The notes under the pieces were generated by a model. The model was not told the origin of the DNA, did not search any database, and was given only the letters and a program-made list of their open reading frames with translations. A DNA stretch of 64,000 nt, taken from Bacillus sp. J33 (GTDB lineage Bacteria > Bacillota > Bacilli > Bacillales > Cytobacillaceae). The position numbers and the translations under genes were made by a program. Of the stretch, positions 1-64,000 are shown one piece after another. Location: positions 1-64,000 of the forward strand of contig NZ_JAEL01000012.1 in assembly GCF_000518885.1 (NCBI RefSeq). Direction: 5' to 3'. Within the stretch, counting starts at the first letter, position 1, and each line of letters begins with the position of its first letter.

Positions 1-160
1 TATTCTGTCTTTTCTTTGGCTTTTGGTTGAAATCCTCCATTTCTGCATACTTCTTAATGGTTCGCGGATCTCTCCCTGTCCTTTTAGCTACACTTGAATA
101 TCCGCAGTCTTTATTGTTAACCTCATGTCTGATATAATTAATCTCGGCCACTGCCAACAT
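1..160 (-). mobile_element. istA: IS21-family transposase (IstA), N-terminal part, cut by window edge
   Basis: Reading the minus strand from an ATG at 158-160 gives a protein beginning MLAVAEINYIRHEVNNK and continuing with a helix-turn-helix (YSSVAKRTGRDPRTIKKYAE), the DNA-binding head of IS21-family IstA transposases. The frame stays open to base 1, so about 53 residues are visible and the DDE catalytic domain would lie outside the window. An AGGAGG (about 170-175) and a second AAGGAG next to the ATG lie upstream. The element end should lie between here and the palindrome at 241-274. Family call is from the HTH sequence and is fairly secure; whether the gene is intact is unknown. Confidence 0.75.
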
Positions 161-240
161 CTCCTTAAATACCTCCTGCACGTTTTGTACCCAACAGGAA
201 GTGTATGTGTATTTTGGAATGTTGACAAGTGGCCATTTTT

Positions 241-274
241 AATTTGTGCAGGCCCCTAGGGGCCAGCACAAATT
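241..274. repeat. 34-bp near-perfect palindrome beside the IS21 end
   Basis: Arms AATTTGTGC and GCACAAATT flank a GC-rich core GGCCCCTAGGGGCC; only the symmetric position 250/265 (A opposite A) fails to pair. It sits about 80 bp outside the transposase start. It may belong to the IS end, act as a terminator, or be the target sequence. No T-run follows on either strand, so a simple terminator is not obvious. Confidence 0.6.
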
Positions 275-286
275 AAATGCCATAAC

Positions 287-687
287 CTACATTTTTATGA
301 TGCCATAAACAGTAATCACCTTTATAAGCCTATCTTTATTTCCATTAAAGTCTTTCAAAAAGTTATTTTCTGTAATATCCTCTAACAAAAATATCAAATG
401 TTTTTTTAATTCATTTATGGTTGGATTGTTCTGTAATACTGTTTTTAGTCTTTCAAGCTCAGCTATTATTAGTCCCCAAGTTTGTTTATCTATCTCACTC
501 ACAGCAAACAAATTATAACTCTTATAATGTTTTTGAATTGCAAGAGAGAAAAAAGAAAATGTTTCATCTGTGAAATAAATGGAGTCATTGCTCCAGTGAT
601 TACCTGTAAATTTTCCAGGTTTTAATTCTACATAACAGTTCCTTCCAATGCCTCAACATCATAAATAATTTGAATAGGCTCACACAT
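287..687 (-). pseudogene. Small hypothetical gene broken by a frameshift
   Basis: An ATG at 685-687 has a good ribosome binding site (GGAGGGG, 8 nt away) and starts MCEPIQIIYDVEALEG, then hits a stop. Shifting frame near 636-646 gives a continuous second part, YVELKPGKFTGNHWSNDSIY onward, running 287-635 and ending in YGIIKM. The combined product would be about 133 residues. The frame 287-511 alone is therefore only the C-terminal half. I do not recognise the family; size and composition would fit a small immunity-like or phage accessory protein, but that is a guess. A sequencing error in the shift region is an alternative to true decay. Confidence 0.5.
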
Positions 688-819
688 TAAGTAACCCCTC
701 CATGTTCTCTCCATTCCTTTAAATAGTATCATGAATTTGTTTAGTAGTTAGCTGCATTATCTGTCACAATAAAATAATTCTTTCTAAATATTACACTGTT
801 AGGAGCAATTTGAGAAAGT

Positions 820-886
820 GTCACAGTTTGTAAACCAACTCTAATGATAGACATGAAGGGGAAGAATAAACAGTTGTCACAGTTTT
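820..886. repeat. Two direct copies of GTCACAGTTT, with an inverted copy at 2723-2733
   Basis: GTCACAGTTT occurs at 820-829 and 876-885 (56 bp apart) and, extended by one T, in inverted form (AAAACTGTGAC) at 2723-2733. The copies bracket the small gene at 941 and the serine recombinase. They are candidate recombinase-recognition or regulatory half-sites. Function is inferred from position only. The stretch 688-940 otherwise holds only a possible -10 box (TATAAT, 910-915) for the gene at 941. Confidence 0.45.
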
Positions 887-940
887 ATCCCTATTTCTAA
901 CTATAGCTCTATAATACAGTCAAACAGGAGAGGATATAAA

Positions 941-1102
941 ATGGATCAATTAAAAAATCAGGAAAACAAAGAAATAGAGGTTATTACCTTTAAGACAAAA
1001 GATAAGGTTACAGTTAAAGTACATGGTAAGCCTAACCTAGACATGTTAGCTAGAAAGTTTATTGACCTGTACAATCAAAAACTAAATAACTCAGCTAGTT
1101 AA
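941..1102 (+). CDS. Small protein (53 aa) beside the serine recombinase
   Basis: ATG at 941 is preceded by AGGAGAGG about 7 nt upstream. The product starts MDQLKNQENKEIEVITF and ends NQKLNNSAS; it is charged with no membrane segment. It has its own terminator (1104-1134) and converges on the recombinase gene. Small genes of this size commonly accompany large serine recombinases in Firmicutes prophages and integrative elements, where some act as directionality factors. That role is only an inference from position. A TATAAT at 910-915 is a plausible -10 element, but no matching -35 box is evident. Confidence 0.65.
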   Translation: MDQLKNQENKEIEVITFKTKDKVTVKVHGKPNLDMLARKFIDLYNQKLNNSAS

Positions 1103-1103
1103 A

Positions 1104-1134
1104 GGAGGAGTCTTTAAGACTTCTCCATTTTTAT
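1104..1134 (+). terminator. Rho-independent terminator of the 53-aa gene
   Basis: GGAGGAGTCTT pairs with AAGACTTCTCC (one G-U) and is followed by ATTTTTA, directly after the stop codon at 1102. Confidence 0.8.
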
Positions 1135-1143
1135 TTGTATACA

Positions 1144-1175
1144 TAAAAAAAGGAGAGGTTTTTACAACTCTCTCC
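1144..1175 (-). terminator. Terminator of the serine recombinase (minus strand)
   Basis: On the minus strand GGAGAG (1175-1170) pairs with CTCTCC (1157-1152), followed by a run of seven T residues. The recombinase stop codon (1164-1162) lies in the loop. Confidence 0.65.
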
Positions 1176-2661
1176 ACTTAATATCTATAACAGGCTCATT
1201 ATTTGTCTCAGCAGTTTTAGTAAAAACAATCCCTGCAATGATAAGCTTTAATGTAGCATTTTGCTCCTCTAAATCCAACTCCTCAAATGTATCAATCATC
1301 TCAATTATCCCTTTTACTTTCTCTACTTGAACAGATGCATCTAAGCTTTCCAGTTTAGTTTGAATTATACTTATTTCATCTTTTAAAGCAGAAATGGTTT
1401 CCTCTAAAACCTTCTTTTTCTGCTGATAAGAGTCTTTATCTAACTCTTCATCAAGATAAAGGTCTAACAGCCTTTTTGCTTTTCTTTCCTGCTTAGCTAG
1501 GTCAACCTTTAGCCCTTCTAAAGTACATACTAAGCTTTCCTCAATCCCTGATGTATCCTCAGCTAATAAACTAACTAGAGTCTGTTCTAGCTCTTTTTTG
1601 TAAAGGTTTAAAGCCTCAAGGACTGCATTTTCTACTTTATAAATAGCTGCTCCACCATTATGGCATTTTGTTTCTAAGTCAATATGATTTCTACAAGGTC
1701 TAATTTGATAAAAGGAGTAATTTCTCCCAGTTTTTCTTACTTTATTATTTAGCTGAATTGTCATTCCTTTACCACATACTCCACAAACAAGGAGCTTATT
1801 TACAGGTGATTTAATTCCTAAAGATTGCAGATTTTCTTTTGACCTTCTTAACTTAAACAATGTCTGAATCTGATTGAACTCCTGCTCAGTCATGATTGCC
1901 TCATGAGTATTTTTAGCAATAGCAGTCTTTTTCAACCTCTTAGAGTTATAACTTGATTCCCCTAAATAAACTCTATTTTGTAAGATACCTAATACCCTGT
2001 CAGTTTTAAAAGTATTACCTTTTCTAGACCTGTATCCTAATTTATTTACCTTATCAGCTATCTGTCTTGAGGAGTAGCCTAATAAAGCTAACTCAACCAT
2101 TTTTCTAACTATCTTTTTCTCCTCAGGATTAACAAGTAGCTGTTTAGTGTTTTTATCCCATGTATATCCAATTGGAGCAATTGATCCAATCCATCTATTT
2201 TTAATTGCAACTGCATCATATTTGCCTTTATTTAATCTGTGTCTAATCCTCTTGTATTCATAAGCTGACAATACTGAGGTAAAGCCAAACATTAGCTCCT
2301 GATTTTCATCTGAGAGGTCAATGGTGTTATCTGGAGTTTCAATTATAATTCCATGCTCTATAAATATTTCCTTTAATTCTGCTGAGTCTCTTTCATCCCT
2401 GCTCAATCTGTCAGGGTGAGTAACAAGTACTCTGCTGTATTTACCTTGGATTATTCCCTCAAGCATCTTTGCTAACTCTGGTCTATTCCAGTTTATTGAG
2501 GATTCTACCTCTTGGAAAATGTCATAGCTGTATCCTTTTTGCTCAGCTATTCTAACTAAAGTTTCCCTTTGATTTAGTAAAGTTTCCTCTGTTCCCCCAT
2601 CTTCCTCTCTGGACTTTCTCACATAAAGTGCAACTTTCAATTTTAGTGCTGTTTGTACCAT
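1162..2661 (-). CDS. Large serine recombinase (site-specific integrase)
   Basis: The 499-residue protein has the three-part architecture of large serine integrases. A resolvase catalytic domain covers about residues 9-150, with the nucleophilic serine in YVRKSREE (Ser17) and the arginine-rich stretch THPDRLSRDERD. A recombinase domain (about 165-270) includes GYSSRQIADKVNKLGYRSR. A zinc-ribbon (CGVCGKG, then CRN and CHN) is followed by a coiled-coil C-terminus. The start is ATG at 2659-2661 with AGGAGG just upstream. The gene begins about 70 bp from the right junction at about 2723-2735, as usual for such integrases next to an att site. It probably mobilised an element entering from the left; the left boundary is not visible. 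Confidence 0.9.
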   Translation of the reverse strand: MVQTALKLKVALYVRKSREEDGGTEETLLNQRETLVRIAEQKGYSYDIFQEVESSINWNRPELAKMLEGIIQGKYSRVLVTHPDRLSRDERDSAELKEIFIEHGIIIETPDNTIDLSDENQELMFGFTSVLSAYEYKRIRHRLNKGKYDAVAIKNRWIGSIAPIGYTWDKNTKQLLVNPEEKKIVRKMVELALLGYSSRQIADKVNKLGYRSRKGNTFKTDRVLGILQNRVYLGESSYNSKRLKKTAIAKNTHEAIMTEQEFNQIQTLFKLRRSKENLQSLGIKSPVNKLLVCGVCGKGMTIQLNNKVRKTGRNYSFYQIRPCRNHIDLETKCHNGGAAIYKVENAVLEALNLYKKELEQTLVSLLAEDTSGIEESLVCTLEGLKVDLAKQERKAKRLLDLYLDEELDKDSYQQKKKVLEETISALKDEISIIQTKLESLDASVQVEKVKGIIEMIDTFEELDLEEQNATLKLIIAGIVFTKTAETNNEPVIDIKWREL

Positions 2662-2733
2662 TTTGTTTCTCCTCCTGTTATGCTCTGATTTTGCCTCTAT
2701 TACTATAATTAGAGAGCTTTTAAAAACTGTGAC

Positions 2734-3321
2734 ATGTTATCAGAGCTATTCAATTATTGGAGGATGAACTGTGTTTTACTGACAAATCCGGAAAATCTCA
2801 GAACAAGATTGACAAGTATATTAGCTCAAATTAGACGATTTATGAAGACCTATAAACTCGACAAGCATGAGATGGAAAAATATTATATGGAAATTTACTC
2901 TGAGATATTAAACAATAGTGTTTTATTCCGGATCGTTCAGGAGATGCTTCTATTTATTTATCAAATTATTGATTGTGCCCTTCAGGCTGAAACAGTTTCA
3001 AAAAATGATGTAATAGAAAAAGGAATCAGATTTATTGAGTTAAATTATAGTGATCCGGATTTATCACTGGAAAAAGTTGCTGAAGAAGTGGGCAGGAATC
3101 CTTCCTATTATAGCCATTTATTAATGACCAAGCATGGCACGCCTTTCCGGCAGCTTTTAACAAATGTAAGAATACAAGAGGCAAAACGTCTTTTAACTTC
3201 AACGGAATGGTCAATTAAAGAAATAGCTTATAAAGTTGGTTTCCATAATCCCAATTATTTTGCCCGCCTTTTTAAAGAAACTACTTCCTATACACCCAGG
3301 GCATACCGATTAAATAAATAA
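2734..3321 (+). pseudogene. AraC-family regulator, apparently lacking its 5' half
   Basis: The C-terminal 100 residues form a complete AraC double helix-turn-helix (DLSLEKVAEEVGRNPSYYSH, then WSIKEIAYKVGFHNPNYFAR, ending YTPRAYRLNK). The N-terminal part (about 90 residues) is a helical linker with no sensor domain. The first ATG (2734) has no ribosome binding site and overlaps the inverted GTCACAGTTT-like copy at 2723-2733 next to the serine recombinase. The simplest reading is that integration of the recombinase element cut off the real 5' end. Its position just upstream of the BCCT/lyase pair suggests it once regulated them. A short, translated regulator is possible but less likely. Confidence 0.65.
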
Positions 3322-3730
3322 TTCATATAACTTCTCTTATAACCTAAAAAAAATATAGAAATCTAAAATATTTATAGATTTCTATTTAATGCAAATGAAA
3401 ATATCAAAGAAAAGTATTGATGTTCAAAATGATGATGCATTTTTTTATAGCGTTTTATAATTTATAATTTTCTGTAAATTAAAATATAAAAGTAGGTGAC
3501 GGTCTGGGTTTAGAAGAAAAATGTGCATTCATGCTGATTTTTACTTTATCTCAGTACAGCATCAAAGGAAAGATGGGTGTGCCGGACAGATAAAAATAAA
3601 CTTACCGGCAGTGCTGCTAAGAAAAAATCAGAACAAGGTCATGATCCTCATCTAAAGATTGTTTTAGCAGAGTTACTACCTTTTCTTTGTATTTTTTTCT
3701 GCATTTATTTTGTTAATAGGGGGAGTTTTC
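3322..3730. other. Intergenic region upstream of the BCCT carrier
   Basis: About 400 bp with no credible gene. It contains a terminator-like hairpin (3356-3384) and a very AT-rich stretch (3440-3500) suited to a promoter, but no clear -35/-10 pair that I would commit to. The GGGGGAG at about 3720-3725 is the ribosome binding site for the ATG at 3731. Confidence 0.5.
3356..3387 (+). terminator. Terminator after the AraC remnant
   Basis: TAGAAATCTA (3356-3365) pairs perfectly with TAGATTTCTA (3375-3384); an A-run precedes and TTT follows, so it could act in both directions. Confidence 0.65.
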
Positions 3731-5311
3731 ATGTCGTTAGAAACCGGTAAGACGAGCAGTCCTGAAATAGTGGCTGAGACAGAACGGAAAACACGGAAGG
3801 GTGTTTTCTGGCCAGCATTCCTGATTGTTGGCGGAGGGGCAATCCTCGGAATTGTTAACAACAAAATGCTGGCCGACATTTCTATGAACGGATTCTTAGG
3901 CTCACTGCGGGGGCTTGGCTGGCTTTATCAAATAATATCGATTGCAGCTTTGGTCATAGTGGGACTTGTCACTTTTACAAAGCTTGGGAAGGTTCGGCTA
4001 GGGGGAGAAGATGCAAAGCCAAAGTTTTCTTTTCCTGTATGGTTTGCAATGGCATTAACGGGCGGCATCGCTACCGGGGTTATCACGTATGGGGTAAATG
4101 AACCCATAATCTACTTTGGCAATATTTATGGCGAAATGGAGCAGACAGGGATCAAACCCGGAACCGCTGAAGCGGCCATTTTTGCCATGGGACGCAGCTT
4201 CTATAATTGGTCTTTTATCCCTTATGCAATGTATTCACTAAGCGGTTTGGTTGTAGCGTACATGTACTTTAATCGCAAAAAATCACTATCGGTGACAGCC
4301 ACATTAATCCCTTTATTTGGAGATAGGCTGACAAAGGGGATTTGGACGAACATAATTGATACATTGTCGGTATTGGCTATTGCATTAGGCCTTGCTTCTT
4401 CACTTGGTGCAGGCTTGGCTCTTGTTGGTTCAGGAATCGAGACCACCTATGGAATTCAGCAGGGACCTATCATGTGGCTAGTGCTCACCTTTTTGATCAC
4501 GGGGACATTTACACTTTCCGCCCTGAAAGGATTAGATAAGGGAATTCGAATCTTGTCTGATGTTAATGCCAAAATCTTTTATATTATTTTAATTACCATT
4601 ATTATTGTTGGGCCTACATTGTACATTTTACGCACTTCAACTGCAGGAATGGGATATTGGCTGCAGAATTTTTGGATTTGGGGACTGGACCCGATTGACA
4701 TGGGCGGGGAAGCTCTTGTTATGTGGTGGACATTATATGACTGGGCTATCTGGATTGCCTATGCACCATTGATGGGCATTTTCCTGGCTATTATCTCACA
4801 TGGCCGTACGATTCGTGAGTTTATGATGATTAACTGGATCCTGCCTTCCGTATTCAGCATCATCTGGTTCGGTGTCTGGGGAGGAACGGCTTTATCCTGG
4901 CAGCAAAATGAAGCAGTGGACCTCATTGGGACTATAACTGAAAGTGGTGCAGTTGCCGGGCTGTGGGCATTCCTGGCTAATTTGCCGCTGGGCAGTATAT
5001 TAATTCCTGTTGTGATGATAACACTTATCCTTTCTTTTGCAACCGCCGCCGATTCCATGGTCCGGACTATTTCATCGTTATGTACAGAGAATATACGACA
5101 TGATGAGGAGCCTGCAAAGTGGAAAAAGCTTCTTTGGGCACTTTCTATTGCCACAATCGCTTTTGTAATGGTGGCTTACGCCGGCGGAGCCCAAGGGGTA
5201 GATGGAGTTAAGTATTTGGCAGCACTTGGAGGGTCGGCGGTCCTGTTTATCTTTGTCCTTCAGGTCGCCTCAGCGATTAAGATGTTTTTTATAGATAAAA
5301 TCGAAAGATAA
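3731..5311 (+). CDS. BCCT-family (betaine/carnitine/choline-type) transporter
   Basis: The protein (526 aa from ATG 3731, chosen because GGGGGAG lies 6-8 nt upstream) has about twelve hydrophobic segments and the BCCT signature region: GGIATGVITYGVNEPIIYFG and, further on, WWTLYDWAIWIAYAPLMG followed by HGRTIREF. BCCT carriers import quaternary-ammonium or otherwise trimethylated zwitterions, usually by Na+ symport. Several aromatic positions differ from typical glycine-betaine carriers (the tryptophan-rich box is partly replaced), so another betaine substrate is likely. The lyase gene follows after 27 bp, so the two are probably co-transcribed. Together they suggest import of an aromatic betaine such as ergothioneine or hercynine. 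Family call secure; substrate inferred. Confidence 0.88.
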   Translation: MSLETGKTSSPEIVAETERKTRKGVFWPAFLIVGGGAILGIVNNKMLADISMNGFLGSLRGLGWLYQIISIAALVIVGLVTFTKLGKVRLGGEDAKPKFSFPVWFAMALTGGIATGVITYGVNEPIIYFGNIYGEMEQTGIKPGTAEAAIFAMGRSFYNWSFIPYAMYSLSGLVVAYMYFNRKKSLSVTATLIPLFGDRLTKGIWTNIIDTLSVLAIALGLASSLGAGLALVGSGIETTYGIQQGPIMWLVLTFLITGTFTLSALKGLDKGIRILSDVNAKIFYIILITIIIVGPTLYILRTSTAGMGYWLQNFWIWGLDPIDMGGEALVMWWTLYDWAIWIAYAPLMGIFLAIISHGRTIREFMMINWILPSVFSIIWFGVWGGTALSWQQNEAVDLIGTITESGAVAGLWAFLANLPLGSILIPVVMITLILSFATAADSMVRTISSLCTENIRHDEEPAKWKKLLWALSIATIAFVMVAYAGGAQGVDGVKYLAALGGSAVLFIFVLQVASAIKMFFIDKIER

Positions 5312-5338
5312 CTGTCACTTTTATAGGGGGGAAGGAGC

Positions 5339-6904
5339 ATGTGTGCAAAAGGTATAAAAAAAGTTGTCTTAGGCAATAGGCTGAAACTGGAAGAGTTTGT
5401 AGCTGTTGCCCGGTTTAAGGCTGAGGTTGAATTTTCTTTCCATTATCAGGAGAGGGTAGTCAAATCCCGCCGCCTTTTAGAACAGCAGATGGAGAAGGGG
5501 GAAATTATGTATGGAGTGAATACGGGCTTCGGAGCACTCTACACACAAATTATTTCCCCTGAGGAAACAGCCCAGCTTCAAAGAAATATTCTCTTATCAC
5601 ATGCCACCTCTGTGGGTGAACCGCTTCCTAAAGAAGTCGTCAGGGCAACTATGTTAATGGCTCTGCAAAATCTGGGCCAAGGATATTCTGGAGTTCGGCT
5701 TCAAACGCTGGAAATGTATCGTCAATTCTTAAATCTGGACTTAACTCCATTTTCCCCGAAGGAAGGCTCTGTCGGATACTTAAGTCCAGAGGCTCATATA
5801 GCCTTAGTTTTAATCGGTGAGGGCCAGGCTTATTGGGGCGGAGAGCTAATGCCAGCGAAAAAGGCTTTGCATATGGCTGGACTTGAACCAATTGAGCTTT
5901 CAGCAAAAGAAGGACTGGCACTTACAAGCGGAACAACCAGTCCAACCGGAATGGGGGCACTGGCATTGTACGATATGTTAAAAGCAGCTTCCACTGCAGA
6001 CATCATAGGTGCGATGTCTCTTGAAGTTTTAAAAGGAACCGTTCGTGCTTTTGATGATCGATTAATGTCTGCCCGTCCACATAAAGAACAGCAAGAGACA
6101 GCTGCTGCTATACGCCGGCTGCTTTCCGACTCACCCATGGCTAATGCATACAAGGATTTCCGCTTACAGGATGCTTTATCTATTAGGGCTATTCCCCAGT
6201 TGCACGGAGCAGCGAAAAAAACCCTTAATGATGCCCTTAATACCATTGAAATCGAAATGAACGGCTGCAGTGACAATCCGATCCTATGGCCAGATAGTGA
6301 AGAAGGGGGTACCATATCAGGCTGCAATTGTGATTCCTCCTATGTTGGAATCGAGCTTGATTCTGCCTGTATCGCTGCGACAGCCATTGCCAAAATGTCA
6401 GAAAGGCGCAATAGCCGGCTTATCAATGGAAAGCATTCAGGCTTTCCTGATTTCCTAATTAAAAATGGCGGATTAAATTCCGGGTTGATGATTCCACAAT
6501 ATAGCCAGGCAGGACTATTAAATGATATGAAAATACTTTCACACCCAGCAACAGTGGACAGCATCCCCACATGCGGGGATCAGGAAGATTATGTTGCGAT
6601 GGGGTACAATGCTGCCAAAAAGGCTCGAGAGGTAGCGGCAAAGCTGGAGTATGTGTTAGCAATCGAGCTGTTATCCATTTACACGGCTCATCAATTCACA
6701 GACAATGTTCCGGCACCAGGATCTGCAAGCAAAGCTGTACTGGGACGGCTAGCTAATTTTATTCCTAAATTGGAAGAAGACCAATATCTTTACCCTTTTA
6801 TAGAGGGAATAAGAGAATTGATCCATACTGGTGAAATGATCGGTTGTGTGGAGAATACGCTAGGGAAGATTTTTAACAAAGAATTAAAGGTTGAGGATTT
6901 ATAA
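5339..6904 (+). CDS. MIO-less aromatic amino acid lyase homologue, ergothionase-like
   Basis: A 521-residue member of the histidine/phenylalanine ammonia-lyase superfamily. Recognisable blocks are YGVNTGFG (58-65, with the loop tyrosine), LQRNILLSHATSVGEPL (about 80-96), AKEGLALTSGTT, then GLNSGLMIPQYS and HPATVDSIPTCGDQEDYVAM. The key departure is at 143-153, GSVGYLSPEAH, where normal family members read GSVGASGDLAPLAH: the Ala-Ser-Gly that cyclises to the MIO electrophile is absent. The protein cannot form MIO and should not deaminate histidine. Elimination of trimethylamine, already a good leaving group, needs no MIO and is the chemistry of ergothionase, a member of this superfamily. The upstream BCCT betaine carrier fits. 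No other hut gene is nearby. Start ATG 5339 follows AGGGGGGAAGGAG; a terminator follows. Confidence 0.82.
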   Translation: MCAKGIKKVVLGNRLKLEEFVAVARFKAEVEFSFHYQERVVKSRRLLEQQMEKGEIMYGVNTGFGALYTQIISPEETAQLQRNILLSHATSVGEPLPKEVVRATMLMALQNLGQGYSGVRLQTLEMYRQFLNLDLTPFSPKEGSVGYLSPEAHIALVLIGEGQAYWGGELMPAKKALHMAGLEPIELSAKEGLALTSGTTSPTGMGALALYDMLKAASTADIIGAMSLEVLKGTVRAFDDRLMSARPHKEQQETAAAIRRLLSDSPMANAYKDFRLQDALSIRAIPQLHGAAKKTLNDALNTIEIEMNGCSDNPILWPDSEEGGTISGCNCDSSYVGIELDSACIAATAIAKMSERRNSRLINGKHSGFPDFLIKNGGLNSGLMIPQYSQAGLLNDMKILSHPATVDSIPTCGDQEDYVAMGYNAAKKAREVAAKLEYVLAIELLSIYTAHQFTDNVPAPGSASKAVLGRLANFIPKLEEDQYLYPFIEGIRELIHTGEMIGCVENTLGKIFNKELKVEDL

Positions 6905-6977
6905 AAAGTGTAGTGGATGTAGTATGTGCACATATTAAAGTTCTTTCATTAAGTCTGAAAATATACACTAAAAAAGA

Positions 6978-7005
6978 AGGTTCCTAGTTTAACAGGAGCC
7001 TTTTT
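6978..7005 (+). terminator. Terminator of the BCCT-lyase operon
   Basis: AGGTTCCT (6978-6985) pairs with AGGAGCCT (6994-7001, one G-U) followed by TTTTTGTTTT. Confidence 0.8.
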
Positions 7006-7070
7006 GTTTTGATATATTACATCAATCTCGAAAAAGCAAACTAGGTGTGAATCAAGATTGGTCATGATTT

Positions 7071-7230
7071 CCACTCCGGGCACTTGCTTTCCGCGGAGAG
7101 GAATGAAGCCTCCCCGGCTTCGCCTGTGGGGTCTCCCACTCTCTCTTCTGAGCAGGAGTCAAGTGCCCCCCCGCTCTCATCAACTTAGTTGGTAAACCTT
7201 ATAGATAGCGCTGAAAAGCAACAAACTTTG
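7071..7230. repeat. GC-rich Bacillaceae intergenic repeat, copy 1
   Basis: Begins near CACTCCGGGCACTTGC and contains CACTTGCTTTCCGCGGAGAG, CCCGGCTTCGCC, GGAGTCAAGTGCC and CATCAACTTAGTTGG, then AACAAACTTTGCG. GGCACTTG near the start and CAAGTGCC near the end can pair, so the unit can fold back on itself. A second, diverged copy is at 42832-42950. Such CACTTGCTTTCCGCG sequences recur between genes in many Bacillaceae; this is from memory. It is much more GC-rich than its surroundings and fills most of the 584-bp gap 6905-7488. Confidence 0.7.
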
Positions 7231-7488
7231 CGAAAACAGCGTAATAAAAAGATGGGATGACATAATAAACAATAGTTTCTGCGCACATTAAAAATATCAT
7301 TCTTAAGTTCTCACTGGATAATGATACGATTCAGTACAAGGATCAACTATATTAGCCAATTGTTATTCTCCTAATAATATTGTGCAGAAATTTATTAAAG
7401 GGGAACCTGCGTATGTATCGAATATGTAATAGCAGCAAAAGATTAAAAGACAATAAATATTAAGGTTTATAGACTAGGGAGGGTTAAC

Positions 7489-8337
7489 ATGGACAAAAAA
7501 CTTTTGAGAAGATTTGATTTCCCGGATACAGGGATCATTCTGTATGAAAGTAAACATCGGAGAGGCCAGTTTGTATCTGAACATTACCATGATCATTTTC
7601 AAGTTCTTTATGCATTGGATGGGGAAGGTGAAATTACACTTGATGGAAAGGCTTATAATTTTTCGAAAGACAAGGTTGTCCTTATTAATCCGAATTGCAT
7701 TCACTCGATAAAAGCGACGACTAAATTGACGGTGCTGGTACTTGCGTTTTCAGTACCCGCTTTGAAAGTGGCCATACAGGAGGAGCTGCTAACTTTAATT
7801 CAGAAAAATTCCAGACATTTTGAGCTTGACTTTTATACGGCAAGTGAAATACGGCCGTTGTTCAGGAAAATGCTATATGAACAAAAAAATGATGATTTTT
7901 TTGGTAATCTGTCCATGCCTGTTTATCTTCTTGAAATCATCATTCAATTGCTGCGTCAGCAAAATTTTTCTTATGTTCAGGATGCGAATGATATTCGTTC
8001 GATTCAAATCAAGGAATACATAGAGAGACATTATTTCAATAATATCACGGCAGAAAATCTTTCCTCGGTCTTTGGCATATCAACCAGATATATGAATGAT
8101 ATCTTTAAACGTAAATTCAATGATACCCCGCTGCAATATCTTCAAAAAGTAAGAATTCACCAGGCAAAGGAATTGCTTCTGGAATCCGACCAGGATATTG
8201 TATCTATTTGCTTTGAGGTGGGTTATGAAACATTATCAACTTTTTATCGCACTTTCAGAAATTTAGTAGGGATTTCACCAAATAAATTTCGTATGTCCGG
8301 TCAGTCACCATCAGACATTACGGATACGGTTTCCTGA
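7489..8337 (+). CDS. AraC-family regulator with cupin sensor domain
   Basis: The protein (282 aa) has an N-terminal cupin-like ligand pocket (about residues 15-95: EHYHDHFQVLYALDGEGEIT, later INPNCIHSI) and a C-terminal AraC double helix-turn-helix (about 180-280: ITAENLSSVFGISTRYMNDI and DIVSICFEVGYETLSTFYRT, ending VGISPNKFRM). The ATG at 7489 has GGGAGGG upstream. It lies 240 bp upstream of the TRAP transporter genes in the same direction and most likely controls the TRAP and sugar-derivative operons in response to the imported compound. The family is certain; the effector is not known. Confidence 0.85.
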   Translation: MDKKLLRRFDFPDTGIILYESKHRRGQFVSEHYHDHFQVLYALDGEGEITLDGKAYNFSKDKVVLINPNCIHSIKATTKLTVLVLAFSVPALKVAIQEELLTLIQKNSRHFELDFYTASEIRPLFRKMLYEQKNDDFFGNLSMPVYLLEIIIQLLRQQNFSYVQDANDIRSIQIKEYIERHYFNNITAENLSSVFGISTRYMNDIFKRKFNDTPLQYLQKVRIHQAKELLLESDQDIVSICFEVGYETLSTFYRTFRNLVGISPNKFRMSGQSPSDITDTVS

Positions 8338-8344
8338 TAAGCTT

Positions 8345-8448
8345 CTTATGAAGGCCAAAATGGAAGAGGAAAGAAACAGAAAGGTCCTTCATCGGGCTTA
8401 TGAAGGCCAAAATCGAAGAGAAAAGAAGCAGAAAGGTCCTTCATCGAA
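8345..8448. repeat. Two tandem 52-bp hairpin repeats
   Basis: Two consecutive 52-bp units (8345-8396, 8397-8448) differ at only a few bases. Each starts CTTATGAAGGCCAAAAT and ends GGTCCTTCATCG, so TGAAGG pairs with CCTTCA within each unit. They lie directly behind the AraC stop and before dctP. They may serve as a double transcription brake; no T-run follows the stems. Confidence 0.7.
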
Positions 8449-8574
8449 TGTAACAAATTAAATATATGTTTCTCCAAAATTAAGAATTTTTCTCTCAAAC
8501 TCATAAGACTTTAATTGGCGGAAAATTCAAAATAGTAATCAGAGAGAAAACATATTTCTAAGGAGGACAGAGGA

Positions 8575-9612
8575 ATGATGAAAAGAAAATGGGGCATTAT
8601 TTCAATTAGCATTCTATTACTCTTAATGCTTGCAACTGGATGTGGAAATACAACGGCAACAGAGGGAAGCGGGAAAGCAGAAGAAAAAGGGGAATATGTT
8701 ATAAAGTTTGCCCATGTTGTAAGCGCTTCAACTGCAAAAGGGAAAGCGGCTGAAAAGTTTAAGGAGCTTTTGGAAGAGCGAACAGACGGACAGATAAAAG
8801 TCGAGGTTTTTCCTGATTCACAATTAGGTGCTGACCGAGAAATTACGGAACAGATGCAATCTGGCACCATTCAAATGAACGCTCCATTTACAGGTGTTCT
8901 GCCTGCCTTTGTTAAACAATTTGAGGTTTTTGACCTGCCGTTCTTATTTAAAGACCGGGATCATGTGAAGAGAGCGGTAAATGGAGAATTAGGGGAAATC
9001 TTCAACCAGCATCTGGAAAAACAAGGTCTTCGCGCATTGGGATATTGGGATGGCGGATTTAAACACTTAACGAATTCCAAGCATACGATTCAAAAGCCGG
9101 AAGATCTGGATGGCCTGAAAATGCGTGTTTCCCAAAGCCCGCTATTAATTTCTCAATTCCAGGCAATGGGTGCCGGCGGGGTATCCATCGACTTTGCTGA
9201 GCTGTATACAGCCCTTCAAACAAAGACCGTTGATGGACAAGAAAATCCATTAAGCAACATCGTCAGCAAAAAGTTCTATGAAGTCCAAGATTATTTAACT
9301 CTTAGCGCCCACGGTTATATGGCCTATCCGTTAATTATCAGCGAGCAATTTTATCAGAATCTTCCAGCAGACCTGCAAAAAGCTGTTGATGAAGTGGCAG
9401 CAGAGGTAACGGATTGGCAGTGGGAGCAATCTGCCAAGGACGAAGAGGCTTATATCAAAACAATAGAAGAATCCGGAATAGAGATCACAGAGTTATCAGA
9501 TTCGGATAAAGAGGCCTTTATACAGGCTACAAGCGGTGTATATGAAGACTTTAAAGAAGTGGAAGGCAGCCAGGAATTACTGGATGCTATTAAAGAAGCG
9601 GAAGAGGAATAA
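8575..9612 (+). CDS. dctP: TRAP transporter solute-binding lipoprotein, DctP family
   Basis: The 345-residue protein has a lipoprotein signal peptide (hydrophobic core ISILLLLMLATGC, lipobox cysteine about residue 23) and a mature DctP-type binding domain: KFAHVVSASTAKGKAAEKF, then VFPDSQLGADREITEQMQSG. GLKMRVSQSPLLI contains the conserved arginine that usually clamps a substrate carboxylate. A GGAGGACAGAGG precedes tandem ATGs at 8575 and 8578. TRAP binding proteins capture mostly organic acids or sugar acids and pass them to DctQM. A terminator-like hairpin lies between this gene and dctQ, which could let the binding protein be made in excess. The ligand is probably the substrate of the 11.8-15 kb enzyme trio. 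Confidence 0.9.
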   Translation: MMKRKWGIISISILLLLMLATGCGNTTATEGSGKAEEKGEYVIKFAHVVSASTAKGKAAEKFKELLEERTDGQIKVEVFPDSQLGADREITEQMQSGTIQMNAPFTGVLPAFVKQFEVFDLPFLFKDRDHVKRAVNGELGEIFNQHLEKQGLRALGYWDGGFKHLTNSKHTIQKPEDLDGLKMRVSQSPLLISQFQAMGAGGVSIDFAELYTALQTKTVDGQENPLSNIVSKKFYEVQDYLTLSAHGYMAYPLIISEQFYQNLPADLQKAVDEVAAEVTDWQWEQSAKDEEAYIKTIEESGIEITELSDSDKEAFIQATSGVYEDFKEVEGSQELLDAIKEAEEE

Positions 9613-9647
9613 ATATTGCTTTCCTATAAATTAAAATGCATTGCAAG

Positions 9648-9672
9648 GACGGCTTTTAGCCGTCTCTTTTTT
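9648..9672 (+). terminator. Intra-operon hairpin between dctP and dctQ
   Basis: GACGGCT (9648-9654) and AGCCGTC (9658-9664) form a perfect stem with a TTT loop, followed by TCTTTTTT. It lies between the dctP stop (9612) and the likely dctQ start (9692), so it would act as a partial terminator. Confidence 0.75.
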
Positions 9673-9691
9673 CAAGAGGGAGGGACATTCA

Positions 9692-10213
9692 TTGAAAAGA
9701 ATCAATCACTTTCTGAACTATTTCGAAGAATATGCGGGAGTTTTTTCCCTAATCTTTACATCATTGCTTGTATTTTTACAGGTAGTGCTCAGGTATGTTT
9801 TTAATTATTCACTTTCGTGGTCAGAGGAAGTAGCAAGATATTTAATTGTCTGGTTTGTATTTATAGGGAACAGTATTGCTGTCAGAGAAAAAGCACATGC
9901 TACCATGGATGCTCTTGTTGCCTATTTGCCTGATCAAGGAAAAAAAGTCTTTTCGATGATCGCCAATCTCGTTTCGATTGTTTTTTGTGCTTTTTTAATA
10001 TGGTCAGGCAGCAGGATCGTTTCTGGTGTAATAGAGTCCGGAAGTGTGACACCTGCTACAGGGATGCCAATGTATATTCCATATCTCGCATTGCCAATAG
10101 GTGCAGGTTTGATGCTGATTCGATTTCTGCAGCTTTTTGTTCAGGATCTTAATAGCTTTCGCTCTGCAAGACATACTTTTACCCCGCCAAAAGAGGAGGC
10201 TCCGAAGCTATGA
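9692..10213 (+). CDS. dctQ: TRAP transporter small membrane subunit, DctQ family
   Basis: About 173 residues with four hydrophobic segments and DctQ hallmarks (LQVVLRYVFNYSLSWSEEVARYLIVW, cited here as VVLRYVFNYSLSWSEE plus VARYL). The reading frame stays open upstream to 9641, but that part would translate the terminator hairpin. The TTG at 9692 is the better start because AGGGAGGG lies 7-8 nt before it. It overlaps dctM by four bases (ATGA), implying translational coupling. DctQ pairs with DctM to form the membrane part of the Na+-driven TRAP importer. Confidence 0.85.
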   Translation: MKRINHFLNYFEEYAGVFSLIFTSLLVFLQVVLRYVFNYSLSWSEEVARYLIVWFVFIGNSIAVREKAHATMDALVAYLPDQGKKVFSMIANLVSIVFCAFLIWSGSRIVSGVIESGSVTPATGMPMYIPYLALPIGAGLMLIRFLQLFVQDLNSFRSARHTFTPPKEEAPKL

Positions 10214-11478
10214 TGCTATTAATGGTTTTTCTGATCCTTCTTTTATTGGGGGTTCCAATTGCGATAACGATTGCCTTGAGTACGATTATTGTCATATTAC
10301 AAAGTAATGTCCCAATTGATACTTTGGCAAGAACAATGTTTTCTGGGGTTGATTCCTTCTCGCTGATGGCGATCCCTTTTTTTGTATTCGCAGGAGATTT
10401 AATGCTTGCCGGCGGAACATCCAAAAGATTAATAGACTTTACGAAAAAATGGGTCGGGTGGACAACAGGCGGCCTGCCAATTGCCGGTGTCCTATCGTCC
10501 ATGTTTTTTGCTGCCCTTTCCGGCTCAAGTCCTGCAACCGTTGCCGCCATCGGGGGCATCATGATCCCGTCCCTGAAGGAAGCCCGTTTTTCCGAAAAAT
10601 TTTCGGTCGGATTAATGTGTGCATCCGGTTCGCTGGGAATCATCATTCCCCCAAGTATTACGTTTTTGGTTTATGGCGCTGTTGCGGAAGTGTCTATTGG
10701 CAAATTGTTTATTGCAGGAATCATTCCGGGAGTCTTTATCGGCTTGATCCTAATGATTGTCGGTTATGTTATTGCTAAAAAACAAGGGCACAAGCCGGAT
10801 CCCAGACCCTCCGGAAAAGAATTATGGAAATCCACCGTTTCAGCCATTTGGGGAATTATGATGCCTGTTATCGTACTGGGAGGCATTTACTTTGGTGTTT
10901 TTACACCGACTGAAGCCGCTGCGGTAGCAATTGTTTATAGCATGATTGTTGGCTTTTTCATTTATAAGGAACTGACCTTTAAAGAGTTATTCGCCGTCAC
11001 AAAACGGTCAATTGTAACTTCTGCCATGATTATGCTTGTCATTTCCGCTTCAAAGGTATTTAGCTGGTATTTAACATATGAGCAAATTCCATCGACAGTT
11101 GCGGGAAAGCTAATGGAATATGCAGCCAATCCGATTATTTTCTTAATTTTGGTAAATATCATCCTTTTAATAGTAGGAATGTTTATGGATTCCAGCGCAG
11201 CAGTGCTGATCCTGGTTCCGCTGTTCCTGCCGGTGGTGCTTGAGATGGGAATCGATCCGATACACTTTGGCGTCATCATGATCATCAATCTGGCAATTGG
11301 AATGTTAACTCCGCCATTCGGCTTGAATCTGTTTGTAGCCTCGGGCATTAGTAAGGTGTCATTGGCTGGTGTAACGCGGGGAACGATGCCATTTATTTTT
11401 GTGTTAATTGCTGCTTTAATGGTTATCACTTATGTACCGCAGCTCTCTCTTTATTTAACAAACTTTGTTTATCAATAA
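10210..11478 (+). CDS. dctM: TRAP transporter large permease subunit, DctM family
   Basis: A 422-residue, very hydrophobic protein with about 11-12 membrane segments, normal length for DctM. Typical features are LLLLGVPIAITIALS at the N-terminus, GSSPATVAAIGGIMIPSL, FGLNLFVASGISKVSL near the end and IGMLTPPFG. The start codon overlaps the dctQ stop (ATGA). A strong terminator follows at 11491-11523, so dctPQM forms one unit separate from the enzyme trio downstream. The family assignment is secure. Confidence 0.9.
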   Translation: MMLLMVFLILLLLGVPIAITIALSTIIVILQSNVPIDTLARTMFSGVDSFSLMAIPFFVFAGDLMLAGGTSKRLIDFTKKWVGWTTGGLPIAGVLSSMFFAALSGSSPATVAAIGGIMIPSLKEARFSEKFSVGLMCASGSLGIIIPPSITFLVYGAVAEVSIGKLFIAGIIPGVFIGLILMIVGYVIAKKQGHKPDPRPSGKELWKSTVSAIWGIMMPVIVLGGIYFGVFTPTEAAAVAIVYSMIVGFFIYKELTFKELFAVTKRSIVTSAMIMLVISASKVFSWYLTYEQIPSTVAGKLMEYAANPIIFLILVNIILLIVGMFMDSSAAVLILVPLFLPVVLEMGIDPIHFGVIMIINLAIGMLTPPFGLNLFVASGISKVSLAGVTRGTMPFIFVLIAALMVITYVPQLSLYLTNFVYQ

Positions 11479-11490
11479 TCTCTTAAATTC

Positions 11491-11523
11491 CGCCCCTTCT
11501 TCATAGAAGAGGCGTTTTTTTTT
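11491..11523 (+). terminator. Terminator of dctPQM
   Basis: CGCCCCTTCTTC pairs with GAAGAGGCG (one bulge), loop ATA, followed by ten T residues. Confidence 0.85.
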
Positions 11524-11569
11524 GAAAAATAAGTAAGCATAACTTCAATAACTGTTAATATAACATTTA

Positions 11570-11633
11570 CCGGCCGATTTCATAAAAATACCGGACAAAT
11601 CGAAAAAATGCCGGTCAAAAATAACATTATCTA
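11570..11633 (-). repeat. Three-unit array of about 20-bp CCGGTC-type repeats
   Basis: CCGG cores recur at 11570, 11591 and 11611 (spacing 21 and 20 bp) separated by AT-rich spacers. On the minus strand the units read as GACCGG/GTCCGG followed by a T-rich tail, matching the consensus of the larger plus-strand array at 43840-43960. Two further TCCGATAT motifs occur at about 11686 and 11708. The array lies between dctM and the oxidoreductase gene. Confidence 0.55.
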
Positions 11634-11807
11634 AGAGAAGACCATTTTTCAACGGATGTATTACGAATAATAGACTTCCCTCTTATCTCCGATATTGCAA
11701 AAAGCCTTCCGATATAGATGAGATAATCCATCCTTGTTTTTCTAGAATAAAAGTAAGTTAAACAAATAAACGAATCGGCTTTTAAAGCCAAAAGGAGGAA
11801 AAGAATC

Positions 11808-12998
11808 ATGGGAGTTAAGAATATTGGAATTATTATGAATGGTGTAACCGGAAGGATGGGGACGAATCAGCATCTAATCAGATCGATTGTTGCCATTCGC
11901 GAACAAGGCGGGGTGGAGCTTGCGAATGGAGATTACATCATGCCGGATCCAGTTCTGGTCGGCCGCAATGAAGATAAATTACAGGCGCTGGCAGAGAAGC
12001 ACAATATCGGCCGGTGGAGCACAGATCTTGATAAGTGTCTGGCTGATCCGCATAATGTGATTTATTTTGATTCCCAAACAACCGTCCGAAGGGCAGATGC
12101 TATCCGAAAAGCGATAAAAGCAGGGAAACATATTTATTGTGAAAAGCCGACCGCTGCCAATTTGGAAGAATCCCTTGAATTAGCGCAGCTGGCCTACGAG
12201 TCTGGCGTAAAAAATGGGGTTGTGCAGGATAAGTTATTTTTGCCGGGCCTACTAAAATTAAAAAGATTAGCAGATTCAGGATTCTTCGGAAAAATTCTTT
12301 CTGTTCAAATGGAATTTGGCTACTGGGTTTTCGAGGGTGATTGGCAGGCTGGCCAGAGGCCTTCCTGGAATTACCGCAAAGAAGATGGCGGCGGAATCAT
12401 TGTGGATATGTTTGCCCATTGGCGGTATGTCCTCGATAACTTATTTGGAAATGTAAAATCTGTATCCTGCCTGGGTGTGACCCATATTCCGAAGCGGGTT
12501 GATGAGAAAGGTAATCCTTATGTTTGCACGGCCGACGATGCGGCTTATGCAACCTTTGAGCTGGAAGGCGGCATTATTGCACAAGTAAATTCTTCCTGGA
12601 CAGTCAGAGTGAATCGGGAAGATCTGTTAACGATTCAAGTGGATGGCACCCATGGAAGCGCTGTTGCCGGATTAAGGGATTGTAAAGTACAGCACCGTAT
12701 TAATACCCCTAAGCCGGTATGGAATCCTGACATTGAAAATCCGTTTAAATTTACAGAACAATGGCAGCCGGTACCTGACAATCAAACCTTTGATAATGGA
12801 TTTAAGGTGCAATGGGAGTTGTTTTTAAAACATGTTGCAGCGGATGAACCATTTGACTGGGATTTATTAGAGGGTGCAAAAGGCACTCAATTGGCAGAAT
12901 TAGGCCTTAAATCTTGGGAGGAGCGCCGCTGGATTGATGTACCGGAACTAAGCCTGGAGGTGAGAAAGAATGGGGAAGCTGTTAACTCTGCCAGATAA
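11808..12998 (+). CDS. Gfo/Idh/MocA-family NAD(P)-dependent oxidoreductase
   Basis: The 396-residue protein starts with a Rossmann-type segment (IGIIMNGVTGRMGTNQHL) and has the family's catalytic lysine motif EKP in GKHIYCEKPTAANLEESLEL (about residue 121). The C-terminal half (GGGIIVDMFAHWRYVLDNLF) is the usual beta-sheet substrate domain. Such enzymes oxidise or reduce hydroxyl groups of sugars, polyols or their acids. ATG 11808 follows AGGAGG. The next gene starts 29 bp before this one ends. Grouping with DUF993 and an epimerase-like protein suggests a first oxidation step (for example to a keto-sugar) before chain cleavage. Family sure, substrate unknown. Confidence 0.88.
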   Translation: MGVKNIGIIMNGVTGRMGTNQHLIRSIVAIREQGGVELANGDYIMPDPVLVGRNEDKLQALAEKHNIGRWSTDLDKCLADPHNVIYFDSQTTVRRADAIRKAIKAGKHIYCEKPTAANLEESLELAQLAYESGVKNGVVQDKLFLPGLLKLKRLADSGFFGKILSVQMEFGYWVFEGDWQAGQRPSWNYRKEDGGGIIVDMFAHWRYVLDNLFGNVKSVSCLGVTHIPKRVDEKGNPYVCTADDAAYATFELEGGIIAQVNSSWTVRVNREDLLTIQVDGTHGSAVAGLRDCKVQHRINTPKPVWNPDIENPFKFTEQWQPVPDNQTFDNGFKVQWELFLKHVAADEPFDWDLLEGAKGTQLAELGLKSWEERRWIDVPELSLEVRKNGEAVNSAR

Positions 12999-14160
12999 GA
13001 AGGGCGGGACCTATGAATATCGTGTAGGAGATTCTGGTTCTTTTAGCATACCGGAAGGCCAATTCAAAAGCAGAATCGCCTTTTCGGCTGCACATGTCGT
13101 TTGCGATCCGCTTGTGAATTCGGACCCCATTTTACACGCAAAGATTGATTGGGAAAACACGCTTGCTTATAGACGGCATCTTTGGTCTCTTGGCCTTTCT
13201 GTGGCAGAAGCAATGGATACGGCACAGCGCGGTATGGGACTTAATTGGGAAATGGCAAAGGAGCTCATTTGCCGATCGGCAGCGGAAGCGAATGCAGCAG
13301 GAGGAAAGATTGCCTGCGGAGCAGGGACGGATCATCTTCTTCCAGGTCCTTCTGTGACATTGGCGGATGTTCAGGCTGCGTATGAAGAGCAATGTGAATT
13401 TGTGGAAAAGAATAATTCGCAAATTATCTTAATGGCAAGCAGGGCACTGGCAGATTGTGCCCAAGGTCCTGAAGAATATGAAAGAGTCTATGGCAATATA
13501 TTAAGTCAGGTTTCCAAGCCAGTTATTCTGCACTGGCTGGGCGACATGTTCGATCCGGCTCTTCAAGGATATTGGGGTTATAAAAATTTGGATGATGCCA
13601 TGGAAGTCTGCCTGAATGTCATTTGGGATAACAAAGAAAAGGTCGATGGCATAAAAATCTCTTTACTCGATGCATCACGTGAAATCGAAATGCGCAGACA
13701 CCTTCCTCCAGGAGTCAAAATGTATACCGGTGATGATTTCAATTATCCGGAACTGATTAAAGGGGATGAATTTGGCTATAGCCATGCCCTGCTGGGTATT
13801 TTTGATGCCATAGCGCCAGCAGCGGCTGCAGCTTTGCATGCACTGGATGATGGTGACTATGTGTCCTATAACGCTTTATTGGCAAAGACAGTTCCGCTTT
13901 CACGTCATATTTTCCAGGCGCCAACTTATTCCTATAAAACCGGTGTTGTCTTTATGGCCTACCTGAATGGGCACCAGTCACACTTCCGAATGATTGGCGG
14001 GGCTGAAAGCGCACGGTCCATTGTACACCTGTCAGAGTTATTTGTATTAGCTGATCAGGCCGGCCTTCTTTCAGAGCCCGATCTTGCTGCTGAAAGAATG
14101 AAGCTGGTATTGAACTTAGCCGGAATTCGTCAGGAGGAATTTTACAGTGGAAAACTATGA
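12970..14160 (+). CDS. DUF993 protein (dihydrodipicolinate-synthase-like aldolase fold)
   Basis: A 396-residue protein of the family annotated DUF993, related to the class I aldolase/dihydrodipicolinate synthase group. Visible blocks include AFSAAHVVCDPL, WENTLAYRRHLWSLGLSVAEAMDTAQRGMG (quoted in part), CGAGTDHLLPG, and VDGIKISLLDASREIEMR, whose lysine in the IKISLLD strand is the probable Schiff-base residue. The C-terminal end has NGHQSHFRMIGGAE. GGAGGTGAG precedes the ATG at 12970, inside the upstream gene, so translation is coupled. It probably cleaves the ketose or keto-acid made by the oxidoreductase. The catalytic claim is inference from fold and context. Confidence 0.8.
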   Translation: MGKLLTLPDKKGGTYEYRVGDSGSFSIPEGQFKSRIAFSAAHVVCDPLVNSDPILHAKIDWENTLAYRRHLWSLGLSVAEAMDTAQRGMGLNWEMAKELICRSAAEANAAGGKIACGAGTDHLLPGPSVTLADVQAAYEEQCEFVEKNNSQIILMASRALADCAQGPEEYERVYGNILSQVSKPVILHWLGDMFDPALQGYWGYKNLDDAMEVCLNVIWDNKEKVDGIKISLLDASREIEMRRHLPPGVKMYTGDDFNYPELIKGDEFGYSHALLGIFDAIAPAAAAALHALDDGDYVSYNALLAKTVPLSRHIFQAPTYSYKTGVVFMAYLNGHQSHFRMIGGAESARSIVHLSELFVLADQAGLLSEPDLAAERMKLVLNLAGIRQEEFYSGKL

Positions 14161-14959
14161 GAGACTTAGTTTGAATCAAATCACTACTGAACAATGGAAC
14201 CTTCGTGAAGCGATTGAAGGCTGTGCCAGGGCGGAAGTTCCCTGGATTGCCCCATGGCGGCATAAGGTAGAAGAACTGGGGTTAGGCGTAAGCAAAAGGC
14301 TGATAAAGGATGCCGGGCTGAAGGTTTCCAGTTTATGCAGGGGCGGAATGTTCCCGGCAGCAACTGCAAATGAGAGGCAAAAAAGGATTGACTATAACAA
14401 AAAGGCGGTGGAAGAAGCTGCTGAGCTGGGAGCAGAAGTTCTCGTGCTTGTCTGCGGCCCGTCTGCTGACCGGGACATTGTGTCTGCCCGGCAAATGGTC
14501 GCAGAAGGAATTGCCCAATTGGCTCCTTTTGCAGAAGCATATGGTGTGAAATTGGGAATTGAACCATTGCATCCCATGTATGCTGCAGAACGGTCGGTAG
14601 TGGTATCCCTGGACTTAGCGAATACGCTGGCGGAAGCGTACCAGTCTGATCAGGTTGGCGTTGTTGTTGATGTCTTTCATGTATGGTGGGATCCGGATTT
14701 ATATAACCAAATTAATCGTGCTAAAGGCAGGATATTAGGTTTCCATGTGTCCGATTGGCTTGTTCCAACACCGGATATGTTAAAGGGACGCGGTATGATG
14801 GGAGACGGGGTCATTGAAATTAGCCGAATCCGTCAAGCTGTAGAAAAAGCAGGATACAATGGGCCAATCGAAGTTGAAATTTTCAACGACCAAATTTGGA
14901 GTCAACCTGCGGATGATACTTTACTCCAAATGAAACAAAGCTATTTAAAGCACGTTTAA
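14147..14959 (+). CDS. Sugar phosphate isomerase/epimerase-like TIM barrel protein
   Basis: A 270-residue AP-endonuclease-2-type TIM barrel. Metal-ligand motifs of the family are visible: GIEPLHP (glutamate), VGVVVDVFHVWWDPD (aspartate and histidine), ILGFHVSDW (histidine) and GPIEVEIFND (glutamate near the end). It starts at GTG 14147, nine nt after AGGAGG, overlapping the DUF993 gene by 14 bp. Members of this family isomerise, epimerise or beta-eliminate sugars and polyol derivatives using a divalent metal. In the trio it probably follows or precedes the oxidation step. A terminator at 14963-14998 ends the operon. Confidence 0.85.
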   Translation: MENYERLSLNQITTEQWNLREAIEGCARAEVPWIAPWRHKVEELGLGVSKRLIKDAGLKVSSLCRGGMFPAATANERQKRIDYNKKAVEEAAELGAEVLVLVCGPSADRDIVSARQMVAEGIAQLAPFAEAYGVKLGIEPLHPMYAAERSVVVSLDLANTLAEAYQSDQVGVVVDVFHVWWDPDLYNQINRAKGRILGFHVSDWLVPTPDMLKGRGMMGDGVIEISRIRQAVEKAGYNGPIEVEIFNDQIWSQPADDTLLQMKQSYLKHV

Positions 14960-14962
14960 TAA

Positions 14963-14998
14963 GGGAGGGAGTGACGATAGTTTGTCGCTTCCTTTTTT
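14963..14998 (+). terminator. Terminator of the oxidoreductase-DUF993-epimerase operon
   Basis: GGGAGTGAC pairs with GTCGCTTCC (one or two G-U pairs) around loop GATAGTTT, followed by TTTTTT. Confidence 0.7.
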
Positions 14999-15142
14999 AG
15001 GGCGCAGATCCTGGCCACAAGAAATAACCAAGTGTTTTATGCAGATCTTCCTTGTTACCTGTCTGATGTGGGATTCCAAAGATGAATTCTCAAGGGAAAT
15101 GGCTCTGTTAGAGATAAGTGCTGATTTTTATCAATTTCAAAA

Positions 15143-15171
15143 AGACCAGTCAGATTTTTTCTAACTGGTCT
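15143..15171. terminator. Hairpin downstream of the AraC-GyrI gene
   Basis: AGACCAGT (15143-15150) pairs perfectly with ACTGGTCT (15164-15171). An A-run flanks it on the left and would give a T-run on the minus strand, so it may terminate the minus-strand gene ending at 15227. The gap 14999-15226 otherwise shows nothing. Confidence 0.5.
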
Positions 15172-15226
15172 AGAATATTTTACGGAATAACACTTCTGTA
15201 TATATAATAATCATCCAAGTTTATCA

Positions 15227-16093
15227 CTAACTATTTTTTTCTTTAACCGGCATCCAAATTTCGCTATATACATTTTCCGAAGTACCATTGTGCTTTGTAA
15301 AAGAAATTCCAGGCAGATCTGCTACTTCATAACCTGAAGAAGGCAGCCATTCGGAATATATTTTAGCGGTAGTTTCTTGTAGTGCAGCAGGAAATGGTCC
15401 TTGATTAGGGAAAATTGCCCATAAACTTTCTTCAATAGAAAGCTGTTCTAAATCATCGAATGGATTTTCTTTTGTAGTTGCAAAACCAATCATATGAGTT
15501 AAGCAGCCTTTTTCTTCCAAGAAACCATCATCAAAATCATAGGATACATTCAAGACTTGATGAGGATATAAATCAGCTAATTGATGCATTTCATTTCTTT
15601 GCTGTTCGGTAATTGACTTGGCCAGTTCTATGATAGCATTATTTTCACCTTCGAATTGAATTGGCACTCTTTTCGATACACCTACTATATTAAACTTCTC
15701 TTTCTTTTCAATTTTGAATTCCATTGATATTCCTCCTTTTATATCTATAAAGAATGAAAATTTGGGAAATGATTTTTGAATTTTGTTTTTTGTTACTTCT
15801 GAAGGTAAAAAGCCACTCCATTCACGAAAGGCTCTTGAAAATCCTTCTATAGATTGAAAACCATATTTATAGGCGACATCTGTCACTTTTGCTCCGTTAA
15901 TTAATTCAACATTTGCAGATGATAATCTCCTATTTTTGATATACTCATTCAATGACATTCCAGCCAAATACGAAAACATTCTTTTAAAATGATAATCAGA
16001 TATTCCTACAATTTTTGATATATCTTTGCCAGAGATATCTTCCGTCAAATGTGTTTCAATATAGTCCATTAAATGATTGAATTCTTGTAACAT
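15227..16093 (-). CDS. AraC-family regulator with GyrI-like effector domain
   Basis: The N-terminal 100 residues are an AraC double helix-turn-helix (ISGKDISKIVGISDYHFKRM and KVTDVAYKYGFQSIEGFSRA, ending WSGFLPSEV). The C-terminal 165 residues form a GyrI/SOUL-like ligand-binding domain (MEFKIEKKEKFNIVGVSKRV, later YSEIWMPVKEKN). This fused layout, HTH first and effector domain last, is that of the Rob/BmrR-like drug- or metabolite-responsive activators. The ATG at 16091-16093 follows GGAGGG. It is not in an operon with its neighbours, so its targets cannot be named from context. Confidence 0.85.
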   Translation of the reverse strand: MLQEFNHLMDYIETHLTEDISGKDISKIVGISDYHFKRMFSYLAGMSLNEYIKNRRLSSANVELINGAKVTDVAYKYGFQSIEGFSRAFREWSGFLPSEVTKNKIQKSFPKFSFFIDIKGGISMEFKIEKKEKFNIVGVSKRVPIQFEGENNAIIELAKSITEQQRNEMHQLADLYPHQVLNVSYDFDDGFLEEKGCLTHMIGFATTKENPFDDLEQLSIEESLWAIFPNQGPFPAALQETTAKIYSEWLPSSGYEVADLPGISFTKHNGTSENVYSEIWMPVKEKNS

Positions 16094-16332
16094 TCATTTC
16101 CCTCCTTTACAAATACATAATATCGGTAAGAATGATTATTTACCCGATATTTTATATACGGAATTTATCGGAATTCGTCTTTCATGCTTATTATTATAAG
16201 CACTTTAATGATCATTTCATAACATTCTATATTAGCCATCTATGACGTTAAATAGTGTAAACGAATATCATTATTGGTATCAGAACTTTATTCATCAGCA
16301 CATCCGCTGCAAGCTCATACCATCAATCAAGC

Positions 16333-16476
16333 ATGATAAAAATTCAATCCATTTTTCAGATTTTGGACAATGCGATCGATGCAGTTGGAGATGTGGAAAA
16401 GCAGGAGTTAGTCGTATTTCCAATGCATTTAAAGATGTTGCAGCAAAAAGCAAGCGGGATCATATTTAAAAAGTAG
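16333..16476 (+). CDS. Possible short gene or gene remnant (47 aa)
   Basis: Frame from ATG 16333 reads MIKIQSIFQILDNAIDAVGD and continues to QQKASGIIFKK before a TAG. Its composition is protein-like but no ribosome binding site precedes it, and it may be the tail of a lost gene. I do not recognise it. An overlapping frame 16242-16469 is less convincing. The 446-bp stretch that follows (16477-16922) contains a stop-interrupted start (GGAGAAG then ATG at 16524, 10 codons) and two operator-like palindromes. Confidence 0.25.
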   Translation: MIKIQSIFQILDNAIDAVGDVEKQELVVFPMHLKMLQQKASGIIFKK

Positions 16477-16580
16477 TCTATTGTATTAAAACATTTTCCA
16501 GCTTAAGTAAGGAGAAGAACATCATGTTAAAGTTTTTATTGACATTAGCTTGATTCAGAAATAAAATGAATTTAATCATA

Positions 16581-16604
16581 ATGTTAGTTATTGATAACAA
16601 ACAT
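16581..16604. promoter_or_regulatory. Operator-like palindrome 1 (TetR candidate)
   Basis: ATGTTAGTTATTGATAACAAACAT is an imperfect palindrome (given here as ATGTTAGTTATT plus GATAACAAACAT) related to the two perfect copies at 16890 and 18038. Confidence 0.5.
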
Positions 16605-16889
16605 TATGATTCTCCTAATTAATGCTGCCATTTTAATCTATAGGTGTCTAAATTGTTGATAACTATGTTTCGAAATGATCCTTTTCCCTTGGAAAAGTTA
16701 TGAACTAACCGGGATTGGCTGACAGCACAAAAAGTATGAAATCCTCACATCCTTCATCGGTTAAAATTAAACAGAGAATGGATGAACTTTATCGTGGTAG
16801 TGGGGTCCTTTTTGAATGTTCTTTTTTGCTGCAAATATTCAAGTAAGTTTTAAATATAAATAACGGCATGTGTAAGTGTCATAATGATG

Positions 16890-16907
16890 TTAGTTATTAA
16901 TAACTAA
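16890..16907. promoter_or_regulatory. Operator-like palindrome 2, in front of the TetR gene
   Basis: TTAGTTATTAATAACTAA is a perfect 18-bp palindrome ending about 30 bp before the TetR start; autoregulation is the natural inference. Confidence 0.65.
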
Positions 16908-16937
16908 AATTGAGAAAATATAATGTGGGGTGCCTTT

Positions 16938-17525
16938 ATGCAGGAAAAAAAGTTAAACACAGCAGACCGTATTCTTCAATCAGCTCTTCAATTAATGAAG
17001 GACAAAGGATTTAATTCAGTAACTATAAAAGAAATCGCCGATGCAGCCAATGTGAGTGAAATGACAGTATTTCGCCATTTTGAAACCAAGAAGGGAGTCT
17101 TGGAGGCTGCGATTAAAAAAAATGCGGTTATCCCCAGTTTCAAGAGAAATTTTGAGGAGAATATCGTTTGGGATTTAGATCAGGACTTAATGCTGATAGC
17201 TAAGTTATATCTTAATTTAATGGAAAGTAATAAGTCTATTTGTTTAATTGCTGTTCAAGAACGAAATACGATGCCTGAACTAGTTGGATTAATCTCCGAT
17301 AATACAGAACAGTTAAAAATATTTATTACAGAATATTTTAATGAAATGCAGGTGAAGAAAAAAATAGTTGAATTGGATTCATATGTACAAGCATCGACCT
17401 TCTTATCCATGATGTTTGGTTTTTTTATCTCAACAGCTCTATGGGAGACTGAATTTATAAATGTATCTAGGGACGACTTCATTACAAATAGTGTGAAAAC
17501 ATTTTGTAATGGAATAAAAAAGTAA
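16938..17525 (+). CDS. TetR/AcrR-family repressor
   Basis: Residues 10-55 form the TetR helix-turn-helix (ADRILQSALQLMKDKGFNSV, then VSEMTVFRHFETKKGVLEAA). The rest is a helical ligand-binding domain. The frame is open from 16923, but ATG 16938 (MQEKKLNTADR, 195 aa) has GGGGTG 6-8 nt upstream and is preferred; the upstream ATG overlaps a possible TATAAT box. The perfect palindrome TTAGTTATTAATAACTAA lies just upstream, with similar copies at 16581 and 18038, pointing to autorepression and control of a small regulon. The membrane protein gene downstream (15 bp) is likely its co-transcribed target. Confidence 0.85.
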   Translation: MQEKKLNTADRILQSALQLMKDKGFNSVTIKEIADAANVSEMTVFRHFETKKGVLEAAIKKNAVIPSFKRNFEENIVWDLDQDLMLIAKLYLNLMESNKSICLIAVQERNTMPELVGLISDNTEQLKIFITEYFNEMQVKKKIVELDSYVQASTFLSMMFGFFISTALWETEFINVSRDDFITNSVKTFCNGIKK

Positions 17526-17539
17526 AGGGGTTTTTTAAA

Positions 17540-17917
17540 ATGTTTAATTTAAATAGTCGAGTTCAATATTCAAGACTGGCATTCCTTACTTTAGCATGGA
17601 TTTTTTCAGTCAGTATTGCTATTCAGACTTTCCTTGCTGGTTTAGCAATCTTCACCAACTATTCATACTGGACGTATCATACAACATTCGTAGTTTGGTT
17701 TCAATTTATACCGATCCTAATGCTGGTACTATCTTTTACTGGAAATTTCCCAAAAGTAATTCGCGGGCAAGTTGCTGGATTATTTCTTCTTATAGTTCCA
17801 CTCCAATATATTAGCGTTAATATACCTGGTTTGGGGGCAATACATCCAGTTATTGCGCTGGTACTGTTTTGGTCAGTATTAGATGTAATAAAAAAAGCAG
17901 GAAAAATACATGGATAG
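17540..17917 (+). CDS. DUF6220-type small membrane protein
   Basis: A 125-residue protein with four hydrophobic segments and the character of the DUF6220 family (ARLAFLTLAWIF-like first helix, here YSRLAFLTLAWIF; TYHTTFVVWFQFIPI; GAIHPVIALVLFWSVLDV). Ribosome binding site AAAGGGG precedes ATG 17540. It is co-directional with the TetR gene 15 bp upstream. Function is unknown; the tight pairing suggests expression is relieved by a TetR ligand. Confidence 0.7.
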   Translation: MFNLNSRVQYSRLAFLTLAWIFSVSIAIQTFLAGLAIFTNYSYWTYHTTFVVWFQFIPILMLVLSFTGNFPKVIRGQVAGLFLLIVPLQYISVNIPGLGAIHPVIALVLFWSVLDVIKKAGKIHG

Positions 17918-18037
17918 ATGGCGGATAATTTTTGTTATTAGATAAGAAAATGTAATCGTTAATACAAAGAGTGCTTTCCTGGTTTTAATATTTTTGAAGC
18001 ATTTTATAATATTAAATAAAAATTTTTTAAAAATAAA

Positions 18038-18059
18038 TGTTAGTTATTAATAACTAACA
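18038..18059. promoter_or_regulatory. Operator-like palindrome 3
   Basis: TGTTAGTTATT followed by AATAACTAACA is a perfect 22-bp palindrome in the 650-bp gap 17918-18571. It has the same core as the site before the TetR gene. No gene obviously starts right after it, so it may regulate a lost gene. Confidence 0.6.
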
Positions 18060-18196
18060 ACAATAAGATGCTTTAAATAAAACTAATTGAATTTGGGGCA
18101 GCAGAGAACACAGGACGAAGTAAAAAACAAAAGAAAATTTCCCCTTTATGTATGGCTCACTTAATACCATTACTAAAAATAATCACCAAAATGCGG

Positions 18197-18232
18197 AAGG
18201 CTCCTGCTTTAAAACAGCAGGAGCCTTTATTA
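18197..18232 (+). terminator. Strong terminator in the gap before the N-glycan locus
   Basis: AAGGCTCCTGCT pairs with AGCAGGAGCCTT around TTAAAAC; TTATTATT follows. Confidence 0.7.
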
Positions 18233-18510
18233 TTATGTTAGTCGCTTACGGCCTTCGCTTGTAATGTATAAACAGGAATAAAGAATCATTTTTCATCAAA
18301 AGGTTATCGCTACTATATGTCTTACGTTGTCATTACCATAAAAGTTAATGATAAAAGCATTTTAATAATCTATATGCCGGTAATTTATCCAATTAAAGCT
18401 ATGTTTCCTTTTTCTTTAAACTTTCACACAAAAATAGATTAATGATCCAAGCTGGAAAATGGATAAATTTTAGATTAGATGGAATAACTTTATCAGTTTA
18501 CCAGGATGTG

Positions 18511-18539
18511 TTGACTCTCGATTTACTTGAACATATGTT
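18511..18539 (+). promoter_or_regulatory. Candidate promoter of the N-glycan locus
   Basis: TTGACT (18511-18516), 17-bp spacer, TATGTT (18534-18539), 33 bp before the first ROK gene. No clear CcpA (cre) site was seen by eye. Confidence 0.5.
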
Positions 18540-18571
18540 TATGGTGAGGATAAGCGGAAGAAGGGGAAGTT

Positions 18572-19498
18572 ATGAGGAAAGCAATTGGCATTGACATTGG
18601 GGGAACGAAAATTGCAATTGGAGTTGTAGAAGAGAATGGCCATGTTCTTTCGAATAGGCAATTCCCAACAAAGGTTGATGCAGGCCCTGATTATGCAATA
18701 AATCAAATAATTTCATACGTATCAGAAATGAGGGAGAACCACCAAGGGATTGTGGGTATAGGGATTGGGTGTCCGGGACCCATTAATAAGAAGAAAGGAA
18801 CTATAGACAATCCACCCAATTTGAAAACCTGGCATGGCTATCCGCTCATGCGAAAAATTGATAGCGCTTTCCAAATGCCGGCAAGGCTGCTGAATGATGC
18901 TGATGCAGCTGCGTTGGGAGAGTATTTTTTTACCTTTCGAAAAACACATAAGCACGTCCTTTATGTAACCGTCAGTACTGGAATTGGTGGCGGAATTATT
19001 ATAAATGGCCAGTTATATGAAGGTGCAGCGTCTGGAGCAGGTGAGATAGGACATAGTGTAATACAGCCAGATGGTCCGCTGTGCGGCTGTGGGAAGAGTG
19101 GGTGTTTAGAGATATTAGCTTCAGGAACTGCGCTTATGAGGATTTGGAAGAGAAGACTTGTTAATGAGGGCATTCCTGCAGAACCGATTTGGAATGGTAA
19201 AGAGCTTTTTGCTAAAGCTGCCTCGGGGGATGCACTCGCAAAAGAGGTTATTGAGGAGGCCTCCACCTATCTTGCGCTTGGGCTAAGCCAAGCCATTCAA
19301 ACCTTAAATCCCGAACTGCTGATTCTTGGCGGCGGGGTTATTATCGGTCAGCAAGCGTTTTATGAAAAGGTTAAGAATAAACTGCCTGACTTTCTTTTTG
19401 ACCAGCACAAACAAACCCTGCAAATAGAAAGAGCAAGTCATGGGGCAATGGCAGGTGTAAAAGGAGCAGCTGCTTCCATATTAGAGAATACTAAATAG
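18572..19498 (+). CDS. ROK-family sugar kinase (zinc-motif type)
   Basis: A 308-residue ROK protein without an N-terminal DNA-binding domain, hence a kinase rather than a repressor. The phosphate loop is GIDIGGTKIAIGVVEENG (about 5-22), with the catalytic aspartate in LLNDADAAALGEY, TVSTGIGGGIIING in the middle, and the zinc site CGCGKSGCLE (about residues 172-181). It probably phosphorylates mannose, glucose or N-acetylhexosamine released from glycans. The ATG follows AAGGGGAAG. The GH38 gene begins 12 bp later, so it heads the alpha-mannosidase operon. Confidence 0.88.
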   Translation: MRKAIGIDIGGTKIAIGVVEENGHVLSNRQFPTKVDAGPDYAINQIISYVSEMRENHQGIVGIGIGCPGPINKKKGTIDNPPNLKTWHGYPLMRKIDSAFQMPARLLNDADAAALGEYFFTFRKTHKHVLYVTVSTGIGGGIIINGQLYEGAASGAGEIGHSVIQPDGPLCGCGKSGCLEILASGTALMRIWKRRLVNEGIPAEPIWNGKELFAKAASGDALAKEVIEEASTYLALGLSQAIQTLNPELLILGGGVIIGQQAFYEKVKNKLPDFLFDQHKQTLQIERASHGAMAGVKGAAASILENTK

Positions 19499-19510
19499 GA
19501 GGAACAGCAT

Positions 19511-22219
19511 ATGGAATTGAAAACTACCGCTCATATAATTTCACATTCACATTGGGACCGGGAATGGTATATGCCTTTTGAAAAGCATCGCTATTATCTA
19601 GTCAAGCTGATTGATACCCTCATAGAAATGTTTGAAAAGGGTGAAGACTTTCAAAGCTTTCACCTGGATGGGCAAACCATTATCTTAGAGGATTATCTGC
19701 AAATTAGACCGGCAAAGAAAGAGGCTCTCAAAAAGCTAATTCAAGCAAAGAAGCTTTATATCGGGCCATGGTACGTTTTACAGGATGCATTTTTAACAAG
19801 CTCAGAGGCAAATGTACGAAATTTGCTTTATGGGCTGCAGGATGCGAAGGAATATGGTGCTGTTTCGAAATTAGGGTATTTTCCAGATACATTTGGCATT
19901 TATGGCCAGGCCCCTCAATTGCTGCAGCAGGCAGGTATTCATACAGCTGCTTTTGGAAGAGGAGTAAAACCAACTGGTTTTAATAATATGGTGAGTGATG
20001 CAAAAACCTTTGAGTCTCCTTATTCAGAGCTAACCTGGAAATCCCCGGATGGATCAGAGGTATTAGGGATTTTGTTTGCGAATTGGTATTCAAATGGAAA
20101 TGAAGTGCCGGTGGAAAGAGAGCAAGCCAAGAAATATTGGGAAGAAAAGCTTTCAGATGCAAAACGTTATTCCTCCACAACACATCTTTTATTTATGAAT
20201 GGGTGTGACCATCAGCCTGTACAAACAGATATGGGTGAAGCTATTAAGGTTGCAAAAGAGCTATATCCAGACATTACATTTACACATTCAAATTTTGATG
20301 ATTATATCGAAGCTCTTACAAAATCACTTCCAGTGAAACTTCAAACCATTACAGGTGAGCTCCGTAACCAGCGTACAGATGGCTGGTCCACTCTTGTAAA
20401 TACAGCATCAGCAAGAATTTACTTAAAACAGATGAATCAGGAATGCCAAACAATGCTTGAAAAAGTAGCAGAACCAATTGCTGTTTTTTCTTATTTGCTA
20501 GGTCAGGATTATCCTCGTGATTATTTACGCTATGCATGGAAAACCTTGATGGAAAATCATCCACATGACAGTATTTGCGGCTGCAGTGTAGATGAAGTTC
20601 ATCGTGAAATGGTGACTAGATTTGAAAAAGTAAAACAAACAGTGTCCATGATTATCGATGAAAAAACAAAGGAAATTGTATCCCATATAGAAACGGACCA
20701 AATGGGAGCGAACGCCATTCCTGTTGTGGTTCTTAACACATCAGGTAACACAAGAGATGCAGTCGTTGAAAAGGAGATAGAGTTAGAGAAAATCTATTTT
20801 TCGGAAATGGCATTTTCAGAGATACCAGATACGTTACGTACGAAGGAAATCCCTGATTTAGCAGTAATGGATGCTGATGGAGGAGAACATGAGTGTATCG
20901 TAAGCGACCTTGGAGTTCGATTTCATTATGACCTTCCAAACGATGGCTTTCGGCAGCCATATTATGCAAGAATGCTGCGAATCACATTCATTGCTGAAGA
21001 ACTTCCGGGGCTTGGATATAAGACATTTTTTCTAAAACCAAAAACCCGGCAAGGAAAACTAAACCAACTCCCAGTTTCAAATAGTTACTTCCTGGAGAAT
21101 GAATATGTGCATATCGGGATTCACGAGAATGGTTCATACACGCTTACAGATAAGGAAACGAATAAAGTGTATAAAAATCTGGGCATCTATGAAAATAGCG
21201 GAGATATTGGCAATGAGTATATGTTTAGAAAGCCAGACGGAGAAGTGCCGCTTACAACAGAAGGCCAGAAAGCGAAGATTAAAGTTATCGAAAACAATGC
21301 CATTCGATCCATTATCGAAGTGGTGCATGAGTGGGAAATACCGAAGGAAGCTGATGAGCAGCTTGCGTTAGAAAAGGAAAAGCTAGTTTGGCATAAAGAC
21401 CGCACATCTGGCAGGTCTAATGAAATGGCAACTCTACGCTTAGTAACGCAAATTCAATTAGATCAAATAGCAAAAGGTCCAAAGGTTAAGGTAATGATAG
21501 AAAACAACGCCAAGGATCACCGGCTGCGGGTTCTGTTCCCAACAAGCTTAAAAACAACTGAGCATTATGCTGATAGTATTTTTGAAGTGGTTAAACGATC
21601 AAATACACCAGAACGGGAATGGGAGAATCCGAGCTTTGACCATCATCAGCAAGCATTTGTAAGTATATCGGACGGGGATTATGGATTGACGATTGCAAAC
21701 AAAGGGTTACATGAATATGAAATATTGGAAGAAAAACAAACCATTGCAGTTACAATTCTCAGAGCAACATCAGAGTTAGGTGATTGGGGGCTCTTCCCCG
21801 CTCCAGAGGCGCAATGTCCCGGAACACATTATGCGGAATGGATGATCATTCCTCATAAGGGGACTGTCATTAGTTCAGAGGCATACAAAGAAGCTTATGA
21901 TTTCCAAGTACCCGTAGTTTCAGTTCAAACAGATGTGCATGAGGGGGAACTTCCAGCTGAACATACATTTTTCTCATGGGAAGGAAAAGCGGCCGCCTTT
22001 TCTTCTATGAAGCTAGCAGAAGAAAGAGATGATGTCATAGTTCGATGGTTTAATACATCAGAACAGGAGGAAATCCTCAGTGCTGCTATCATGAACGGGT
22101 CTGCTTCATACAAGAGTACAATTATTGAAACAATAGCAGAGCCGATGAAAGGTCCACAAGTCCAAACTGAAATTAAACCATTTGAAATTTTGAGTTTTGG
22201 CTGGAAAGTGAAGGAGTGA
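19511..22219 (+). CDS. GH38 alpha-mannosidase (bacterial MngB/streptococcal type)
   Basis: A 902-residue glycoside hydrolase of family 38. The zinc motif HSHWDREW starts at residue 12, the nucleophile aspartate is in FPDTFGIYGQAPQ (Asp126), and ENHPHDSICGCSVDEV is a further active-site stretch typical of the shorter bacterial GH38 clade; long beta-rich domains follow. There is no signal peptide, so it acts in the cytoplasm on imported oligosaccharides, removing alpha-linked mannose. It lies between the ROK kinase and GH125 genes (12 bp and 4 bp gaps). That order resembles the N-glycan loci of streptococci. Linkage preference cannot be read from sequence. Confidence 0.9.
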   Translation: MELKTTAHIISHSHWDREWYMPFEKHRYYLVKLIDTLIEMFEKGEDFQSFHLDGQTIILEDYLQIRPAKKEALKKLIQAKKLYIGPWYVLQDAFLTSSEANVRNLLYGLQDAKEYGAVSKLGYFPDTFGIYGQAPQLLQQAGIHTAAFGRGVKPTGFNNMVSDAKTFESPYSELTWKSPDGSEVLGILFANWYSNGNEVPVEREQAKKYWEEKLSDAKRYSSTTHLLFMNGCDHQPVQTDMGEAIKVAKELYPDITFTHSNFDDYIEALTKSLPVKLQTITGELRNQRTDGWSTLVNTASARIYLKQMNQECQTMLEKVAEPIAVFSYLLGQDYPRDYLRYAWKTLMENHPHDSICGCSVDEVHREMVTRFEKVKQTVSMIIDEKTKEIVSHIETDQMGANAIPVVVLNTSGNTRDAVVEKEIELEKIYFSEMAFSEIPDTLRTKEIPDLAVMDADGGEHECIVSDLGVRFHYDLPNDGFRQPYYARMLRITFIAEELPGLGYKTFFLKPKTRQGKLNQLPVSNSYFLENEYVHIGIHENGSYTLTDKETNKVYKNLGIYENSGDIGNEYMFRKPDGEVPLTTEGQKAKIKVIENNAIRSIIEVVHEWEIPKEADEQLALEKEKLVWHKDRTSGRSNEMATLRLVTQIQLDQIAKGPKVKVMIENNAKDHRLRVLFPTSLKTTEHYADSIFEVVKRSNTPEREWENPSFDHHQQAFVSISDGDYGLTIANKGLHEYEILEEKQTIAVTILRATSELGDWGLFPAPEAQCPGTHYAEWMIIPHKGTVISSEAYKEAYDFQVPVVSVQTDVHEGELPAEHTFFSWEGKAAAFSSMKLAEERDDVIVRWFNTSEQEEILSAAIMNGSASYKSTIIETIAEPMKGPQVQTEIKPFEILSFGWKVKE

Positions 22220-22223
22220 AGGG

Positions 22224-23555
22224 ATGAAAAAGGAAAAAGCTATACCAGCATCACTTGCAAAGGTAATCGAAAAGGTAAAGGAACATTTTCCAAATGATAG
22301 CAAGCTTCAGCAAATGTTCGAAAAATGCTTCGTAAATACGTATGAGACAACATTAAAGCCACAAGAGGATGGAACCACATTCGTCATCACAGGTGATATT
22401 CCAGCGATGTGGCTGCGCGACTCAGCTGCCCAAGTTCGTCCTTATTTAATAGCTGCAGAAGAGGACAAAATGATAGCAGACCTCATTGATGGGGTTGTTC
22501 GCAGGCAGTTTAAATATATTTTACACGATCCATATGCGAATGCATTTAATGAGACTACAAATGGAAAGGGACACCAGGAAGATAAAACAGATATGTCACC
22601 AATGGTTTGGGAAAGAAAGTATGAAATTGACTCACTATGTTACCCGATTCAGCTTGCATACCTGCTTTGGAAATCAACCGGGAGGACAACTCATTTTGAT
22701 AATGCATTTGTTCAAGTTCTTAACAACATTCTGCAAGTATGGAGAGTAGAGCAAAATCACGAGGATGAGTCACCTTATCTTTTTGAGAGAAACGATTGCA
22801 GACAATCAGATACATTACATAGAGCAGGGAAAGGATCTAAAACAAAAAGAACGGGAATGACCTGGAGTGGTTTTAGGCCAAGCGATGATGCTTGTTTATA
22901 TGGATATTTAGTTCCAGCCAATATGTTTGCCGTTGTCGTATTAGGATATGCGTCCGAGATATGCAGAAAAGTCCTTCAAGATGAGGTGCTTGCAGGCGAA
23001 TGTGAAAAGCTGTCATCTGAAATAGAAGCAGGAATTGAAAAATTTGCTGTTTTACATCATCCGATATACGGAGATATGTATGTCTATGAAACAGATGGAA
23101 TGGGCCATTATAATCTCATGGATGACGCGAATGTCCCTAGCTTATTAGCTGCACCTTATCTAGGCTGGTGTTCCTTTCAAGATAGCACGTATTTAAATAC
23201 ACGCCGATTCCTGTTGAGCAGAGATAATCCTTATTATTACGAAGGAAAGGCGGCAAAAGGAATTGGCAGTCCGCATACTCCTGATCACTATATTTGGCAT
23301 ATTGCATTAGCAATTGAAGGAATGACATCAATTGATGCTTCTGATAAATACAGAATACTGGAGGTGATGAAACATACAGATGGCGGAACGGGCTTCATGC
23401 ATGAAGGCTTTAATGCGGACCGGCCTCAAGAATTTACTAGAGAGTGGTTCTCATGGGCGAATTCGATGTTTAGTGAGTTTGTGTTAAGTCTTTGTGGATA
23501 TGCAGTAAAGGGAAGTCCGCTTCATAAGAGCTTGCAGGATGGCAAAAAGGTGTGA
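22224..23555 (+). CDS. GH125 exo-alpha-1,6-mannosidase
   Basis: A 443-residue metal-independent alpha-mannosidase of family GH125 (formerly DUF1237). Diagnostic stretches are DIPAMWLRDSAAQVRPYL, FNETTNGKGHQEDKTDM, ERKYEIDSLCYPIQLAYLLW (cited in part), SGFRPSDDACLYGYLVPANM and EFTREWFSWANSMFSEF. It is cytoplasmic (no signal). Family members hydrolyse alpha-1,6-mannose linkages, the branch left in the core of N-glycans. Start ATG 22224 follows AAGGAGTGAAGGG. It works with the GH38 enzyme upstream. Confidence 0.92.
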   Translation: MKKEKAIPASLAKVIEKVKEHFPNDSKLQQMFEKCFVNTYETTLKPQEDGTTFVITGDIPAMWLRDSAAQVRPYLIAAEEDKMIADLIDGVVRRQFKYILHDPYANAFNETTNGKGHQEDKTDMSPMVWERKYEIDSLCYPIQLAYLLWKSTGRTTHFDNAFVQVLNNILQVWRVEQNHEDESPYLFERNDCRQSDTLHRAGKGSKTKRTGMTWSGFRPSDDACLYGYLVPANMFAVVVLGYASEICRKVLQDEVLAGECEKLSSEIEAGIEKFAVLHHPIYGDMYVYETDGMGHYNLMDDANVPSLLAAPYLGWCSFQDSTYLNTRRFLLSRDNPYYYEGKAAKGIGSPHTPDHYIWHIALAIEGMTSIDASDKYRILEVMKHTDGGTGFMHEGFNADRPQEFTREWFSWANSMFSEFVLSLCGYAVKGSPLHKSLQDGKKV

Positions 23556-23675
23556 CAGCTTTAAAAGATTAGCAGCATCTAAGAGTAATTGGAAGTCCGC
23601 ATCATCCAAGTAGAAACATACACTCAAGCTAGTTATGAAAGAAAAAGAAATTATCTAACGAACAGGGGTGGATTG

Positions 23676-26336
23676 ATGTTAAAGGGAAAACTGAGTTTTA
23701 TCACAATTCTCTTGGGTTTGCTTTTAGTGTGCACATTACCGGGAACAGGCTTTGCGAAGATGCCTGAATCATCCTATTGGTATCCCGAGAATCTATTAAA
23801 TTGGAGTCCTGAAACGGATCCTAATGCGGTTTATAATAAAAGTTCCGTTCCGTTAGCCGAGCGTGAGACCATGTTTAATGTGAATGAAACGGCTCAATCC
23901 AAGGCGAAGCTAGTTGCGTTATCGGCATTGAATCCAAATACGAGCGGTGTCCCATCTCAAGGTGGAAAAGATTTTTTTGCAAACACATTTAGCTATTGGC
24001 AATATGTTGATTTAATGGTGTACTGGGCTGGATCAGCAGGAGAAGGCATTATCGTTCCGCCTAGCGCAGATGTAATCGATGCGTCTCATAAAAATGGTGT
24101 TCCGATCTTAGGAAATGTGTTCTTTCCGCCTAAGGTATATGGAGGACAGGAGCAGTGGGTAGATCAAATGCTTTCTCAGCGTGAGGATGGCTCATTTCCT
24201 GCAGCAGATAAGCTGCTTGAGGCAGCTGAATATTACGGCTTTGATGGCTGGTTTATTAATCAGGAAACAGAAGGCGGTACAGCAGAAACAGCTCAAAAGA
24301 CGAAGGATTTCCTGAAGTATCTGCAGGATAATAAGCCTGAAGGCATGCATATTATGTGGTACGACTCCATGGTTGAAAATGGTTCGATTCGCTGGCAAAA
24401 TCATCTAACAGATCAGAATAAAATGTTCCTGCAGGATGGTACTGATCGAATATCAGATAGCATGTTTTTAAATTTCTGGTGGACGAATCAGCAATCCTCT
24501 CATAACAAAGCATTAGAAATTGGGAGAAGCCCTTATGATCTTTTCACTGGAATTGATGTAGAAGCAAATGGAACAAATACAAATATTCGTTGGAATGGAA
24601 TTTTTCCAGAGGGGCAGGCTCCACTGACTTCCTTAGGCATCTATCGTCCAGATTGGGCATTTAAAACAACGGATACAATGGAAGCGTTTTATCAAAAGGA
24701 GCAAGAATTCTGGACAGGATTGGCCGGGGACCCTCGTAAGACAAGTGAAAATGGTAGCTGGAAGGGTATAGCTCATTATTTTACTGCGAAAACAGTTATA
24801 AAAGAACTTCCTTTTGTGACTCATTTTAATACCGGAAGCGGGAAGTTCTTTGCTGTAGATGGTGCTGTGCTTGGAGACTCAGAATGGAATAATCGTAGCT
24901 TGCAAGATATTTTGCCAACATGGCGCTGGATAAGAGAAAGTAAAGGTGAAGCCCTAGATGTGGATTTTGATTGGAATACAGCATTTTACGGCGGCAGTTC
25001 TCTAAAGGTGTCGGGAAACCTTTCAAAGGAAAATGCAACACATGTAAAGCTTTATAAAACAAATCTTCCGATCGGGAAGGATACTGAGCTTTCGGTAACC
25101 TACAAAACAGCTGTGAAAAAACCAAACATGAAGATTGGAATAAGCTTTGCTGACCAGCCAGAGAAATTTGTTTATTTTGATGTGAAGAAAAAAAGTCATA
25201 ATAACTGGACGGAAGAAACCATTAACCTTAACCAATACAAAGGCAAGAACATAGCAACTATCTCTCTTTTCTTTGAAAGTGAGGATGCGATCGAGGATTA
25301 CCAAATGAATATTGGTGAGTTAAAGGTAACGAATAAACATAACGACAAAGAAGTACCTGCTGCACCAAAAAATCTAAAAGTTGAAAATGCTGCGTTTACA
25401 AATGGCTTATATGCAGACGCAGAAGTAGCTTGGGAACCGGTTAAAGGGCAGATTCACCATTATGAAATCTACAGAAAGTTTCCAAATGGGGAAAAAGAGC
25501 TGGTTGGTGCTGTACCAAATCAAGTATTCTATCTTTCTGAGTTAAGAAGAAGCGGTAAGGAAGCTGCCACAACGCTAGAAATTATTGCGGTTACACCAGA
25601 GTTTGTTCGAGGTGAAGCAGCAACTGTAAGTTTCGAGTGGCCGCCATATCCAAAACCTAAAGCAGACTTTAGTGCAAGCCAAACAATTGCAGCGCCAGGA
25701 GAAGAAATTCAATTTTTCAATAAATCCTCTGAGGCAACTGAAGAGGTAGAGTGGCATTTTGAAGGCGGATCTCCGGAGGTAAGTACAGATCACAATCCTA
25801 TTGTTACCTACCAGGAAGAAGGGGTGTACTCTGTAACCTTAAAAGCAAAAAACAGCGAGGGAGAGGATGTGCTTCTAAAAGAAGCGTTCATCACGATTTC
25901 AGAGGATGCCAAACATATTAGCAATGTGGCGTTAAACAAAATAGCAACAGCGAGCGGACAATGTGCACCTTCAGAAGCAGCCAAATACGCTGTTGATGGA
26001 AGTGTTATAAATAATAGCAAATGGTGTGCAATTGGCGCAAACCATTGGTTAATGGTGGATTTAGGCCAGGTATATAACTTATCAAGTTTTGTTATTAAGC
26101 ATGCAGAAGCAGGCGGAGAGCCAGCTGCATTTAATACAAGAGCATTTACGATTGAGGTAAGCCTGGATGGAGAGAATTGGACGAATGCTGTAACAGTAGA
26201 GGATAATACAGCTGCGATTTCAGAGCATTCTATTCAATTGACCGAGGGCCGATACCTTCGTTTTGAGGTTCAGCAGCCTACTCAAGGCGGAGACCAAGCA
26301 ACGAGAATATTTGAATTCGAAGCATACGGATTTTAA
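23676..26336 (+). CDS. Secreted GH85 endo-beta-N-acetylglucosaminidase
   Basis: From ATG 23676 (GGGGTGG upstream; the frame is open from 23589) the protein has 886 residues. It has a signal peptide (residues 1-26, ending GTGFA), then a GH85 catalytic domain beginning SSYWYPENLLNWSPETDPN. The assisting asparagine and acid/base glutamate are in GFDGWFINQETEGG (Asn195, Glu197). After beta-sandwich regions come a PKD-like domain (about 675-760, FFNKSSEATEEVEWHFEGG) and a C-terminal F5/8-type (discoidin) carbohydrate-binding domain (NKIATASGQ to RIFEFEAYG). There is no LPXTG, so it should be released. Such enzymes cut the chitobiose core of N-glycans. This is the only secreted enzyme of the locus and defines the substrate. 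Confidence 0.92.
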   Translation: MLKGKLSFITILLGLLLVCTLPGTGFAKMPESSYWYPENLLNWSPETDPNAVYNKSSVPLAERETMFNVNETAQSKAKLVALSALNPNTSGVPSQGGKDFFANTFSYWQYVDLMVYWAGSAGEGIIVPPSADVIDASHKNGVPILGNVFFPPKVYGGQEQWVDQMLSQREDGSFPAADKLLEAAEYYGFDGWFINQETEGGTAETAQKTKDFLKYLQDNKPEGMHIMWYDSMVENGSIRWQNHLTDQNKMFLQDGTDRISDSMFLNFWWTNQQSSHNKALEIGRSPYDLFTGIDVEANGTNTNIRWNGIFPEGQAPLTSLGIYRPDWAFKTTDTMEAFYQKEQEFWTGLAGDPRKTSENGSWKGIAHYFTAKTVIKELPFVTHFNTGSGKFFAVDGAVLGDSEWNNRSLQDILPTWRWIRESKGEALDVDFDWNTAFYGGSSLKVSGNLSKENATHVKLYKTNLPIGKDTELSVTYKTAVKKPNMKIGISFADQPEKFVYFDVKKKSHNNWTEETINLNQYKGKNIATISLFFESEDAIEDYQMNIGELKVTNKHNDKEVPAAPKNLKVENAAFTNGLYADAEVAWEPVKGQIHHYEIYRKFPNGEKELVGAVPNQVFYLSELRRSGKEAATTLEIIAVTPEFVRGEAATVSFEWPPYPKPKADFSASQTIAAPGEEIQFFNKSSEATEEVEWHFEGGSPEVSTDHNPIVTYQEEGVYSVTLKAKNSEGEDVLLKEAFITISEDAKHISNVALNKIATASGQCAPSEAAKYAVDGSVINNSKWCAIGANHWLMVDLGQVYNLSSFVIKHAEAGGEPAAFNTRAFTIEVSLDGENWTNAVTVEDNTAAISEHSIQLTEGRYLRFEVQQPTQGGDQATRIFEFEAYGF

Positions 26337-26444
26337 ATAAAGTGAAACTTCCATCAGTGGGGGGGGCTTTCATCCCCCACTTATCCTTTAAGGTTCCATC
26401 CAAGTCTTGAAGTGGGGGTCTTACTGCCCGTTAATGCGGAATAA
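26337..26444. mobile_element. Palindromic IS200/IS605-like remnant, copy 1 (short form)
   Basis: Begins AATAAAGTGAAACTTCCATC, has the hairpin GTGGGGG...CCCCCAC, then TTGAAGTGGGG and ends TACTGCCCGTTAATGCGG. The same ends occur at 37422-37694 with about 165 extra bases inside. The lack of terminal inverted repeats and the presence of subterminal hairpins recall palindrome-associated, IS200/IS605-type ends. Classification is inference. Confidence 0.55.
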
Positions 26445-26538
26445 GCACAAATTTGGAAAGGGGAATTCTTCTCCTTTCCTCTTTTTACAACGTAAGCCGG
26501 CTTTCAGCGAAATCAAAATTAACCAACCGACCTAGGGG

Positions 26539-27159
26539 ATGAAAAACATGGGGAGAATATTTCAAGAAGCAAGTGAGTGGATTGTCAGATTAGCCTGGTC
26601 TAATTTCCTCTGGATTGCTTTTACAGCAGTTGGAGCAGGTGTCTTTGGCATTATGCCAGCAACAGTAGCCTTGTTTACAGTTACGCGGAAATGGAAGCTG
26701 AAAGAATTTGATTTTTCAATTCGGAAACTTTTTATAGCTACCTATAAAAAAGAATTTGTACGCTCTAATGTAACTGGAATGATCTTCGCTATCATTGGCG
26801 TGCTGCTTTACTTTGATTTAAAAATTGCAGAAGGAATGCAGGGAACTATTTCAGTAGTACTTTACGTGTTTATCGGCTTTATTATTCTGTTATTTGTGAA
26901 TACGGTCATTCACTTTTTCCCTCTTTATGTCCATTATCATTATTCAGTAAAGGAGTACATCAAACAATCCTTTATCATTTCTCTTATCAGTCCAACTTCA
27001 ACCTTTTTAATAGCGATTGGCCTCTTCTTTATTGGTTATTTACTGGTGAATATGCCAGGATTAATCCCCTTTTTACTAGGTGTGCTGCCAGCTTATTGGA
27101 TTATGAATGTAAGTATAAATCGGTTTCAAGCGCTTGAAAAACAGTACAAACCAAATTGA
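26539..27159 (+). CDS. YesL-like DUF624 membrane protein
   Basis: A 206-residue membrane protein with five hydrophobic segments and the start typical of DUF624/YesL proteins (LAWSNFLWIAFTAVGAGVFGIMPATVALF). In Bacillus these small proteins sit beside YesMN two-component systems and LplB/YtcP-type importers of oligosaccharides. Their role is unknown; a helper of import is often assumed. ATG 26539 follows AGGGGATG. It leads the second operon of the locus, 48 bp before the second GH38 gene. Confidence 0.85.
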   Translation: MKNMGRIFQEASEWIVRLAWSNFLWIAFTAVGAGVFGIMPATVALFTVTRKWKLKEFDFSIRKLFIATYKKEFVRSNVTGMIFAIIGVLLYFDLKIAEGMQGTISVVLYVFIGFIILLFVNTVIHFFPLYVHYHYSVKEYIKQSFIISLISPTSTFLIAIGLFFIGYLLVNMPGLIPFLLGVLPAYWIMNVSINRFQALEKQYKPN

Positions 27160-27207
27160 AGTCAATATCCTCACAGATGAAAACATAAACTACAGAAAAA
27201 ATGGGGT

Positions 27208-30200
27208 ATGAATATGTTTTTAACAGAAAGAAAATTAGAGGCAAGAATACAAGAGTTATCGGGTTACAGATATCGGGATGCGATCCAGCTGCACCAGTTT
27301 CAAGCTGTGGAGGATGAAGGAGCAATAGGGACTTATCCACCAACAAGCATGGATGGGTATATCTTAAAGCAAGGTGATCAATGGAGAGGAAGAGATCGAT
27401 ATCTTTGGCTGCATACAACCTGCAGGATTCCAGCTGAATGGCTAGGGAAAAAAGTAGTTGGTTTGTTTGACTTTGGTCGTACAGGCGGAGGGAATAACTC
27501 TGGCTTTGAGTCTTTGTTATTTGTCAATCATAAGCCCTATCAAGGCGTGGACTCGAATCATCAAGAGGTATTCTTCAAAGAGGAAGAGACCGGAAAAGCT
27601 GTTGAGCTGCATTTTCGATTGTGGTCAGGTCTCGAGGGCGGCGGAGAGCCAAGAGAGCAAATCTATACACTAGAGACATCACAAATCTGCTGGTTAGATG
27701 AAGCAGTTGATGATCTTTACTATACCTCTTTGGCTGCATGGCAAACGATTAAGGAGCTAGGTGAAGAGAGGCCAGAGAAGCATGAAATGGTAAAGGCATT
27801 AAACCGCGCCTTTGCCGTGCTTGATTGGAGTAAGCCAGGAGACGATATGTTTTACAAAAGCTGCGAGCAAGCAAGAGAGGTATTACAGAGCAGTTTACGG
27901 GAGATTGAAAAGCATAGCCCAATCACCATTCATTGTGTGGGACACACTCATATTGATGTTGCATGGCTATGGCGGCTCAAGCATACTCGTGAAAAAGCGG
28001 CTCGATCTTTTTCGACAGTGCTTCGCTTAATGGAACAATTCCCAGAATACTATTTCCTTCAATCCCAGCCGCAGTTATACGAATATATAAAAAATGATTA
28101 CCCGGAAATCTATGAAATGATTAAAGATCGTGTGAAAGCAGGACTTTGGGAAACGGAAGGTGCTATGTGGCTTGAAGCGGACTGCAATATTCCAAATGGC
28201 GAATCACTTGTCAGACAGATTTTATATGGGAAAGCATTTTTTAATCGGGAATTTGGGGTGAATTGTGAGTATTTATGGCTTCCAGATGTGTTTGGGTATA
28301 GCTGGGCACTCCCGCAAATTTTGAAAAAATCAGGCATCCATACATTTATGACAACAAAGATTAGCTGGAACCAATACAACAGGATGCCGCATGATACGTT
28401 TAAATGGAGGGGAATGGATGGCTCGGAAATTTTAACGCATTTCATTACGACTCCAGAACCGTGGAACTCACCTGATTCCTGGTTTTACACATATAACGGT
28501 TTATTAACCGCCAAAACATTAATTGGAGCTTGGAAGAGCTATCGGAACAAGGATATTAATCAGGATTTACTGCTTTCGTACGGTTATGGGGACGGAGGCG
28601 GCGGCGTAAATCGGGAAATGCTTGAGCTGCGACGCAGGTTTGAGGATATGCCAGGTCTCCCAAAAGTAAAAACAGCAAGAGCGGGTGATTACTTCAAAAA
28701 GCTCCACGATACGATTGAGAATACAAATGAATATGTGCATACATGGGATGGAGAGCTCTACCTTGAGTATCATCGGGGGACCTACACAAGCCAAGCTTAC
28801 ACAAAACGTATGAACCGAAAACTAGAGTTAGGCTACAGAGAAATAGAATGGCTGTCTATATGGAGCTCTTTACTTTCCACATGGAAAATGTACCCGAAGG
28901 AGCAGCTGGATGAGGGATGGAAGATTATCTTGCGAAATCAATTTCACGATATTATTCCAGGTTCTTCAATCAAAGAGGTATATGAAGATGCGAAGCTGGA
29001 ATATACCCAGGCAGAAAATATTCAAAACCAAATCAGCCAAAAACAGGTTGAGAGTTTAGTTGAAACAAATTCCAAGGCATACACTGTCCTTAATGCAGCA
29101 CAATGGCAGGACAAAGAGTTTGTATGCATTCCTTATGATGATACAAATCAAGGAAATGGTTATTGGACAACAAAACAGGGTGTAAAGCAAGGAAGTCAGC
29201 GTACCGAAATTGGCTGGTTAGTTGAAATCAGGAAACCAGCATCCTTTGGAGCAATAGAGGTGGAATACCATCAAGGAGAGACAATTAAAACTGAGAGTCC
29301 CTTTATGTTCAATGAACATTCATTAGAAACACCTTATTATTCAGTAAAATGGAATGAATCTATGCAAATAGCATCACTGTACGATAAGGAAGCAGAGCGC
29401 AATGTATTAAAAGCCGATCAAAATGGAAATGTACTCCAAATTTTTGAAGATAAACCATTAGCTCATGATGCATGGGATATTGACTTGTATTATCAGGAAA
29501 AGATGGAGGAAGTCCGTGAAATTGTATCCAGTGAGGTTATAGAAAACGGTCCATTACGAATTGTGATTCGGACTATATGGAAATATCAAAACTCACGGAT
29601 TGAACAGGACATGATTTTCTATGCTGGCAATCGCCGGATCGACTTCAAAACAAAAGTGAATTGGCATCAGCAACGAAAGCTGATGAAGGTAGCATTTCCT
29701 GTTGATATACGGACGACGGAAGCCATGTATGATATTCAGTTTGGAAATGTGAAGAGACCGACACATTGGAATACGAGCTGGGATATGGCGCGCTTTGAAA
29801 CTGTAGGCCATCAGTGGGCAGATTTATCTGAAGCCGGATATGGTGTAAGCCTATTGAACAATTGCAAGTATGGCTATGACATCAAGGAAAATACCATGCG
29901 CCTTTCTCTAATAAAGGCTGCTATATATCCAGATCCAACAGCGGATCAAGGGGAGCATGAATTTACCTATTCTTTGCTTCCTCATTTGGGAGATTGGAGA
30001 GAAGGGCAAACAGTAAAACAAGCTTGGTATTTGAATCATCCATTAAAAGCTGTTAAAGGCGGATTTGCTCCGAAGGAAAAGTCGTTTGTGAAAATCAATA
30101 ATACTCATGTTATCATCGATGCCATTAAGAGAAAAGAAGATGAAGATGCGGTGATTTTTCGCCTCCATGAATTTGAGGGCAGACGCGGGACAATCAAATT

Positions 30201-30336
30201 AGACTTCCCATTTCACGTTGAAAAATGGGCAGAAACAAATTTAATGGAACAAGAAGAGGGTGCAGAGAATACCGGGGAAATTAAAATGACGATTAACCCA
30301 TATGAAATTAAAACACTTCTTCTCTATTTTTCTTGA
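27208..30336 (+). CDS. GH38 alpha-mannosidase, long type (1042 aa)
   Basis: A second GH38 enzyme, unlike the first and closer to the Ams1/vacuolar-type clade. An N-terminal beta domain of about 230 residues precedes the catalytic barrel. That barrel has the zinc motif GHTHIDVAWLWRLKHT (about residue 247), the nucleophile aspartate in EYLWLPDVFGYSWALPQI, and RNQFHDIIPGSSIKEVYEDA. It has no signal peptide, so it is cytoplasmic. Having two different GH38 enzymes plus GH125 suggests that the full set of alpha-1,2, 1,3 and 1,6 linkages of high-mannose glycans is covered. The ATG at 27211-27213 (MNMFLTE) or the first codon at 27208 may be used; GGGGTATG lies just upstream. Confidence 0.9.
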   Translation: MNMFLTERKLEARIQELSGYRYRDAIQLHQFQAVEDEGAIGTYPPTSMDGYILKQGDQWRGRDRYLWLHTTCRIPAEWLGKKVVGLFDFGRTGGGNNSGFESLLFVNHKPYQGVDSNHQEVFFKEEETGKAVELHFRLWSGLEGGGEPREQIYTLETSQICWLDEAVDDLYYTSLAAWQTIKELGEERPEKHEMVKALNRAFAVLDWSKPGDDMFYKSCEQAREVLQSSLREIEKHSPITIHCVGHTHIDVAWLWRLKHTREKAARSFSTVLRLMEQFPEYYFLQSQPQLYEYIKNDYPEIYEMIKDRVKAGLWETEGAMWLEADCNIPNGESLVRQILYGKAFFNREFGVNCEYLWLPDVFGYSWALPQILKKSGIHTFMTTKISWNQYNRMPHDTFKWRGMDGSEILTHFITTPEPWNSPDSWFYTYNGLLTAKTLIGAWKSYRNKDINQDLLLSYGYGDGGGGVNREMLELRRRFEDMPGLPKVKTARAGDYFKKLHDTIENTNEYVHTWDGELYLEYHRGTYTSQAYTKRMNRKLELGYREIEWLSIWSSLLSTWKMYPKEQLDEGWKIILRNQFHDIIPGSSIKEVYEDAKLEYTQAENIQNQISQKQVESLVETNSKAYTVLNAAQWQDKEFVCIPYDDTNQGNGYWTTKQGVKQGSQRTEIGWLVEIRKPASFGAIEVEYHQGETIKTESPFMFNEHSLETPYYSVKWNESMQIASLYDKEAERNVLKADQNGNVLQIFEDKPLAHDAWDIDLYYQEKMEEVREIVSSEVIENGPLRIVIRTIWKYQNSRIEQDMIFYAGNRRIDFKTKVNWHQQRKLMKVAFPVDIRTTEAMYDIQFGNVKRPTHWNTSWDMARFETVGHQWADLSEAGYGVSLLNNCKYGYDIKENTMRLSLIKAAIYPDPTADQGEHEFTYSLLPHLGDWREGQTVKQAWYLNHPLKAVKGGFAPKEKSFVKINNTHVIIDAIKRKEDEDAVIFRLHEFEGRRGTIKLDFPFHVEKWAETNLMEQEEGAENTGEIKMTINPYEIKTLLLYFS

Positions 30337-30355
30337 TAAAATAGGAGTAGATTAC

Positions 30356-30388
30356 AATCTATCGGAAAGGCAAGCTTTCCGATAGATT
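30356..30388. promoter_or_regulatory. 14-bp perfect hairpin between GH38 and the sensor kinase
   Basis: AATCTATCGGAAAG pairs with CTTTCCGATAGATT around a 5-nt loop. No T-run follows, so it looks more like an mRNA-processing or stabilising stem than a terminator. It separates the mannosidase from the regulators. Confidence 0.5.
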
Positions 30389-30411
30389 CGTATTAGGGGT
30401 GTGTCTTAGAA

Positions 30412-32220
30412 ATGGAGAAGCATCTGAAAAATAAAGTATTTAGCAAAATTCTTTTCTTTTTTTCTGCAACTACATTATTAGCTATGTTTTTATTATTGTT
30501 TTTTTTATCAAGGTATTACACAGAAGTAATTATTCAAAGGGAGAAAGATGCGAGCACGCAAACACTGGAACAAATTGAACTGAGTATTAATCGAAAACAG
30601 GAGTTTGTTCAGAATGCAATAAAAGAATTGTATTTGAAAAAAGACCTTATTCTTTATGATATTGCTTTCGCCCTGCAAAATGATTACAGTACCTATTTAT
30701 CTTATCGATTGGATAAATACAGTGAAAGCTCTTCATTTGTACCCAATAATCTTGATACGTTTTTTCAGGCATATTTTTCACAAGACCTTGATATCAATGC
30801 TGTTAGTCTAAAAAGTGCAGATTATGGAACAGAGTATATTTATGTAAATAATCATCATAGATGGAATCTATTTTTAAAGAACAGCAAGTTAGCGCAAGAG
30901 GCATCCAGGAATCTTAAATTAGGAAATGGAGATGGGGAGCTGCAGCTGGTTAAATGGGAGCCAAAAAAAGAGGGCTACAATACAATTCAAATTTCCCGTT
31001 TCATTAATGACCCGGTTACCCTTAAAACAATCGGTGATCTAACCGTATATTATGATACAGCAGGTATTCAAGACATGCTGCGGCTGCGGAGATCCCAATA
31101 CAAAGGGTCCGTACATATTATCAGTAAGGATGGCACCAGCCTTTTTAGCTCGAATCAATCAGCAAGTCCTGATCAGTTGCGGAATCTTCCGTTCATCACT
31201 GCTTTTTCTGAACTAAAATGGCAGGGTAAAAAATATTATGTCAATACTTTAGCAGATGACCAAATGGGTTATTTATATGTCGGGCTAATCCCTGAAAAAG
31301 AGATGAAGAAAGTAACAAAGGTAAAGCAATATATGCTGCTAGCAACCATTCTGCTTTCGAGTATTGCTATAGGAGTTACTTATTTTATCATGAGGTCTTA
31401 TTCCAGAAGAATCAGTGCAATCGATTCAGCTATACACGAGGTTCGCAGCGGGAACCTGCAAATTCGAATTCCACAAAGCAAGCAAAAGGATGAACTGACT
31501 ACAATATCCGAGAGCTTTAACGAAATGCTGGATGATCTCAATAAGTATATTAAGGATGTATACGTACTAAATCTAAAACAAAGAGACGCAGAAATGAAAG
31601 CGCTTCAATCACAAATACAGCCTCATTTTTTATATAACACACTAGAGGCTATCCGGATGAAGGCAATTGCAGATGGGTCCAAAACAACAAGTAATATGAT
31701 CTATAGCTTAGGGCAATTGTTTCGCTATTCATTAAGCGGAAAGGAAATTGTGGAAATTTCAGATGAAATTGAACATGTAAAGGAATATGTGGGACTTATC
31801 CAAATACGATATCACAATCGGTTAAAGGTATCCTATGACATTCCTGAAACCTATCTAGATGAAAAGATTTTAAAATTCACCTTGCAGCCTCTTGTGGAAA
31901 ATTATATTATTCATGGTTTTCGAAAAGAAACTGAGGAAAATGAATTATTGATTCAAGTAAAAGGCAAAAACCAGGACATTGAGATAATGGTACATGATAA
32001 TGGCAGAGGGATTTCCCCGCCAAGGCTTAGTTATATTCAGGCAAAATTAAGAGAAGGTACCACCACAGCTGAGGATTCTATTGGACTAAGCAATGTGCAT
32101 CAAAGGCTTCATTTAAAATATGGAATGGATTATGGCCTTACGATTGATAGTATTGAAGGAAAAGGAACGACAGTCTTTATTAAAATTCCAGCCGCTAGAA
32201 GGAGGGTTCCAAATGTATAA
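30412..32220 (+). CDS. YesM-like sensor histidine kinase
   Basis: The 602-residue kinase has a first membrane helix at about 12-33, an extracellular sensor region of about 270 residues, and a second membrane helix at about 305-327. A HAMP linker follows (RRISAIDSAIHEVRSGNLQIR), then a His-kinase domain (ALQSQIQPHFLYNTLEAIR, the phospho-acceptor histidine in QPHFLYN) and an HATPase domain (LQPLVENYIIHGF, DNGRGI). This is the LytS/YesM type that works with AraC-type response regulators. It overlaps the regulator gene by 8 bp. It probably senses oligosaccharide or the importer's binding protein and switches on the importer operon. Confidence 0.92.
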   Translation: MEKHLKNKVFSKILFFFSATTLLAMFLLLFFLSRYYTEVIIQREKDASTQTLEQIELSINRKQEFVQNAIKELYLKKDLILYDIAFALQNDYSTYLSYRLDKYSESSSFVPNNLDTFFQAYFSQDLDINAVSLKSADYGTEYIYVNNHHRWNLFLKNSKLAQEASRNLKLGNGDGELQLVKWEPKKEGYNTIQISRFINDPVTLKTIGDLTVYYDTAGIQDMLRLRRSQYKGSVHIISKDGTSLFSSNQSASPDQLRNLPFITAFSELKWQGKKYYVNTLADDQMGYLYVGLIPEKEMKKVTKVKQYMLLATILLSSIAIGVTYFIMRSYSRRISAIDSAIHEVRSGNLQIRIPQSKQKDELTTISESFNEMLDDLNKYIKDVYVLNLKQRDAEMKALQSQIQPHFLYNTLEAIRMKAIADGSKTTSNMIYSLGQLFRYSLSGKEIVEISDEIEHVKEYVGLIQIRYHNRLKVSYDIPETYLDEKILKFTLQPLVENYIIHGFRKETEENELLIQVKGKNQDIEIMVHDNGRGISPPRLSYIQAKLREGTTTAEDSIGLSNVHQRLHLKYGMDYGLTIDSIEGKGTTVFIKIPAARRRVPNV

Positions 32221-33733
32221 TGTCTTTATTGTAGATGATGAACCTTTTATTATCGAAGGCATGAAGGCTCTAGTGCAATGGGAGGATTATGGACTGCAAG
32301 TTGTTGGAGATGCTTCGAATGGAAGAGAGGCACTGGAAAAAATAGAGAATACACAAGTTGATATTTTACTAACCGATATTATGATGCCTGTTATGGACGG
32401 GCTCCAGCTAATCAGTAAAGTTAAAGAACGTAATCCAGATATAAAATGTATTATTCTTTCTGGATACCAGGAATTTAACTATGTGAAAAAAGGTATGGAG
32501 CTAGGGATCGAAAATTATTTACTTAAGCCAGTTAATGAACAGGAGCTTCATTTTACGTTACTAAATTGTATAGAAAAGCTTGGAAAATCAGCGAATCATG
32601 AAGAAGCATATACAATCTTGCGGGATAATACGATTTGGCGAGGGCTGAACCAGGAAATCGATGAAAAGGAATGGCGAGATAGAATAAAACTCTATAATCT
32701 GGAATTTGAATGTACAAACTTAGCAATTGTTTTGATTCAATTCTCCAATAAGCTCGACAATTCTTTCTTGGCAAAGGTCCGTTATGAAGTTGAAAGAAAA
32801 TTTCAGTCAGTTTGCATTATTAACCCGGATGGTGAGTTAATCCTTCTTGCCTGGGCAAAGAATGAAGATGATATAAAAGAAAAAGCGGATCAGCTGCACA
32901 GGCTGTTAGCTATCACTGTGCCATGTATGTATTTTAGTAGTGTAGGATCACTTGTTCATTCAATAAAAGACATTCATACAAGCTACGATCGCGCAAAAGA
33001 ACTTGCTGGCTATCGCTTAGTGCTTAAAGAGAGTCATATAATTACTGATGATTTTACGAAGCAATATTCTGATACCACTATTTCAACCACCTATGAAATG
33101 AATGATCTGAAGAGATATATTGTGAGTCTGGAAAGGGAAATGGCATTTCGCTGGATAGAGGGTGCATTTGAACAAATCGCACAATCTTCAAAAAAGGTGT
33201 CACCAATAAGCATTCGAGGTTTTGCGATTGATCTCATTACCTCCGTCCAAAAAGAGGTTAATGATCGTGCTGCTAATCAAAAAGTTGCGATTGTAAAAAG
33301 CATTTTAGAGTCACATTCGCTTAATCAGCTTGTTTCAATTCTAACAGAATATATAAGAACCGTTTTTGAAAAAATCGAGGCCAAGGCAGGGCATCAAAGT
33401 CCGGTTATACAAAGTGTTATAAGGCATATTCACGAATTCTATAATGAGGAGCTGTCATTAAAAACATTAAGTCATAAATTTCATATTAATTCCATTTATT
33501 TGGGACAGCTGTTTCAAAAAGAAACAGGACTTGTATTCTCTGAATATATTAATCATATTCGATTAGAAAAAGCAAAGCAGCTATTGAGAGATACTCATGA
33601 AAAGGCAGGGCAAATTGGGAAAATGGTTGGCTACTCAGATTCTGCCTATTTTTATAAGCAATTCAAAAAGGTAGTGGGTACTACGCCGTCTGCCTGGAGA
33701 TCAATGAATGAACGACCAAAAAATCCTGTCTAG
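32213..33733 (+). CDS. YesN-like response regulator with AraC output domain
   Basis: From ATG 32213 (AAGGAGGG upstream; start overlaps the kinase stop) the protein has 506 residues. The receiver domain (MYNVFIVDDEPFIIEGMKAL) has the phospho-aspartate in VDILLTDIMMPVMDG (about Asp54), and a middle helical linker follows. The C-terminal AraC helix-turn-helix reads LSLKTLSHKFHINSIYLGQL and AGQIGKMVGYSDSAYFYKQF. It is expected to activate the ABC operon starting at 33974, where an AT-rich region with TATGATAAT precedes the gene. A terminator follows directly, its loop containing the stop codon. Confidence 0.92.
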   Translation: MYNVFIVDDEPFIIEGMKALVQWEDYGLQVVGDASNGREALEKIENTQVDILLTDIMMPVMDGLQLISKVKERNPDIKCIILSGYQEFNYVKKGMELGIENYLLKPVNEQELHFTLLNCIEKLGKSANHEEAYTILRDNTIWRGLNQEIDEKEWRDRIKLYNLEFECTNLAIVLIQFSNKLDNSFLAKVRYEVERKFQSVCIINPDGELILLAWAKNEDDIKEKADQLHRLLAITVPCMYFSSVGSLVHSIKDIHTSYDRAKELAGYRLVLKESHIITDDFTKQYSDTTISTTYEMNDLKRYIVSLEREMAFRWIEGAFEQIAQSSKKVSPISIRGFAIDLITSVQKEVNDRAANQKVAIVKSILESHSLNQLVSILTEYIRTVFEKIEAKAGHQSPVIQSVIRHIHEFYNEELSLKTLSHKFHINSIYLGQLFQKETGLVFSEYINHIRLEKAKQLLRDTHEKAGQIGKMVGYSDSAYFYKQFKKVVGTTPSAWRSMNERPKNPV

Positions 33734-33746
33734 CAGGATTTTTTTA
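33719..33746 (+). terminator. Terminator after the response regulator
   Basis: AAATCCTG pairs with CAGGATTT, followed by TTTTT; the TAG stop is in the loop. Confidence 0.8.
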
Positions 33747-33973
33747 TTTGGCTCTGTTTCATTTATTGCTGATTTTGAAATGAAAGCTAACTCAAATCCT
33801 AAACATCCTTGCCCTTTTCTTATTTACCAATGATAACTAGCCCCCTTATTTACATGCAATTTTTCGAATGTTTAATAAGTACAGTAAATCTAAATATTGT
33901 TAACTTTAAGTGTTTGCCGCTTTTTTTTATGATAATCATGTAAGGGCTTTCAATTGAAGAGAGGAGGCGCTTT

Positions 33974-34912
33974 GTGAGTCATTTTAAGAACTTTTTTCGA
34001 GATATTTATAAAAATCGAGTTTGGCTCCTCATGGTATTGCCGGGAACAATATGGTTTTTACTTTTTTCCTATCTGCCTATGTTTGGAACAGTGATAGCCT
34101 TTAAAAATTTCCGCTTCGATCCAAATGGATTTTTCGCAAGTATTCAAAACAGCGAATGGGTAGGCTTTGAAAATTTTAGATTCCTATTTAATACAAATGA
34201 CGCATGGATTATCACAAGAAACACAGTACTCTATAATTTAGTATTTATTGTCCTGGGGCTTGTGTTAGCGGTATTTGTAGCAATTGTATTGAGTGAACTT
34301 GCCAACAAGCGGCTAAGTAAAATCTATCAAACAGGTATGCTGTTTCCGCATTTTTTATCCTGGGTAGTTGTAAGTTATTTCGTATTTACCTTTCTGAGTG
34401 TTGACCGCGGTTTACTCAATAATATGCTGGGCTGGTTAGGAATTGATGCTATCTCTTGGTATAACGAACCCAAGTTCTGGCCAGCCATTATCATTCTGAC
34501 AAGTATTTGGAAGGGTGTAGGGTATGGAAGCATCGTATATCTAGCTGCCATTGTAGGAATTGACCGGACCTATTATGAGGCGGCCATGATTGATGGGGCG
34601 AGCAAGTGGCAGCAGATAAAAAGCATTACGATTCCATTAATTACACCCCTTATGGTTATCTTAACCATTTTAAATATCGGCAGAATTTTCAGTGCTGATT
34701 TTGGTTTGTTTTATCAGGTTCCCAGAGACTCAGGCCCATTATATTCCGTAACAAATGTCATTGATACGTATGTATATCGAGGATTAACAACAATGGGGGA
34801 TATTAGTATGAGTACCGCTGCTGGCCTTTATCAATCATTTGTTGGATTTATCCTAGTATTACTTACAAACTATCTGGTTCAGAAAATTGATAAGGAATAT
34901 GCACTATTCTAA
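33974..34912 (+). CDS. ABC importer permease, LplB type
   Basis: A 312-residue permease with six membrane helices; start GTG 33974 with GAGGAGGCG upstream. The first helix region (VWLLMVLPGTIWFLLFSYLPMFGTVIAF, cited in part) and the coupling loop EAAMIDGASKWQQIKSITIPL (EAA motif) are typical of carbohydrate uptake family CUT1 permeases of the LplB group. It pairs with the second permease and binding protein downstream. No ATPase gene is present, so a shared MsmX-type ATPase encoded elsewhere probably drives it. The likely cargo is Man(n)GlcNAc released by the GH85 enzyme. Confidence 0.9.
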   Translation: MSHFKNFFRDIYKNRVWLLMVLPGTIWFLLFSYLPMFGTVIAFKNFRFDPNGFFASIQNSEWVGFENFRFLFNTNDAWIITRNTVLYNLVFIVLGLVLAVFVAIVLSELANKRLSKIYQTGMLFPHFLSWVVVSYFVFTFLSVDRGLLNNMLGWLGIDAISWYNEPKFWPAIIILTSIWKGVGYGSIVYLAAIVGIDRTYYEAAMIDGASKWQQIKSITIPLITPLMVILTILNIGRIFSADFGLFYQVPRDSGPLYSVTNVIDTYVYRGLTTMGDISMSTAAGLYQSFVGFILVLLTNYLVQKIDKEYALF

Positions 34913-34949
34913 AAAAGGGAGGGGAGCCGCGAGCTCGTGGCAATAAATC

Positions 34950-35933
34950 ATGACAACAAATATGAATAGCTCCCAACCTACGATAGAAACTGGGACTGTT
35001 ATAAAGCAGGCAACAAATCCAGATCAAAAAAAGAAGAAAAATTCCATACACGGGTTAAGTGGAATTCCCAATCTATTGATGAATATCTTATTAGGTTCAT
35101 TTGCCTTAATGTGTATCTTTCCATTCATTTATGTCATTATCATCTCCCTGAGCGACGAGGAATCTCTAGCTCGAAACGGATATCAGCTTATTCCGGAGAA
35201 TTGGAGTCTGGAAGCTTATAAATATCTTTGGCAGATGAAGGATCAATTGTTTCAATCCTATACGATTACAATTGTAATCACTGTGCTTGGAACCATTATC
35301 AGTGTGCTTATGATTTCACTTTACGCTTATGCAATATCCAGAAAACAATTTAAGTTTAGAAAAGCTTTTACATTTTTTGCTTTCTTTACGATGCTTTTTA
35401 GCGGCGGATTAGTGCCGTTCTATATAGTGGCAACACAATTTCTGCAATTGCGCAATTCGATTTGGGCATTAATCCTGCCCCTTGCTATGAATGCTTTTTA
35501 CATTATCATTATGAGAACCTTCTTCCAAAGGTCTGTTCCAGAATCCATTCTTGAATCTGCCCGAATGGATGGAGCAAGTGAATGGCGAATTTTTGTCCAA
35601 ATCGTGATGCCCCTTTCTTTGCCTGGGATTGCAACAATCGCCCTTTTCAGTACTTTGGGCTATTGGAATGATTGGTTTAATGCCCTTTTGTTTATTGATG
35701 AACCCCATTTGGTGCCACTTCAGTCATTGCTGATGAAAATAGAAAACAATATTGAATTTTTACGACAAAATGCACTAACAGGTGGTATGCAAAATGAAGT
35801 AATGAAGTCCATACCTCAGGATGCAGCCAAAATGGCTATGGTTGTCATTTCAACCTTGCCAATTGCCATTGCATATCCGTTTTTCCAAAAGTACTTTGTG
35901 AGGGGACTTACCATTGGCGGAGTAAAAGAATAA
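34950..35933 (+). CDS. ABC importer permease, YtcP type
   Basis: The second CUT1 permease (327 aa) has a hydrophilic N-terminal tail of about 40 residues, six membrane helices and the EAA loop ESARMDGASEWRIFVQIVMPL. NAFYIIIMRTFFQRSVP and the ending FQKYFVRGLTIGGVKE are signatures of YtcP-like partners of LplB. The start is ATG 34950 with weak spacing; the GGGAGGGGAGCC about 25 nt upstream is rather far, so the next ATG (34959) or a nearby start is possible. It acts with the neighbouring permease and lipoprotein. Confidence 0.88.
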   Translation: MTTNMNSSQPTIETGTVIKQATNPDQKKKKNSIHGLSGIPNLLMNILLGSFALMCIFPFIYVIIISLSDEESLARNGYQLIPENWSLEAYKYLWQMKDQLFQSYTITIVITVLGTIISVLMISLYAYAISRKQFKFRKAFTFFAFFTMLFSGGLVPFYIVATQFLQLRNSIWALILPLAMNAFYIIIMRTFFQRSVPESILESARMDGASEWRIFVQIVMPLSLPGIATIALFSTLGYWNDWFNALLFIDEPHLVPLQSLLMKIENNIEFLRQNALTGGMQNEVMKSIPQDAAKMAMVVISTLPIAIAYPFFQKYFVRGLTIGGVKE

Positions 35934-35958
35934 CAAAAGAAAGAGGGAGGAATGAAGA

Positions 35959-37413
35959 ATGAAAAAGAAGTTTGCCATTTTTCTAACCGTGCTGCTTACT
36001 GCAGCAACACTGCTTACAGCATGCAAGAGTGATGAAAAGGCATCAAGTAATGAAAAGGATGGAGAGCTGGAACCGTATGAAATCACATGGTATACAATTG
36101 GAACTCCACAAAAAGATGTAGACAAAGTATTTGAAGAGGTTAGTAAATATACAAAGGAAAAGATCAACGCTACAGTGAAGCTTAAGCAAATTGACTGGGG
36201 CGATTACGACCAAAAAATGCAGGTAATGATTGCATCAGGTGAATCTTTTGATATTGCTTACACAGCAGGCGGAAACTATGTATTAAATGCACAAAAAGGT
36301 GCCTTCAAGGGCCTGAATCAATTACTGGATTCCCATGGCAAGGAATTAAAAGCAGCACTTGATCCAGCCTTCTTGGAAGGAGCAAAAATTGATGGAGAGC
36401 TTTATGGAATTCCATCCAATAAAGAAGTTGGCCAGCAAAGTGTTTACGTATTTAATAAGAACCTGGTAGATAAATACAATATGGATGTAACAAGTGTTAA
36501 ATCTCTGCAGGATTTAGAGCCATTATTAAAAACAGTAAAGGAAAACGAGCCTAATTTCACCCCAATTGCAACCTTTAAGCCATATCTGCCATTTGATTAT
36601 GTGTTAGAGGACGAGATGCCGTTTGCGTTCCCTATTGATGGAGACACGGATAAGGTCGTGAATATCTATGAAACGGATATCATGATGGAAACATTAAAGA
36701 CAATGCATGAATACTACAAGGCTGGCTATATAAAAGCAGATGCTGCAACAAGTACAGACCCTTGGCCGCTTGAAGTTGAGAACTGGTTTGTACGTAAGGA
36801 AATGTATCAGCCGACAGCAGAATTACTTTGGTCCCGATCAGCAGGATATGATGTAGTGGTACAGCCAATGCACGACCCAATTACTTTCAATAACTCAGTA
36901 ACAGGTGCAATCCAAGCAATTTCTGCTACTTCAAAAAATCCAGAGCGTGCCATGATGTTCCTGAATTTATTAAACACAGATCCGTATCTTCGTAACTTAG
37001 TGGATAAGGGGATTCAAGATGTCCATTACGAAGAGCTGGATAATGGGAAAATCAAAGACCTTCCTGCACGTGTGGAAAACTATAACATGCCAAGTTATTC
37101 TCTAGGAAACCATTTCATTCTTAAGTTATATGAAAATGACCCTGAAGACAAATGGGAGCAATTCAAATCATTTAATGACGCTTCCAGTCCGGCACCAACT
37201 CTAGGATTCTATTTTGATACCACTCCTGTTAGAACCGAAATCGCTGCGATTGCGAACGTATCTCAGGAATTTGCTCCAGCATTGTTAACAGGCAGTGTAG
37301 ACCCAGAGGAATTTTTGCCAAAAGCGAATCAGAAGTTTAAGGAAGCTGGTTTAGATAAAGTTCTAAAAGAAATTCAGAAGCAATATGACGAATGGAAAAA
37401 GAATAATAAGTAA
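35959..37413 (+). CDS. ABC importer sugar-binding lipoprotein
   Basis: A 484-residue extracellular solute-binding protein with a lipoprotein signal (FLTVLLTAATLLTACKSD; lipid-bearing Cys about residue 22). The mature domain is of the large oligosaccharide type (LplA-like): EITWYTIGTPQKDVDKVFEE, SFDIAYTAGGNYVLNAQKGA and AISATSKNPERAMMFLNLLN, and it ends in a lysine-rich tail. GGGAGGAATG precedes ATG 35959. By position it binds the N-glycan fragments made by GH85. The palindromic element (37422-37694) follows and may end transcription through its GC-rich hairpin. Confidence 0.9.
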   Translation: MKKKFAIFLTVLLTAATLLTACKSDEKASSNEKDGELEPYEITWYTIGTPQKDVDKVFEEVSKYTKEKINATVKLKQIDWGDYDQKMQVMIASGESFDIAYTAGGNYVLNAQKGAFKGLNQLLDSHGKELKAALDPAFLEGAKIDGELYGIPSNKEVGQQSVYVFNKNLVDKYNMDVTSVKSLQDLEPLLKTVKENEPNFTPIATFKPYLPFDYVLEDEMPFAFPIDGDTDKVVNIYETDIMMETLKTMHEYYKAGYIKADAATSTDPWPLEVENWFVRKEMYQPTAELLWSRSAGYDVVVQPMHDPITFNNSVTGAIQAISATSKNPERAMMFLNLLNTDPYLRNLVDKGIQDVHYEELDNGKIKDLPARVENYNMPSYSLGNHFILKLYENDPEDKWEQFKSFNDASSPAPTLGFYFDTTPVRTEIAAIANVSQEFAPALLTGSVDPEEFLPKANQKFKEAGLDKVLKEIQKQYDEWKKNNK

Positions 37414-37421
37414 TGGTGAAA

Positions 37422-37694
37422 TAAAGTGAAACTTCCATCAGTGGGGGGCTTTCTCCCCCGCTGATGGTTAGTTGGGGCACGCACGATACGGGTCACTCAG
37501 ACGTTGCCACAGGACAAGGAAGGCTACGGCAGCGATACATCGCACGACCGAGAGTGATAGCTTTTGAGAGGACGTGGCGTATTTAGTCTGAGTTCTAATA
37601 ATCGGGCTTTTACAGGCAGTTGATCCCCCACTTACCCTTTTTTGTCCACTTAAAGTTTTGAAGTGGGGCTCTTACTGCCCGTTAATGCGGGATA
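37422..37694. mobile_element. Palindromic IS200/IS605-like non-autonomous element, copy 2 (long form)
   Basis: Shares its left (ATAAAGTGAAACTTCCATCA) and right (CTTACTGCCCGTTAATGCGG) ends with the short copy at 26337. It carries the strong stem CAGTGGGGG/CCCCCGCTG at the left and a AAGTTTTGAAGTGGGG segment at the right. It has no open reading frame. The inner 180 bases (see 37490-37595) look like a structured RNA. It lies between the binding-protein gene and GH1. Confidence 0.6.
37490..37595 (+). ncRNA. Candidate structured RNA (HEARO/omega-RNA-like) inside the element
   Basis: ACTCAGAC (37495-37502) pairs with GTCTGAGT (37586-37593), and inside it GCCAC (37506-37510) pairs with GTGGC (37574-37578). 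Further inside, GCGAT and ATCGC form a small hairpin and purine-rich loops remain (AGGACAAGGAAGG). Nested stems around conserved purine-rich loops, located inside an IS200/IS605-like element, recall HEARO/omega RNAs that guide IscB/TnpB nucleases. No nuclease gene is present, so it would be an orphan copy. Strand and class are inferred; not confirmed by covariance. Confidence 0.45.
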
Positions 37695-37760
37695 AAAGCG
37701 AAGCCGGGGATTCCATTTTCCGGCTTGCTTTCGATTATAAAGAAGGGCGGTAAAAATAAA

Positions 37761-39161
37761 GTGGCTAAATCTGAATTAAAGTATGTCTTTCCAAAGGATT
37801 TTTGGTGGGGTTCTGCTTCTTCTGCTACACAAATGGAGGGATATTCAAAGGCAGATGGAAAGGGAGTAAATATTTGGGACTACTGGCATGAAATAGAACC
37901 AAATCGTTTCTTTAATGGGATTGGGCCCAATCAGGCATCCCAATTTTATTCCAAATATAAGGAAGATATTAAATTGTTAAAAGAAACAGGCCATAATAGC
38001 TTTCGCTTTTCAATCTCCTGGTCACGGATGTTTCCAGACGGGAAAGGAAAGGTAAATGAAAGGGCCGTTAACTTCTACAATCAGGTTATAGATACATTAC
38101 TTTCATATGAGATTGAACCGTTTGTTAATCTCTATCACTTTGATATGCCACTATCATTACAAAACGAAGGCGGATGGGAAAGCCGCTCTGTGGTCGAAGC
38201 ATATGTAAAATATGCGACTGCTTGCTTTACTCTATTTGGTGATCGTGTTCAAAAATGGTTTACACATAACGAGCCAATTGTTCCGGTAGAGTGTGGTTAT
38301 TTATATGGTCATCATTATCCCGCAGTCACAGATTTTAAAAAGGCGGTGCAGGTTGCCTTTCATTCCATGTTAGCCTCAGCAAAGGCGATAGAAAAGTATC
38401 ATCATCTTGATTCTGCAGGAAAGATAGGCATCATCTTAAATGTCACTCCTTCCTATCCAAGGAGCGTACATCCAGCAGATCTAGATGCAGCAGAAAAGGC
38501 TGATTTACTGTTTAATCGATCATTTTTAGATCCCTCTATTAAAGGAAAGTTCCCTGCTAAATTAATAAAAATGCTGAAGGAAGAAGACTTCCTCCCAAGC
38601 TATGAACGGAATGATTTAATTATTATTCGCGATAACACGGTGGACATTCTGGGGATTAATTATTACCAGCCCAGAAGAGTTAAAGCAAAGGAACACCTGC
38701 CGAATCGAAATGCTCCATTTATGCCAGAATTTTATTTTGATTTCTATGATATGCCAGGTAAAAAGATGAATCCTTATCGTGGATGGGAAATCTATGAAAA
38801 GGGAATCTATGACATTTTAAAAAATATTCAAGCAAACTATGGAAATATTGAGTGCTTTATATCAGAGAATGGCATGGGTGTCGAAAATGAAGAGAGATTT
38901 AAGGATAAGGAGGGAATCATCCAAGATGATTACCGGATTTCCTTTTATAAGGATCATTTAAAATGGATACATAAAGCGATTCAGGAAGGAGCTAATGTGA
39001 AAGGGTATCATGTGTGGACCTTTATAGATAACTGGTCATGGCTAAATGCTTTCAAAAATCGGTATGGGCTGGTCTCAGTAGACTTGCAGCAAAACTATAA
39101 AAGAACCATCAAAAAGAGTGGGTATTGGTATAAAGAACTTGCAAAAAATAACGGATTTTAA
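37761..39161 (+). CDS. GH1 glycosidase (probable beta-mannosidase or beta-glucosidase)
   Basis: A GH1 enzyme of 466 residues from GTG 37761 (AAGGGCGG upstream; the frame is open from 37725). GH1 hallmarks are FPKDFWWGSASSATQMEGY, the acid/base glutamate in WFTHNEP and the nucleophile glutamate in CFISENGMG. Near the end, SWLNAFKNRYGLVSVD replaces the usual WAEGY or phospho-sugar GEMKKRYG segments, so specificity is not that of standard members. After alpha-mannosidase trimming the remaining core is Man-beta-1,4-GlcNAc, which needs a beta-mannosidase. That is the most fitting role in this locus, but it is inferred from context. Cytoplasmic; ROK gene 17 bp downstream. Confidence 0.85.
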   Translation: MAKSELKYVFPKDFWWGSASSATQMEGYSKADGKGVNIWDYWHEIEPNRFFNGIGPNQASQFYSKYKEDIKLLKETGHNSFRFSISWSRMFPDGKGKVNERAVNFYNQVIDTLLSYEIEPFVNLYHFDMPLSLQNEGGWESRSVVEAYVKYATACFTLFGDRVQKWFTHNEPIVPVECGYLYGHHYPAVTDFKKAVQVAFHSMLASAKAIEKYHHLDSAGKIGIILNVTPSYPRSVHPADLDAAEKADLLFNRSFLDPSIKGKFPAKLIKMLKEEDFLPSYERNDLIIIRDNTVDILGINYYQPRRVKAKEHLPNRNAPFMPEFYFDFYDMPGKKMNPYRGWEIYEKGIYDILKNIQANYGNIECFISENGMGVENEERFKDKEGIIQDDYRISFYKDHLKWIHKAIQEGANVKGYHVWTFIDNWSWLNAFKNRYGLVSVDLQQNYKRTIKKSGYWYKELAKNNGF

Positions 39162-39178
39162 GTAAAGGAGGGAGAGGG

Positions 39179-40060
39179 TTGATACACTATTTAGTCTATG
39201 ATATCGGCGGTACCTCCGTGAAATTATCCATAATGGATGAACACTCAAATGTAATAGAGAGAGCTTCCTTCTCAACACCGGCGGTACGGAATGGATCGAT
39301 TTTTCAGCTGCTTATTGAAACAGCAAAATCATATCAGGAAAAGTATACACTTAGCGGGCTGGCCCTTAGTGTTCCTGCAGCAGTTGACGAGAAAAGCGGC
39401 TATGTCCATTATGCAGGACAAATAACCGATTTTACAGGAAAGAATATCAAAAATGAGCTTGCAGACCTTGGAATTCCAATTGAACTTGAAAATGATGCAA
39501 ATTGTGCCGCATTAGCAGAAAAATGGAAAGGAAATGCACAGGACTGCAGCAGCTTTGTCTGTTTGACGATTGGAACAGGAATAGGCGGAGGCATCTATCT
39601 AAATGGTGATCTATATCGCGGAAAAAAGGGAATGGCGGGTGAAGTCGGGCGAATGTATATGAACGCTTCACAGCCAATAGAGAAGAATATACTTAGCAGG
39701 CTGGGCTCCACTTGGAACCTACTTCATCGGGTGTTTCTCAAAACAGGAGAAAGAATGACTGGAGAGGAGCTATTTAAACGCTATTACCTTAATGACCATC
39801 GTATTTCGGAAATAGTAGACACGTTCTTTGATATGCTTGCAGTCGGCAGTGCCAATCTCATTCACACACTAGCTCCGGAAAAGATCCTGTTTGGGGGCGG
39901 AATAAGTGAACAGCCTAACTTTGCGGACCATATACGGGAACGCCTCCATCTTATTTGTCCCGACCTTTTATCCATTACTGAGATTGAAGTGTGTAAATTT
40001 GGAAATGCCGCTGGTCAAGTGGGTGCTCTCTATCATTTTCTTAGGATGAGAGACAAATAA
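39179..40060 (+). CDS. ROK-family sugar kinase without zinc motif
   Basis: A 293-residue ROK kinase starting at TTG 39179, just after AAGGAGGGAGAGG. It has VYDIGGTSVKLSIMDE at the N-terminus, the catalytic aspartate in LENDANCAALAE, and CLTIGTGIGGGIYLNGDLY, but not the CxCGxxGCxE zinc site found in the first ROK kinase. This subtype includes beta-glucoside and N-acetylhexosamine/mannose kinases. It is cotranscribed with the GH1 gene, so it may phosphorylate mannose or GlcNAc released from the core disaccharide, or the disaccharide itself. The substrate is not decidable from sequence. Confidence 0.82.
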   Translation: MIHYLVYDIGGTSVKLSIMDEHSNVIERASFSTPAVRNGSIFQLLIETAKSYQEKYTLSGLALSVPAAVDEKSGYVHYAGQITDFTGKNIKNELADLGIPIELENDANCAALAEKWKGNAQDCSSFVCLTIGTGIGGGIYLNGDLYRGKKGMAGEVGRMYMNASQPIEKNILSRLGSTWNLLHRVFLKTGERMTGEELFKRYYLNDHRISEIVDTFFDMLAVGSANLIHTLAPEKILFGGGISEQPNFADHIRERLHLICPDLLSITEIEVCKFGNAAGQVGALYHFLRMRDK

Positions 40061-40127
40061 GTATAAGGAGAGGAGTGTGAATAAAAGTCTGAATATTTAG
40101 AATATTTATTTGTGGAGGTTCTATAAG

Positions 40128-41072
40128 ATGTCGTTATATCCGTTATTTTTTGAGCCTGTTTTTAAAGAACGTATTTGGGGAGGCGAGCAGCTAAAATCGT
40201 TTGGCTATAAGCTTCCTTCCAATCAGATCGGTGAATGCTGGGCATTTGCTGCTCATAGAAATGGCCAGAGCATTGTGAAAAACGGTGAGTTAAAGGGAAT
40301 GTCGTTAGGCGAATTATGGGATCAACACCGTCGGTTGTTCGGGAATATTGAAGGAGACCGTTTTCCGCTTTTAACAAAAATCCTCGATGCTGCCCAGGAC
40401 TTGTCTGTCCAAGTCCATCCTGATGATGAATATAGTCTTGAACATGAAGGTGACCTGGGTAAGACAGAGTGCTGGTATATAATTGATTGTGATGTGGGAG
40501 CAGAGATTATATACGGGCATAAAGCCCAGTCAAGGGCCGAATTTGAAGCGCTGATTCATGATGGGAAATGGGATGATCTTCTGCATAAGGTAACGGTTAA
40601 GCCAGGCGACTTCTTCTTTGTCCCATGCGGAACGGTCCATGCGATTGGAAAAGGGATCGTCATCCTTGAAACACAGCAGAATTCGGATACAACATACAGG
40701 GTTTACGATTATGACAGAAGGGATAATGAGGGCAATTTACGAGAGCTGCACATTGGTCAATCCATTGCAGTCACCACAATTCCTTCAGCCAAGATTGATA
40801 TTAATCCAGTGGTTGAAACAACAGGACAAATGAAGGTAACCAGATTTGTTGAAAGTACTTGCTTCACTGTATATAAATGGGACTTAGGGGGCTGTGCGAA
40901 AATGAAGCAAAACCATTCTTTCCAATTAGTAAGCGTCATTTCAGGATCAGGTTTTCTGGCTAAAGGAGATGTAAAATACACATTCAAAAAGGGAGACCAT
41001 TTTATGCTGCCATCTGGTTTTGGTGTATTTCAATTGGAAGGGAATGCTGAATTTATAGTATCGCATATATAA
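40128..41072 (+). CDS. manA: Mannose-6-phosphate isomerase, class I
   Basis: A 314-residue cupin-type isomerase from ATG 40128 (GGAGG at 40114-40118). Class I motifs are MSLYPLFFEPVFKERIWGG, GECWAFAAHRNGQSIV, LSVQVHPDDEY (zinc ligands), KTECWYIIDCD and FVPCGTVHAIGKGIVILETQ. It interconverts mannose 6-phosphate and fructose 6-phosphate, the last step of mannose catabolism, completing the pathway of this locus. The strong terminator at 41111-41152 ends the operon. Confidence 0.95.
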   Translation: MSLYPLFFEPVFKERIWGGEQLKSFGYKLPSNQIGECWAFAAHRNGQSIVKNGELKGMSLGELWDQHRRLFGNIEGDRFPLLTKILDAAQDLSVQVHPDDEYSLEHEGDLGKTECWYIIDCDVGAEIIYGHKAQSRAEFEALIHDGKWDDLLHKVTVKPGDFFFVPCGTVHAIGKGIVILETQQNSDTTYRVYDYDRRDNEGNLRELHIGQSIAVTTIPSAKIDINPVVETTGQMKVTRFVESTCFTVYKWDLGGCAKMKQNHSFQLVSVISGSGFLAKGDVKYTFKKGDHFMLPSGFGVFQLEGNAEFIVSHI

Positions 41073-41110
41073 GATGTCTTAGAGCGTTCGCCAGCAGGTA
41101 GCTTAGTTTA

Positions 41111-41152
41111 AAAGCAAAACTCCCCGGCAGCGGCGAGTTTTGCTTTTTTTTA
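41111..41152 (+). terminator. Terminator of the N-glycan locus
   Basis: AAAGCAAAACTC pairs perfectly with GAGTTTTGCTTT (12 bp), followed by TTTTT. Confidence 0.9.
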
Positions 41153-41228
41153 TCTAAAAAAATGTTAAACGACTTTCATTTCAAAAAAACACTTTGAAAC
41201 AGAGCGCTTTAAGATTAGCTGGGCCTTT

Positions 41229-42665
41229 TTATGATGAAATAATGAACCCGCCCACAATAAACAGCCCAGCCGCAATCACACCGCCAATAGCAGAAACCTT
41301 CAATTTATAGCGGGCATAGTCAACAATATCCATATCCAGAATGGAGGCAGTCGTAATGGTGGTATCGCCAAGCGGGGAGGTTAGCGCTCCAAATGCGCCG
41401 CTTGCGAAAACAGCACCGACAGTCAGCGGGATGGGTGCTCCCGTAGAGACGGCCAGTGTGATGCCAAGCGGCATGAACAGTCCCCACGTTCCCCATGAGC
41501 TGCCAATGAAATAACCAACAACAGATCCAAGCACAAAAATCGCTGCAGGTGTTAGAAAAGCAGGCAAAAAGCTTCCGAGTGAGCTGCCGATAAAGTCGGA
41601 AAAACCAAGGTCCTCAGCCGCCAGGGTTAATGCCCAGATCAGAATGAGAAGGCTGATTGCTTCCATCATCTGATTGCCGCCATCGTAAAAATGGTAGAGA
41701 ATTTCGTTCATCTTTTCGCGTCTGATGACGTAAAAAACAAAAGTCAGAACAAGCGTGATAAAAACAGCCAGCAGCATGACAAAGGTAGCATCGGCCATAG
41801 AAAAGGCTTCAAAGATTGTCTTTGCCCCTTGAGCCACACCGTCCTGCCATAAAAGAAACAAAGAAAATGCCAGGAGAAGCGTGACAGGAAAAATCAAATG
41901 CCATGGCTGTGCTTTCACCAGGGACAATTCTTTCTTTATCCCCATGCGGTGAAATTCATGCTCCTGCTCTTCAAGATCCTTATGTACTTGATTATGTTCA
42001 GTCCTCTTAGGATTCCAAAATGTCTGGATGATCCCAATGAGCAGCATGATGATGGCATAAAAGTTGAACAAAATGCTCAGTAAAAACACTTCATAAGCAG
42101 ACATGCCCAGGTTTAGGCCGCTGATGCCCCCTTCAACCAATGAAACCATGAATCCGACAAATGCTGTTGCAACCGGCAAAAGCACAATAACAGACTCTGT
42201 GGAAATATCCAGTGTCAGGCCAACCTTTTGCTTGGACAGGTTCATCTTTTTTATCAGGGATTTAATGATGGGCCCAATCATCATAATACGGAACATCGGC
42301 ATCATGAACGTAAATGGGAGTGTAATCCATATAAAGCCAAGCAATCCCCGCTCTGATCGAATCCTCGTTCCGGCCCATTCCGAAAATCCTTTAATGCCGC
42401 CCGCAATATTCATCATCCCGACAAGCCCGCCAAATAAATATAAAAACCCGATGATTTTAATATTGGTTTCATCGGAGAGGGTGGAAACGATGTACGAAAC
42501 AGACTGTTCGGTTCCGGACAATAAATCAGCTTTTACAATGATGGAACCAGCCAAAATCCCGACAATGAGCCCAGGCAGGATATTTTTAATCCAGATGGAC
42601 ATAGCGATAACGATAATAAATGGTAAGAGAGAAAGCCATGTTTGATCCAAGATTCTGCCCTCCAA
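41229..42665 (-). CDS. nhaC: NhaC-family Na+/H+ antiporter
   Basis: A 478-residue protein with 11-12 membrane segments. Recognisable NhaC-family regions include LPGLIVGILAGSII, FMMPMFRIMMIGPIIKSL, GYFIGSSWGTWGLFMPLGI and GALTSPLGDTTITTASILD. Family members exchange Na+ (or malate/lactate in MleN) for protons; the exact ion pair is not readable here. The start ATG is at 42663-42665. It stands alone on the minus strand, between the N-glycan locus and an SRPBCC gene. Confidence 0.88.
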   Translation of the reverse strand: MEGRILDQTWLSLLPFIIVIAMSIWIKNILPGLIVGILAGSIIVKADLLSGTEQSVSYIVSTLSDETNIKIIGFLYLFGGLVGMMNIAGGIKGFSEWAGTRIRSERGLLGFIWITLPFTFMMPMFRIMMIGPIIKSLIKKMNLSKQKVGLTLDISTESVIVLLPVATAFVGFMVSLVEGGISGLNLGMSAYEVFLLSILFNFYAIIMLLIGIIQTFWNPKRTEHNQVHKDLEEQEHEFHRMGIKKELSLVKAQPWHLIFPVTLLLAFSLFLLWQDGVAQGAKTIFEAFSMADATFVMLLAVFITLVLTFVFYVIRREKMNEILYHFYDGGNQMMEAISLLILIWALTLAAEDLGFSDFIGSSLGSFLPAFLTPAAIFVLGSVVGYFIGSSWGTWGLFMPLGITLAVSTGAPIPLTVGAVFASGAFGALTSPLGDTTITTASILDMDIVDYARYKLKVSAIGGVIAAGLFIVGGFIISS

Positions 42666-42831
42666 TGAAATGCCATTGCTTATTTAGTATAGCCATGGGA
42701 ATGAGCTCCATTCATGGGGTATGGCCATATTAAGTATTGGCGTATAGAGGAAGGGGGAGAAAGTATCGTGATTATCATTCAAGCAGGATTTTTTATTAAA
42801 CTGTTATTTTTAAATTTTATCCGTTAATTTC

Positions 42832-42950
42832 AGCACGAGGCACTTGCTTTCCGCGGGGAGGAATGTGAGCCTTCTCCCGTAGGAGTCAGCTGCCTTCCCT
42901 ACAATCAACTCAGTTGGCCTATTAGCAGCCCGAAGAGGAACAAACTTTCT
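42832..42950. repeat. GC-rich Bacillaceae intergenic repeat, copy 2
   Basis: Carries the same landmarks as the copy at 7071-7230: GGCACTTGCTTTCCGCGG, AGGAATG, GTAGGAGTCA, CAATCAACTCAGTTGG, GAACAAACTTTCTGCC. It is shorter, having lost the middle GCTTCGCC part. It fills most of the 400-bp gap 42666-43065; the rest of the gap shows nothing definite. Confidence 0.65.
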
Positions 42951-43065
42951 GCCTTTAATAGAAAACAATTTTATTGGCTCATTATAGAGGGGAAGTATAT
43001 GATTGAATTTGCCGGGGATAAACTTAACGGGTAAGTGCAAAAAAACTGAAGGACGTGATCTTGGG

Positions 43066-43503
43066 ATGAACAACCTGACGAAAATGAAAATAGGCAGACC
43101 CGCTTTTGAAGTATTTGAAGCTTTCGTGGATCCAGCGAAAATCGGGAATTTCTGGTTCTCATCGAGTTCTGAGAGATGGGAACAAGGCAAGACGGTTACT
43201 TTAAGGTATGAGGAGTACGGTGCAGAAGGTGATATAAAGATCATAGAAATCGAGGAAAATAAGAAAATTGTATTTCTGTGGGGCGAAGAGGAGGAACCGC
43301 ATACAGTTACGATTACGCTTAAAGAACTGGATGGTGCCAGTACGATTATTGAAGTGAATGAGGAAGGTTTTAATGAAAAGGATGAAAACCTGCTGATTTA
43401 TATGTTAGACAACAAAGAAGGCTGGGTGTACATGCTAACCTGTTTAAAGGGTTATTTGGAATTTGGCGTTACTGAGCTGAGAGCAGCCTTAGTGAAGGAT
43501 TGA
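43066..43503 (+). CDS. SRPBCC/AHSA1-domain protein
   Basis: A 145-residue START/SRPBCC-like protein of the activator-of-Hsp90 (AHSA1) type: RPAFEVFEAFVDPAKIGNFWF at the start, then GKTVTLRYEEYGAEGDIKII, then KEGWVYMLTCLKGYLEFG. These domains bind hydrophobic small molecules. ATG 43066 is the start that best fits the family; GAAGGACGTG lies 12-18 nt upstream, which is a little far, and the frame is open from 43003. Function unknown; no operon partner. Confidence 0.75.
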   Translation: MNNLTKMKIGRPAFEVFEAFVDPAKIGNFWFSSSSERWEQGKTVTLRYEEYGAEGDIKIIEIEENKKIVFLWGEEEEPHTVTITLKELDGASTIIEVNEEGFNEKDENLLIYMLDNKEGWVYMLTCLKGYLEFGVTELRAALVKD

Positions 43504-43654
43504 TCTATTAGCAGAGTGTCCAGGGTTCTGCTTGGGGATTTATCGGGTGAATGGATTGATCAACGGTTTTGCACTCTGTATATTTAACTATTTGGGCAGC
43601 TTGCAGTCCGGACAAAATAGGGTCTTTATCGGAGAAGTTAAGATTGATACATAG

Positions 43655-43696
43655 AAAACGGCTGGATCGTTTACACGAGCTAGCCGTTTCATTTTG
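43655..43696 (+). terminator. Hairpin with T-rich tail, likely terminator
   Basis: AAAACGGCT pairs with AGCCGTTT across an 18-nt loop, followed by CATTTTG. Confidence 0.5.
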
Positions 43697-43839
43697 CAGT
43701 GAAGAGCCTTATTGATGATAGGAAAAACACTATTTTTTTAACATCGGATCTAATAAATTCAGAAAAATTTTCGTTTTTTCTTGGGAATCTCCGGTCAGAT
43801 CAGGGTTTGCTTGCTTAATTTATAGAATGTTTTGGAAAT

Positions 43840-43960
43840 ATCGGCCACTTTGTTGTGTTTATCGGTCAGATTTTTATTTTATCGGTCACTTTTTCAATAT
43901 AACGGTCACTTTTTCATTTTATCGGTCAGTTTTCCGATATATCGGTCACTTCGCGGTGCA
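43840..43960 (+). repeat. Six-unit tandem array, 20-bp period
   Basis: Units start at 43840, 43861, 43881, 43901, 43921 and 43941 and follow the consensus ATCGGTCACTTTTTCATTTT. The first 8-10 bases (ATCGGTCACT/ATCGGTCAGT) are best conserved and the T-rich second half varies. Spacing is exactly 20 bp except the first (21). A three-unit array of the same type in reverse orientation is at 11570-11633. Not CRISPR: the unit is contiguous, without unique spacers. Confidence 0.8.
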
Positions 43961-44165
43961 TCAATATTCCAGCACTTGCACTGTGAAAATGTGACTTATG
44001 CCTGAGAGTCTTTTTTTACAAAACCTAAAAAATGAGTATATTTTAAATGCATTCGCCCATATCGAGATGATTCCACCTAGTAAATGGAGAAACGTTCAGT
44101 CACATTTTGTGAAAACAAGTTTAACGATGAAACTACAATGATTGACACTCCTCCAACGATTATCA

Positions 44166-46040
44166 TTACCCGAATTTTTGATGATAATGGGACAGAGCCA
44201 TAAGGGGAAAGATATACCGATAACTGTGATAGTGGATGTAGAAGCTGCCCGCCATAGCTTGCCCTTTTGGATAGGCTGTTGTCCAATCCTCCTTATTGAT
44301 CGAGTTCAGCAAATACATGATGCCTTTTTGGATTGTTTTCGTCGGCTTTTTTTCCGTTCCGATTAATGTGTCAAGTGCCCATGCGGTGTGTGTTAAGGTA
44401 CTTGCATTCAATGGTATATATGTTTTTTGGCTATCGCTTCGGCAGGATTCACCCCAGCCGCCGTCCGGGTTTTGAATGCTCTTTAACCAGGCAGAGGCCT
44501 GCTGGATGGAGGGGTGATTGGCTTGCAGGCCTGCAGCCATGAGCCCTGTTACAGACGCCCAAGTCCCATATATATAGCAAATTCCCCATCGGCCATACCA
44601 GGAACCATTTTGTTCCTGATTCTTCAATAGCCAGTTCACGGCCTCTTTAAACGCCTGATGGTCCTTTGGCAGGTTTGTATAGTTCCCCAAAAACTCCAGG
44701 GTCCTTCCAGTTAAATCAGCTGAGGTGGGGTCTCCAAATATATATTCACCCTTTTCAATCGGCAGGAAATCAATCCAAGGATTCTCGGTATTTCTTTCAA
44801 AGGATGGCCAGCCGCCATCATCATTCTGCATCGATAAAAGCCAATTTACCCCACGATCCCAAGCCTCCTGGTATTTGGGGCTGCCTGGCACACTTCTGGC
44901 AATCGATCTTAAAGAGGCAGTTGTATCGTCGACATCGGGATTGACGGTATTGACATCAGAAAATCCCCATCCGCCCGGCAAGCCTTTGGGATTATGAATC
45001 ACCCAATCCCCAAACTGATCATGCTGACGCTTCAGCAGGTAGCGGTTCGCCTTTTTTACAGCGGGATCGTCTGGTGAAACTCCGGCTAATTGGAGAGCAG
45101 AGCTAATGAGCGAAGTATTCCAGACAGACGCATCGGTATATTGCATATGCGTGAGGCCGTTAATCTCCGTCCGCATCGATTTCAAGCCTTTAACCGCTTT
45201 TTTTATAATCGGGTCATTCTTTGAATAGCCCAGTGATAGGAGTGCAAATATCATTAAGAAGGTAGAACTGAAATAGCTATAAAAGGTTCCATCCGGTTCA
45301 ATCCGCTCCAGCATATATTCTTCTGCCCGGTCCATCGCCAATGAGTGGAGCTTCTCAGGCATGCCCAATAAATCCTCTATGCCTTCCTTGATGGATGATA
45401 AGAAGGACCGCCATTCTGCTTGAATCTCCCACTCATTTGTTCCAGCTCTCGTTAACATTAAATCGGAAAGATCAGGGCTGTTTTTCGTTTTTAAGCTGAA
45501 TTTTTTCTCTGCCAGAATGAGGATCGGGGTCAGATTCACTCTCCCATAGACGGAAAACTGATAAAAGTTAAAGGGAAAAGAAAACGGCAAAAGCATAATC
45601 TCAATCGGGATCGGAAAAGATGCAGGCCATTCGTACTGGCCCGTGACAGACAGCATGATTTTCGTAAATAGACTAACCCCCTCCATGCCGCCATTTGCCA
45701 AAATAAATTGTTTCGCTGCTTTCATCCTCGGATCTTCCTTCTGAACATAGCCCGAATATAAAAGCGCGTAATACGCCTCCAGTGTGGCTGATGCATTTCC
45801 ATCCTTTTCATCATAAAAAAGCTTCCAGGCACCATTTGCTTCTTGTTTGCTCAGAATTCGGGAAACCAGCCTCTGAATCAATTTTTCATCATGTATTTCC
45901 AATGTCCTTAATAAAATGATCATATAAGCATCTGTTGAAATGCCTGTTTCAAAAGGGTATTTCCATGATCCATCATGGGATTGCCCGTTTTTCAGCTTAA
46001 GAATTAACCATTGAATGCCTGAGATGGTGTTGGTCATCAT
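44166..46040 (-). CDS. sqhC: Sporulenol synthase-like terpene cyclase (squalene-hopene cyclase family)
   Basis: From the ATG at 46038-46040 (GGAGAGG upstream) the protein has 624 residues, close to Bacillus subtilis SqhC. It is a class II terpene cyclase with the catalytic acid motif PDVDDTTASLRSIAR and repeated QW-type motifs (QNDDGGWPSFE, QEQNGSWYGRWGICYIYGTW, IQNPDGGWGESC). SqhC cyclises tetraprenyl-beta-curcumene to sporulenol, a spore lipid. The open frame extends to 46145, but that part overlaps the divergent gene's leader. The GC-rich codon use resembles the neighbouring DUF2515 gene. Hopanoid synthesis from squalene is a less likely alternative. Confidence 0.88.
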   Translation of the reverse strand: MMTNTISGIQWLILKLKNGQSHDGSWKYPFETGISTDAYMIILLRTLEIHDEKLIQRLVSRILSKQEANGAWKLFYDEKDGNASATLEAYYALLYSGYVQKEDPRMKAAKQFILANGGMEGVSLFTKIMLSVTGQYEWPASFPIPIEIMLLPFSFPFNFYQFSVYGRVNLTPILILAEKKFSLKTKNSPDLSDLMLTRAGTNEWEIQAEWRSFLSSIKEGIEDLLGMPEKLHSLAMDRAEEYMLERIEPDGTFYSYFSSTFLMIFALLSLGYSKNDPIIKKAVKGLKSMRTEINGLTHMQYTDASVWNTSLISSALQLAGVSPDDPAVKKANRYLLKRQHDQFGDWVIHNPKGLPGGWGFSDVNTVNPDVDDTTASLRSIARSVPGSPKYQEAWDRGVNWLLSMQNDDGGWPSFERNTENPWIDFLPIEKGEYIFGDPTSADLTGRTLEFLGNYTNLPKDHQAFKEAVNWLLKNQEQNGSWYGRWGICYIYGTWASVTGLMAAGLQANHPSIQQASAWLKSIQNPDGGWGESCRSDSQKTYIPLNASTLTHTAWALDTLIGTEKKPTKTIQKGIMYLLNSINKEDWTTAYPKGQAMAGSFYIHYHSYRYIFPLMALSHYHQKFG

Positions 46041-46106
46041 ATGCACATTCCTCTCCAGGTAAAATTCATGATACTCATACATATTCACATAACAGAGGGA
46101 GAATTC

Positions 46107-47246
46107 ATGAAGGAGGGGATCACGATCTTTTTCCGAAAGAAACAAGAAAAATCCCCAATTGAAGTGATAAAGGAAGAATTAAAGAAAAAAATCTATAAAC
46201 CTGCAAATCTATCTGAGGAAGAAAAGCAGATCCTGGAGTTCGTTAAACTGGAAACAAAGGAATGGAATCAAAATAATGTTACAAGAACAAAAGCCTATCT
46301 GGATTTTTACAGGCAGCACCCCGAAATCCATTGGGCCTTTTTGGGGCATATGGTCTCCCGGAATGGGGGCTGGAACATGACCGATTTAAAAGGGGAGCTT
46401 CTGTCCAGGTTACTTTCGGATAGGGAAAAGCAATCCTTCTTTTCCTTTTTGGAAAGAGGGAATTGGCTTATTTTTCAGGATGCCTACCCTCAATTCCTGA
46501 TCTACCGTGAAAGCCTGAAAAGAAACAAGCCGTTATTTTTCCTATTTCCATTCCTTGATATTTCCGTGTTTATGGAAACGATCTGGAACTGCTTTTGGAA
46601 AAATCCGCAGCCATTCCTTCTTACTATAGCCCTCATTATTAATGAACAAAGCTATTTAGAAAAAAGGGTGATTCAGAATCCGCGTTACAAACAGGAGGTT
46701 TTGAATAAGCTTGAGTTTAAGCTTCAGGACCTGCTTTCCTTTAATCACATCCTCTTTCCGTACAGGAAGAATGGTGTGATGCATTTGAAGGGGCAGACGC
46801 TTACCCATTTTGAATCTTTACATGAACGAATACAGCTGGGGAAGAGATTGTATGCAGTTCTATTTCATGACAAGGATGTCCTGGCCCATGCGGAACAGTG
46901 GGCGTATCGCCATCCGCATACAGGCTCAAGGAAGGATTATTGGCCGGAAATTTTTAATGATGTCCACGAAGGACTGCCAGGCGAAAAATATCAATTTCAA
47001 TTAAAATCCTGCAAACTGCGGCCGGGAGCAAGAAGAATTTATAGCCCCAGCCTTGAAAGCGCCTGGAAAAATGTGAGTCATGAAGAAGCAGAGATTGGGG
47101 ATTGGTTTAAAGACTTACAGGTAATGGATTATTTCATAGAATTAAAAGATACCGTAAATGGGGAGATTCAGCATGCATACTGTAAAACACTTGAAAGACT
47201 CGAGCTCGCAGCCCTCGCGAAAAAAGCCGTTACGAATTGGCATTAA
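46107..47246 (+). CDS. DUF2515 protein
   Basis: A protein of 379 residues from ATG 46107 (GAGGGAGAATTC upstream). It belongs to the DUF2515 family found in spore-forming Bacillales (related to YppC). Visible stretches are NVTRTKAYLDFYRQHPEIHW, FLGHMVSRNGGWNMTDLKGE and AHAEQWAYRHPHTGSRKDYW. There are no clear membrane helices apart from hydrophobic patches (PLFFLFPFLDISVFMETIW). Function unknown. It is divergent from sqhC, 66 bp away, sharing a promoter region, and overlaps the next gene. Confidence 0.75.
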   Translation: MKEGITIFFRKKQEKSPIEVIKEELKKKIYKPANLSEEEKQILEFVKLETKEWNQNNVTRTKAYLDFYRQHPEIHWAFLGHMVSRNGGWNMTDLKGELLSRLLSDREKQSFFSFLERGNWLIFQDAYPQFLIYRESLKRNKPLFFLFPFLDISVFMETIWNCFWKNPQPFLLTIALIINEQSYLEKRVIQNPRYKQEVLNKLEFKLQDLLSFNHILFPYRKNGVMHLKGQTLTHFESLHERIQLGKRLYAVLFHDKDVLAHAEQWAYRHPHTGSRKDYWPEIFNDVHEGLPGEKYQFQLKSCKLRPGARRIYSPSLESAWKNVSHEEAEIGDWFKDLQVMDYFIELKDTVNGEIQHAYCKTLERLELAALAKKAVTNWH

Positions 47247-47622
47247 AGGCTATTTACCGGCTATTCTATTGGCTTCATTAATAGGAACTTATTTAGATCT
47301 TTATTTTATCGGCAAGCAGCTTTACTCCTTCCCAATCCGACCGCTGCCATCCATTTTTTCTATTAATATATTATTTACACTGGCTGTCCTTCCCGTTACT
47401 ATGATTCTTTTTATTAAAATCATTCAAAAATTAAAAGGGTGGCTAAAAGGACTATTTGTTTTATGCATCAGTTTAATAATGGCGGCTATGGAAAAAATGG
47501 CAGAGGATATGGGGCTGTTTGTACATGCTGATCACTGGAATCACCTTAATACCTTTGTGGGTTATTGCCTTTTTATTTTTGTGATTTATACTTTTCATGA
47601 GTGGATGAATAGAAGGATATAA
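47173..47622 (+). CDS. Small multi-pass membrane protein (CBO0543-like)
   Basis: 149 residues from ATG 47173 (GGGGAGATTC upstream), overlapping the DUF2515 gene by 74 bp in another frame. It has about four hydrophobic segments (YLPAILLASLIGTYLDLYF, INILFTLAVLPVTMILF, LFVLCISLIMAAMEKM, FVGYCLFIFVIYTF). The layout and aromatic/charged loops resemble the CBO0543 family of Firmicutes membrane proteins, of unknown role. Translational coupling to DUF2515 is likely. A terminator follows. Confidence 0.65.
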   Translation: MHTVKHLKDSSSQPSRKKPLRIGIKGYLPAILLASLIGTYLDLYFIGKQLYSFPIRPLPSIFSINILFTLAVLPVTMILFIKIIQKLKGWLKGLFVLCISLIMAAMEKMAEDMGLFVHADHWNHLNTFVGYCLFIFVIYTFHEWMNRRI

Positions 47623-47670
47623 GGAAAGAGGCTGGTGAAGAAGGAATTATTTAAACAGACTATAATTAGT

Positions 47671-47713
47671 AGAGGATACTATGTTCAATATGAGAGCATA
47701 TATCCTCTTTTTT
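47671..47713 (+). terminator. Terminator after the DUF2515 operon
   Basis: AGAGGATA pairs with TATCCTCT across a 22-nt loop, followed by TTTTTT. Confidence 0.7.
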
Positions 47714-47840
47714 CATACATAATAGAATGAATAAACAGATATTGTAATCGTGGAAGCGTAGTGTGGTCGCAAGACCGAGCGTAAAAAAGGTTTTAGGGGG
47801 AAGGTCTATCTTTATAATCTTTCTCTGTCTCCAGACAACG

Positions 47841-47930
47841 ATGAACTTGTATCTTCATCCTTCAGACGAAGACATCCGCAAGGATTGGGAAAAGGCACAG
47901 GGTGCATTTGATATACAGAAACAGCACTGA
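47841..47930 (+). pseudogene. tnpA: Remnant of TnpA-like tyrosine recombinase (C-terminus only)
   Basis: Frame from 47841 reads MNLYLHPSDEDIRKDWEKAQ and ends FDIQKQH before TGA. This matches the tail of the first tyrosine recombinase of Tn554-type transposons, directly before the tnpB-like gene. The frame extends a few codons further left (LCLQTT) but the rest of tnpA is gone. It is therefore a deletion remnant. Confidence 0.6.
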
Positions 47931-47943
47931 AAGGCGAGAGAGA

Positions 47944-50054
47944 ATGAAACAGAAACAACAAACAAATATAGGGGAATTAGGGTTTCATGAACGATTGCAG
48001 CAAGAATTATCAACCTATCCTGTTAAAACAATTCACAAAGATGGTTCTGTTACCATAGAGCAAGTGAATAATCCTTATTTCTTGATTAACGATAAATGGA
48101 ATATTAACTTTTTACGTGAGATTAAGCAGTTCAAAGAACAAGTAGCAACCTATAAATACAGTAGCAAAAATGTTACTTTCCGATTTCTTAATCCTAAGGT
48201 TAATTTAGAAGTAAAATATGTATACTATCAACGATTGTTTAATGATTATTGGACCATAAACAGTATTTTTGGAGCGCATAGTCCCCTAAAAAGAATGACT
48301 GAGTTCTTAAACCAGAAATATCCTACATTAACATCGTTATTAGATTTAGAGATTGATAAGGTAGAACGAGAATATTTATTTTGGTTAAATGAAATGGGTA
48401 TTAATACTCAGGTGATTAATAAAAGAATACTCTACAAAGATATAACCATAAAATCCAAAATAGCGTCCTTTTTGAGACTTGTTTTTACAACTCTTTTACA
48501 AATCACTGATATACGAGAAGAATGGGAAAAGGATCGTTGGGATATACGAGTTTTACATGATAAATATGGTATTGATTACAATAAAAGTAATACTAGATAT
48601 TACATTGATTTTACTAAGGTCGAACAGATGAAAATACGTCAACAAATAAAAAGTATATCAAGCAACGGTTACTAAGTAAAAATAAATTTTCTGTAGGTAC
48701 AGCACAAGATTATCTGCAATACCTTCCAAATTTTTTATCTTTCATGTTATCTCTAGAACCAACATGGATGGATTTAAAAAGTTTGAAACGTTCTCACATT
48801 GAACAATATGTTCTATGGTTACATGAATACTCAAGAAACAATTTAAAAAGAAAGGATAAACATCCTGAAAGGTATGTATCAAAGGCATTAAATATTGTAG
48901 GAAAGTTTCTTGAAGATATTCAACGATACGAATATGATATCGCTCCAGAAACTCATGTGCGATTATTACTCTTTCCAGAGGATAAACCGAAATTAAGAAA
49001 AAAGTCGATTGATCAAATCGACTATATCCCTGACTATGTGTTAGAACAACTTTTTACTAATATTAATGATTTGCCCAAAGATGTCATTCCTGTGGTTTGG
49101 GTTGCATTTAAAACAGGACTACGTATTTCAGATGTATTAGGATTGACCACCGATTGCTTAATAAAGTTAAACGGTAAATACTCGATTATGACTGATATTG
49201 AAAAAACGTACGTGCAGGGACACCGAATTCCCATTGACGAAGAATTAGCAAATCTCCTTGCGGTCCTTATTCAGCGAGCAAAAGAAAATAGCAATCAAGA
49301 TAATAATCCCGAAGGGTTCATTTTTATTCGCTATCGTGGTTCCAGAAAGGGAAAGCCTTATTCCCAAATGTGGATTGGAAAAGAACTGAATATCTTAGCA
49401 AAAAAGAAAAACATTGTAGATGAGAACGAAAACTTATTTCATTTTAAAACTCATCAGTTCCGGCATACATATGCCATTAAAATGTTAAATGGCGGTGCAG
49501 ATATTTTAACGGTACAGGAACTATTAGCCCATGCTTCCCCTGAAATGACCTTACGGTATGCCAAATTATTGGATGACACGAAACGGAAAGCGTTTGAATC
49601 TGTTATCAATCAAGGCGTATTCAGTTTTGACTTAAACGGCGAGGTGCAAGAAATCAAAGCAGGTGAAGATATTCCAGAGGACATTCTCCAAGCTCTCTGG
49701 CAGGACCATAAACTAAATGCGATGGACAACCCGTACGGGACGTGTCACGCGCGATTGAAAGGCGATTGTCCGCATATGGAAGCCCCTCCTTGTCTCACGT
49801 GTAATAGTGGTAGTCCGTGTAAAGACTTGGCGATTGGCTTCTCGGAATTGGATGTGGAGAAATATGAAATGCACGTAAAAACAACAGCAAGAGCCATCGA
49901 GGTAGCGAAACAGCATGGTCGTGATGACATGGCAGAAAAGCACGAACGGAACTTACAGCGATACCAAGGTATATTGGACAATATCCGTGAGGGGCATGTC
50001 ATCTTCGGTAGACAAGATCGCATAAAGAGAAAGCAAGGTGTAAAAAATGGCTGA
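47944..50054 (+). pseudogene. tnpB: TnpB-like tyrosine recombinase of a Tn554-type transposon, frameshifted
   Basis: Start ATG 47944 (MKQKQQTNIGELGFHERL; AAAGGCGAGAGAG upstream). The first part runs to 48675; the second, in another frame, continues KQRLLSKNKFSVGTAQDYLQ and runs to 50054. One missing A in the A-run at 48646-48652 explains the break. The second part holds the catalytic core: FKTGLRISDVLGL (Arg), HFKTHQFRHTYAIKM (H-x-x-R), ELLAHASPEMTLRYAK (His and Tyr). A Cys-rich tail (CPHMEAPPCLTCNSGSPC) is typical of TnpB. Restoring the frame would give about 700 residues, as in Tn554-family TnpB. A sequencing error is possible. Confidence 0.8.
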
Positions 50055-50427
50055 TTATGACCGCAGAGAACAGTTAAAAAAGATTCATACCTCACGGAAG
50101 GCTGCCACCTATCAAAAGGTCGATGAAGCCATTCAACGGCTCGTACGAGCTAACGTGAGCATCAATTTCAACAGCGTGGCAAGTGAGGCTGGCGTAGCGA
50201 AAGCTACGCTATACAACAACCTTGAGTTGCGTGATCGGATTGAATCCTTGCGACAACAACAAACGCAAGCACCTACACCGAAGCGAATCAAACGAGAGAT
50301 GGATGACAATAACAAAGATGCCCTGATTGCTTCTTTACAGCGCCGCATTAAGAAGCTAGATAGCGAAAACAAAGAACTAAGAGAACAATTGAAAGTGGCT
50401 TACGCAGAAGTATATAAAAAAATCTGA
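50047..50427 (+). CDS. tnpC: TnpC-like accessory protein of Tn554-type transposon
   Basis: A 126-residue basic protein overlapping the end of tnpB by 8 bp. It has an N-terminal helix-turn-helix-like part (VNFNSVASEAGVAKATLYNN, here INFNSVASEAGVAKATLY) and a C-terminal coiled coil (LIASLQRRIKKLDSENKELREQL, shown in part). This is the form of Tn554 TnpC/DUF6262 proteins, which influence transposition frequency and orientation. It appears intact, though its partners are broken, and ends at its own terminator (50426-50449). Confidence 0.8.
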   Translation: MADYDRREQLKKIHTSRKAATYQKVDEAIQRLVRANVSINFNSVASEAGVAKATLYNNLELRDRIESLRQQQTQAPTPKRIKREMDDNNKDALIASLQRRIKKLDSENKELREQLKVAYAEVYKKI

Positions 50428-50449
50428 GGGAACACCGTTCCCTCCTTTC
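50426..50449 (+). terminator. Terminator after tnpC
   Basis: GAGGGAAC pairs with GTTCCCTC, followed by CTTTCTT; probably marks the right side of the Tn554-like remnant. Confidence 0.6.
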
Positions 50450-50489
50450 TTCAACTAAAGGGCCAGATTGTTGAGGATCGCTTTTTTTT
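50449..50489. repeat. Cassette-repeat copy (partial) before the hydrolase operon
   Basis: TTCAACTAAAGGGCCAGATT followed by GTTGAGGATCGC and eight T residues. First member of the repeat family described under the 50.4-63.3 kb finding. Confidence 0.6.
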
Positions 50490-50490
50490 A

Positions 50491-50519
50491 TTGACTAAAC
50501 GTTCATTCAACAATAAAAT
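50491..50519 (+). promoter_or_regulatory. Promoter with embedded TetR-type operator
   Basis: TTGACT (50491-50496), 17-bp spacer, TAAAAT (50514-50519). The spacer contains AACGTTCATTCAA, a common type of TetR/AcrR operator half. It precedes the hydrolase-TetR operon, so autoregulation is likely. Confidence 0.6.
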
Positions 50520-50555
50520 AAAGTTAATACTCAAAAAATGCATGGAGGGATTCCA

Positions 50556-51305
50556 ATGGATTTGTATTACGAGGTTAATGGTAATGGGCACCCTGTCGTT
50601 CTTCTTCACAGTGGTGGCGCTGATTCACGGGACTGGACATTTGTTGCACCACTTTTAGCAAAACATTACATGGTTGTTAGTTTTGACGGACACGGAGCCG
50701 GAAAATCATCGGATCCAGTTGGAGATGTTAATTGTGTGGAAGATTTGAAGGGGCTCCTTGACTATCTGAACATTCATAAGGCCACCTTAATCGGACATTC
50801 TATGGGGGGCCAGATTGCAACAGACTTTTCATTAGAATATCCTGAATACGTATCGGAATTGGTTTTAATTGCACCGTCATTGACAGGGTTTAACTATTCA
50901 TCGGAGTTTGTAGAATATATGAATAAGGTAAGTGCGGCCGCACCAGACATAGACAAAATGATTGAGGTTTCACAAAGTGCAGTGTCGTATCGTGTTGTTC
51001 AGGCTAGTCCCCATAAGGAGCTTACTGAACAAATGCTTCGACACCATATCAAACGGACATTTAATTGGCCAGCTTTTGAAATGATTTGGCCGAATCCTCC
51101 TGCAGCCGAAAGACTAGGTGAGTTGTCTGTTAAAACTTTATTTATGATTGGTACGGAGGAATTACCCGATAACCTTCGAGTCGCTAACTACTTTCGAAAG
51201 CAGTCAGACGCTCGAATCATTGAAATTTCTGGTGCAGATCATATGGTTACGTTAACTCATCCCGAGGATTTGTGTCGTCATATTATGGAATTTTTGGAGG
51301 AATGA
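50556..51305 (+). CDS. Alpha/beta hydrolase
   Basis: A 249-residue alpha/beta-fold hydrolase from ATG 50556 (GGAGGG upstream; the frame is open from 50538). The oxyanion region is VVLLHSGGADSRDW, the nucleophile elbow GHSMGG (Ser about 88), the acid is near FMIGTEELPDN and the histidine is in GADHMVTLTHPE. The substrate is not predictable: ester, lactone or haloacid-type members share this core. It is followed 7 bp later by a TetR gene, and the two share the promoter at 50491. Confidence 0.85.
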   Translation: MDLYYEVNGNGHPVVLLHSGGADSRDWTFVAPLLAKHYMVVSFDGHGAGKSSDPVGDVNCVEDLKGLLDYLNIHKATLIGHSMGGQIATDFSLEYPEYVSELVLIAPSLTGFNYSSEFVEYMNKVSAAAPDIDKMIEVSQSAVSYRVVQASPHKELTEQMLRHHIKRTFNWPAFEMIWPNPPAAERLGELSVKTLFMIGTEELPDNLRVANYFRKQSDARIIEISGADHMVTLTHPEDLCRHIMEFLEE

Positions 51306-51312
51306 GATTGAC

Positions 51313-51897
51313 ATGCCAAGAACACCACAAGAGAATGAGCGTATTCGGCAGTTAGCCAAGGAGAGTATTCTTAAAGCAGCGATGGAATTGTTCATCAAGC
51401 AGGGGTATCATGCGACTTCTATTAGCAACATTGCCGAACATGCTGGCATATCTAAAGGCCTGCTTTACAATTATTTTAAAGGGAAAGAAGAACTCCTGGC
51501 GACTATGGTTCACGCGAGGGTGGGGGAAATTGTTGAAGTCATGAATCAAGCAATGGCTATTGAGACCCCAGTGGAGCAGCTCAAACATATTATAGAGGGC
51601 GCAATCGATAATGTCTACATGAAGCCGGAAGTATTCCGTTTCTATCTCCACCTGCAAACACAACCTGAAGCAGATCATGAGCTGATCAAATACAGTCGTT
51701 TTCTTATTGAAGAGAACGCCAGACAGTTTGAGTTTCAATGTGAGATATTTGAAAAGCTAGGAGCAAAGGAAGCGCGGAAACGATCGTTATATTTTTCATC
51801 CACGCTTCAAGGGATCATGTTGATGATATCGACTTATCCACAGCAGTTTCCCATAGAAGAAATAAAAAAGCAGATCGTTGATGAGTTTTGTAACTAG
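51313..51897 (+). CDS. TetR/AcrR-family regulator
   Basis: A 194-residue repressor with the TetR helix-turn-helix (AKESILKAAMELFIKQGYHA, then ISKGLLYNYFKGKEELLATM) and a helical C-terminal effector domain with TetR_C features (YFSSTLQGIMLMISTYP). It is the second gene of the hydrolase operon; the AACGTTCATT element within the promoter spacer is its probable binding site. It likely derepresses the hydrolase when the latter's substrate is present. A very strong palindromic terminator follows. Confidence 0.85.
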   Translation: MPRTPQENERIRQLAKESILKAAMELFIKQGYHATSISNIAEHAGISKGLLYNYFKGKEELLATMVHARVGEIVEVMNQAMAIETPVEQLKHIIEGAIDNVYMKPEVFRFYLHLQTQPEADHELIKYSRFLIEENARQFEFQCEIFEKLGAKEARKRSLYFSSTLQGIMLMISTYPQQFPIEEIKKQIVDEFCN

Positions 51898-51916
51898 CTT
51901 TCCTTTTAAAAAAGCT

Positions 51917-51950
51917 TTTATTCAATTATAGGGCGCAATTGTTGAACAAG
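51917..51950. repeat. Cassette-repeat copy (single unit)
   Basis: TTTATTCAATTATAGGGCGC followed by AATTGTTGAACAAG; outer arms TTATTCAA and TTGAACAA are complementary. Confidence 0.65.
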
Positions 51951-51955
51951 AAGTA

Positions 51956-51999
51956 AAGGAAGGATACATATTAGTCATGACTAATATGTATCCTTCCTT
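51956..51999. terminator. 44-nt perfect palindrome, bidirectional terminator
   Basis: Two 22-nt arms (AAGGAAGGATACATATTAGT... and its exact complement) with no loop, followed by ATTTTTTA. It is unusually long and perfect for an intrinsic terminator. The gap 51898-52252 also contains the repeat at 51917 and the promoter at 52159. Confidence 0.75.
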
Positions 52000-52158
52000 A
52001 TTTTTTATGACTTTTTTGGAATTAGGTCTTGATAAAATTATTCCTTTTTGCCAGCCTCTTTTTGTTTGAAGGCCTCCTTTTGATTGCAGATTAAATAAAC
52101 ATATTTAAAGTTTGTTGGGTTAATAATAAACAAAAATAAATATCGTTTGTTTTGCCGA

Positions 52159-52187
52159 TTGACAATTTTTAAACTTTGTTGTAATCT
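52159..52187 (+). promoter_or_regulatory. Promoter of the DUF2087 gene
   Basis: TTGACA (52159-52164), 17-bp spacer, TAATCT (52182-52187). AAACAAA/GTTTGTT motifs surround it (about 52107-52150 and 52198-52204) and could be operator half-sites. Confidence 0.6.
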
Positions 52188-52252
52188 GTTTATCAAAAAG
52201 CAAACAGATGATTAAAATGTTTATTTATAAGAAAGTTAGGATGTGTACTGCA

Positions 52253-53008
52253 ATGGAAATATCCAATTTGTTCTGGGAGGCTTCCCTGGAAGAGCTGAAA
52301 CAGGGATATATAGAAGAAAGAGATTCATTTACATGCCTGCTATGCGGGGAAAAGGCTGAAAAAGGGATTGTATATCCATATAAAGATCGGCTTTATGAAG
52401 CAGAAAGATTTGTCCGAATTCATATCGAAAGTGCGCATGAGAGCGTTTTTGCCTATTTACTGGGAATGGATAAGAAGCTTACCGGTCTTACAGAGCATCA
52501 GAGGGCGCTCTTGCAGCTTTTTTATCAAGGGAAAAGTGACAAGGAAATTCAAAAAGAGCTGGATATGGGGAGCACTTCTACGATTCGCCATCACCGTTTT
52601 GTCTTAAAAGAAAAGGAACGGCAGGCCAAGACGTTTCTGGCGATGATGGAATTATTGAAAGAAAAAGACGAATATGCACCAGCGTTTTTGCCTGTGCATA
52701 AAACCGCCACCATGGTCGATGACAGATACAATATTACGCAGGAAGAACAGGAGAACGTGATCAAAAAATTATTCCCTGATGGATCCGAAAAGGCTTTAAT
52801 CAAGTTTCCGCCAAAGGAAAAGCAAAGGCTGATTGTCCTGCGGGAAATCGCCAAGCAATTGAAAACCGGCCATACCTATACTGAAAAAGAATTAAATGAG
52901 ACATTAAAAGGCTTTTATGAGGATTATGTTCTGATTAGAAGATATTTAATCGAATATGGATTAGTAGACCGGAAAGCAGATGGCAGCCAATATTGGGTGA
53001 AAAAATAA
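52253..53008 (+). CDS. DUF2087 protein with LuxR-like helix-turn-helix
   Basis: About 251 residues from ATG 52253 (MEISNLFWEAS); ATGs at 52208 and 52241 are possible, and none has a strong ribosome binding site. An N-terminal CxxC segment (TCLLCGEKAEKG) and a histidine at FVRIHIESAHESVF may bind metal. The middle has a LuxR-type helix-turn-helix (GLTEHQRALLQLFYQGKSDKEI, shown in part, then GSTSTIRHHRFVLKEKE). The C-terminal 85 residues are DUF2087 (KALIKFPPKEKQRLIVLREIA, RRYLIEYGLVDRKADGSQYW). It is probably a transcription regulator. The GIY-YIG gene follows by 25 bp, a pairing common in Bacillus. Confidence 0.8.
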   Translation: MEISNLFWEASLEELKQGYIEERDSFTCLLCGEKAEKGIVYPYKDRLYEAERFVRIHIESAHESVFAYLLGMDKKLTGLTEHQRALLQLFYQGKSDKEIQKELDMGSTSTIRHHRFVLKEKERQAKTFLAMMELLKEKDEYAPAFLPVHKTATMVDDRYNITQEEQENVIKKLFPDGSEKALIKFPPKEKQRLIVLREIAKQLKTGHTYTEKELNETLKGFYEDYVLIRRYLIEYGLVDRKADGSQYWVKK

Positions 53009-53033
53009 ATAGGAATAAAGCGGGGGAAACAAG

Positions 53034-53384
53034 ATGGATCGCAAAAAAGAATTAAAGCAGCAATATAAAGAAACACCAATTGAAGCGGGTGTTTATCAGA
53101 TAAAAAACATGAAGAACAATAAAATAATGGTCGGAAGCGCGAAAAATCTTAAAAGCCTAAATGGAATAAAGTTCATGCTTGAAAACAATGGATATACCAC
53201 CAATAATGAGCTTCAGGAAGAATGGAATCAGTTCGGGAAAGAGGATTTCACATTCGATATCCTGGAAAAATTGAAAAAGAACGATGATCCGTATTTTAAT
53301 GAGAAGAAAGCTTTAGAGAAGCTTGAAGAGAAGTGGATTGAGAAGCTGCAGCCATTTGGAGAAAACGGATATAACAAAAAATAG
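53034..53384 (+). CDS. GIY-YIG-like nuclease family protein
   Basis: A 116-residue protein with an N-terminal GIY-YIG-type strand pair (GVYQIKNMKNNKIMVGSAKNL, GVYQI and MVGS occupying the GIY and YIG positions) and a C-terminal alpha-helical part (ALEKLEEKWIEKLQPFGENGYN). Asn near the end is in the usual place for this fold. Small stand-alone versions are common beside DUF2087 genes in Bacillus. Their targets are unknown, and the changed YIG suggests it may not be a robust nuclease. Start ATG 53034 follows GCGGGGGAAAC. Confidence 0.75.
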   Translation: MDRKKELKQQYKETPIEAGVYQIKNMKNNKIMVGSAKNLKSLNGIKFMLENNGYTTNNELQEEWNQFGKEDFTFDILEKLKKNDDPYFNEKKALEKLEEKWIEKLQPFGENGYNKK

Positions 53385-53405
53385 TTTGAAAGGGGGGACA
53401 CCGCG

Positions 53406-53910
53406 GTGGAACTTCATTCGGCAACACCTCAAGATAGGTGAATTATTTATTGGGTCTGTATTCCGCGGATCAGCAGATTCATGCAGTCCTTTATTTTCCG
53501 CCGAAGGTATCAAGTGAGTTTGCTGGAACAACCGTTAGGATAACGATAAATCTACAGCCATCTTGAATAGCCGTTTTGTCGAAGAAGAGGTTCCTTATTG
53601 GGAGCAATATCCGCCTAATGCTAAGTTGCCAGCTTTCCTTTTTGGAGAGGGAACTGATCATGAATTGGAAAAGATGGCCATCGACTTTATACAGGAACCG
53701 GGGAATTTTGTTAAAGGCCCTATGGTTCAGGCTAAATTGTTTCAAGGAACAGCAGCACATCTTTTGGTTGTAAAGTTATCTCATCTTTGCAGCGATGGAG
53801 CAGGAGTCAAGAAAGAAATATATCAAATTGCTGGCAGCTTTAGTAACAGTGGAGGCATTTTTGAAGTTCTTTCGTATTTTTCAATATTCCGCAATCGGGC
53901 GCTTTTCTGA
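53406..53910 (+). pseudogene. Condensation-domain/acetyltransferase-like gene, double frameshift and truncated
   Basis: After AGGGGGG a GTG (53406) starts VELHSATPQDR. A shift near 53439 continues NYLLGLYSADQQIHAVLYFP and VSSEFAGTTVRITINLQP. Another near 53560 continues LNSRFVEEEVPYWEQYPPNA and HLLVVKLSHLCSDGAGVK. The last has the HxxxDG active-site pattern of the chloramphenicol-acetyltransferase/NRPS-condensation fold. Only about 160 of the roughly 400 residues expected remain; the frame runs into a repeat copy beginning at about 53886. The gene is thus broken by frameshifts and cut at the repeat. Confidence 0.65.
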
Positions 53911-53945
53911 AATAAGGAAAAGCGCTCATTATTTATTTTAGGGAT
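53886..53945. repeat. Cassette-repeat copy at the cut end of the acetyltransferase-like gene
   Basis: ATTCCGCAATCGGGCGC begins the unit; GCGCTTTTCT pairs with GGAAAAGCGC, then CATTATTTATTTTAGGGATT corresponds to the linker and second unit. Confidence 0.65.
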
Positions 53946-54175
53946 TATTAACAGGAATTGTTATTATCTTTAGTTTTATGGGACACCATGAAATATTAAA
54001 TTAATAATTTGAATGTGATTGAAACCATTTTTCTATAGAAACCGTAGTAATAAATAAAGATATTGTTAGAAATATTCCCGAAATGCAGGTCATTAGAAAT
54101 AGAAAGTAAAGATTCATCAAATATTCTTTATAGGGGGATTCGGTTAAAAATATTTCTAAAAGGAGATTATTATCA

Positions 54176-54475
54176 ATGGCTTCTGTATTCAAAGAAGAGA
54201 AACTGTATCGGATTCAGATTATTAAACCATGCCAGGTAATAGGTATTCTCGATAATGTTTTTGGTGGGTTTTATCCTTTTTTAGACGATATTAAAGAAGA
54301 AAACTGGGGGATAATCCCAGCAGGCTGTGAAGGGTGGATATTTAAAAAATGGGGAAGAACATACTTTTTACCTGATGAAAACCAGAATGGAATCGAGCAA
54401 TTCACACCTACAGACCAACCCTTTGTGTTAATTCCCTATCATAAGATTAAAGATTCCTACAAAAAATTGAGCTAA
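54176..54475 (+). CDS. Hypothetical protein (99 aa)
   Basis: ATG 54176 follows AAAAGGAG. The product (MASVFKEEKLYRIQIIKPCQ ... YHKIKDSYKKLS) is soluble, rich in aromatic residues and glycine, and has no motif I recognise. It is flanked by repeat copies (53886 and 54507), like the other small genes of this region. It may be a cargo-type gene of unknown role. Confidence 0.65.
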   Translation: MASVFKEEKLYRIQIIKPCQVIGILDNVFGGFYPFLDDIKEENWGIIPAGCEGWIFKKWGRTYFLPDENQNGIEQFTPTDQPFVLIPYHKIKDSYKKLS

Positions 54476-54506
54476 CGGACACTAAAGTTTAACAATGATT
54501 ATCTTT

Positions 54507-54577
54507 TATTAATTACATTCAAAAAAGGGGTGCAATTCGTAAGCGGATAAGGAATTACAAAAAAACTTACACCTTTT
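54507..54577. repeat. Cassette-repeat copy (diverged)
   Basis: ATTACATTCAAAAAAGGGG followed by TGCAATTCGTAAGCGGATAA, then complementary GGAATTACAA... and TTACACCTTTTTT. The GGTGCAATTCGTAAG arm pairs imperfectly with the CTTACACC arm, giving a terminator-like fold. Confidence 0.55.
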
Positions 54578-54592
54578 TTAGTTGAAGGGAGT

Positions 54593-54964
54593 GTGGAAAC
54601 AACGGGCAGACAGGTAATATTCGGTGTTCAGGAATTAATTTTAAATCTTACAGGCTTAACAGGATTTTTTGCTTTAAAACGAAGAGTTATAATGCCTTAC
54701 CGTATGATAAAAAGTGTTTTAGTAGATTATTTCGATGCTCCACAATGGATGATGAGGATGCCCGGTACTTCAATTTCTCCATTAAATATTTATGAGGGCA
54801 GTTATAAATATCGAGGTGAATGGTATTTTTTATCTTACGGAGGTCGTGTACCACTGGTTATTATTGAACTGGAAGGACATAAAAAGTATAAGTATGTTAT
54901 TTTCCAAATCGATAACCCCACTAAGATAGCTTCAGAAATACGAGTGCGCTTAAGAGAGTTATAA
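54593..54964 (+). CDS. PH-like domain protein (123 aa)
   Basis: Start GTG 54593, close behind GAAGGGAG. The fold suggestion (bacterial PH/YdjM-like) comes from the strand pattern around VIMPYRMIKSVLVDYFDAPQ, SISPLNIYEGSYKYRGEWYF, and IDNPTKIASEIRVRL at the end, which match a common seven-strand-plus-helix domain. A hydrophobic stretch precedes it (LILNLTGLTGFFAL). Function unknown. The gene stands between two repeat copies. Confidence 0.6.
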   Translation: METTGRQVIFGVQELILNLTGLTGFFALKRRVIMPYRMIKSVLVDYFDAPQWMMRMPGTSISPLNIYEGSYKYRGEWYFLSYGGRVPLVIIELEGHKKYKYVIFQIDNPTKIASEIRVRLREL

Positions 54965-55001
54965 TATGTGTCTTAAACAAACTGTTTCTTGTATACAAGA
55001 T

Positions 55002-55026
55002 AGCTGCTAATCAGGCAGCTTTTTTC
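55002..55026 (+). terminator. Terminator after the PH-like gene
   Basis: AGCTGC pairs with GCAGCT around TAATCAG, followed by TTTTT. A diverged repeat motif (TTGTTCAACAAAAGGGAG) follows at 55028-55045. Confidence 0.7.
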
Positions 55027-55111
55027 TTGTTCAACAAAAGGGAGTTTAGTAAAAGGAAAAGAAACCTTAAATCATTAATTACCGTCAAACAGATAAAAGG
55101 GAGGGAGTATT

Positions 55112-55543
55112 CTGAGACGTTTATGTATATGTTTAGTAACTATTTGCATCTTTTTTATATTTGTTACTGGTTGCACTAATTCAAATACTAATTCACCTAC
55201 CAAATCAAAAGGCTATACACCATCTGATACTGATATTGTAAATGGGAATTCTGGTGATATTGAAAATGAATCGAGATTATTAAAATTTATTCGAAATACA
55301 GAAACAGGGAAAAAGGATAGTATCCGTGTGGTTGGCTATACCAAAGAAGGGGACCCAATATTAACTGATATTAATTTTAATGGAGAACAGTTAGAGGTCA
55401 CTAGGGATAACACTAGAGATGAATACGGTAGCAACGAAATTAAAACGTTTAATTGCGAAAGCATAATTGTTGAAGAAAAAACATACTTAATTACTGGATG
55501 TGAGGGTTACGAAATACCTTATTTCTTGGCAGAAAGTTTTTGA
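55112..55543 (+). CDS. DUF4362-type lipoprotein starting at a rare CTG codon
   Basis: A continuous frame of 144 codons has no ATG, GTG or TTG at its natural start. A CTG at 55112 lies 7-8 nt after GGGAGGGAG and gives a normal lipoprotein signal: LRRLCICLVTICIFFIFVTGC (lipobox VTGC, Cys21). The body (PSDTDIVNGNSGDIENESRL ... GKKDSIRVVGYTKEGDPILT ... EIPYFLAESF) matches small DUF4362 lipoproteins of Bacillus. A GTG at 55328 would remove the signal peptide and is much less likely. Function unknown. Confidence 0.7.
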   Translation: MRRLCICLVTICIFFIFVTGCTNSNTNSPTKSKGYTPSDTDIVNGNSGDIENESRLLKFIRNTETGKKDSIRVVGYTKEGDPILTDINFNGEQLEVTRDNTRDEYGSNEIKTFNCESIIVEEKTYLITGCEGYEIPYFLAESF

Positions 55544-55582
55544 TAATTACAGAACCAAAATCACTTTGAAAGAGTCGTTTTT

Positions 55583-55612
55583 CTTTAACTAAAGGACAGG
55601 TTTGTTGAAGAA
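55583..55612. repeat. Cassette-repeat copy (single, diverged)
   Basis: CTTTAACTAAAGGACAGGTTT followed by GTTGAAGAAG; CTTTAAC and GTTGAAG are complementary ends. Confidence 0.5.
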
Positions 55613-55704
55613 GGATATTTTCTGTTTTAAGCGAATTAGAATTTCAAACAAACCTAACACGAATACAGGTATTGAGAATAACAGGAATATAGGAGGTATG
55701 AGAT

Positions 55705-56142
55705 ATGAAGATCAATAGAATAGATCAGGTGAGTATAAACGTAAATGATCTTTCAGAGGCTAAAGCGTTTTTTCTTGATTTAGGACTTGAAGTGCAAGCG
55801 GAATGGGAATTGGATGGAGAACAGTTGGACAGAATAGTTGGGCTTAATGATGTTAAAACGTTATGTGTAGGATTGGGGATGCCAGATGGTCAGACATGGA
55901 TAGAGCTAGTTAAATTTTATACGCCATCAGATGAAAAAGATATTCAGCAACCTTTTGCAAATACGCTGGGTATCCGACATATTTGCTTTGCTGTTGAAGA
56001 TATTGAGGCTATTGTTGCAAGATTGAAAAAGAAAGGCACGGAAATCTTTAGTGAGATACAGCAATATGAAGAAAGTTATAAGTTATGCTACGTTCGTGGT
56101 CCAGAGGGAATTATTTTAGAGTTGGCCGAGAAAATCAGATAA
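55705..56142 (+). CDS. VOC-family (glyoxalase-like) protein
   Basis: A 145-residue vicinal-oxygen-chelate protein with two beta-alpha-beta-beta-beta modules. Likely metal ligands are the early acidic/histidine positions around INRIDQVSINVNDLSEAKAF, the glutamate in TWIELVKFYTP, HICFAVEDIEAIVARLKKKG (histidine) and PEGIILELAEK (glutamate). ATG 55705 follows AGGAGG. VOC proteins include lyases, dioxygenases and antibiotic-resistance proteins; this one cannot be placed further. It lies between two repeat copies. Confidence 0.8.
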   Translation: MKINRIDQVSINVNDLSEAKAFFLDLGLEVQAEWELDGEQLDRIVGLNDVKTLCVGLGMPDGQTWIELVKFYTPSDEKDIQQPFANTLGIRHICFAVEDIEAIVARLKKKGTEIFSEIQQYEESYKLCYVRGPEGIILELAEKIR

Positions 56143-56189
56143 ATATTGAATGGACTTTAAATAATTTAGACCTCCAACTTTAAAGATTT

Positions 56190-56276
56190 CTTCTTAAACT
56201 CTCGGGTGCGATGCTTCAATAACGAAGGATCGCTTTTTCTTATTCAAGTAACGGGTGCATCTCATTTGAAAAATAA
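56190..56276. repeat. Cassette-repeat copies (two in tandem)
   Basis: First TTCTTAAACTCTCGGGTGCG then ATGCTTCAATAACG with GATCGCTTTTT; second TTATTCAAGTAACGGGTGCA then TCTCATTTGAAAAATAAG. Both keep the complementary outer arms. Confidence 0.55.
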
Positions 56277-56603
56277 GAAGAGAAGATTTGCAGTAGGGAT
56301 TTTTACAGTTATTCTTTTAATAGCTATAATGGTGCTTACTACTCCTACCAAGGATGAATTTGATAAATGGATATTAACAGAGAATGGTATTGTTTGTAAC
56401 AATATAGTTTGGAATGAAGAATGTACAAAAGACAATCAGATAATATGGAATAGTTCTTCGCATTTTAGAACGCTGGCATATTTGCCTCCTATGAGACGGA
56501 TTTTGAATTTCAAAACGGTGAGCAATTCACTTTTAGAACTTTTGGGATATTTGGTACTTTCTTTAAGATGAATGACGGAAATATTTGGGGGATATTAAAC
56601 TAA
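56266..56603 (+). pseudogene. Small exported protein gene with late frameshift
   Basis: From TTG 56266 the frame reads LKNKKRRFAVGIFTVILLIA (a signal or membrane anchor) and continues through KDEFDKWILTENGIVCNNIV to SSSHFRTLAY. A shift near 56476-56483 then gives a sensible continuation ASYETDFEFQNGEQFTFRTF to GNIWGILN and TAA at 56601-56603. The unshifted frame ends as a low-complexity tail at 56571. The intact protein would be about 112 residues, resembling DUF4359-like exported proteins. Decay or a sequencing error explains the shift. Confidence 0.55.
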
Positions 56604-56793
56604 ATTATATATTGCACAACGTTATGTTTAAGATTAGCCGCCGTCCAGGGGCTTTTTTTCTATTAAAGGGGCAGCATTCCTGTAATGAAGGAAAATGGAG
56701 TTTGAACAAAAAAATAACCTCTTGGTAGAATGAGAGAGTCCTGACGCTGGCCAGCAAAAAGGACAAATCTCACAAATACCAGGAGGCCTTAAA

Positions 56794-58089
56794 ATGAATT
56801 ATAACCAGAATAAGAAGATTGCTCAAATATCTTCTCAAACTCTTATTATAGGAGTCGATATTGCTAAATTCAAGCATGTGGCACGTGCACAGGATTTTAG
56901 AGGAATAGAGTTTGGATCTCCGTGTCAATTTGAAAATACAAAAGAAGGATTTGAACATTTTCTAAAATGGATTTCGGAAATCAAAAAAGAACAGCGTATG
57001 GATAAAGTGATGGTTGGCATGGAGCCAACAGGTCACTATTGGTTTAACCTGGCCCATATTTTAAAAGAAAACGGGATTAAATTTGTCGCTGTAAACCCCT
57101 TGCACGTCAAGAAAAGCAAGGAGTTAGATGATAACTCACCTACCAAAAACGATGTCAAAGATGCCAAAGTCATAGCTCAGCTGGTCAAGGACGGAAGATA
57201 TGCCGAACCTACGATACCGCAAGGTGTTTATGCCGAACTCCGTGTGGCAAAGAAAATACGCGATCTACTAACCGAAGACCTTCAAACAGTCCAAGGACAG
57301 GTACACAATTGGATTGACCGGTATTTTCCGGAATTCCTGTCGGTGTTTAAGAAGTGGGAAGGCAAGGCAGCGTTACAATTCTTAAAGCTCTATGCCTTGC
57401 CACATGAAATTGCTGAATTCAACGAAGATGAACTGCTAATCCATTTAAGAAAATCCGTATCCCGGAGTGTTGGAATAAACAAGATCCGGGAGTTAAAGCA
57501 AGCAGCCAGTAAATCCATCGGACTTCGACAAGGTGCTGAAATGGCCAGGCTAGAGCTAAAAACCATTCTGGCTAAGTATGAATTAATCCAATTACAGTTC
57601 GAAGAATTGGATGCAAAAATAGATGGTCTGCTTGATGAAATACCCGGTGTACCACAAATGTTAGCGATAAAAGGTGTGGGCAGGGATACTATTGCCGGCT
57701 TCTTTGCGGAAGTAGGGGATTTAAGCGACTACACTCATCCCCGGCAAATTATTAAGCTTGCCGGTTTAAGCTTAAAAGAAAATACATCCGGCAAGCACAA
57801 AGGACGAACGACCATCACAAAAAGAGGACGGAAGAAACTGAGGGCTCTGTTATTCAGGGTTTGTATGATTCTCGTCGCCAAAAATACAGCATTTAAGACA
57901 TTGCATGCTTACTATACACAACGTCCGGATAATCCGTTAAAGAAGATGCAGTCCCTTATTGCCTTATGTAATAAACTGATTCGAATTTTCTTCAGTATTG
58001 GTAAAAAGCAATTTGAATTTGATGAAGGAAAGATGTTAAGGGATATTCCTCACCTTTCAGTAAAAAAGAACGCAGAAATGGCGGCTTAA
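56794..58089 (+). mobile_element. IS110-family transposase (DEDD/Tnp_20)
   Basis: A 431-residue intact transposase with ATG 56794 following AGGAGG. The N-terminal RuvC-like DEDD domain has Asp22 (IIGVDIAKFK), Glu77 (VGMEPTGHYW), and Asp120/Asp123 (KNDVKDAKVIAQL). A coiled-coil linker follows, and the C-terminal Tnp_20 domain (IPGVPQMLAIKGVGRDTIAG) has its conserved serine at Ser332 (KENTSGKHKG). IS110 elements move without terminal inverted repeats using a bridge RNA from a non-coding end. The long non-coding sequence here is downstream (58090-58320), as in the IS1111 group, with a shorter one upstream (about 56680-56793, containing GCTGGCCAGC). The element interrupts the small-gene array. 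Confidence 0.9.
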
Positions 58090-58099
58090 CTCTGGTTTA

Positions 58100-58310
58100 G
58101 TTTAGATAAGTAGTAGTTATTGTTCTTATAGATTTTGGAGACATTTGAAGCACGGATTAGTCGGCAAAGCAACTAAATTACGGGCCTGGACCCTGTGGGG
58201 CAGCATGGCCGACATCCACCTCATGGAAAGGTTGGACGAAGGAATTTGAGAGCGAAGACTCTGTGAGGTATGGGAGGGTAGACCTCCATGAGAAATGTGG
58301 ACATCCACCA
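58100..58310 (+). ncRNA. Candidate bridge RNA in the non-coding end of the IS110 element
   Basis: This 200-bp stretch right behind the transposase is GC-richer and has several hairpins: GTCGGC (about 58160) with GCCGAC (about 58208), GGAGG-GTAGA-CCTCC (58276-58290) and GTGGA-CA-TCCAC (58299-58310). It has no good gene. Bridge RNAs of IS1111-group elements are encoded in the end downstream of the transposase. Identity, limits and binding loops are inferred from position and structure only. Confidence 0.45.
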
Positions 58311-58479
58311 GTGCGCTCATATTTTGACTTATCCACCAATTTTTGTAATAGGTTGGTTAGTGGGTTATAATTCTTTTTTCTTTAAGGGTCCAAATATATC
58401 CTTTCAAGTGATAAATCTCCAACAACAAAGGACTTACCGGCAGGTAATTAACTATGAAAATCTAAGAAAACAAGAGTAA
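58311..58479 (+). pseudogene. C-terminal gene fragment behind the IS110 element
   Basis: The frame LTYPPIFVIGWLVGYNSFFF followed by KGPNISFQVINLQQQRTYRQ and ending ENLRKQE stops at 58479. It begins inside the IS110 end, so the ATG at 58288 in this frame is probably fortuitous. It looks like the tail of a membrane protein cut off by the insertion. Not recognised further. Confidence 0.4.
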
Positions 58480-58575
58480 ACAGCCGTTTTCGCTTCTTTT
58501 ATTGAGGGAGGATAATGTAAGAAGGGAATCAATTTATATTGATTACAAGAAGTAGGGACTTGATAAGTGAAATCA

Positions 58576-58668
58576 ATGAAAAAAGTGAATTATAAACCCG
58601 AAGGAATGAAAACAATCAATCCATATTTAATGGTGGAAAATGTAGGAAAAAAGGGCGCTATTCTGTAA
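58576..58668 (+). pseudogene. VOC (PhnB-like) gene fragment cut by a repeat copy
   Basis: ATG 58576 starts MKKVNYKPEGMKTINPYLMV ENVGK, a typical beginning of PhnB/VOC proteins (KPEGM..I.PYL.V.NA). After about 25 codons the coding sequence stops matching exactly where the repeat (AAGGGCGCTATTCTG) begins, and a TAA follows. The rest of the gene is missing. Confidence 0.6.
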
Positions 58669-58728
58669 CAAGGATAAGCGCTCATTTTTCATTTTAGGGC
58701 CAGATTGTTTAATAAGAAGAGTCATTAA
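58650..58728. repeat. Cassette-repeat copy (full, two units)
   Basis: Unit 1: AAAGGGCGCTATTCTG, loop TAACA, AGGATAAGCGC. Linker TCATTTTTCATTTTA. Unit 2: GGGCCAGATTGTTTAATAAG. Nearly the same composite is at 62516-62580, with C/G changed to T/A on both sides of the stem. Confidence 0.75.
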
Positions 58729-58808
58729 GAAATCCTTCCATATTTGCAATAAATAGTGTGAAATTACACTAAAAGAGCAGGGTGTGAAAAAATGGAAGGG
58801 GATTCAGT

Positions 58809-58877
58809 ATGTTGAAAAGGTGGATAATTTGGTTTATTAGTTTGCCGATTTTTCTAATTACCGGATATTTATGGTAA
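58809..58877 (+). CDS. Possible 22-aa membrane peptide
   Basis: ATG 58809 lies 7 nt after GGAAGGGG and encodes MLKRWIIWFISLPIFLITGY LW, a single hydrophobic helix, before TAA. It could be a translated small membrane peptide or the signal sequence of a broken gene. The ribosome binding site makes it worth listing; evidence is otherwise thin. Confidence 0.35.
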   Translation: MLKRWIIWFISLPIFLITGYLW

Positions 58878-58936
58878 TCAAGATTGAAATTGGTTGTTTA
58901 AATACTGTATTTTTTAAAAAGGAGGCGCCTGTTTTG

Positions 58937-59347
58937 ATGAATGAGAAGAACTTAAAGATTATATTAGGGGTAATTTCAATTCTTACAGGACTTATTTATG
59001 TAATGGGTGTTTATGGACCAACTGAAGCCGAAGTTTCTACTTGGGGTCTTTTAGCAATGATTATGGGCGGTTTGATGGTCTATTTTGGAATTGATAAAGG
59101 GAATAAAACTACTTTTATTTCAATACTAATTGTAATTCTCTTATCCATTATTCAAATTCCAGCTATTATTCTTTGGTTTATTTTTTCTGGTAGCAGTATA
59201 TCAGATGGCACCCCACCAAGTTATTTTGTTGCAAACTGGATTTATGCTACACCACATATCTTTATCGTACTTTTAGGATTGTTGTTCATTTTAGTATCAT
59301 TTAAAACGAAAAGGAATTTAATAGTGCAAGAATCCAATAACAAGTAA
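58937..59347 (+). CDS. Four-helix membrane protein (136 aa)
   Basis: Frame with AAAGGAGG at 58918-58925; start at TTG 58934 or ATG 58937 (MNEKNLKIILGVISILTGLI). Hydrophobic segments lie at about 5-25, 35-50, 58-83 and 102-124. The short loops and overall form resemble DUF4345-like or other small Bacillus membrane proteins, but I do not recognise it firmly. The open frame back to 58871 lacks a ribosome binding site. Repeat copies lie on both sides. Confidence 0.6.
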   Translation: MNEKNLKIILGVISILTGLIYVMGVYGPTEAEVSTWGLLAMIMGGLMVYFGIDKGNKTTFISILIVILLSIIQIPAIILWFIFSGSSISDGTPPSYFVANWIYATPHIFIVLLGLLFILVSFKTKRNLIVQESNNK

Positions 59348-59844
59348 AAACTTAGATTCCTTATGTGAATAATAAAAGGTATAAATATATAACTCTTACT
59401 TTATTCAACAAACGGGCGCAATTCTGGAGTAAAGAATTGTGCCTTTCTATATGAAAAGGGCCAGATTCTTGAATAAGAGAAGGAAATATTAGAAAGTGAA
59501 TCGAAGCCCTAAGTTAATGAATTAACGAGCAATTTCTTTCTTTATAGAGGGAGTTGAACAAACCAACAAAAAGCCGGTTTCTTAAAACATTGAGAGGATC
59601 TGCTTTTTTTGATTGAAAGTAGCTTAATGATGTAAATGTATTTACCGGAATATACCAATAAACCTCTATTTTTAGCTCTGTAATATCAATTTAACTAATC
59701 AAAATAATTCCCTTTATATTTTACAAAGATTAAATTGCGAATAAAAATAATGTGGTTTTCTGCTTTGACCAAAATTATGAGACTAAAAATGAAACCAAAA
59801 ATAATATGGCCATGTCTAAAGAGTGAAAGAAAGGAGGTACATCA
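59348..59844. other. 500-bp gap with a full repeat copy, upstream of the sigma factor
   Basis: Contains the two-unit repeat (59410-59488) and a diverged hairpin-like piece (59564-59611, AAAGCCGGTTTC...GGATCTGCTTTTTTT). An AT-rich stretch at 59640-59740 probably holds the sigma-factor promoter, though no confident ECF-type -35/-10 was seen. The frame 59735-59917 overlaps the sigma gene and is not supported. Confidence 0.5.
59410..59488. repeat. Cassette-repeat copy (full, two units)
   Basis: TTATTCAACAAACGGGCGC starts the unit; GCGCAATTCT pairs with AGAATTGTGC around GGAGTAA. Then CTTTCTATATGAAAAGGGCC and AGATTCTTGAATAAG form unit 2. Confidence 0.75.
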
Positions 59845-60417
59845 GTGGGAGATAAAGAATTGCATGAAATTTACCAAAATGACGAAATTGATATCAATTA
59901 TCAAGATAAAGGAATAGTAATCGATCAACTAATGGACTTATACGCGGAAAAGGTTTACCTACTGGCTTATTCATTTGTAAAGGATAGAGGTTTAGCCGAG
60001 GACATTTCACAAGAGGTTTTCCTAAAGGTTTATAAGTATCTAGATAGTTTTAGAGGAGAGGCGGCTTTAAAATCCTGGATATATCGCATCACTGTTAATA
60101 CTTCCAAAGATTTTTTAAAGAAAAAGAGCATGAAGCAACTGCTATTAGAGAGTAGCTTTCTTGAAAATTTCAAGAGAACCGAAAGCGCTGAAACCTCTTT
60201 TCTTAAAGCTGTCCGAAATGAACAGCTTTTACAAACAATCTTAACTTTGCCAATGAAATATCGGGAAGTAATTGTACTCCATTATTTTTTTGATATCAAA
60301 GTTAATAAGCTTTCTTCGGTATTGGATTTAAATACAAATACTGTTAAAACAAGGATTTCAAGAGGACGAGACATACTGAGACGGAAATTTGAAGCAAAGG
60401 AAGGAGATGTATTTTAG
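59845..60417 (+). CDS. ECF-type RNA polymerase sigma factor
   Basis: A 190-residue sigma-70 family protein starting at GTG 59845 (AAAGGAGG upstream). Region 2 reads LYAEKVYLLAYSFVKDRGLAEDISQEVFLKVYKYL (shown in part as FVKDRGLAEDISQEVFLKVY); region 4 reads LPMKYREVIVLHYFFDIKVN and LDLNTNTVKTRISRGRDILR. Its stop overlaps the start of the next gene by one base, so it is co-translated with its probable anti-sigma partner. ECF factors of this Bacillus group respond to envelope stress; the target promoters are unknown. Confidence 0.92.
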   Translation: MGDKELHEIYQNDEIDINYQDKGIVIDQLMDLYAEKVYLLAYSFVKDRGLAEDISQEVFLKVYKYLDSFRGEAALKSWIYRITVNTSKDFLKKKSMKQLLLESSFLENFKRTESAETSFLKAVRNEQLLQTILTLPMKYREVIVLHYFFDIKVNKLSSVLDLNTNTVKTRISRGRDILRRKFEAKEGDVF

Positions 60418-61493
60418 TGGAAAGAGAGCTTAAAAAGATACATGAACATTACCGTAAAAATTATTTCAATGAAGAAATAGCCGATCGGATCAAAGGTAAA
60501 GTTCATCATGATATTAGAAACGCAGACATGATCCAACTGGAGAAAAAGCAGCGACAAAGCATAGCGAAAAGAATATCTTATGTTACTGCTGCCTGCTTAG
60601 TATTATTCGGGCTCTTCATTGGATCCGCATTTGTATCACCAGCAATTGCGGAAGTGGCCTCCAAAATACCATTTTTAAATAAGATTTTCGAACAGAAGCC
60701 TATTCATGAAGTTTTAATGGAGAAACTTAAGGATAAAGGCTATGATATTTCTGGAGCTGGCTATAGTGTTCAAGGGAAAACATATCATGTAACAGTAAAA
60801 GGATCAGAGGAATATTACAATCAAGTAAAGGCAGAAATAAAAAAAATCACAGAAGATGTCATTTCTTCAAGAGGATATGATGATTTTAAGGTTGAAGTAG
60901 GGAAAGAGCGGACAATTGAGCCGGGTGTTAATCCAGCAAATGACCCTAAATATCGAGATAGTGAACTTGCGTTTGATGTATTGAAAGAGGTTGTGCCGAA
61001 ATTACAGCAGCAAGGCTACAAAATTCATACTTATGGTGGTGGCTATACGGCTCCAAATGCTAAAGTTATTAGGTTAGATTTGGACATCGAAGACACAGAA
61101 AAACGTACAGATGAAATAGAGAAAGCAATCCTTGAAGGCATTAAAAAGCAGGATATTAAAAAAGAAGTTACGATTAAATTCCATCCATTTAATGTTCAAA
61201 AAAGGGAAATTGAGAATAGATGGACCAGTGATGTATTGCCAGTCATTTGGGAAGGCATGTTAAGTAAAAAAGAGTACAAAACAAAAGGCGTCGGGTACTC
61301 CTATAAGAAAGGCACTTTTAACATTTTAATAACAACAACAATGGATAAGTCAGACAACGAAGCACCTGAACTAGCAGACAAAATCGAAATAGTAATTCAC
61401 GAATTCCTACAATCAGAAGACTTAAAAGATATCGTTGGTGACACTCCTTATAAAATTGTCGTTCGAGATAAAGATGGTAAGGATATTAATTAA
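60417..61493 (+). CDS. Membrane-anchored DUF4179/DUF4030-type partner of the sigma factor
   Basis: A 358-residue protein starting at GTG 60417. It has a cytoplasmic N-terminal domain of about 55 residues rich in charged helices, a single membrane helix (RISYVTAACLVLFGLFIGSA, about 57-76) and a short linker FVSPAIAEVASKIPFLNKIF typical of DUF4179 anti-sigma-like proteins. A large extracellular region follows with two similar halves of the DUF4030 type (LKDKGYDISGAGYSVQGKTY, MLSKKEYKTKGVGYSYKKGT). One-base overlap with the sigma gene. It probably holds the sigma factor at the membrane and senses a signal outside; this is inferred from family and arrangement. Confidence 0.8.
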   Translation: MERELKKIHEHYRKNYFNEEIADRIKGKVHHDIRNADMIQLEKKQRQSIAKRISYVTAACLVLFGLFIGSAFVSPAIAEVASKIPFLNKIFEQKPIHEVLMEKLKDKGYDISGAGYSVQGKTYHVTVKGSEEYYNQVKAEIKKITEDVISSRGYDDFKVEVGKERTIEPGVNPANDPKYRDSELAFDVLKEVVPKLQQQGYKIHTYGGGYTAPNAKVIRLDLDIEDTEKRTDEIEKAILEGIKKQDIKKEVTIKFHPFNVQKREIENRWTSDVLPVIWEGMLSKKEYKTKGVGYSYKKGTFNILITTTMDKSDNEAPELADKIEIVIHEFLQSEDLKDIVGDTPYKIVVRDKDGKDIN

Positions 61494-61546
61494 AAAACAA
61501 GGCGAAACATCCACTATCGAGTATGGGCTAACAAAATAGAGCATCA

Positions 61547-61581
61547 CTTATTCAGTTATCGGGCGGATTTATGGAGTATCG
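61547..61581. repeat. Cassette-repeat copy (single unit)
   Basis: CTTATTCAGTTATCGGGCGG then ATTTATGGAGTATCG; same order of elements as other copies but diverged in the second half. Confidence 0.5.
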
Positions 61582-61583
61582 AT

Positions 61584-61629
61584 AAAAGCCCAACTTCTCA
61601 ATTTTAATGCTGAGGAATTGGGCTTTTTA
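61584..61629 (+). terminator. Terminator of the sigma/anti-sigma operon
   Basis: AAAAGCCCAA (61584-61593) pairs with TTGGGCTTTT (61618-61627); inner CTTCTCA/TGAGGA also pair; TTTTTA follows. Confidence 0.75.
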
Positions 61630-61745
61630 TATTGGAATTCCTTACTTAACGTTGTAAATCCGTTTTCCTGGCGCTACTCCTGTAATAAGAACCTAAAGAG
61701 AGATGGAACATTATGGTACAATTTGCAATTAAGGAGGGATATATA

Positions 61746-62018
61746 ATGTACGCCATTTTTCGTTGGATTGTTTTTATTTTTCTTGTATTCATTACATTTT
61801 TAATGGTATACAAAGGATTGGAATTATGGTCTCTTGGAACAAATGTTGATGGTGACGGTATTGGAATACACTTTTTAGGATTAGAAATAAATGACCGAGT
61901 ATCAGAAGGGAGTATTCCTACATATGCAGTTGGTTTCTTTGTTGCTAGTTTCATTGCTTTATTGATTGCCTTTACTCTTATAGGAAAAACTATTTTAAAG
62001 TTAAAAGCAGCAAGATAG
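61746..62018 (+). CDS. Small membrane protein (90 aa)
   Basis: ATG 61746 follows AAGGAGGG; product MYAIFRWIVFIFLVFITFLM ... GKTILKLKAAR. Hydrophobic helices at about 4-25 and 60-80 flank a hydrophilic middle (LGTNVDGDGIGIHFLGLEIN). I do not recognise the family. Codon use and the strong ribosome binding site support it as real; it lies between repeat copies like its neighbours. Confidence 0.65.
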   Translation: MYAIFRWIVFIFLVFITFLMVYKGLELWSLGTNVDGDGIGIHFLGLEINDRVSEGSIPTYAVGFFVASFIALLIAFTLIGKTILKLKAAR

Positions 62019-62111
62019 TAGCTTTATTAAGTGGGATTTTCTTTCAATTAAATTTAATACATCGAGATAAAGGGTGTATTTATGTTTATGTATCAGGGGG
62101 AATGGTAAAAA

Positions 62112-62444
62112 ATGAAAAATGATATTTTTACAAAAGTGATTTTAAGTGGGATATTAGTTAGTTTAATTGTAATAGCATTCAAGTTAAATACCAACGAGAA
62201 CATTTCATCATCAACTCCGAATGTCGAAGTCAATAACCAAGGTGGGAGAGTCGTCCAGATTGCACCTAATAGAGTTGGGGTTATTGACACAGGACATGGT
62301 AGTGGTTGGGAACAACTGGTTGTTTTTGAATATAATCCAGATACAAAAAAGTTTGAAGTGGTTAGTTCCTTAACCTATGAGGATTATTTTAATCACCCTG
62401 AAGATTATGGTATTCCAGTAAGAGATGATAAATATGGAAACTAA
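62112..62444 (+). CDS. Hypothetical exported protein (110 aa)
   Basis: Start ATG 62112 (GGGGGAATGG upstream). An N-terminal hydrophobic segment (VILSGILVSLIVIAFKL, about residues 9-25) works as an uncleaved anchor or signal. The outside part (QGGRVVQIAPNRVGVIDTGH, EYNPDTKKFEVVSSLTYEDY) looks like a single beta-propeller-like or repeat strand region. Function unknown. A short hairpin (AATGGCC/GGCCATT, 62460-62483) follows. Confidence 0.6.
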   Translation: MKNDIFTKVILSGILVSLIVIAFKLNTNENISSSTPNVEVNNQGGRVVQIAPNRVGVIDTGHGSGWEQLVVFEYNPDTKKFEVVSSLTYEDYFNHPEDYGIPVRDDKYGN

Positions 62445-62515
62445 TTTGTTATTAAACAAAATGGCCAATAGTGAAAGGCCATTATTAATGGCTTTGAGAT
62501 TATCTTGAAATCGAG

Positions 62516-62580
62516 TCTTCTGTTAAAGGGCGTTATTCTGGAACAAGGATAAACGCTCATTTTTCATTTTAGGGCCAGAT
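62516..62580. repeat. Cassette-repeat copy (full, two units)
   Basis: CTTCTGTTAAAGGGCG starts the unit; GCGTTATTCT with AGGATAAACGC form the stem, linker CTCATTTTTCATTTTA, then GGGCCAGATTAAA. Compared with 58650-58728, the stem base pair C-G is replaced by T-A on both sides. Confidence 0.75.
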
Positions 62581-62675
62581 TAAATTAGGCTTTTTAATAT
62601 TGAATTTCCTTAACGTTGTAAATCCACCTGACACTAGCCCTAAAACATTAAAAAGGATTAAGAGGTATAGAACAA

Positions 62676-63149
62676 TTAATCTTCGTTCCTTTCTTTTAAT
62701 GAAAATTCTTTCAGAATGTTCACTCCATCTAATATTATTAAGGTTGAGTCAAATGCTAATTTTTCAATACTTTTTAGATCGATATCATTTTTAATTCTAT
62801 ATTCAACATGAAATGACCCCTCTTTACCGGGTTCTATGCTACCGGTTCCTCCATAACCCATTGGAGTCATTTTAATGAACTTGCTACCTCTTACCAATTC
62901 CATTTTGGAAGCTAACTTTTTGTTGGGTCTTATAACTATTTCAAGTCCGTAATAATTGTGCCCAGGATAATCAAATTCACTATTTATAGGGGTTGTACCT
63001 GTATTTTTCAATTTAATATCATAACGAAGAATTTTTTCTGCTTTAATAATAGTGGTTTCAATATTCGATATTTCCAATTGATCTGCTCTGTCAAATCCAG
63101 TAAGTGGAATTAATGTGATAAGCAAAATAATGAATATTAATTTTCTAAT
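62676..63149 (-). CDS. Hypothetical exported protein with a non-standard start
   Basis: The frame is open from 63158 to 62676. TTG at 63123-63125 is the first standard start, but it falls inside a signal sequence. An ATT at 63147-63149, about 11 nt after GGAAGG, would give a complete signal peptide: IRKLIFIILLITLIPLTGFD. The mature part (ISNIETTIIKAEKILRYDIK, GLEIVIRPNKKLASKMELV) looks like a single beta-sandwich of the kind that carries intracellular-growth-attenuator or CARDB-type extracellular proteins, but it is not assigned. It is the only minus-strand gene of this region. Confidence 0.55.
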   Translation of the reverse strand: MRKLIFIILLITLIPLTGFDRADQLEISNIETTIIKAEKILRYDIKLKNTGTTPINSEFDYPGHNYYGLEIVIRPNKKLASKMELVRGSKFIKMTPMGYGGTGSIEPGKEGSFHVEYRIKNDIDLKSIEKLAFDSTLIILDGVNILKEFSLKERNED

Positions 63150-63209
63150 TATAGTTCAATCCTTCCTATATAAAATAAATTCGGATATAGTATTTACGTT
63201 AAAATTAGG

Positions 63210-63325
63210 GTTATTCAACAAACCCGTTCAAGAAGCACAATCGTTATTCCGTAAAAGGGCGCATTTCTTGAATAAGAGATGTGCTTTTTCATGAAAAGGG
63301 CCAAATTCTTAAATAAGACATTCTT
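63210..63325. repeat. Cassette-repeat copies (composite)
   Basis: TTATTCAACAAACCCG, then GTTATTCCGTAAAAGGGCGC, ATTTCTTGAATAAG with GATGTGCTTTTTCATG, and AAAGGGCCAAATTCTTAAATAAG (given in parts). At least two full units plus a leading partial one, within the gap 63150-63455. Confidence 0.7.
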
Positions 63326-63455
63326 TTTATTGTTGGTGAATTGTGCTGATATTTGAATAACTGTACTTATAAAACCAGAATATTCTTGTACATGATCAGT
63401 AGAACTATTGTAAAATAATAGAAGTGTTCATTACATAGGGAGGATAATTAAGAGT

Positions 63456-64000
63456 ATGAAAGATTATAAACTTATAGCAGGCTGTTTTTCTCTAATTTTA
63501 TTACTGCTTCTGCTAGGAGGGTGCTCCGAGAAGAGTGAAACAAATGCTGATAGCCCGAAACCATCTAAGAAAGAAAAGATAAATGAAACCATTCCAGTAG
63601 CCCCAAGAGATTTAGAGGCAATGATTGCGCAAAAGCCAGGTATTCTCGTTAAAGAGCATTTGGATCCTGAACTAGAAGTGCTGAATGGCTGGGATGCTAA
63701 TAAGTATACTGAATTTCTAGATAAGACATTTAAACCGTTAGTAGAAAAAGAGCTCCAAGCTTATTTTGAGAAGAATAAAGATTTAACAAGCGACAAAGTC
63801 TATGATTTACTCGTATACCAGCTTGGTTCTGGCCAATACAAAACCTATTACGATGAATTGGGTGCCTTTGAGCACGGGCATGAAATGCCGGAGCTTCCTG
63901 AAGGGGAAGAGGAAATTGAAATCGCAAAGAAACAGAAAACGAATGTGGTTATTTTAATAGACGCTAGCGGAAGTATGAATGCAGAAGTATCGGGTGGAGT
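63456..64000 (+). CDS. VWA-domain lipoprotein, cut by the window edge
   Basis: ATG 63456 follows GGGAGGA. A lipoprotein signal (LIAGCFSLILLLLLLGGCSE, lipid Cys about 23) leads to a linker rich in Ser/Lys/Pro, then an N-terminal domain (APRDLEAMIAQKPGILVKEH). Then begins a von Willebrand factor A domain with the MIDAS start VVILIDASGSMNAEV at the very end of the window. This matches Bacillus VWA lipoproteins of the YwmC/YwmD kind. The rest lies outside, so length and other domains are not visible. Confidence 0.85.
   Translation, partial: MKDYKLIAGCFSLILLLLLLGGCSEKSETNADSPKPSKKEKINETIPVAPRDLEAMIAQKPGILVKEHLDPELEVLNGWDANKYTEFLDKTFKPLVEKELQAYFEKNKDLTSDKVYDLLVYQLGSGQYKTYYDELGAFEHGHEMPELPEGEEEIEIAKKQKTNVVILIDASGSMNAEVSGG

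Follow-up and report, generated by a model that had tools for sequence, protein, structure and literature searches.

The window (the whole stretch of DNA analysed, 64,000 nucleotides from Bacillus sp. J33, a soil relative of Bacillus) carries adjacent genes for a BCCT-family carrier and a lyase of histidine ammonia-lyase (HAL) fold, and this pair is likely to be a module for the utilisation of hercynine (histidine betaine, N-alpha-trimethylhistidine) that feeds the Hut pathway. This reading of substrate, chemistry and transport was drawn from computed features, namely gene structure, loss of the MIO group, fold, clade, kept and changed residues, the carriers and hut genes linked to relatives, and the intact hutUIG of the genome. 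The carrier would import hercynine; its imidazole would be bound by His88 and Glu416 of the lyase (His83 and Glu414 in P. putida HAL numbering, which is used below for catalytic positions) and its carboxylate by Arg283. The beta proton would be taken by Tyr58 (Tyr53), and trimethylamine could leave without activation by MIO, since a quaternary ammonium group leaves readily on its own. The urocanate produced would pass through the genome's own HutU, HutI and HutG to glutamate.

The lyase gene lies 27 bp behind the carrier gene, as the first-pass annotation had stated (Pfam matches of both genes; gap 5312-5338; Table 1), and a ribosome-binding-site-like sequence precedes the ATG of each. The hairpin downstream has a 12-pair stem followed by a T-rich tail; the region contains nine terminator-like sites, compared with 4.2 in shuffled sequence. 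Both close relatives (L023 and L024) have a full-length AraC-type regulator (488-495 aa) upstream of the pair, and the DNA homology of the window to its close relatives starts at 2783.

Table 1. Features of the carrier and lyase region, in window coordinates.
Feature	Position	Strand	Match or remark
AraC-type response regulator, 3' remnant	2734..3321	+	89% identity to residues 316-494 of a 495-aa regulator
BCCT-family carrier, proposed hercynine importer	3731..5311	+	Pfam PF02028, 382.7 bits
MIO-less HAL-fold lyase, proposed hercynine trimethylamine-lyase	5339..6904	+	PF00221, 536 bits
Codons of GSVGYLSPEAH (lyase residues 143-153), segment without the MIO-forming Ala-Ser-Gly	5765..5797	+	
Intrinsic-terminator-like hairpin, would end the BCCT-lyase transcript	6974..7005	+	consensus match only

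The absence of the MIO-forming triad from residues 143-153, also noticed at first pass, was confirmed by alignment: the lyase reads GSVGYLSPEAH where the aligned HALs, the genome's own HutH among them, read GS(L/V)G(A/S)SGDL. The ASGD of MIO enzymes is replaced by a single Tyr, which makes the segment three residues shorter, and a search for a displaced but intact triad found neither ASG nor SGD anywhere in the protein. Orthologues (87% and 84%) with the identical MIO-less segment occur in two of 35 same-genus genomes, and in 79 of the 80 genome-scan loci the segment stands in an uninterrupted frame of more than 400 aa (the scan pattern itself selected for the segment), so that neither a reading error nor decay is at hand. 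The neighbouring blocks, first described as intact, are so in part: Y53, H83, Q277, R283, Q413 and E414 are kept, but positions 195, 280, 329 and 330 carry Ser, Leu, Cys and Asp in place of Asn, Tyr, Phe and His. Conservation of the imidazole-binding His83 and Glu414 (the Phe and Tyr aminomutases compared as controls have Gln at position 414) speaks against betaines of Phe, Tyr or Trp.

The AlphaFold2 model of the lyase (pLDDT 91.6) matches the fold of HAL and ergothionase. The protein shares the HAL/PAL fold of HutH (TIGR01225; P. putida 1gkm), but differs from it in the missing MIO, the missing Tyr280, the N195S replacement and a score under the HutH cut-off (495.8 bits against 539.15 on TIGR01225); on PRK09367 it was likewise under the cut-off (512.1 against 524). 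HAL requires both MIO and Y280. An unusual histidine ammonia-lyase acting without MIO on ordinary histidine, and replacing HutH in hut operons, is therefore very improbable, even though the lyase takes the place of HutH in several hut clusters and keeps the imidazole-binding residues of HAL. Moreover, the adjoining carriers are often of betaine type, and a normal HutH is already present in the window genome, as is a MIO-type HAL in four of the relatives' loci (L060, L062, L090 and L103).

The carrier is well above the Pfam BCCT cut-off of 27 bits, in the same family as TmaT (8zw8), BetP and CaiT, and falls under the cut-off of all five NCBIfam BCCT models matched; on the specific models it scored 310.8 against 650 (betaine), 216 against 695 (choline) and 206.8 against 541 (carnitine). 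Its TM8 motif is WWTLYDWAIWIAYAP, with an Asp at the position where TmaT has Tyr, and GGIATG replaces the GMGIG of known BCCT carriers. The Asp is common to 35 of the 42 BCCTs in lyase loci and is absent from the genome's other six full-length BCCTs. The carrier keeps the positions that we take to be Trp189, Tyr197 and Trp374 of BetP-type carriers, and has Ile at the presumed Trp373 and Tyr at the presumed Trp194 and Trp377.

Phylogenetically, the lyase was placed in a well supported MIO-less clade, as yet without a name, and not inside the clade of Treponema ergothionase, from which this one is distinct. The two clades were separate in a careful 49-row tree (each 100/99), and in a quick 105-row tree each type lay on one side of a branch; the window lyase falls in a nine-row subclade (SH-aLRT 100). 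The 105-row tree needs two losses of MIO, but a joint tree with the two clades as sisters and a single loss fits better by 8.6 log units (AU p 0.613), while the 49-row tree prefers two losses, not significantly (joint tree worse by 7.5, AU p 0.128). The segment alignment, the 105-row tree and the count of the TM8 Asp leave out eight of the 80 scan loci (L070, L072, L078, L079, L084, L089, L092 and L101). The 105-row tree also lacks two lyase rows (L040, which is partial, and the first copy of L085), and the 49-row tree is a selection that further lacks the second lyase of L091.

The MIO segment was absent from all 85 clade members examined, in which Tyr53, Gln277, Arg283 and Glu414 are invariant and His83 is present in 80. 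By organism names of the records, the type occurs in at least three phyla. Relative to HAL, the lyase is changed in MIO and at three more catalytic positions, but that it has lost all catalysis and serves in regulation or binding is hardly credible, given the constancy of Tyr53, Arg283 and Glu414, the tight pairing with the carrier and the spread over phyla.

The ergothionase of Treponema denticola (ergothioneine trimethylamine-lyase, PDB 6s7j/6s7q) likewise has the HAL fold without MIO. It shares Ser195 and Leu280 with the window lyase and keeps His83, Arg283 and Glu414, and its trimethylamine elimination is the chemistry expected of the window lyase too, which would be ergothionase-like in kind with a different substrate. 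By contrast, the Treponema enzyme has Phe329 and Glu330 instead of Cys and Asp, and its segment (SSIGE-GD) has a one-residue deletion as against three residues in the window type (GSVGY---L). The window lyase is 27% identical to the Treponema enzyme and 37% to HAL. Genes grouping with Treponema ergothionase adjoin the MIO-less type in four loci (L060, L069, L086 and L095), and one of these neighbours is 80.9% identical to the Treponema enzyme. Together with the presence of canonical HutU, rather than a thiourocanate hydratase, beside the closest relatives that have hut linkage, these differences make it unlikely that the window lyase represents a further type of ergothionase, converting ergothioneine to trimethylamine and thiourocanate. 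Ergothioneine was an early lean as substrate and was dropped on the hydratase scores.

Hercynine as substrate is favoured by the loci of relatives. Among the 80 genome-scan loci, a BCCT gene was nearby in 49, a hutU (urocanate-hydratase) homologue in 16, only a fifth, hutI in 14 and both hut genes in 13; a MIO-type HAL frame was absent from the stretch in 13 of the 16 hutU-linked loci. In the window's own nine-row subclade, hutU-hutI stands beside the lyase in four rows (Priestia abyssalis, Domibacillus and two Siminovitchia). No hut genes are linked to the pair in the window's contig, in its two closest orthologous loci or in L050. Nineteen linked hydratases were scored: 18 were over the hutU cut-off (the remaining one, from L068, is truncated at the end of its contig), none reached the cut-off for thiourocanate or S-methylthiourocanate hydratase, and 17 scored clearly higher on hutU. 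Carriers of other kinds also adjoin the lyase family, among them betaine-type ABC binding proteins (OpuAC in L025, L033 and L129). Such carriers do not tell hercynine and ergothioneine apart: the EgtU binding domain binds ergothioneine about 10,000-fold tighter than hercynine (PMC9732360).

At the genome level, the module is not an isolated pair of genes, as first described, but probably the front end of the Hut pathway: hutU-hutI-hutG is intact on another contig (C129), its hutU 81% identical to that of Priestia abyssalis. HutU was over the cut-off in all 44 lyase-bearing genomes tested, compared with 13 of 118 in a Clostridia sample (counting the lyase-bearing genome around which it was drawn). 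Within the NCBI class Clostridia, the figures were 11 of 11 lyase-bearing genomes and 12 of 117 others in the sample (Fisher p 5.6e-10); this control sample was centred on one Clostridium, is unmatched for lifestyle and may include genomes that bear the lyase themselves. At least 13 of the 44 genomes have further hydratase homologues besides HutU (590-790 bits on the hutU model; scored mostly on that model alone, not on the thiourocanate models), so genomes with the lyase may also hold pathways of ergothioneine type.

The comparative evidence thus favours an uptake-and-elimination pair for a histidine-type betaine, and narrows the candidates originally listed to hercynine as the likeliest. The clade does vary at residues 83, 195, 280, 329 and 330 (N195, Y280 and F329 are retained in some members) and in its downstream genes; a rhizobial-type member adjoins CoA-transferase and beta-oxidation genes. 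The hydratases of L088 and L096 are ambiguous (hutU 589.7 against 587.9 on S-methylthiourocanate hydratase, and 618.3 against 640.1, the best score for L096 yet under that model's cut-off), and both lyases have Cys in place of His83, so the substrate may be a different one in this subclade at least. An ergothioneine sulfonate pathway has been reported (Yan 2022, as cited in PMC13405746). For the window lyase, however, another histidine-like betaine (e.g. ergothioneine sulfonate, S-methyl-ergothioneine or hercynine methylated on the ring) or an aromatic betaine without imidazole is quite improbable as the compound that loses trimethylamine or some other amine, because its own subclade keeps His83 and Glu414, pointing to imidazole, and the hydratases linked to members of that subclade are canonical HutU.

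What is known of hercynine concerns mainly its role as an intermediate in ergothioneine synthesis. If the proposed function is true, it would correct the common HutH annotation of an enzyme unable to form MIO from an ASG triad, point to an additional trimethylamine source in gut and soil, and provide a second natural case of a HAL fold eliminating an amine without its prosthetic group. A search of open-access literature, accessible in part, returned no report of a hercynine-splitting enzyme. In one study, histidine betaine was lost from intact biocrust, yet was used by none of the study's isolates, and this was said to be able to guide the isolation of users (PMC4595634); the gene pair would allow such users to be recognised by sequence and tested in a single-step assay.

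Enzymes of this type are found in many other bacteria, where the usual annotation is simply histidine ammonia-lyase. A broader reading, which we hold to be as probable as its opposite, is that an entire, so far unrecognised branch of the ammonia-lyase superfamily is made up for the most part of hercynine trimethylamine-lyases, while side branches act on related betaines. The branch would form a second entrance to histidine catabolism and would work with BCCT, OpuAC-type ABC, SSF or MFS carriers in bacteria of soil and gut and in anaerobes; hercynine would then be a general bacterial nutrient and one more source of trimethylamine. Viral contigs gave a single pattern match and no relative. On a Klebsiella plasmid, a lyase of the clade is part of a complete hut cluster, and that lyase is present on about 200 enterobacterial plasmids.

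The MIO-forming segment of the window lyase reads GSVG-Y-L instead of GSVG-ASGD-L, in agreement with the first-pass annotation, which had described the Ala-Ser-Gly triad as missing; a displaced intact triad was looked for, and neither ASG nor SGD occurred anywhere else in the whole protein. The neighbouring blocks, described there as intact, were so only in part. Compared to P. putida histidine ammonia-lyase (HAL, whose numbering is used here), Y53, H83, Q277, R283, Q413 and E414 were unchanged, while N195 was replaced by Ser, Y280 by Leu, F329 by Cys and H330 by Asp. Among 85 members of this lyase type, Y53, Q277, R283 and E414 were present in all and H83 in 80; residue 280 was Leu or Met in 72 and Tyr in 13, and residue 195 was Ser in 62 and Asn in 22. 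H83 and E414 are the residues binding the imidazole ring in HAL. Position 414 was Gln in the two aminomutase controls (one Phe and one Tyr enzyme), and position 83 was Val in the former and His in the latter. This residue pattern indicates that the imidazole pocket is kept and the ammonia-activating apparatus is lost in the window lyase. Since positions 83, 195, 280, 329 and 330 vary in the MIO-less clade, several substrates are likely within it.

The gene calls also bore out the position of the lyase 27 bp behind the BCCT carrier. The window comes from a draft genome of 5.56 Mb, where it is part of contig C11; its closest orthologues are those of Bacillus sp. NTK034 and Cytobacillus oceanisediminis. 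In both relatives a response regulator precedes the pair; the window retains a 195-aa remnant. The regulator was probably truncated by an integrated element, because DNA homology to the relatives begins at 2783 and, when the draft genome was searched with the full regulator sequence, nothing closely matched residues 1-315. The minus strand carries, some 70 bp from the remnant, a gene for a serine recombinase with Resolvase and Recombinase domains (recombinase and remnant both within window 1162-3321). Beyond the lyase come an AraC regulator gene and the TRAP transporter genes for DctP, DctQ and DctM (window 7489-11478). Synteny places them outside the lyase module, because at the matching place both relatives instead carry, on the other strand, an antiporter-like gene.

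Coordinates of the window gene pair and of two divergent MIO-less lyase loci (L088 and L096, in locus positions)
Feature	Coordinates	Strand or position	Remarks
BCCT carrier gene	3731-5311	+	gene call
Lyase gene	5339-6904	+	gene call; 27 bp from BCCT gene
Terminator-like hairpin	6974-7005	downstream of lyase	predicted from sequence
L088 MIO-less lyase locus	3876-5420 and 7312-8928		Cys for His83, unusual BCCT nearby
L096 MIO-less lyase locus	7614-9158 and 12061-13773		Cys for His83, unusual BCCT nearby

In the proposed mechanism, hercynine would enter through the BCCT carrier and its beta proton would be taken by Tyr58 (Tyr53 in P. putida). Trimethylamine would depart as a neutral amine, so that no electrophilic MIO would be required, and the urocanate product would pass to urocanate hydratase (HutU). 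We infer the lyase chemistry by analogy with ergothionase, described (PMC13405746) as lacking MIO and releasing trimethylamine. A BCCT carrier for a histidine betaine is plausible, because BetP is proposed as a possible ergothioneine importer in a Corynebacterium study (PMC12689799). The TM8 motif of the window carrier (WTLYDWAIW) has Asp where TmaT (WTIFYWAWW) has Tyr. This Asp was common to 35 of the 42 BCCTs in the loci (absent from L053, L070, L085, L088, L096, L109 and L114) and occurred in none of the window genome's six further full-length BCCTs. We regard it as marking a subfamily with a specific substrate; any role for the residue itself is a guess.

The MIO-less segment, as an alignment of 33 residues, was used to scan a collection of species genomes (84,980 according to the tool description); it matched 237 stretches, 215 of them encoding relatives by the tool's criterion. 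The best 80 of these 215 were labelled in their records as Bacillota (64), Pseudomonadota (13), Actinomycetota (one) and Bacteroidota (one, Lutibacter sp. B2, a doubtful label), one having no phylum. In a 105-row tree with the MIO columns omitted, the 84 rows of the window type formed one side of a branch (SH-aLRT 99), and the window lyase fell inside a 9-row subclade (SH-aLRT 100). In a more careful 49-row tree the window type and the ergothionase type were separate groups, each at 100/99. On the number of MIO losses, one or two, the row sets differed: a tree with one loss fitted better than the quick tree with 105 rows (p 0.613) and worse with 49 rows (p 0.128). Four stretches (L060, L069, L086 and L095) hold an ergothionase-type gene together with a window-type lyase, as does L040 with a partial gene; all five also hold genes for molybdenum hydroxylase (xanthine dehydrogenase-like) subunits. 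In L076, L082, L085, L105, L107 and L114 two window-type lyases lie near each other, usually adjacent, which suggests two related substrates.

Searching the 80 scan loci with tblastn revealed a BCCT in 49, a hutU homologue in 16, hutI in 14 and both hut genes in 13, counts which are lower bounds because flanks were up to 8 kb and 22 loci were shorter than 15.5 kb; the 58 longer loci gave hutU in 14 and BCCT in 37. A MIO-type HAL frame was present in three of the 16 hutU-linked loci (L062, L090 and L103) and absent from 13. By gene calls, a BCCT directly adjoins the lyase in 34 of 79 loci, of which 72 are among the 80 from the scan, one is the window and six are further loci. The gene order was regulator-hutU-hutI-hutG-BCCT-lyase in Siminovitchia (L083, L094), hutU-hutI-hutG-glutamate dehydrogenase-lyase in Acinetobacter (L066, L077) and MFS-lyase-regulator-hutG-hutU-hutI-glutamate dehydrogenase in Paenibacillus (L115, L117). 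Within the window subclade L062 (also with HAL), L064, L083 and L094 are hut-linked; the window, L038, L039, L050 and L045 (a 5.8-kb contig) are not. For the window pair itself the link is indirect: its genome carries a response-regulator paralogue together with hutU-hutI-hutG on contig C129, and HutH with an intact triad, the only other PF00221 gene, on C163.

Nineteen linked hydratases were scored. The urocanate hydratase cut-off (375) was passed by 18, the exception (L068) ending at a contig edge and those of L025 and L090 also being incomplete, and none of the 19 reached the thiourocanate (930) or S-methylthiourocanate (880) hydratase cut-off. The hutU model scored clearly highest for 17, and the four hut-linked members of the window subclade were plain hutU (984-1000 bits). 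These scores favour urocanate rather than thiourocanate as the intermediate. HutU exceeded the cut-off in all 44 lyase-bearing genomes analysed (43 of the scan loci, picked as mostly isolates, plus G006, a further lyase-bearing genome), a cut-off that also admits other hydratase types, with further homologues of 590-790 bits in at least 13 of the 44. It was found in 13 of 118 genomes sampled from the class of one Clostridium, that genome counted. Within NCBI class Clostridia the comparison was 11/11 lyase-bearing vs. 12/117 sampled genomes (p 5.6e-10). The control may include lyase-bearing genomes and is unmatched for other lineages, and part of the difference may come from lifestyle.

The hydratases of L088 (hutU 589.7, S-methylthiourocanate 587.9) and L096 (618.3 and 640.1) accompany lyases with Cys in place of His83 and BCCTs without the usual TM8 motif, which makes these loci look like an offshoot with a different substrate, perhaps a sulfur-substituted histidine betaine. 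A more distant branch (GSVGYLIAT), which falls within the window-type group of the 49-row tree, is carried on Agrobacterium and Rhizobium plasmids. In the annotated Agrobacterium plasmid (L033, 6965-11430) the lyase lies beside genes for an OpuAC-type transporter, CoA-transferase, 3-hydroxyacyl-CoA dehydrogenase and enoyl-CoA hydratase. The last three suggest that the acrylate product is processed in a CoA-dependent manner. The same branch occurs on Klebsiella pneumoniae plasmid NZ_CP092405.1 (L129, 54106-73632) in a complete hut cluster (hutG, hutI, permease, hutU, OpuAC-type ABC transporter, lyase, hutD, hutC, hutF), these surroundings being read from one of 203 plasmid records. All 203 contain the L129 lyase DNA at ≥95% identity; 191 are from Klebsiella and 163 cover ≥80% of the gene.
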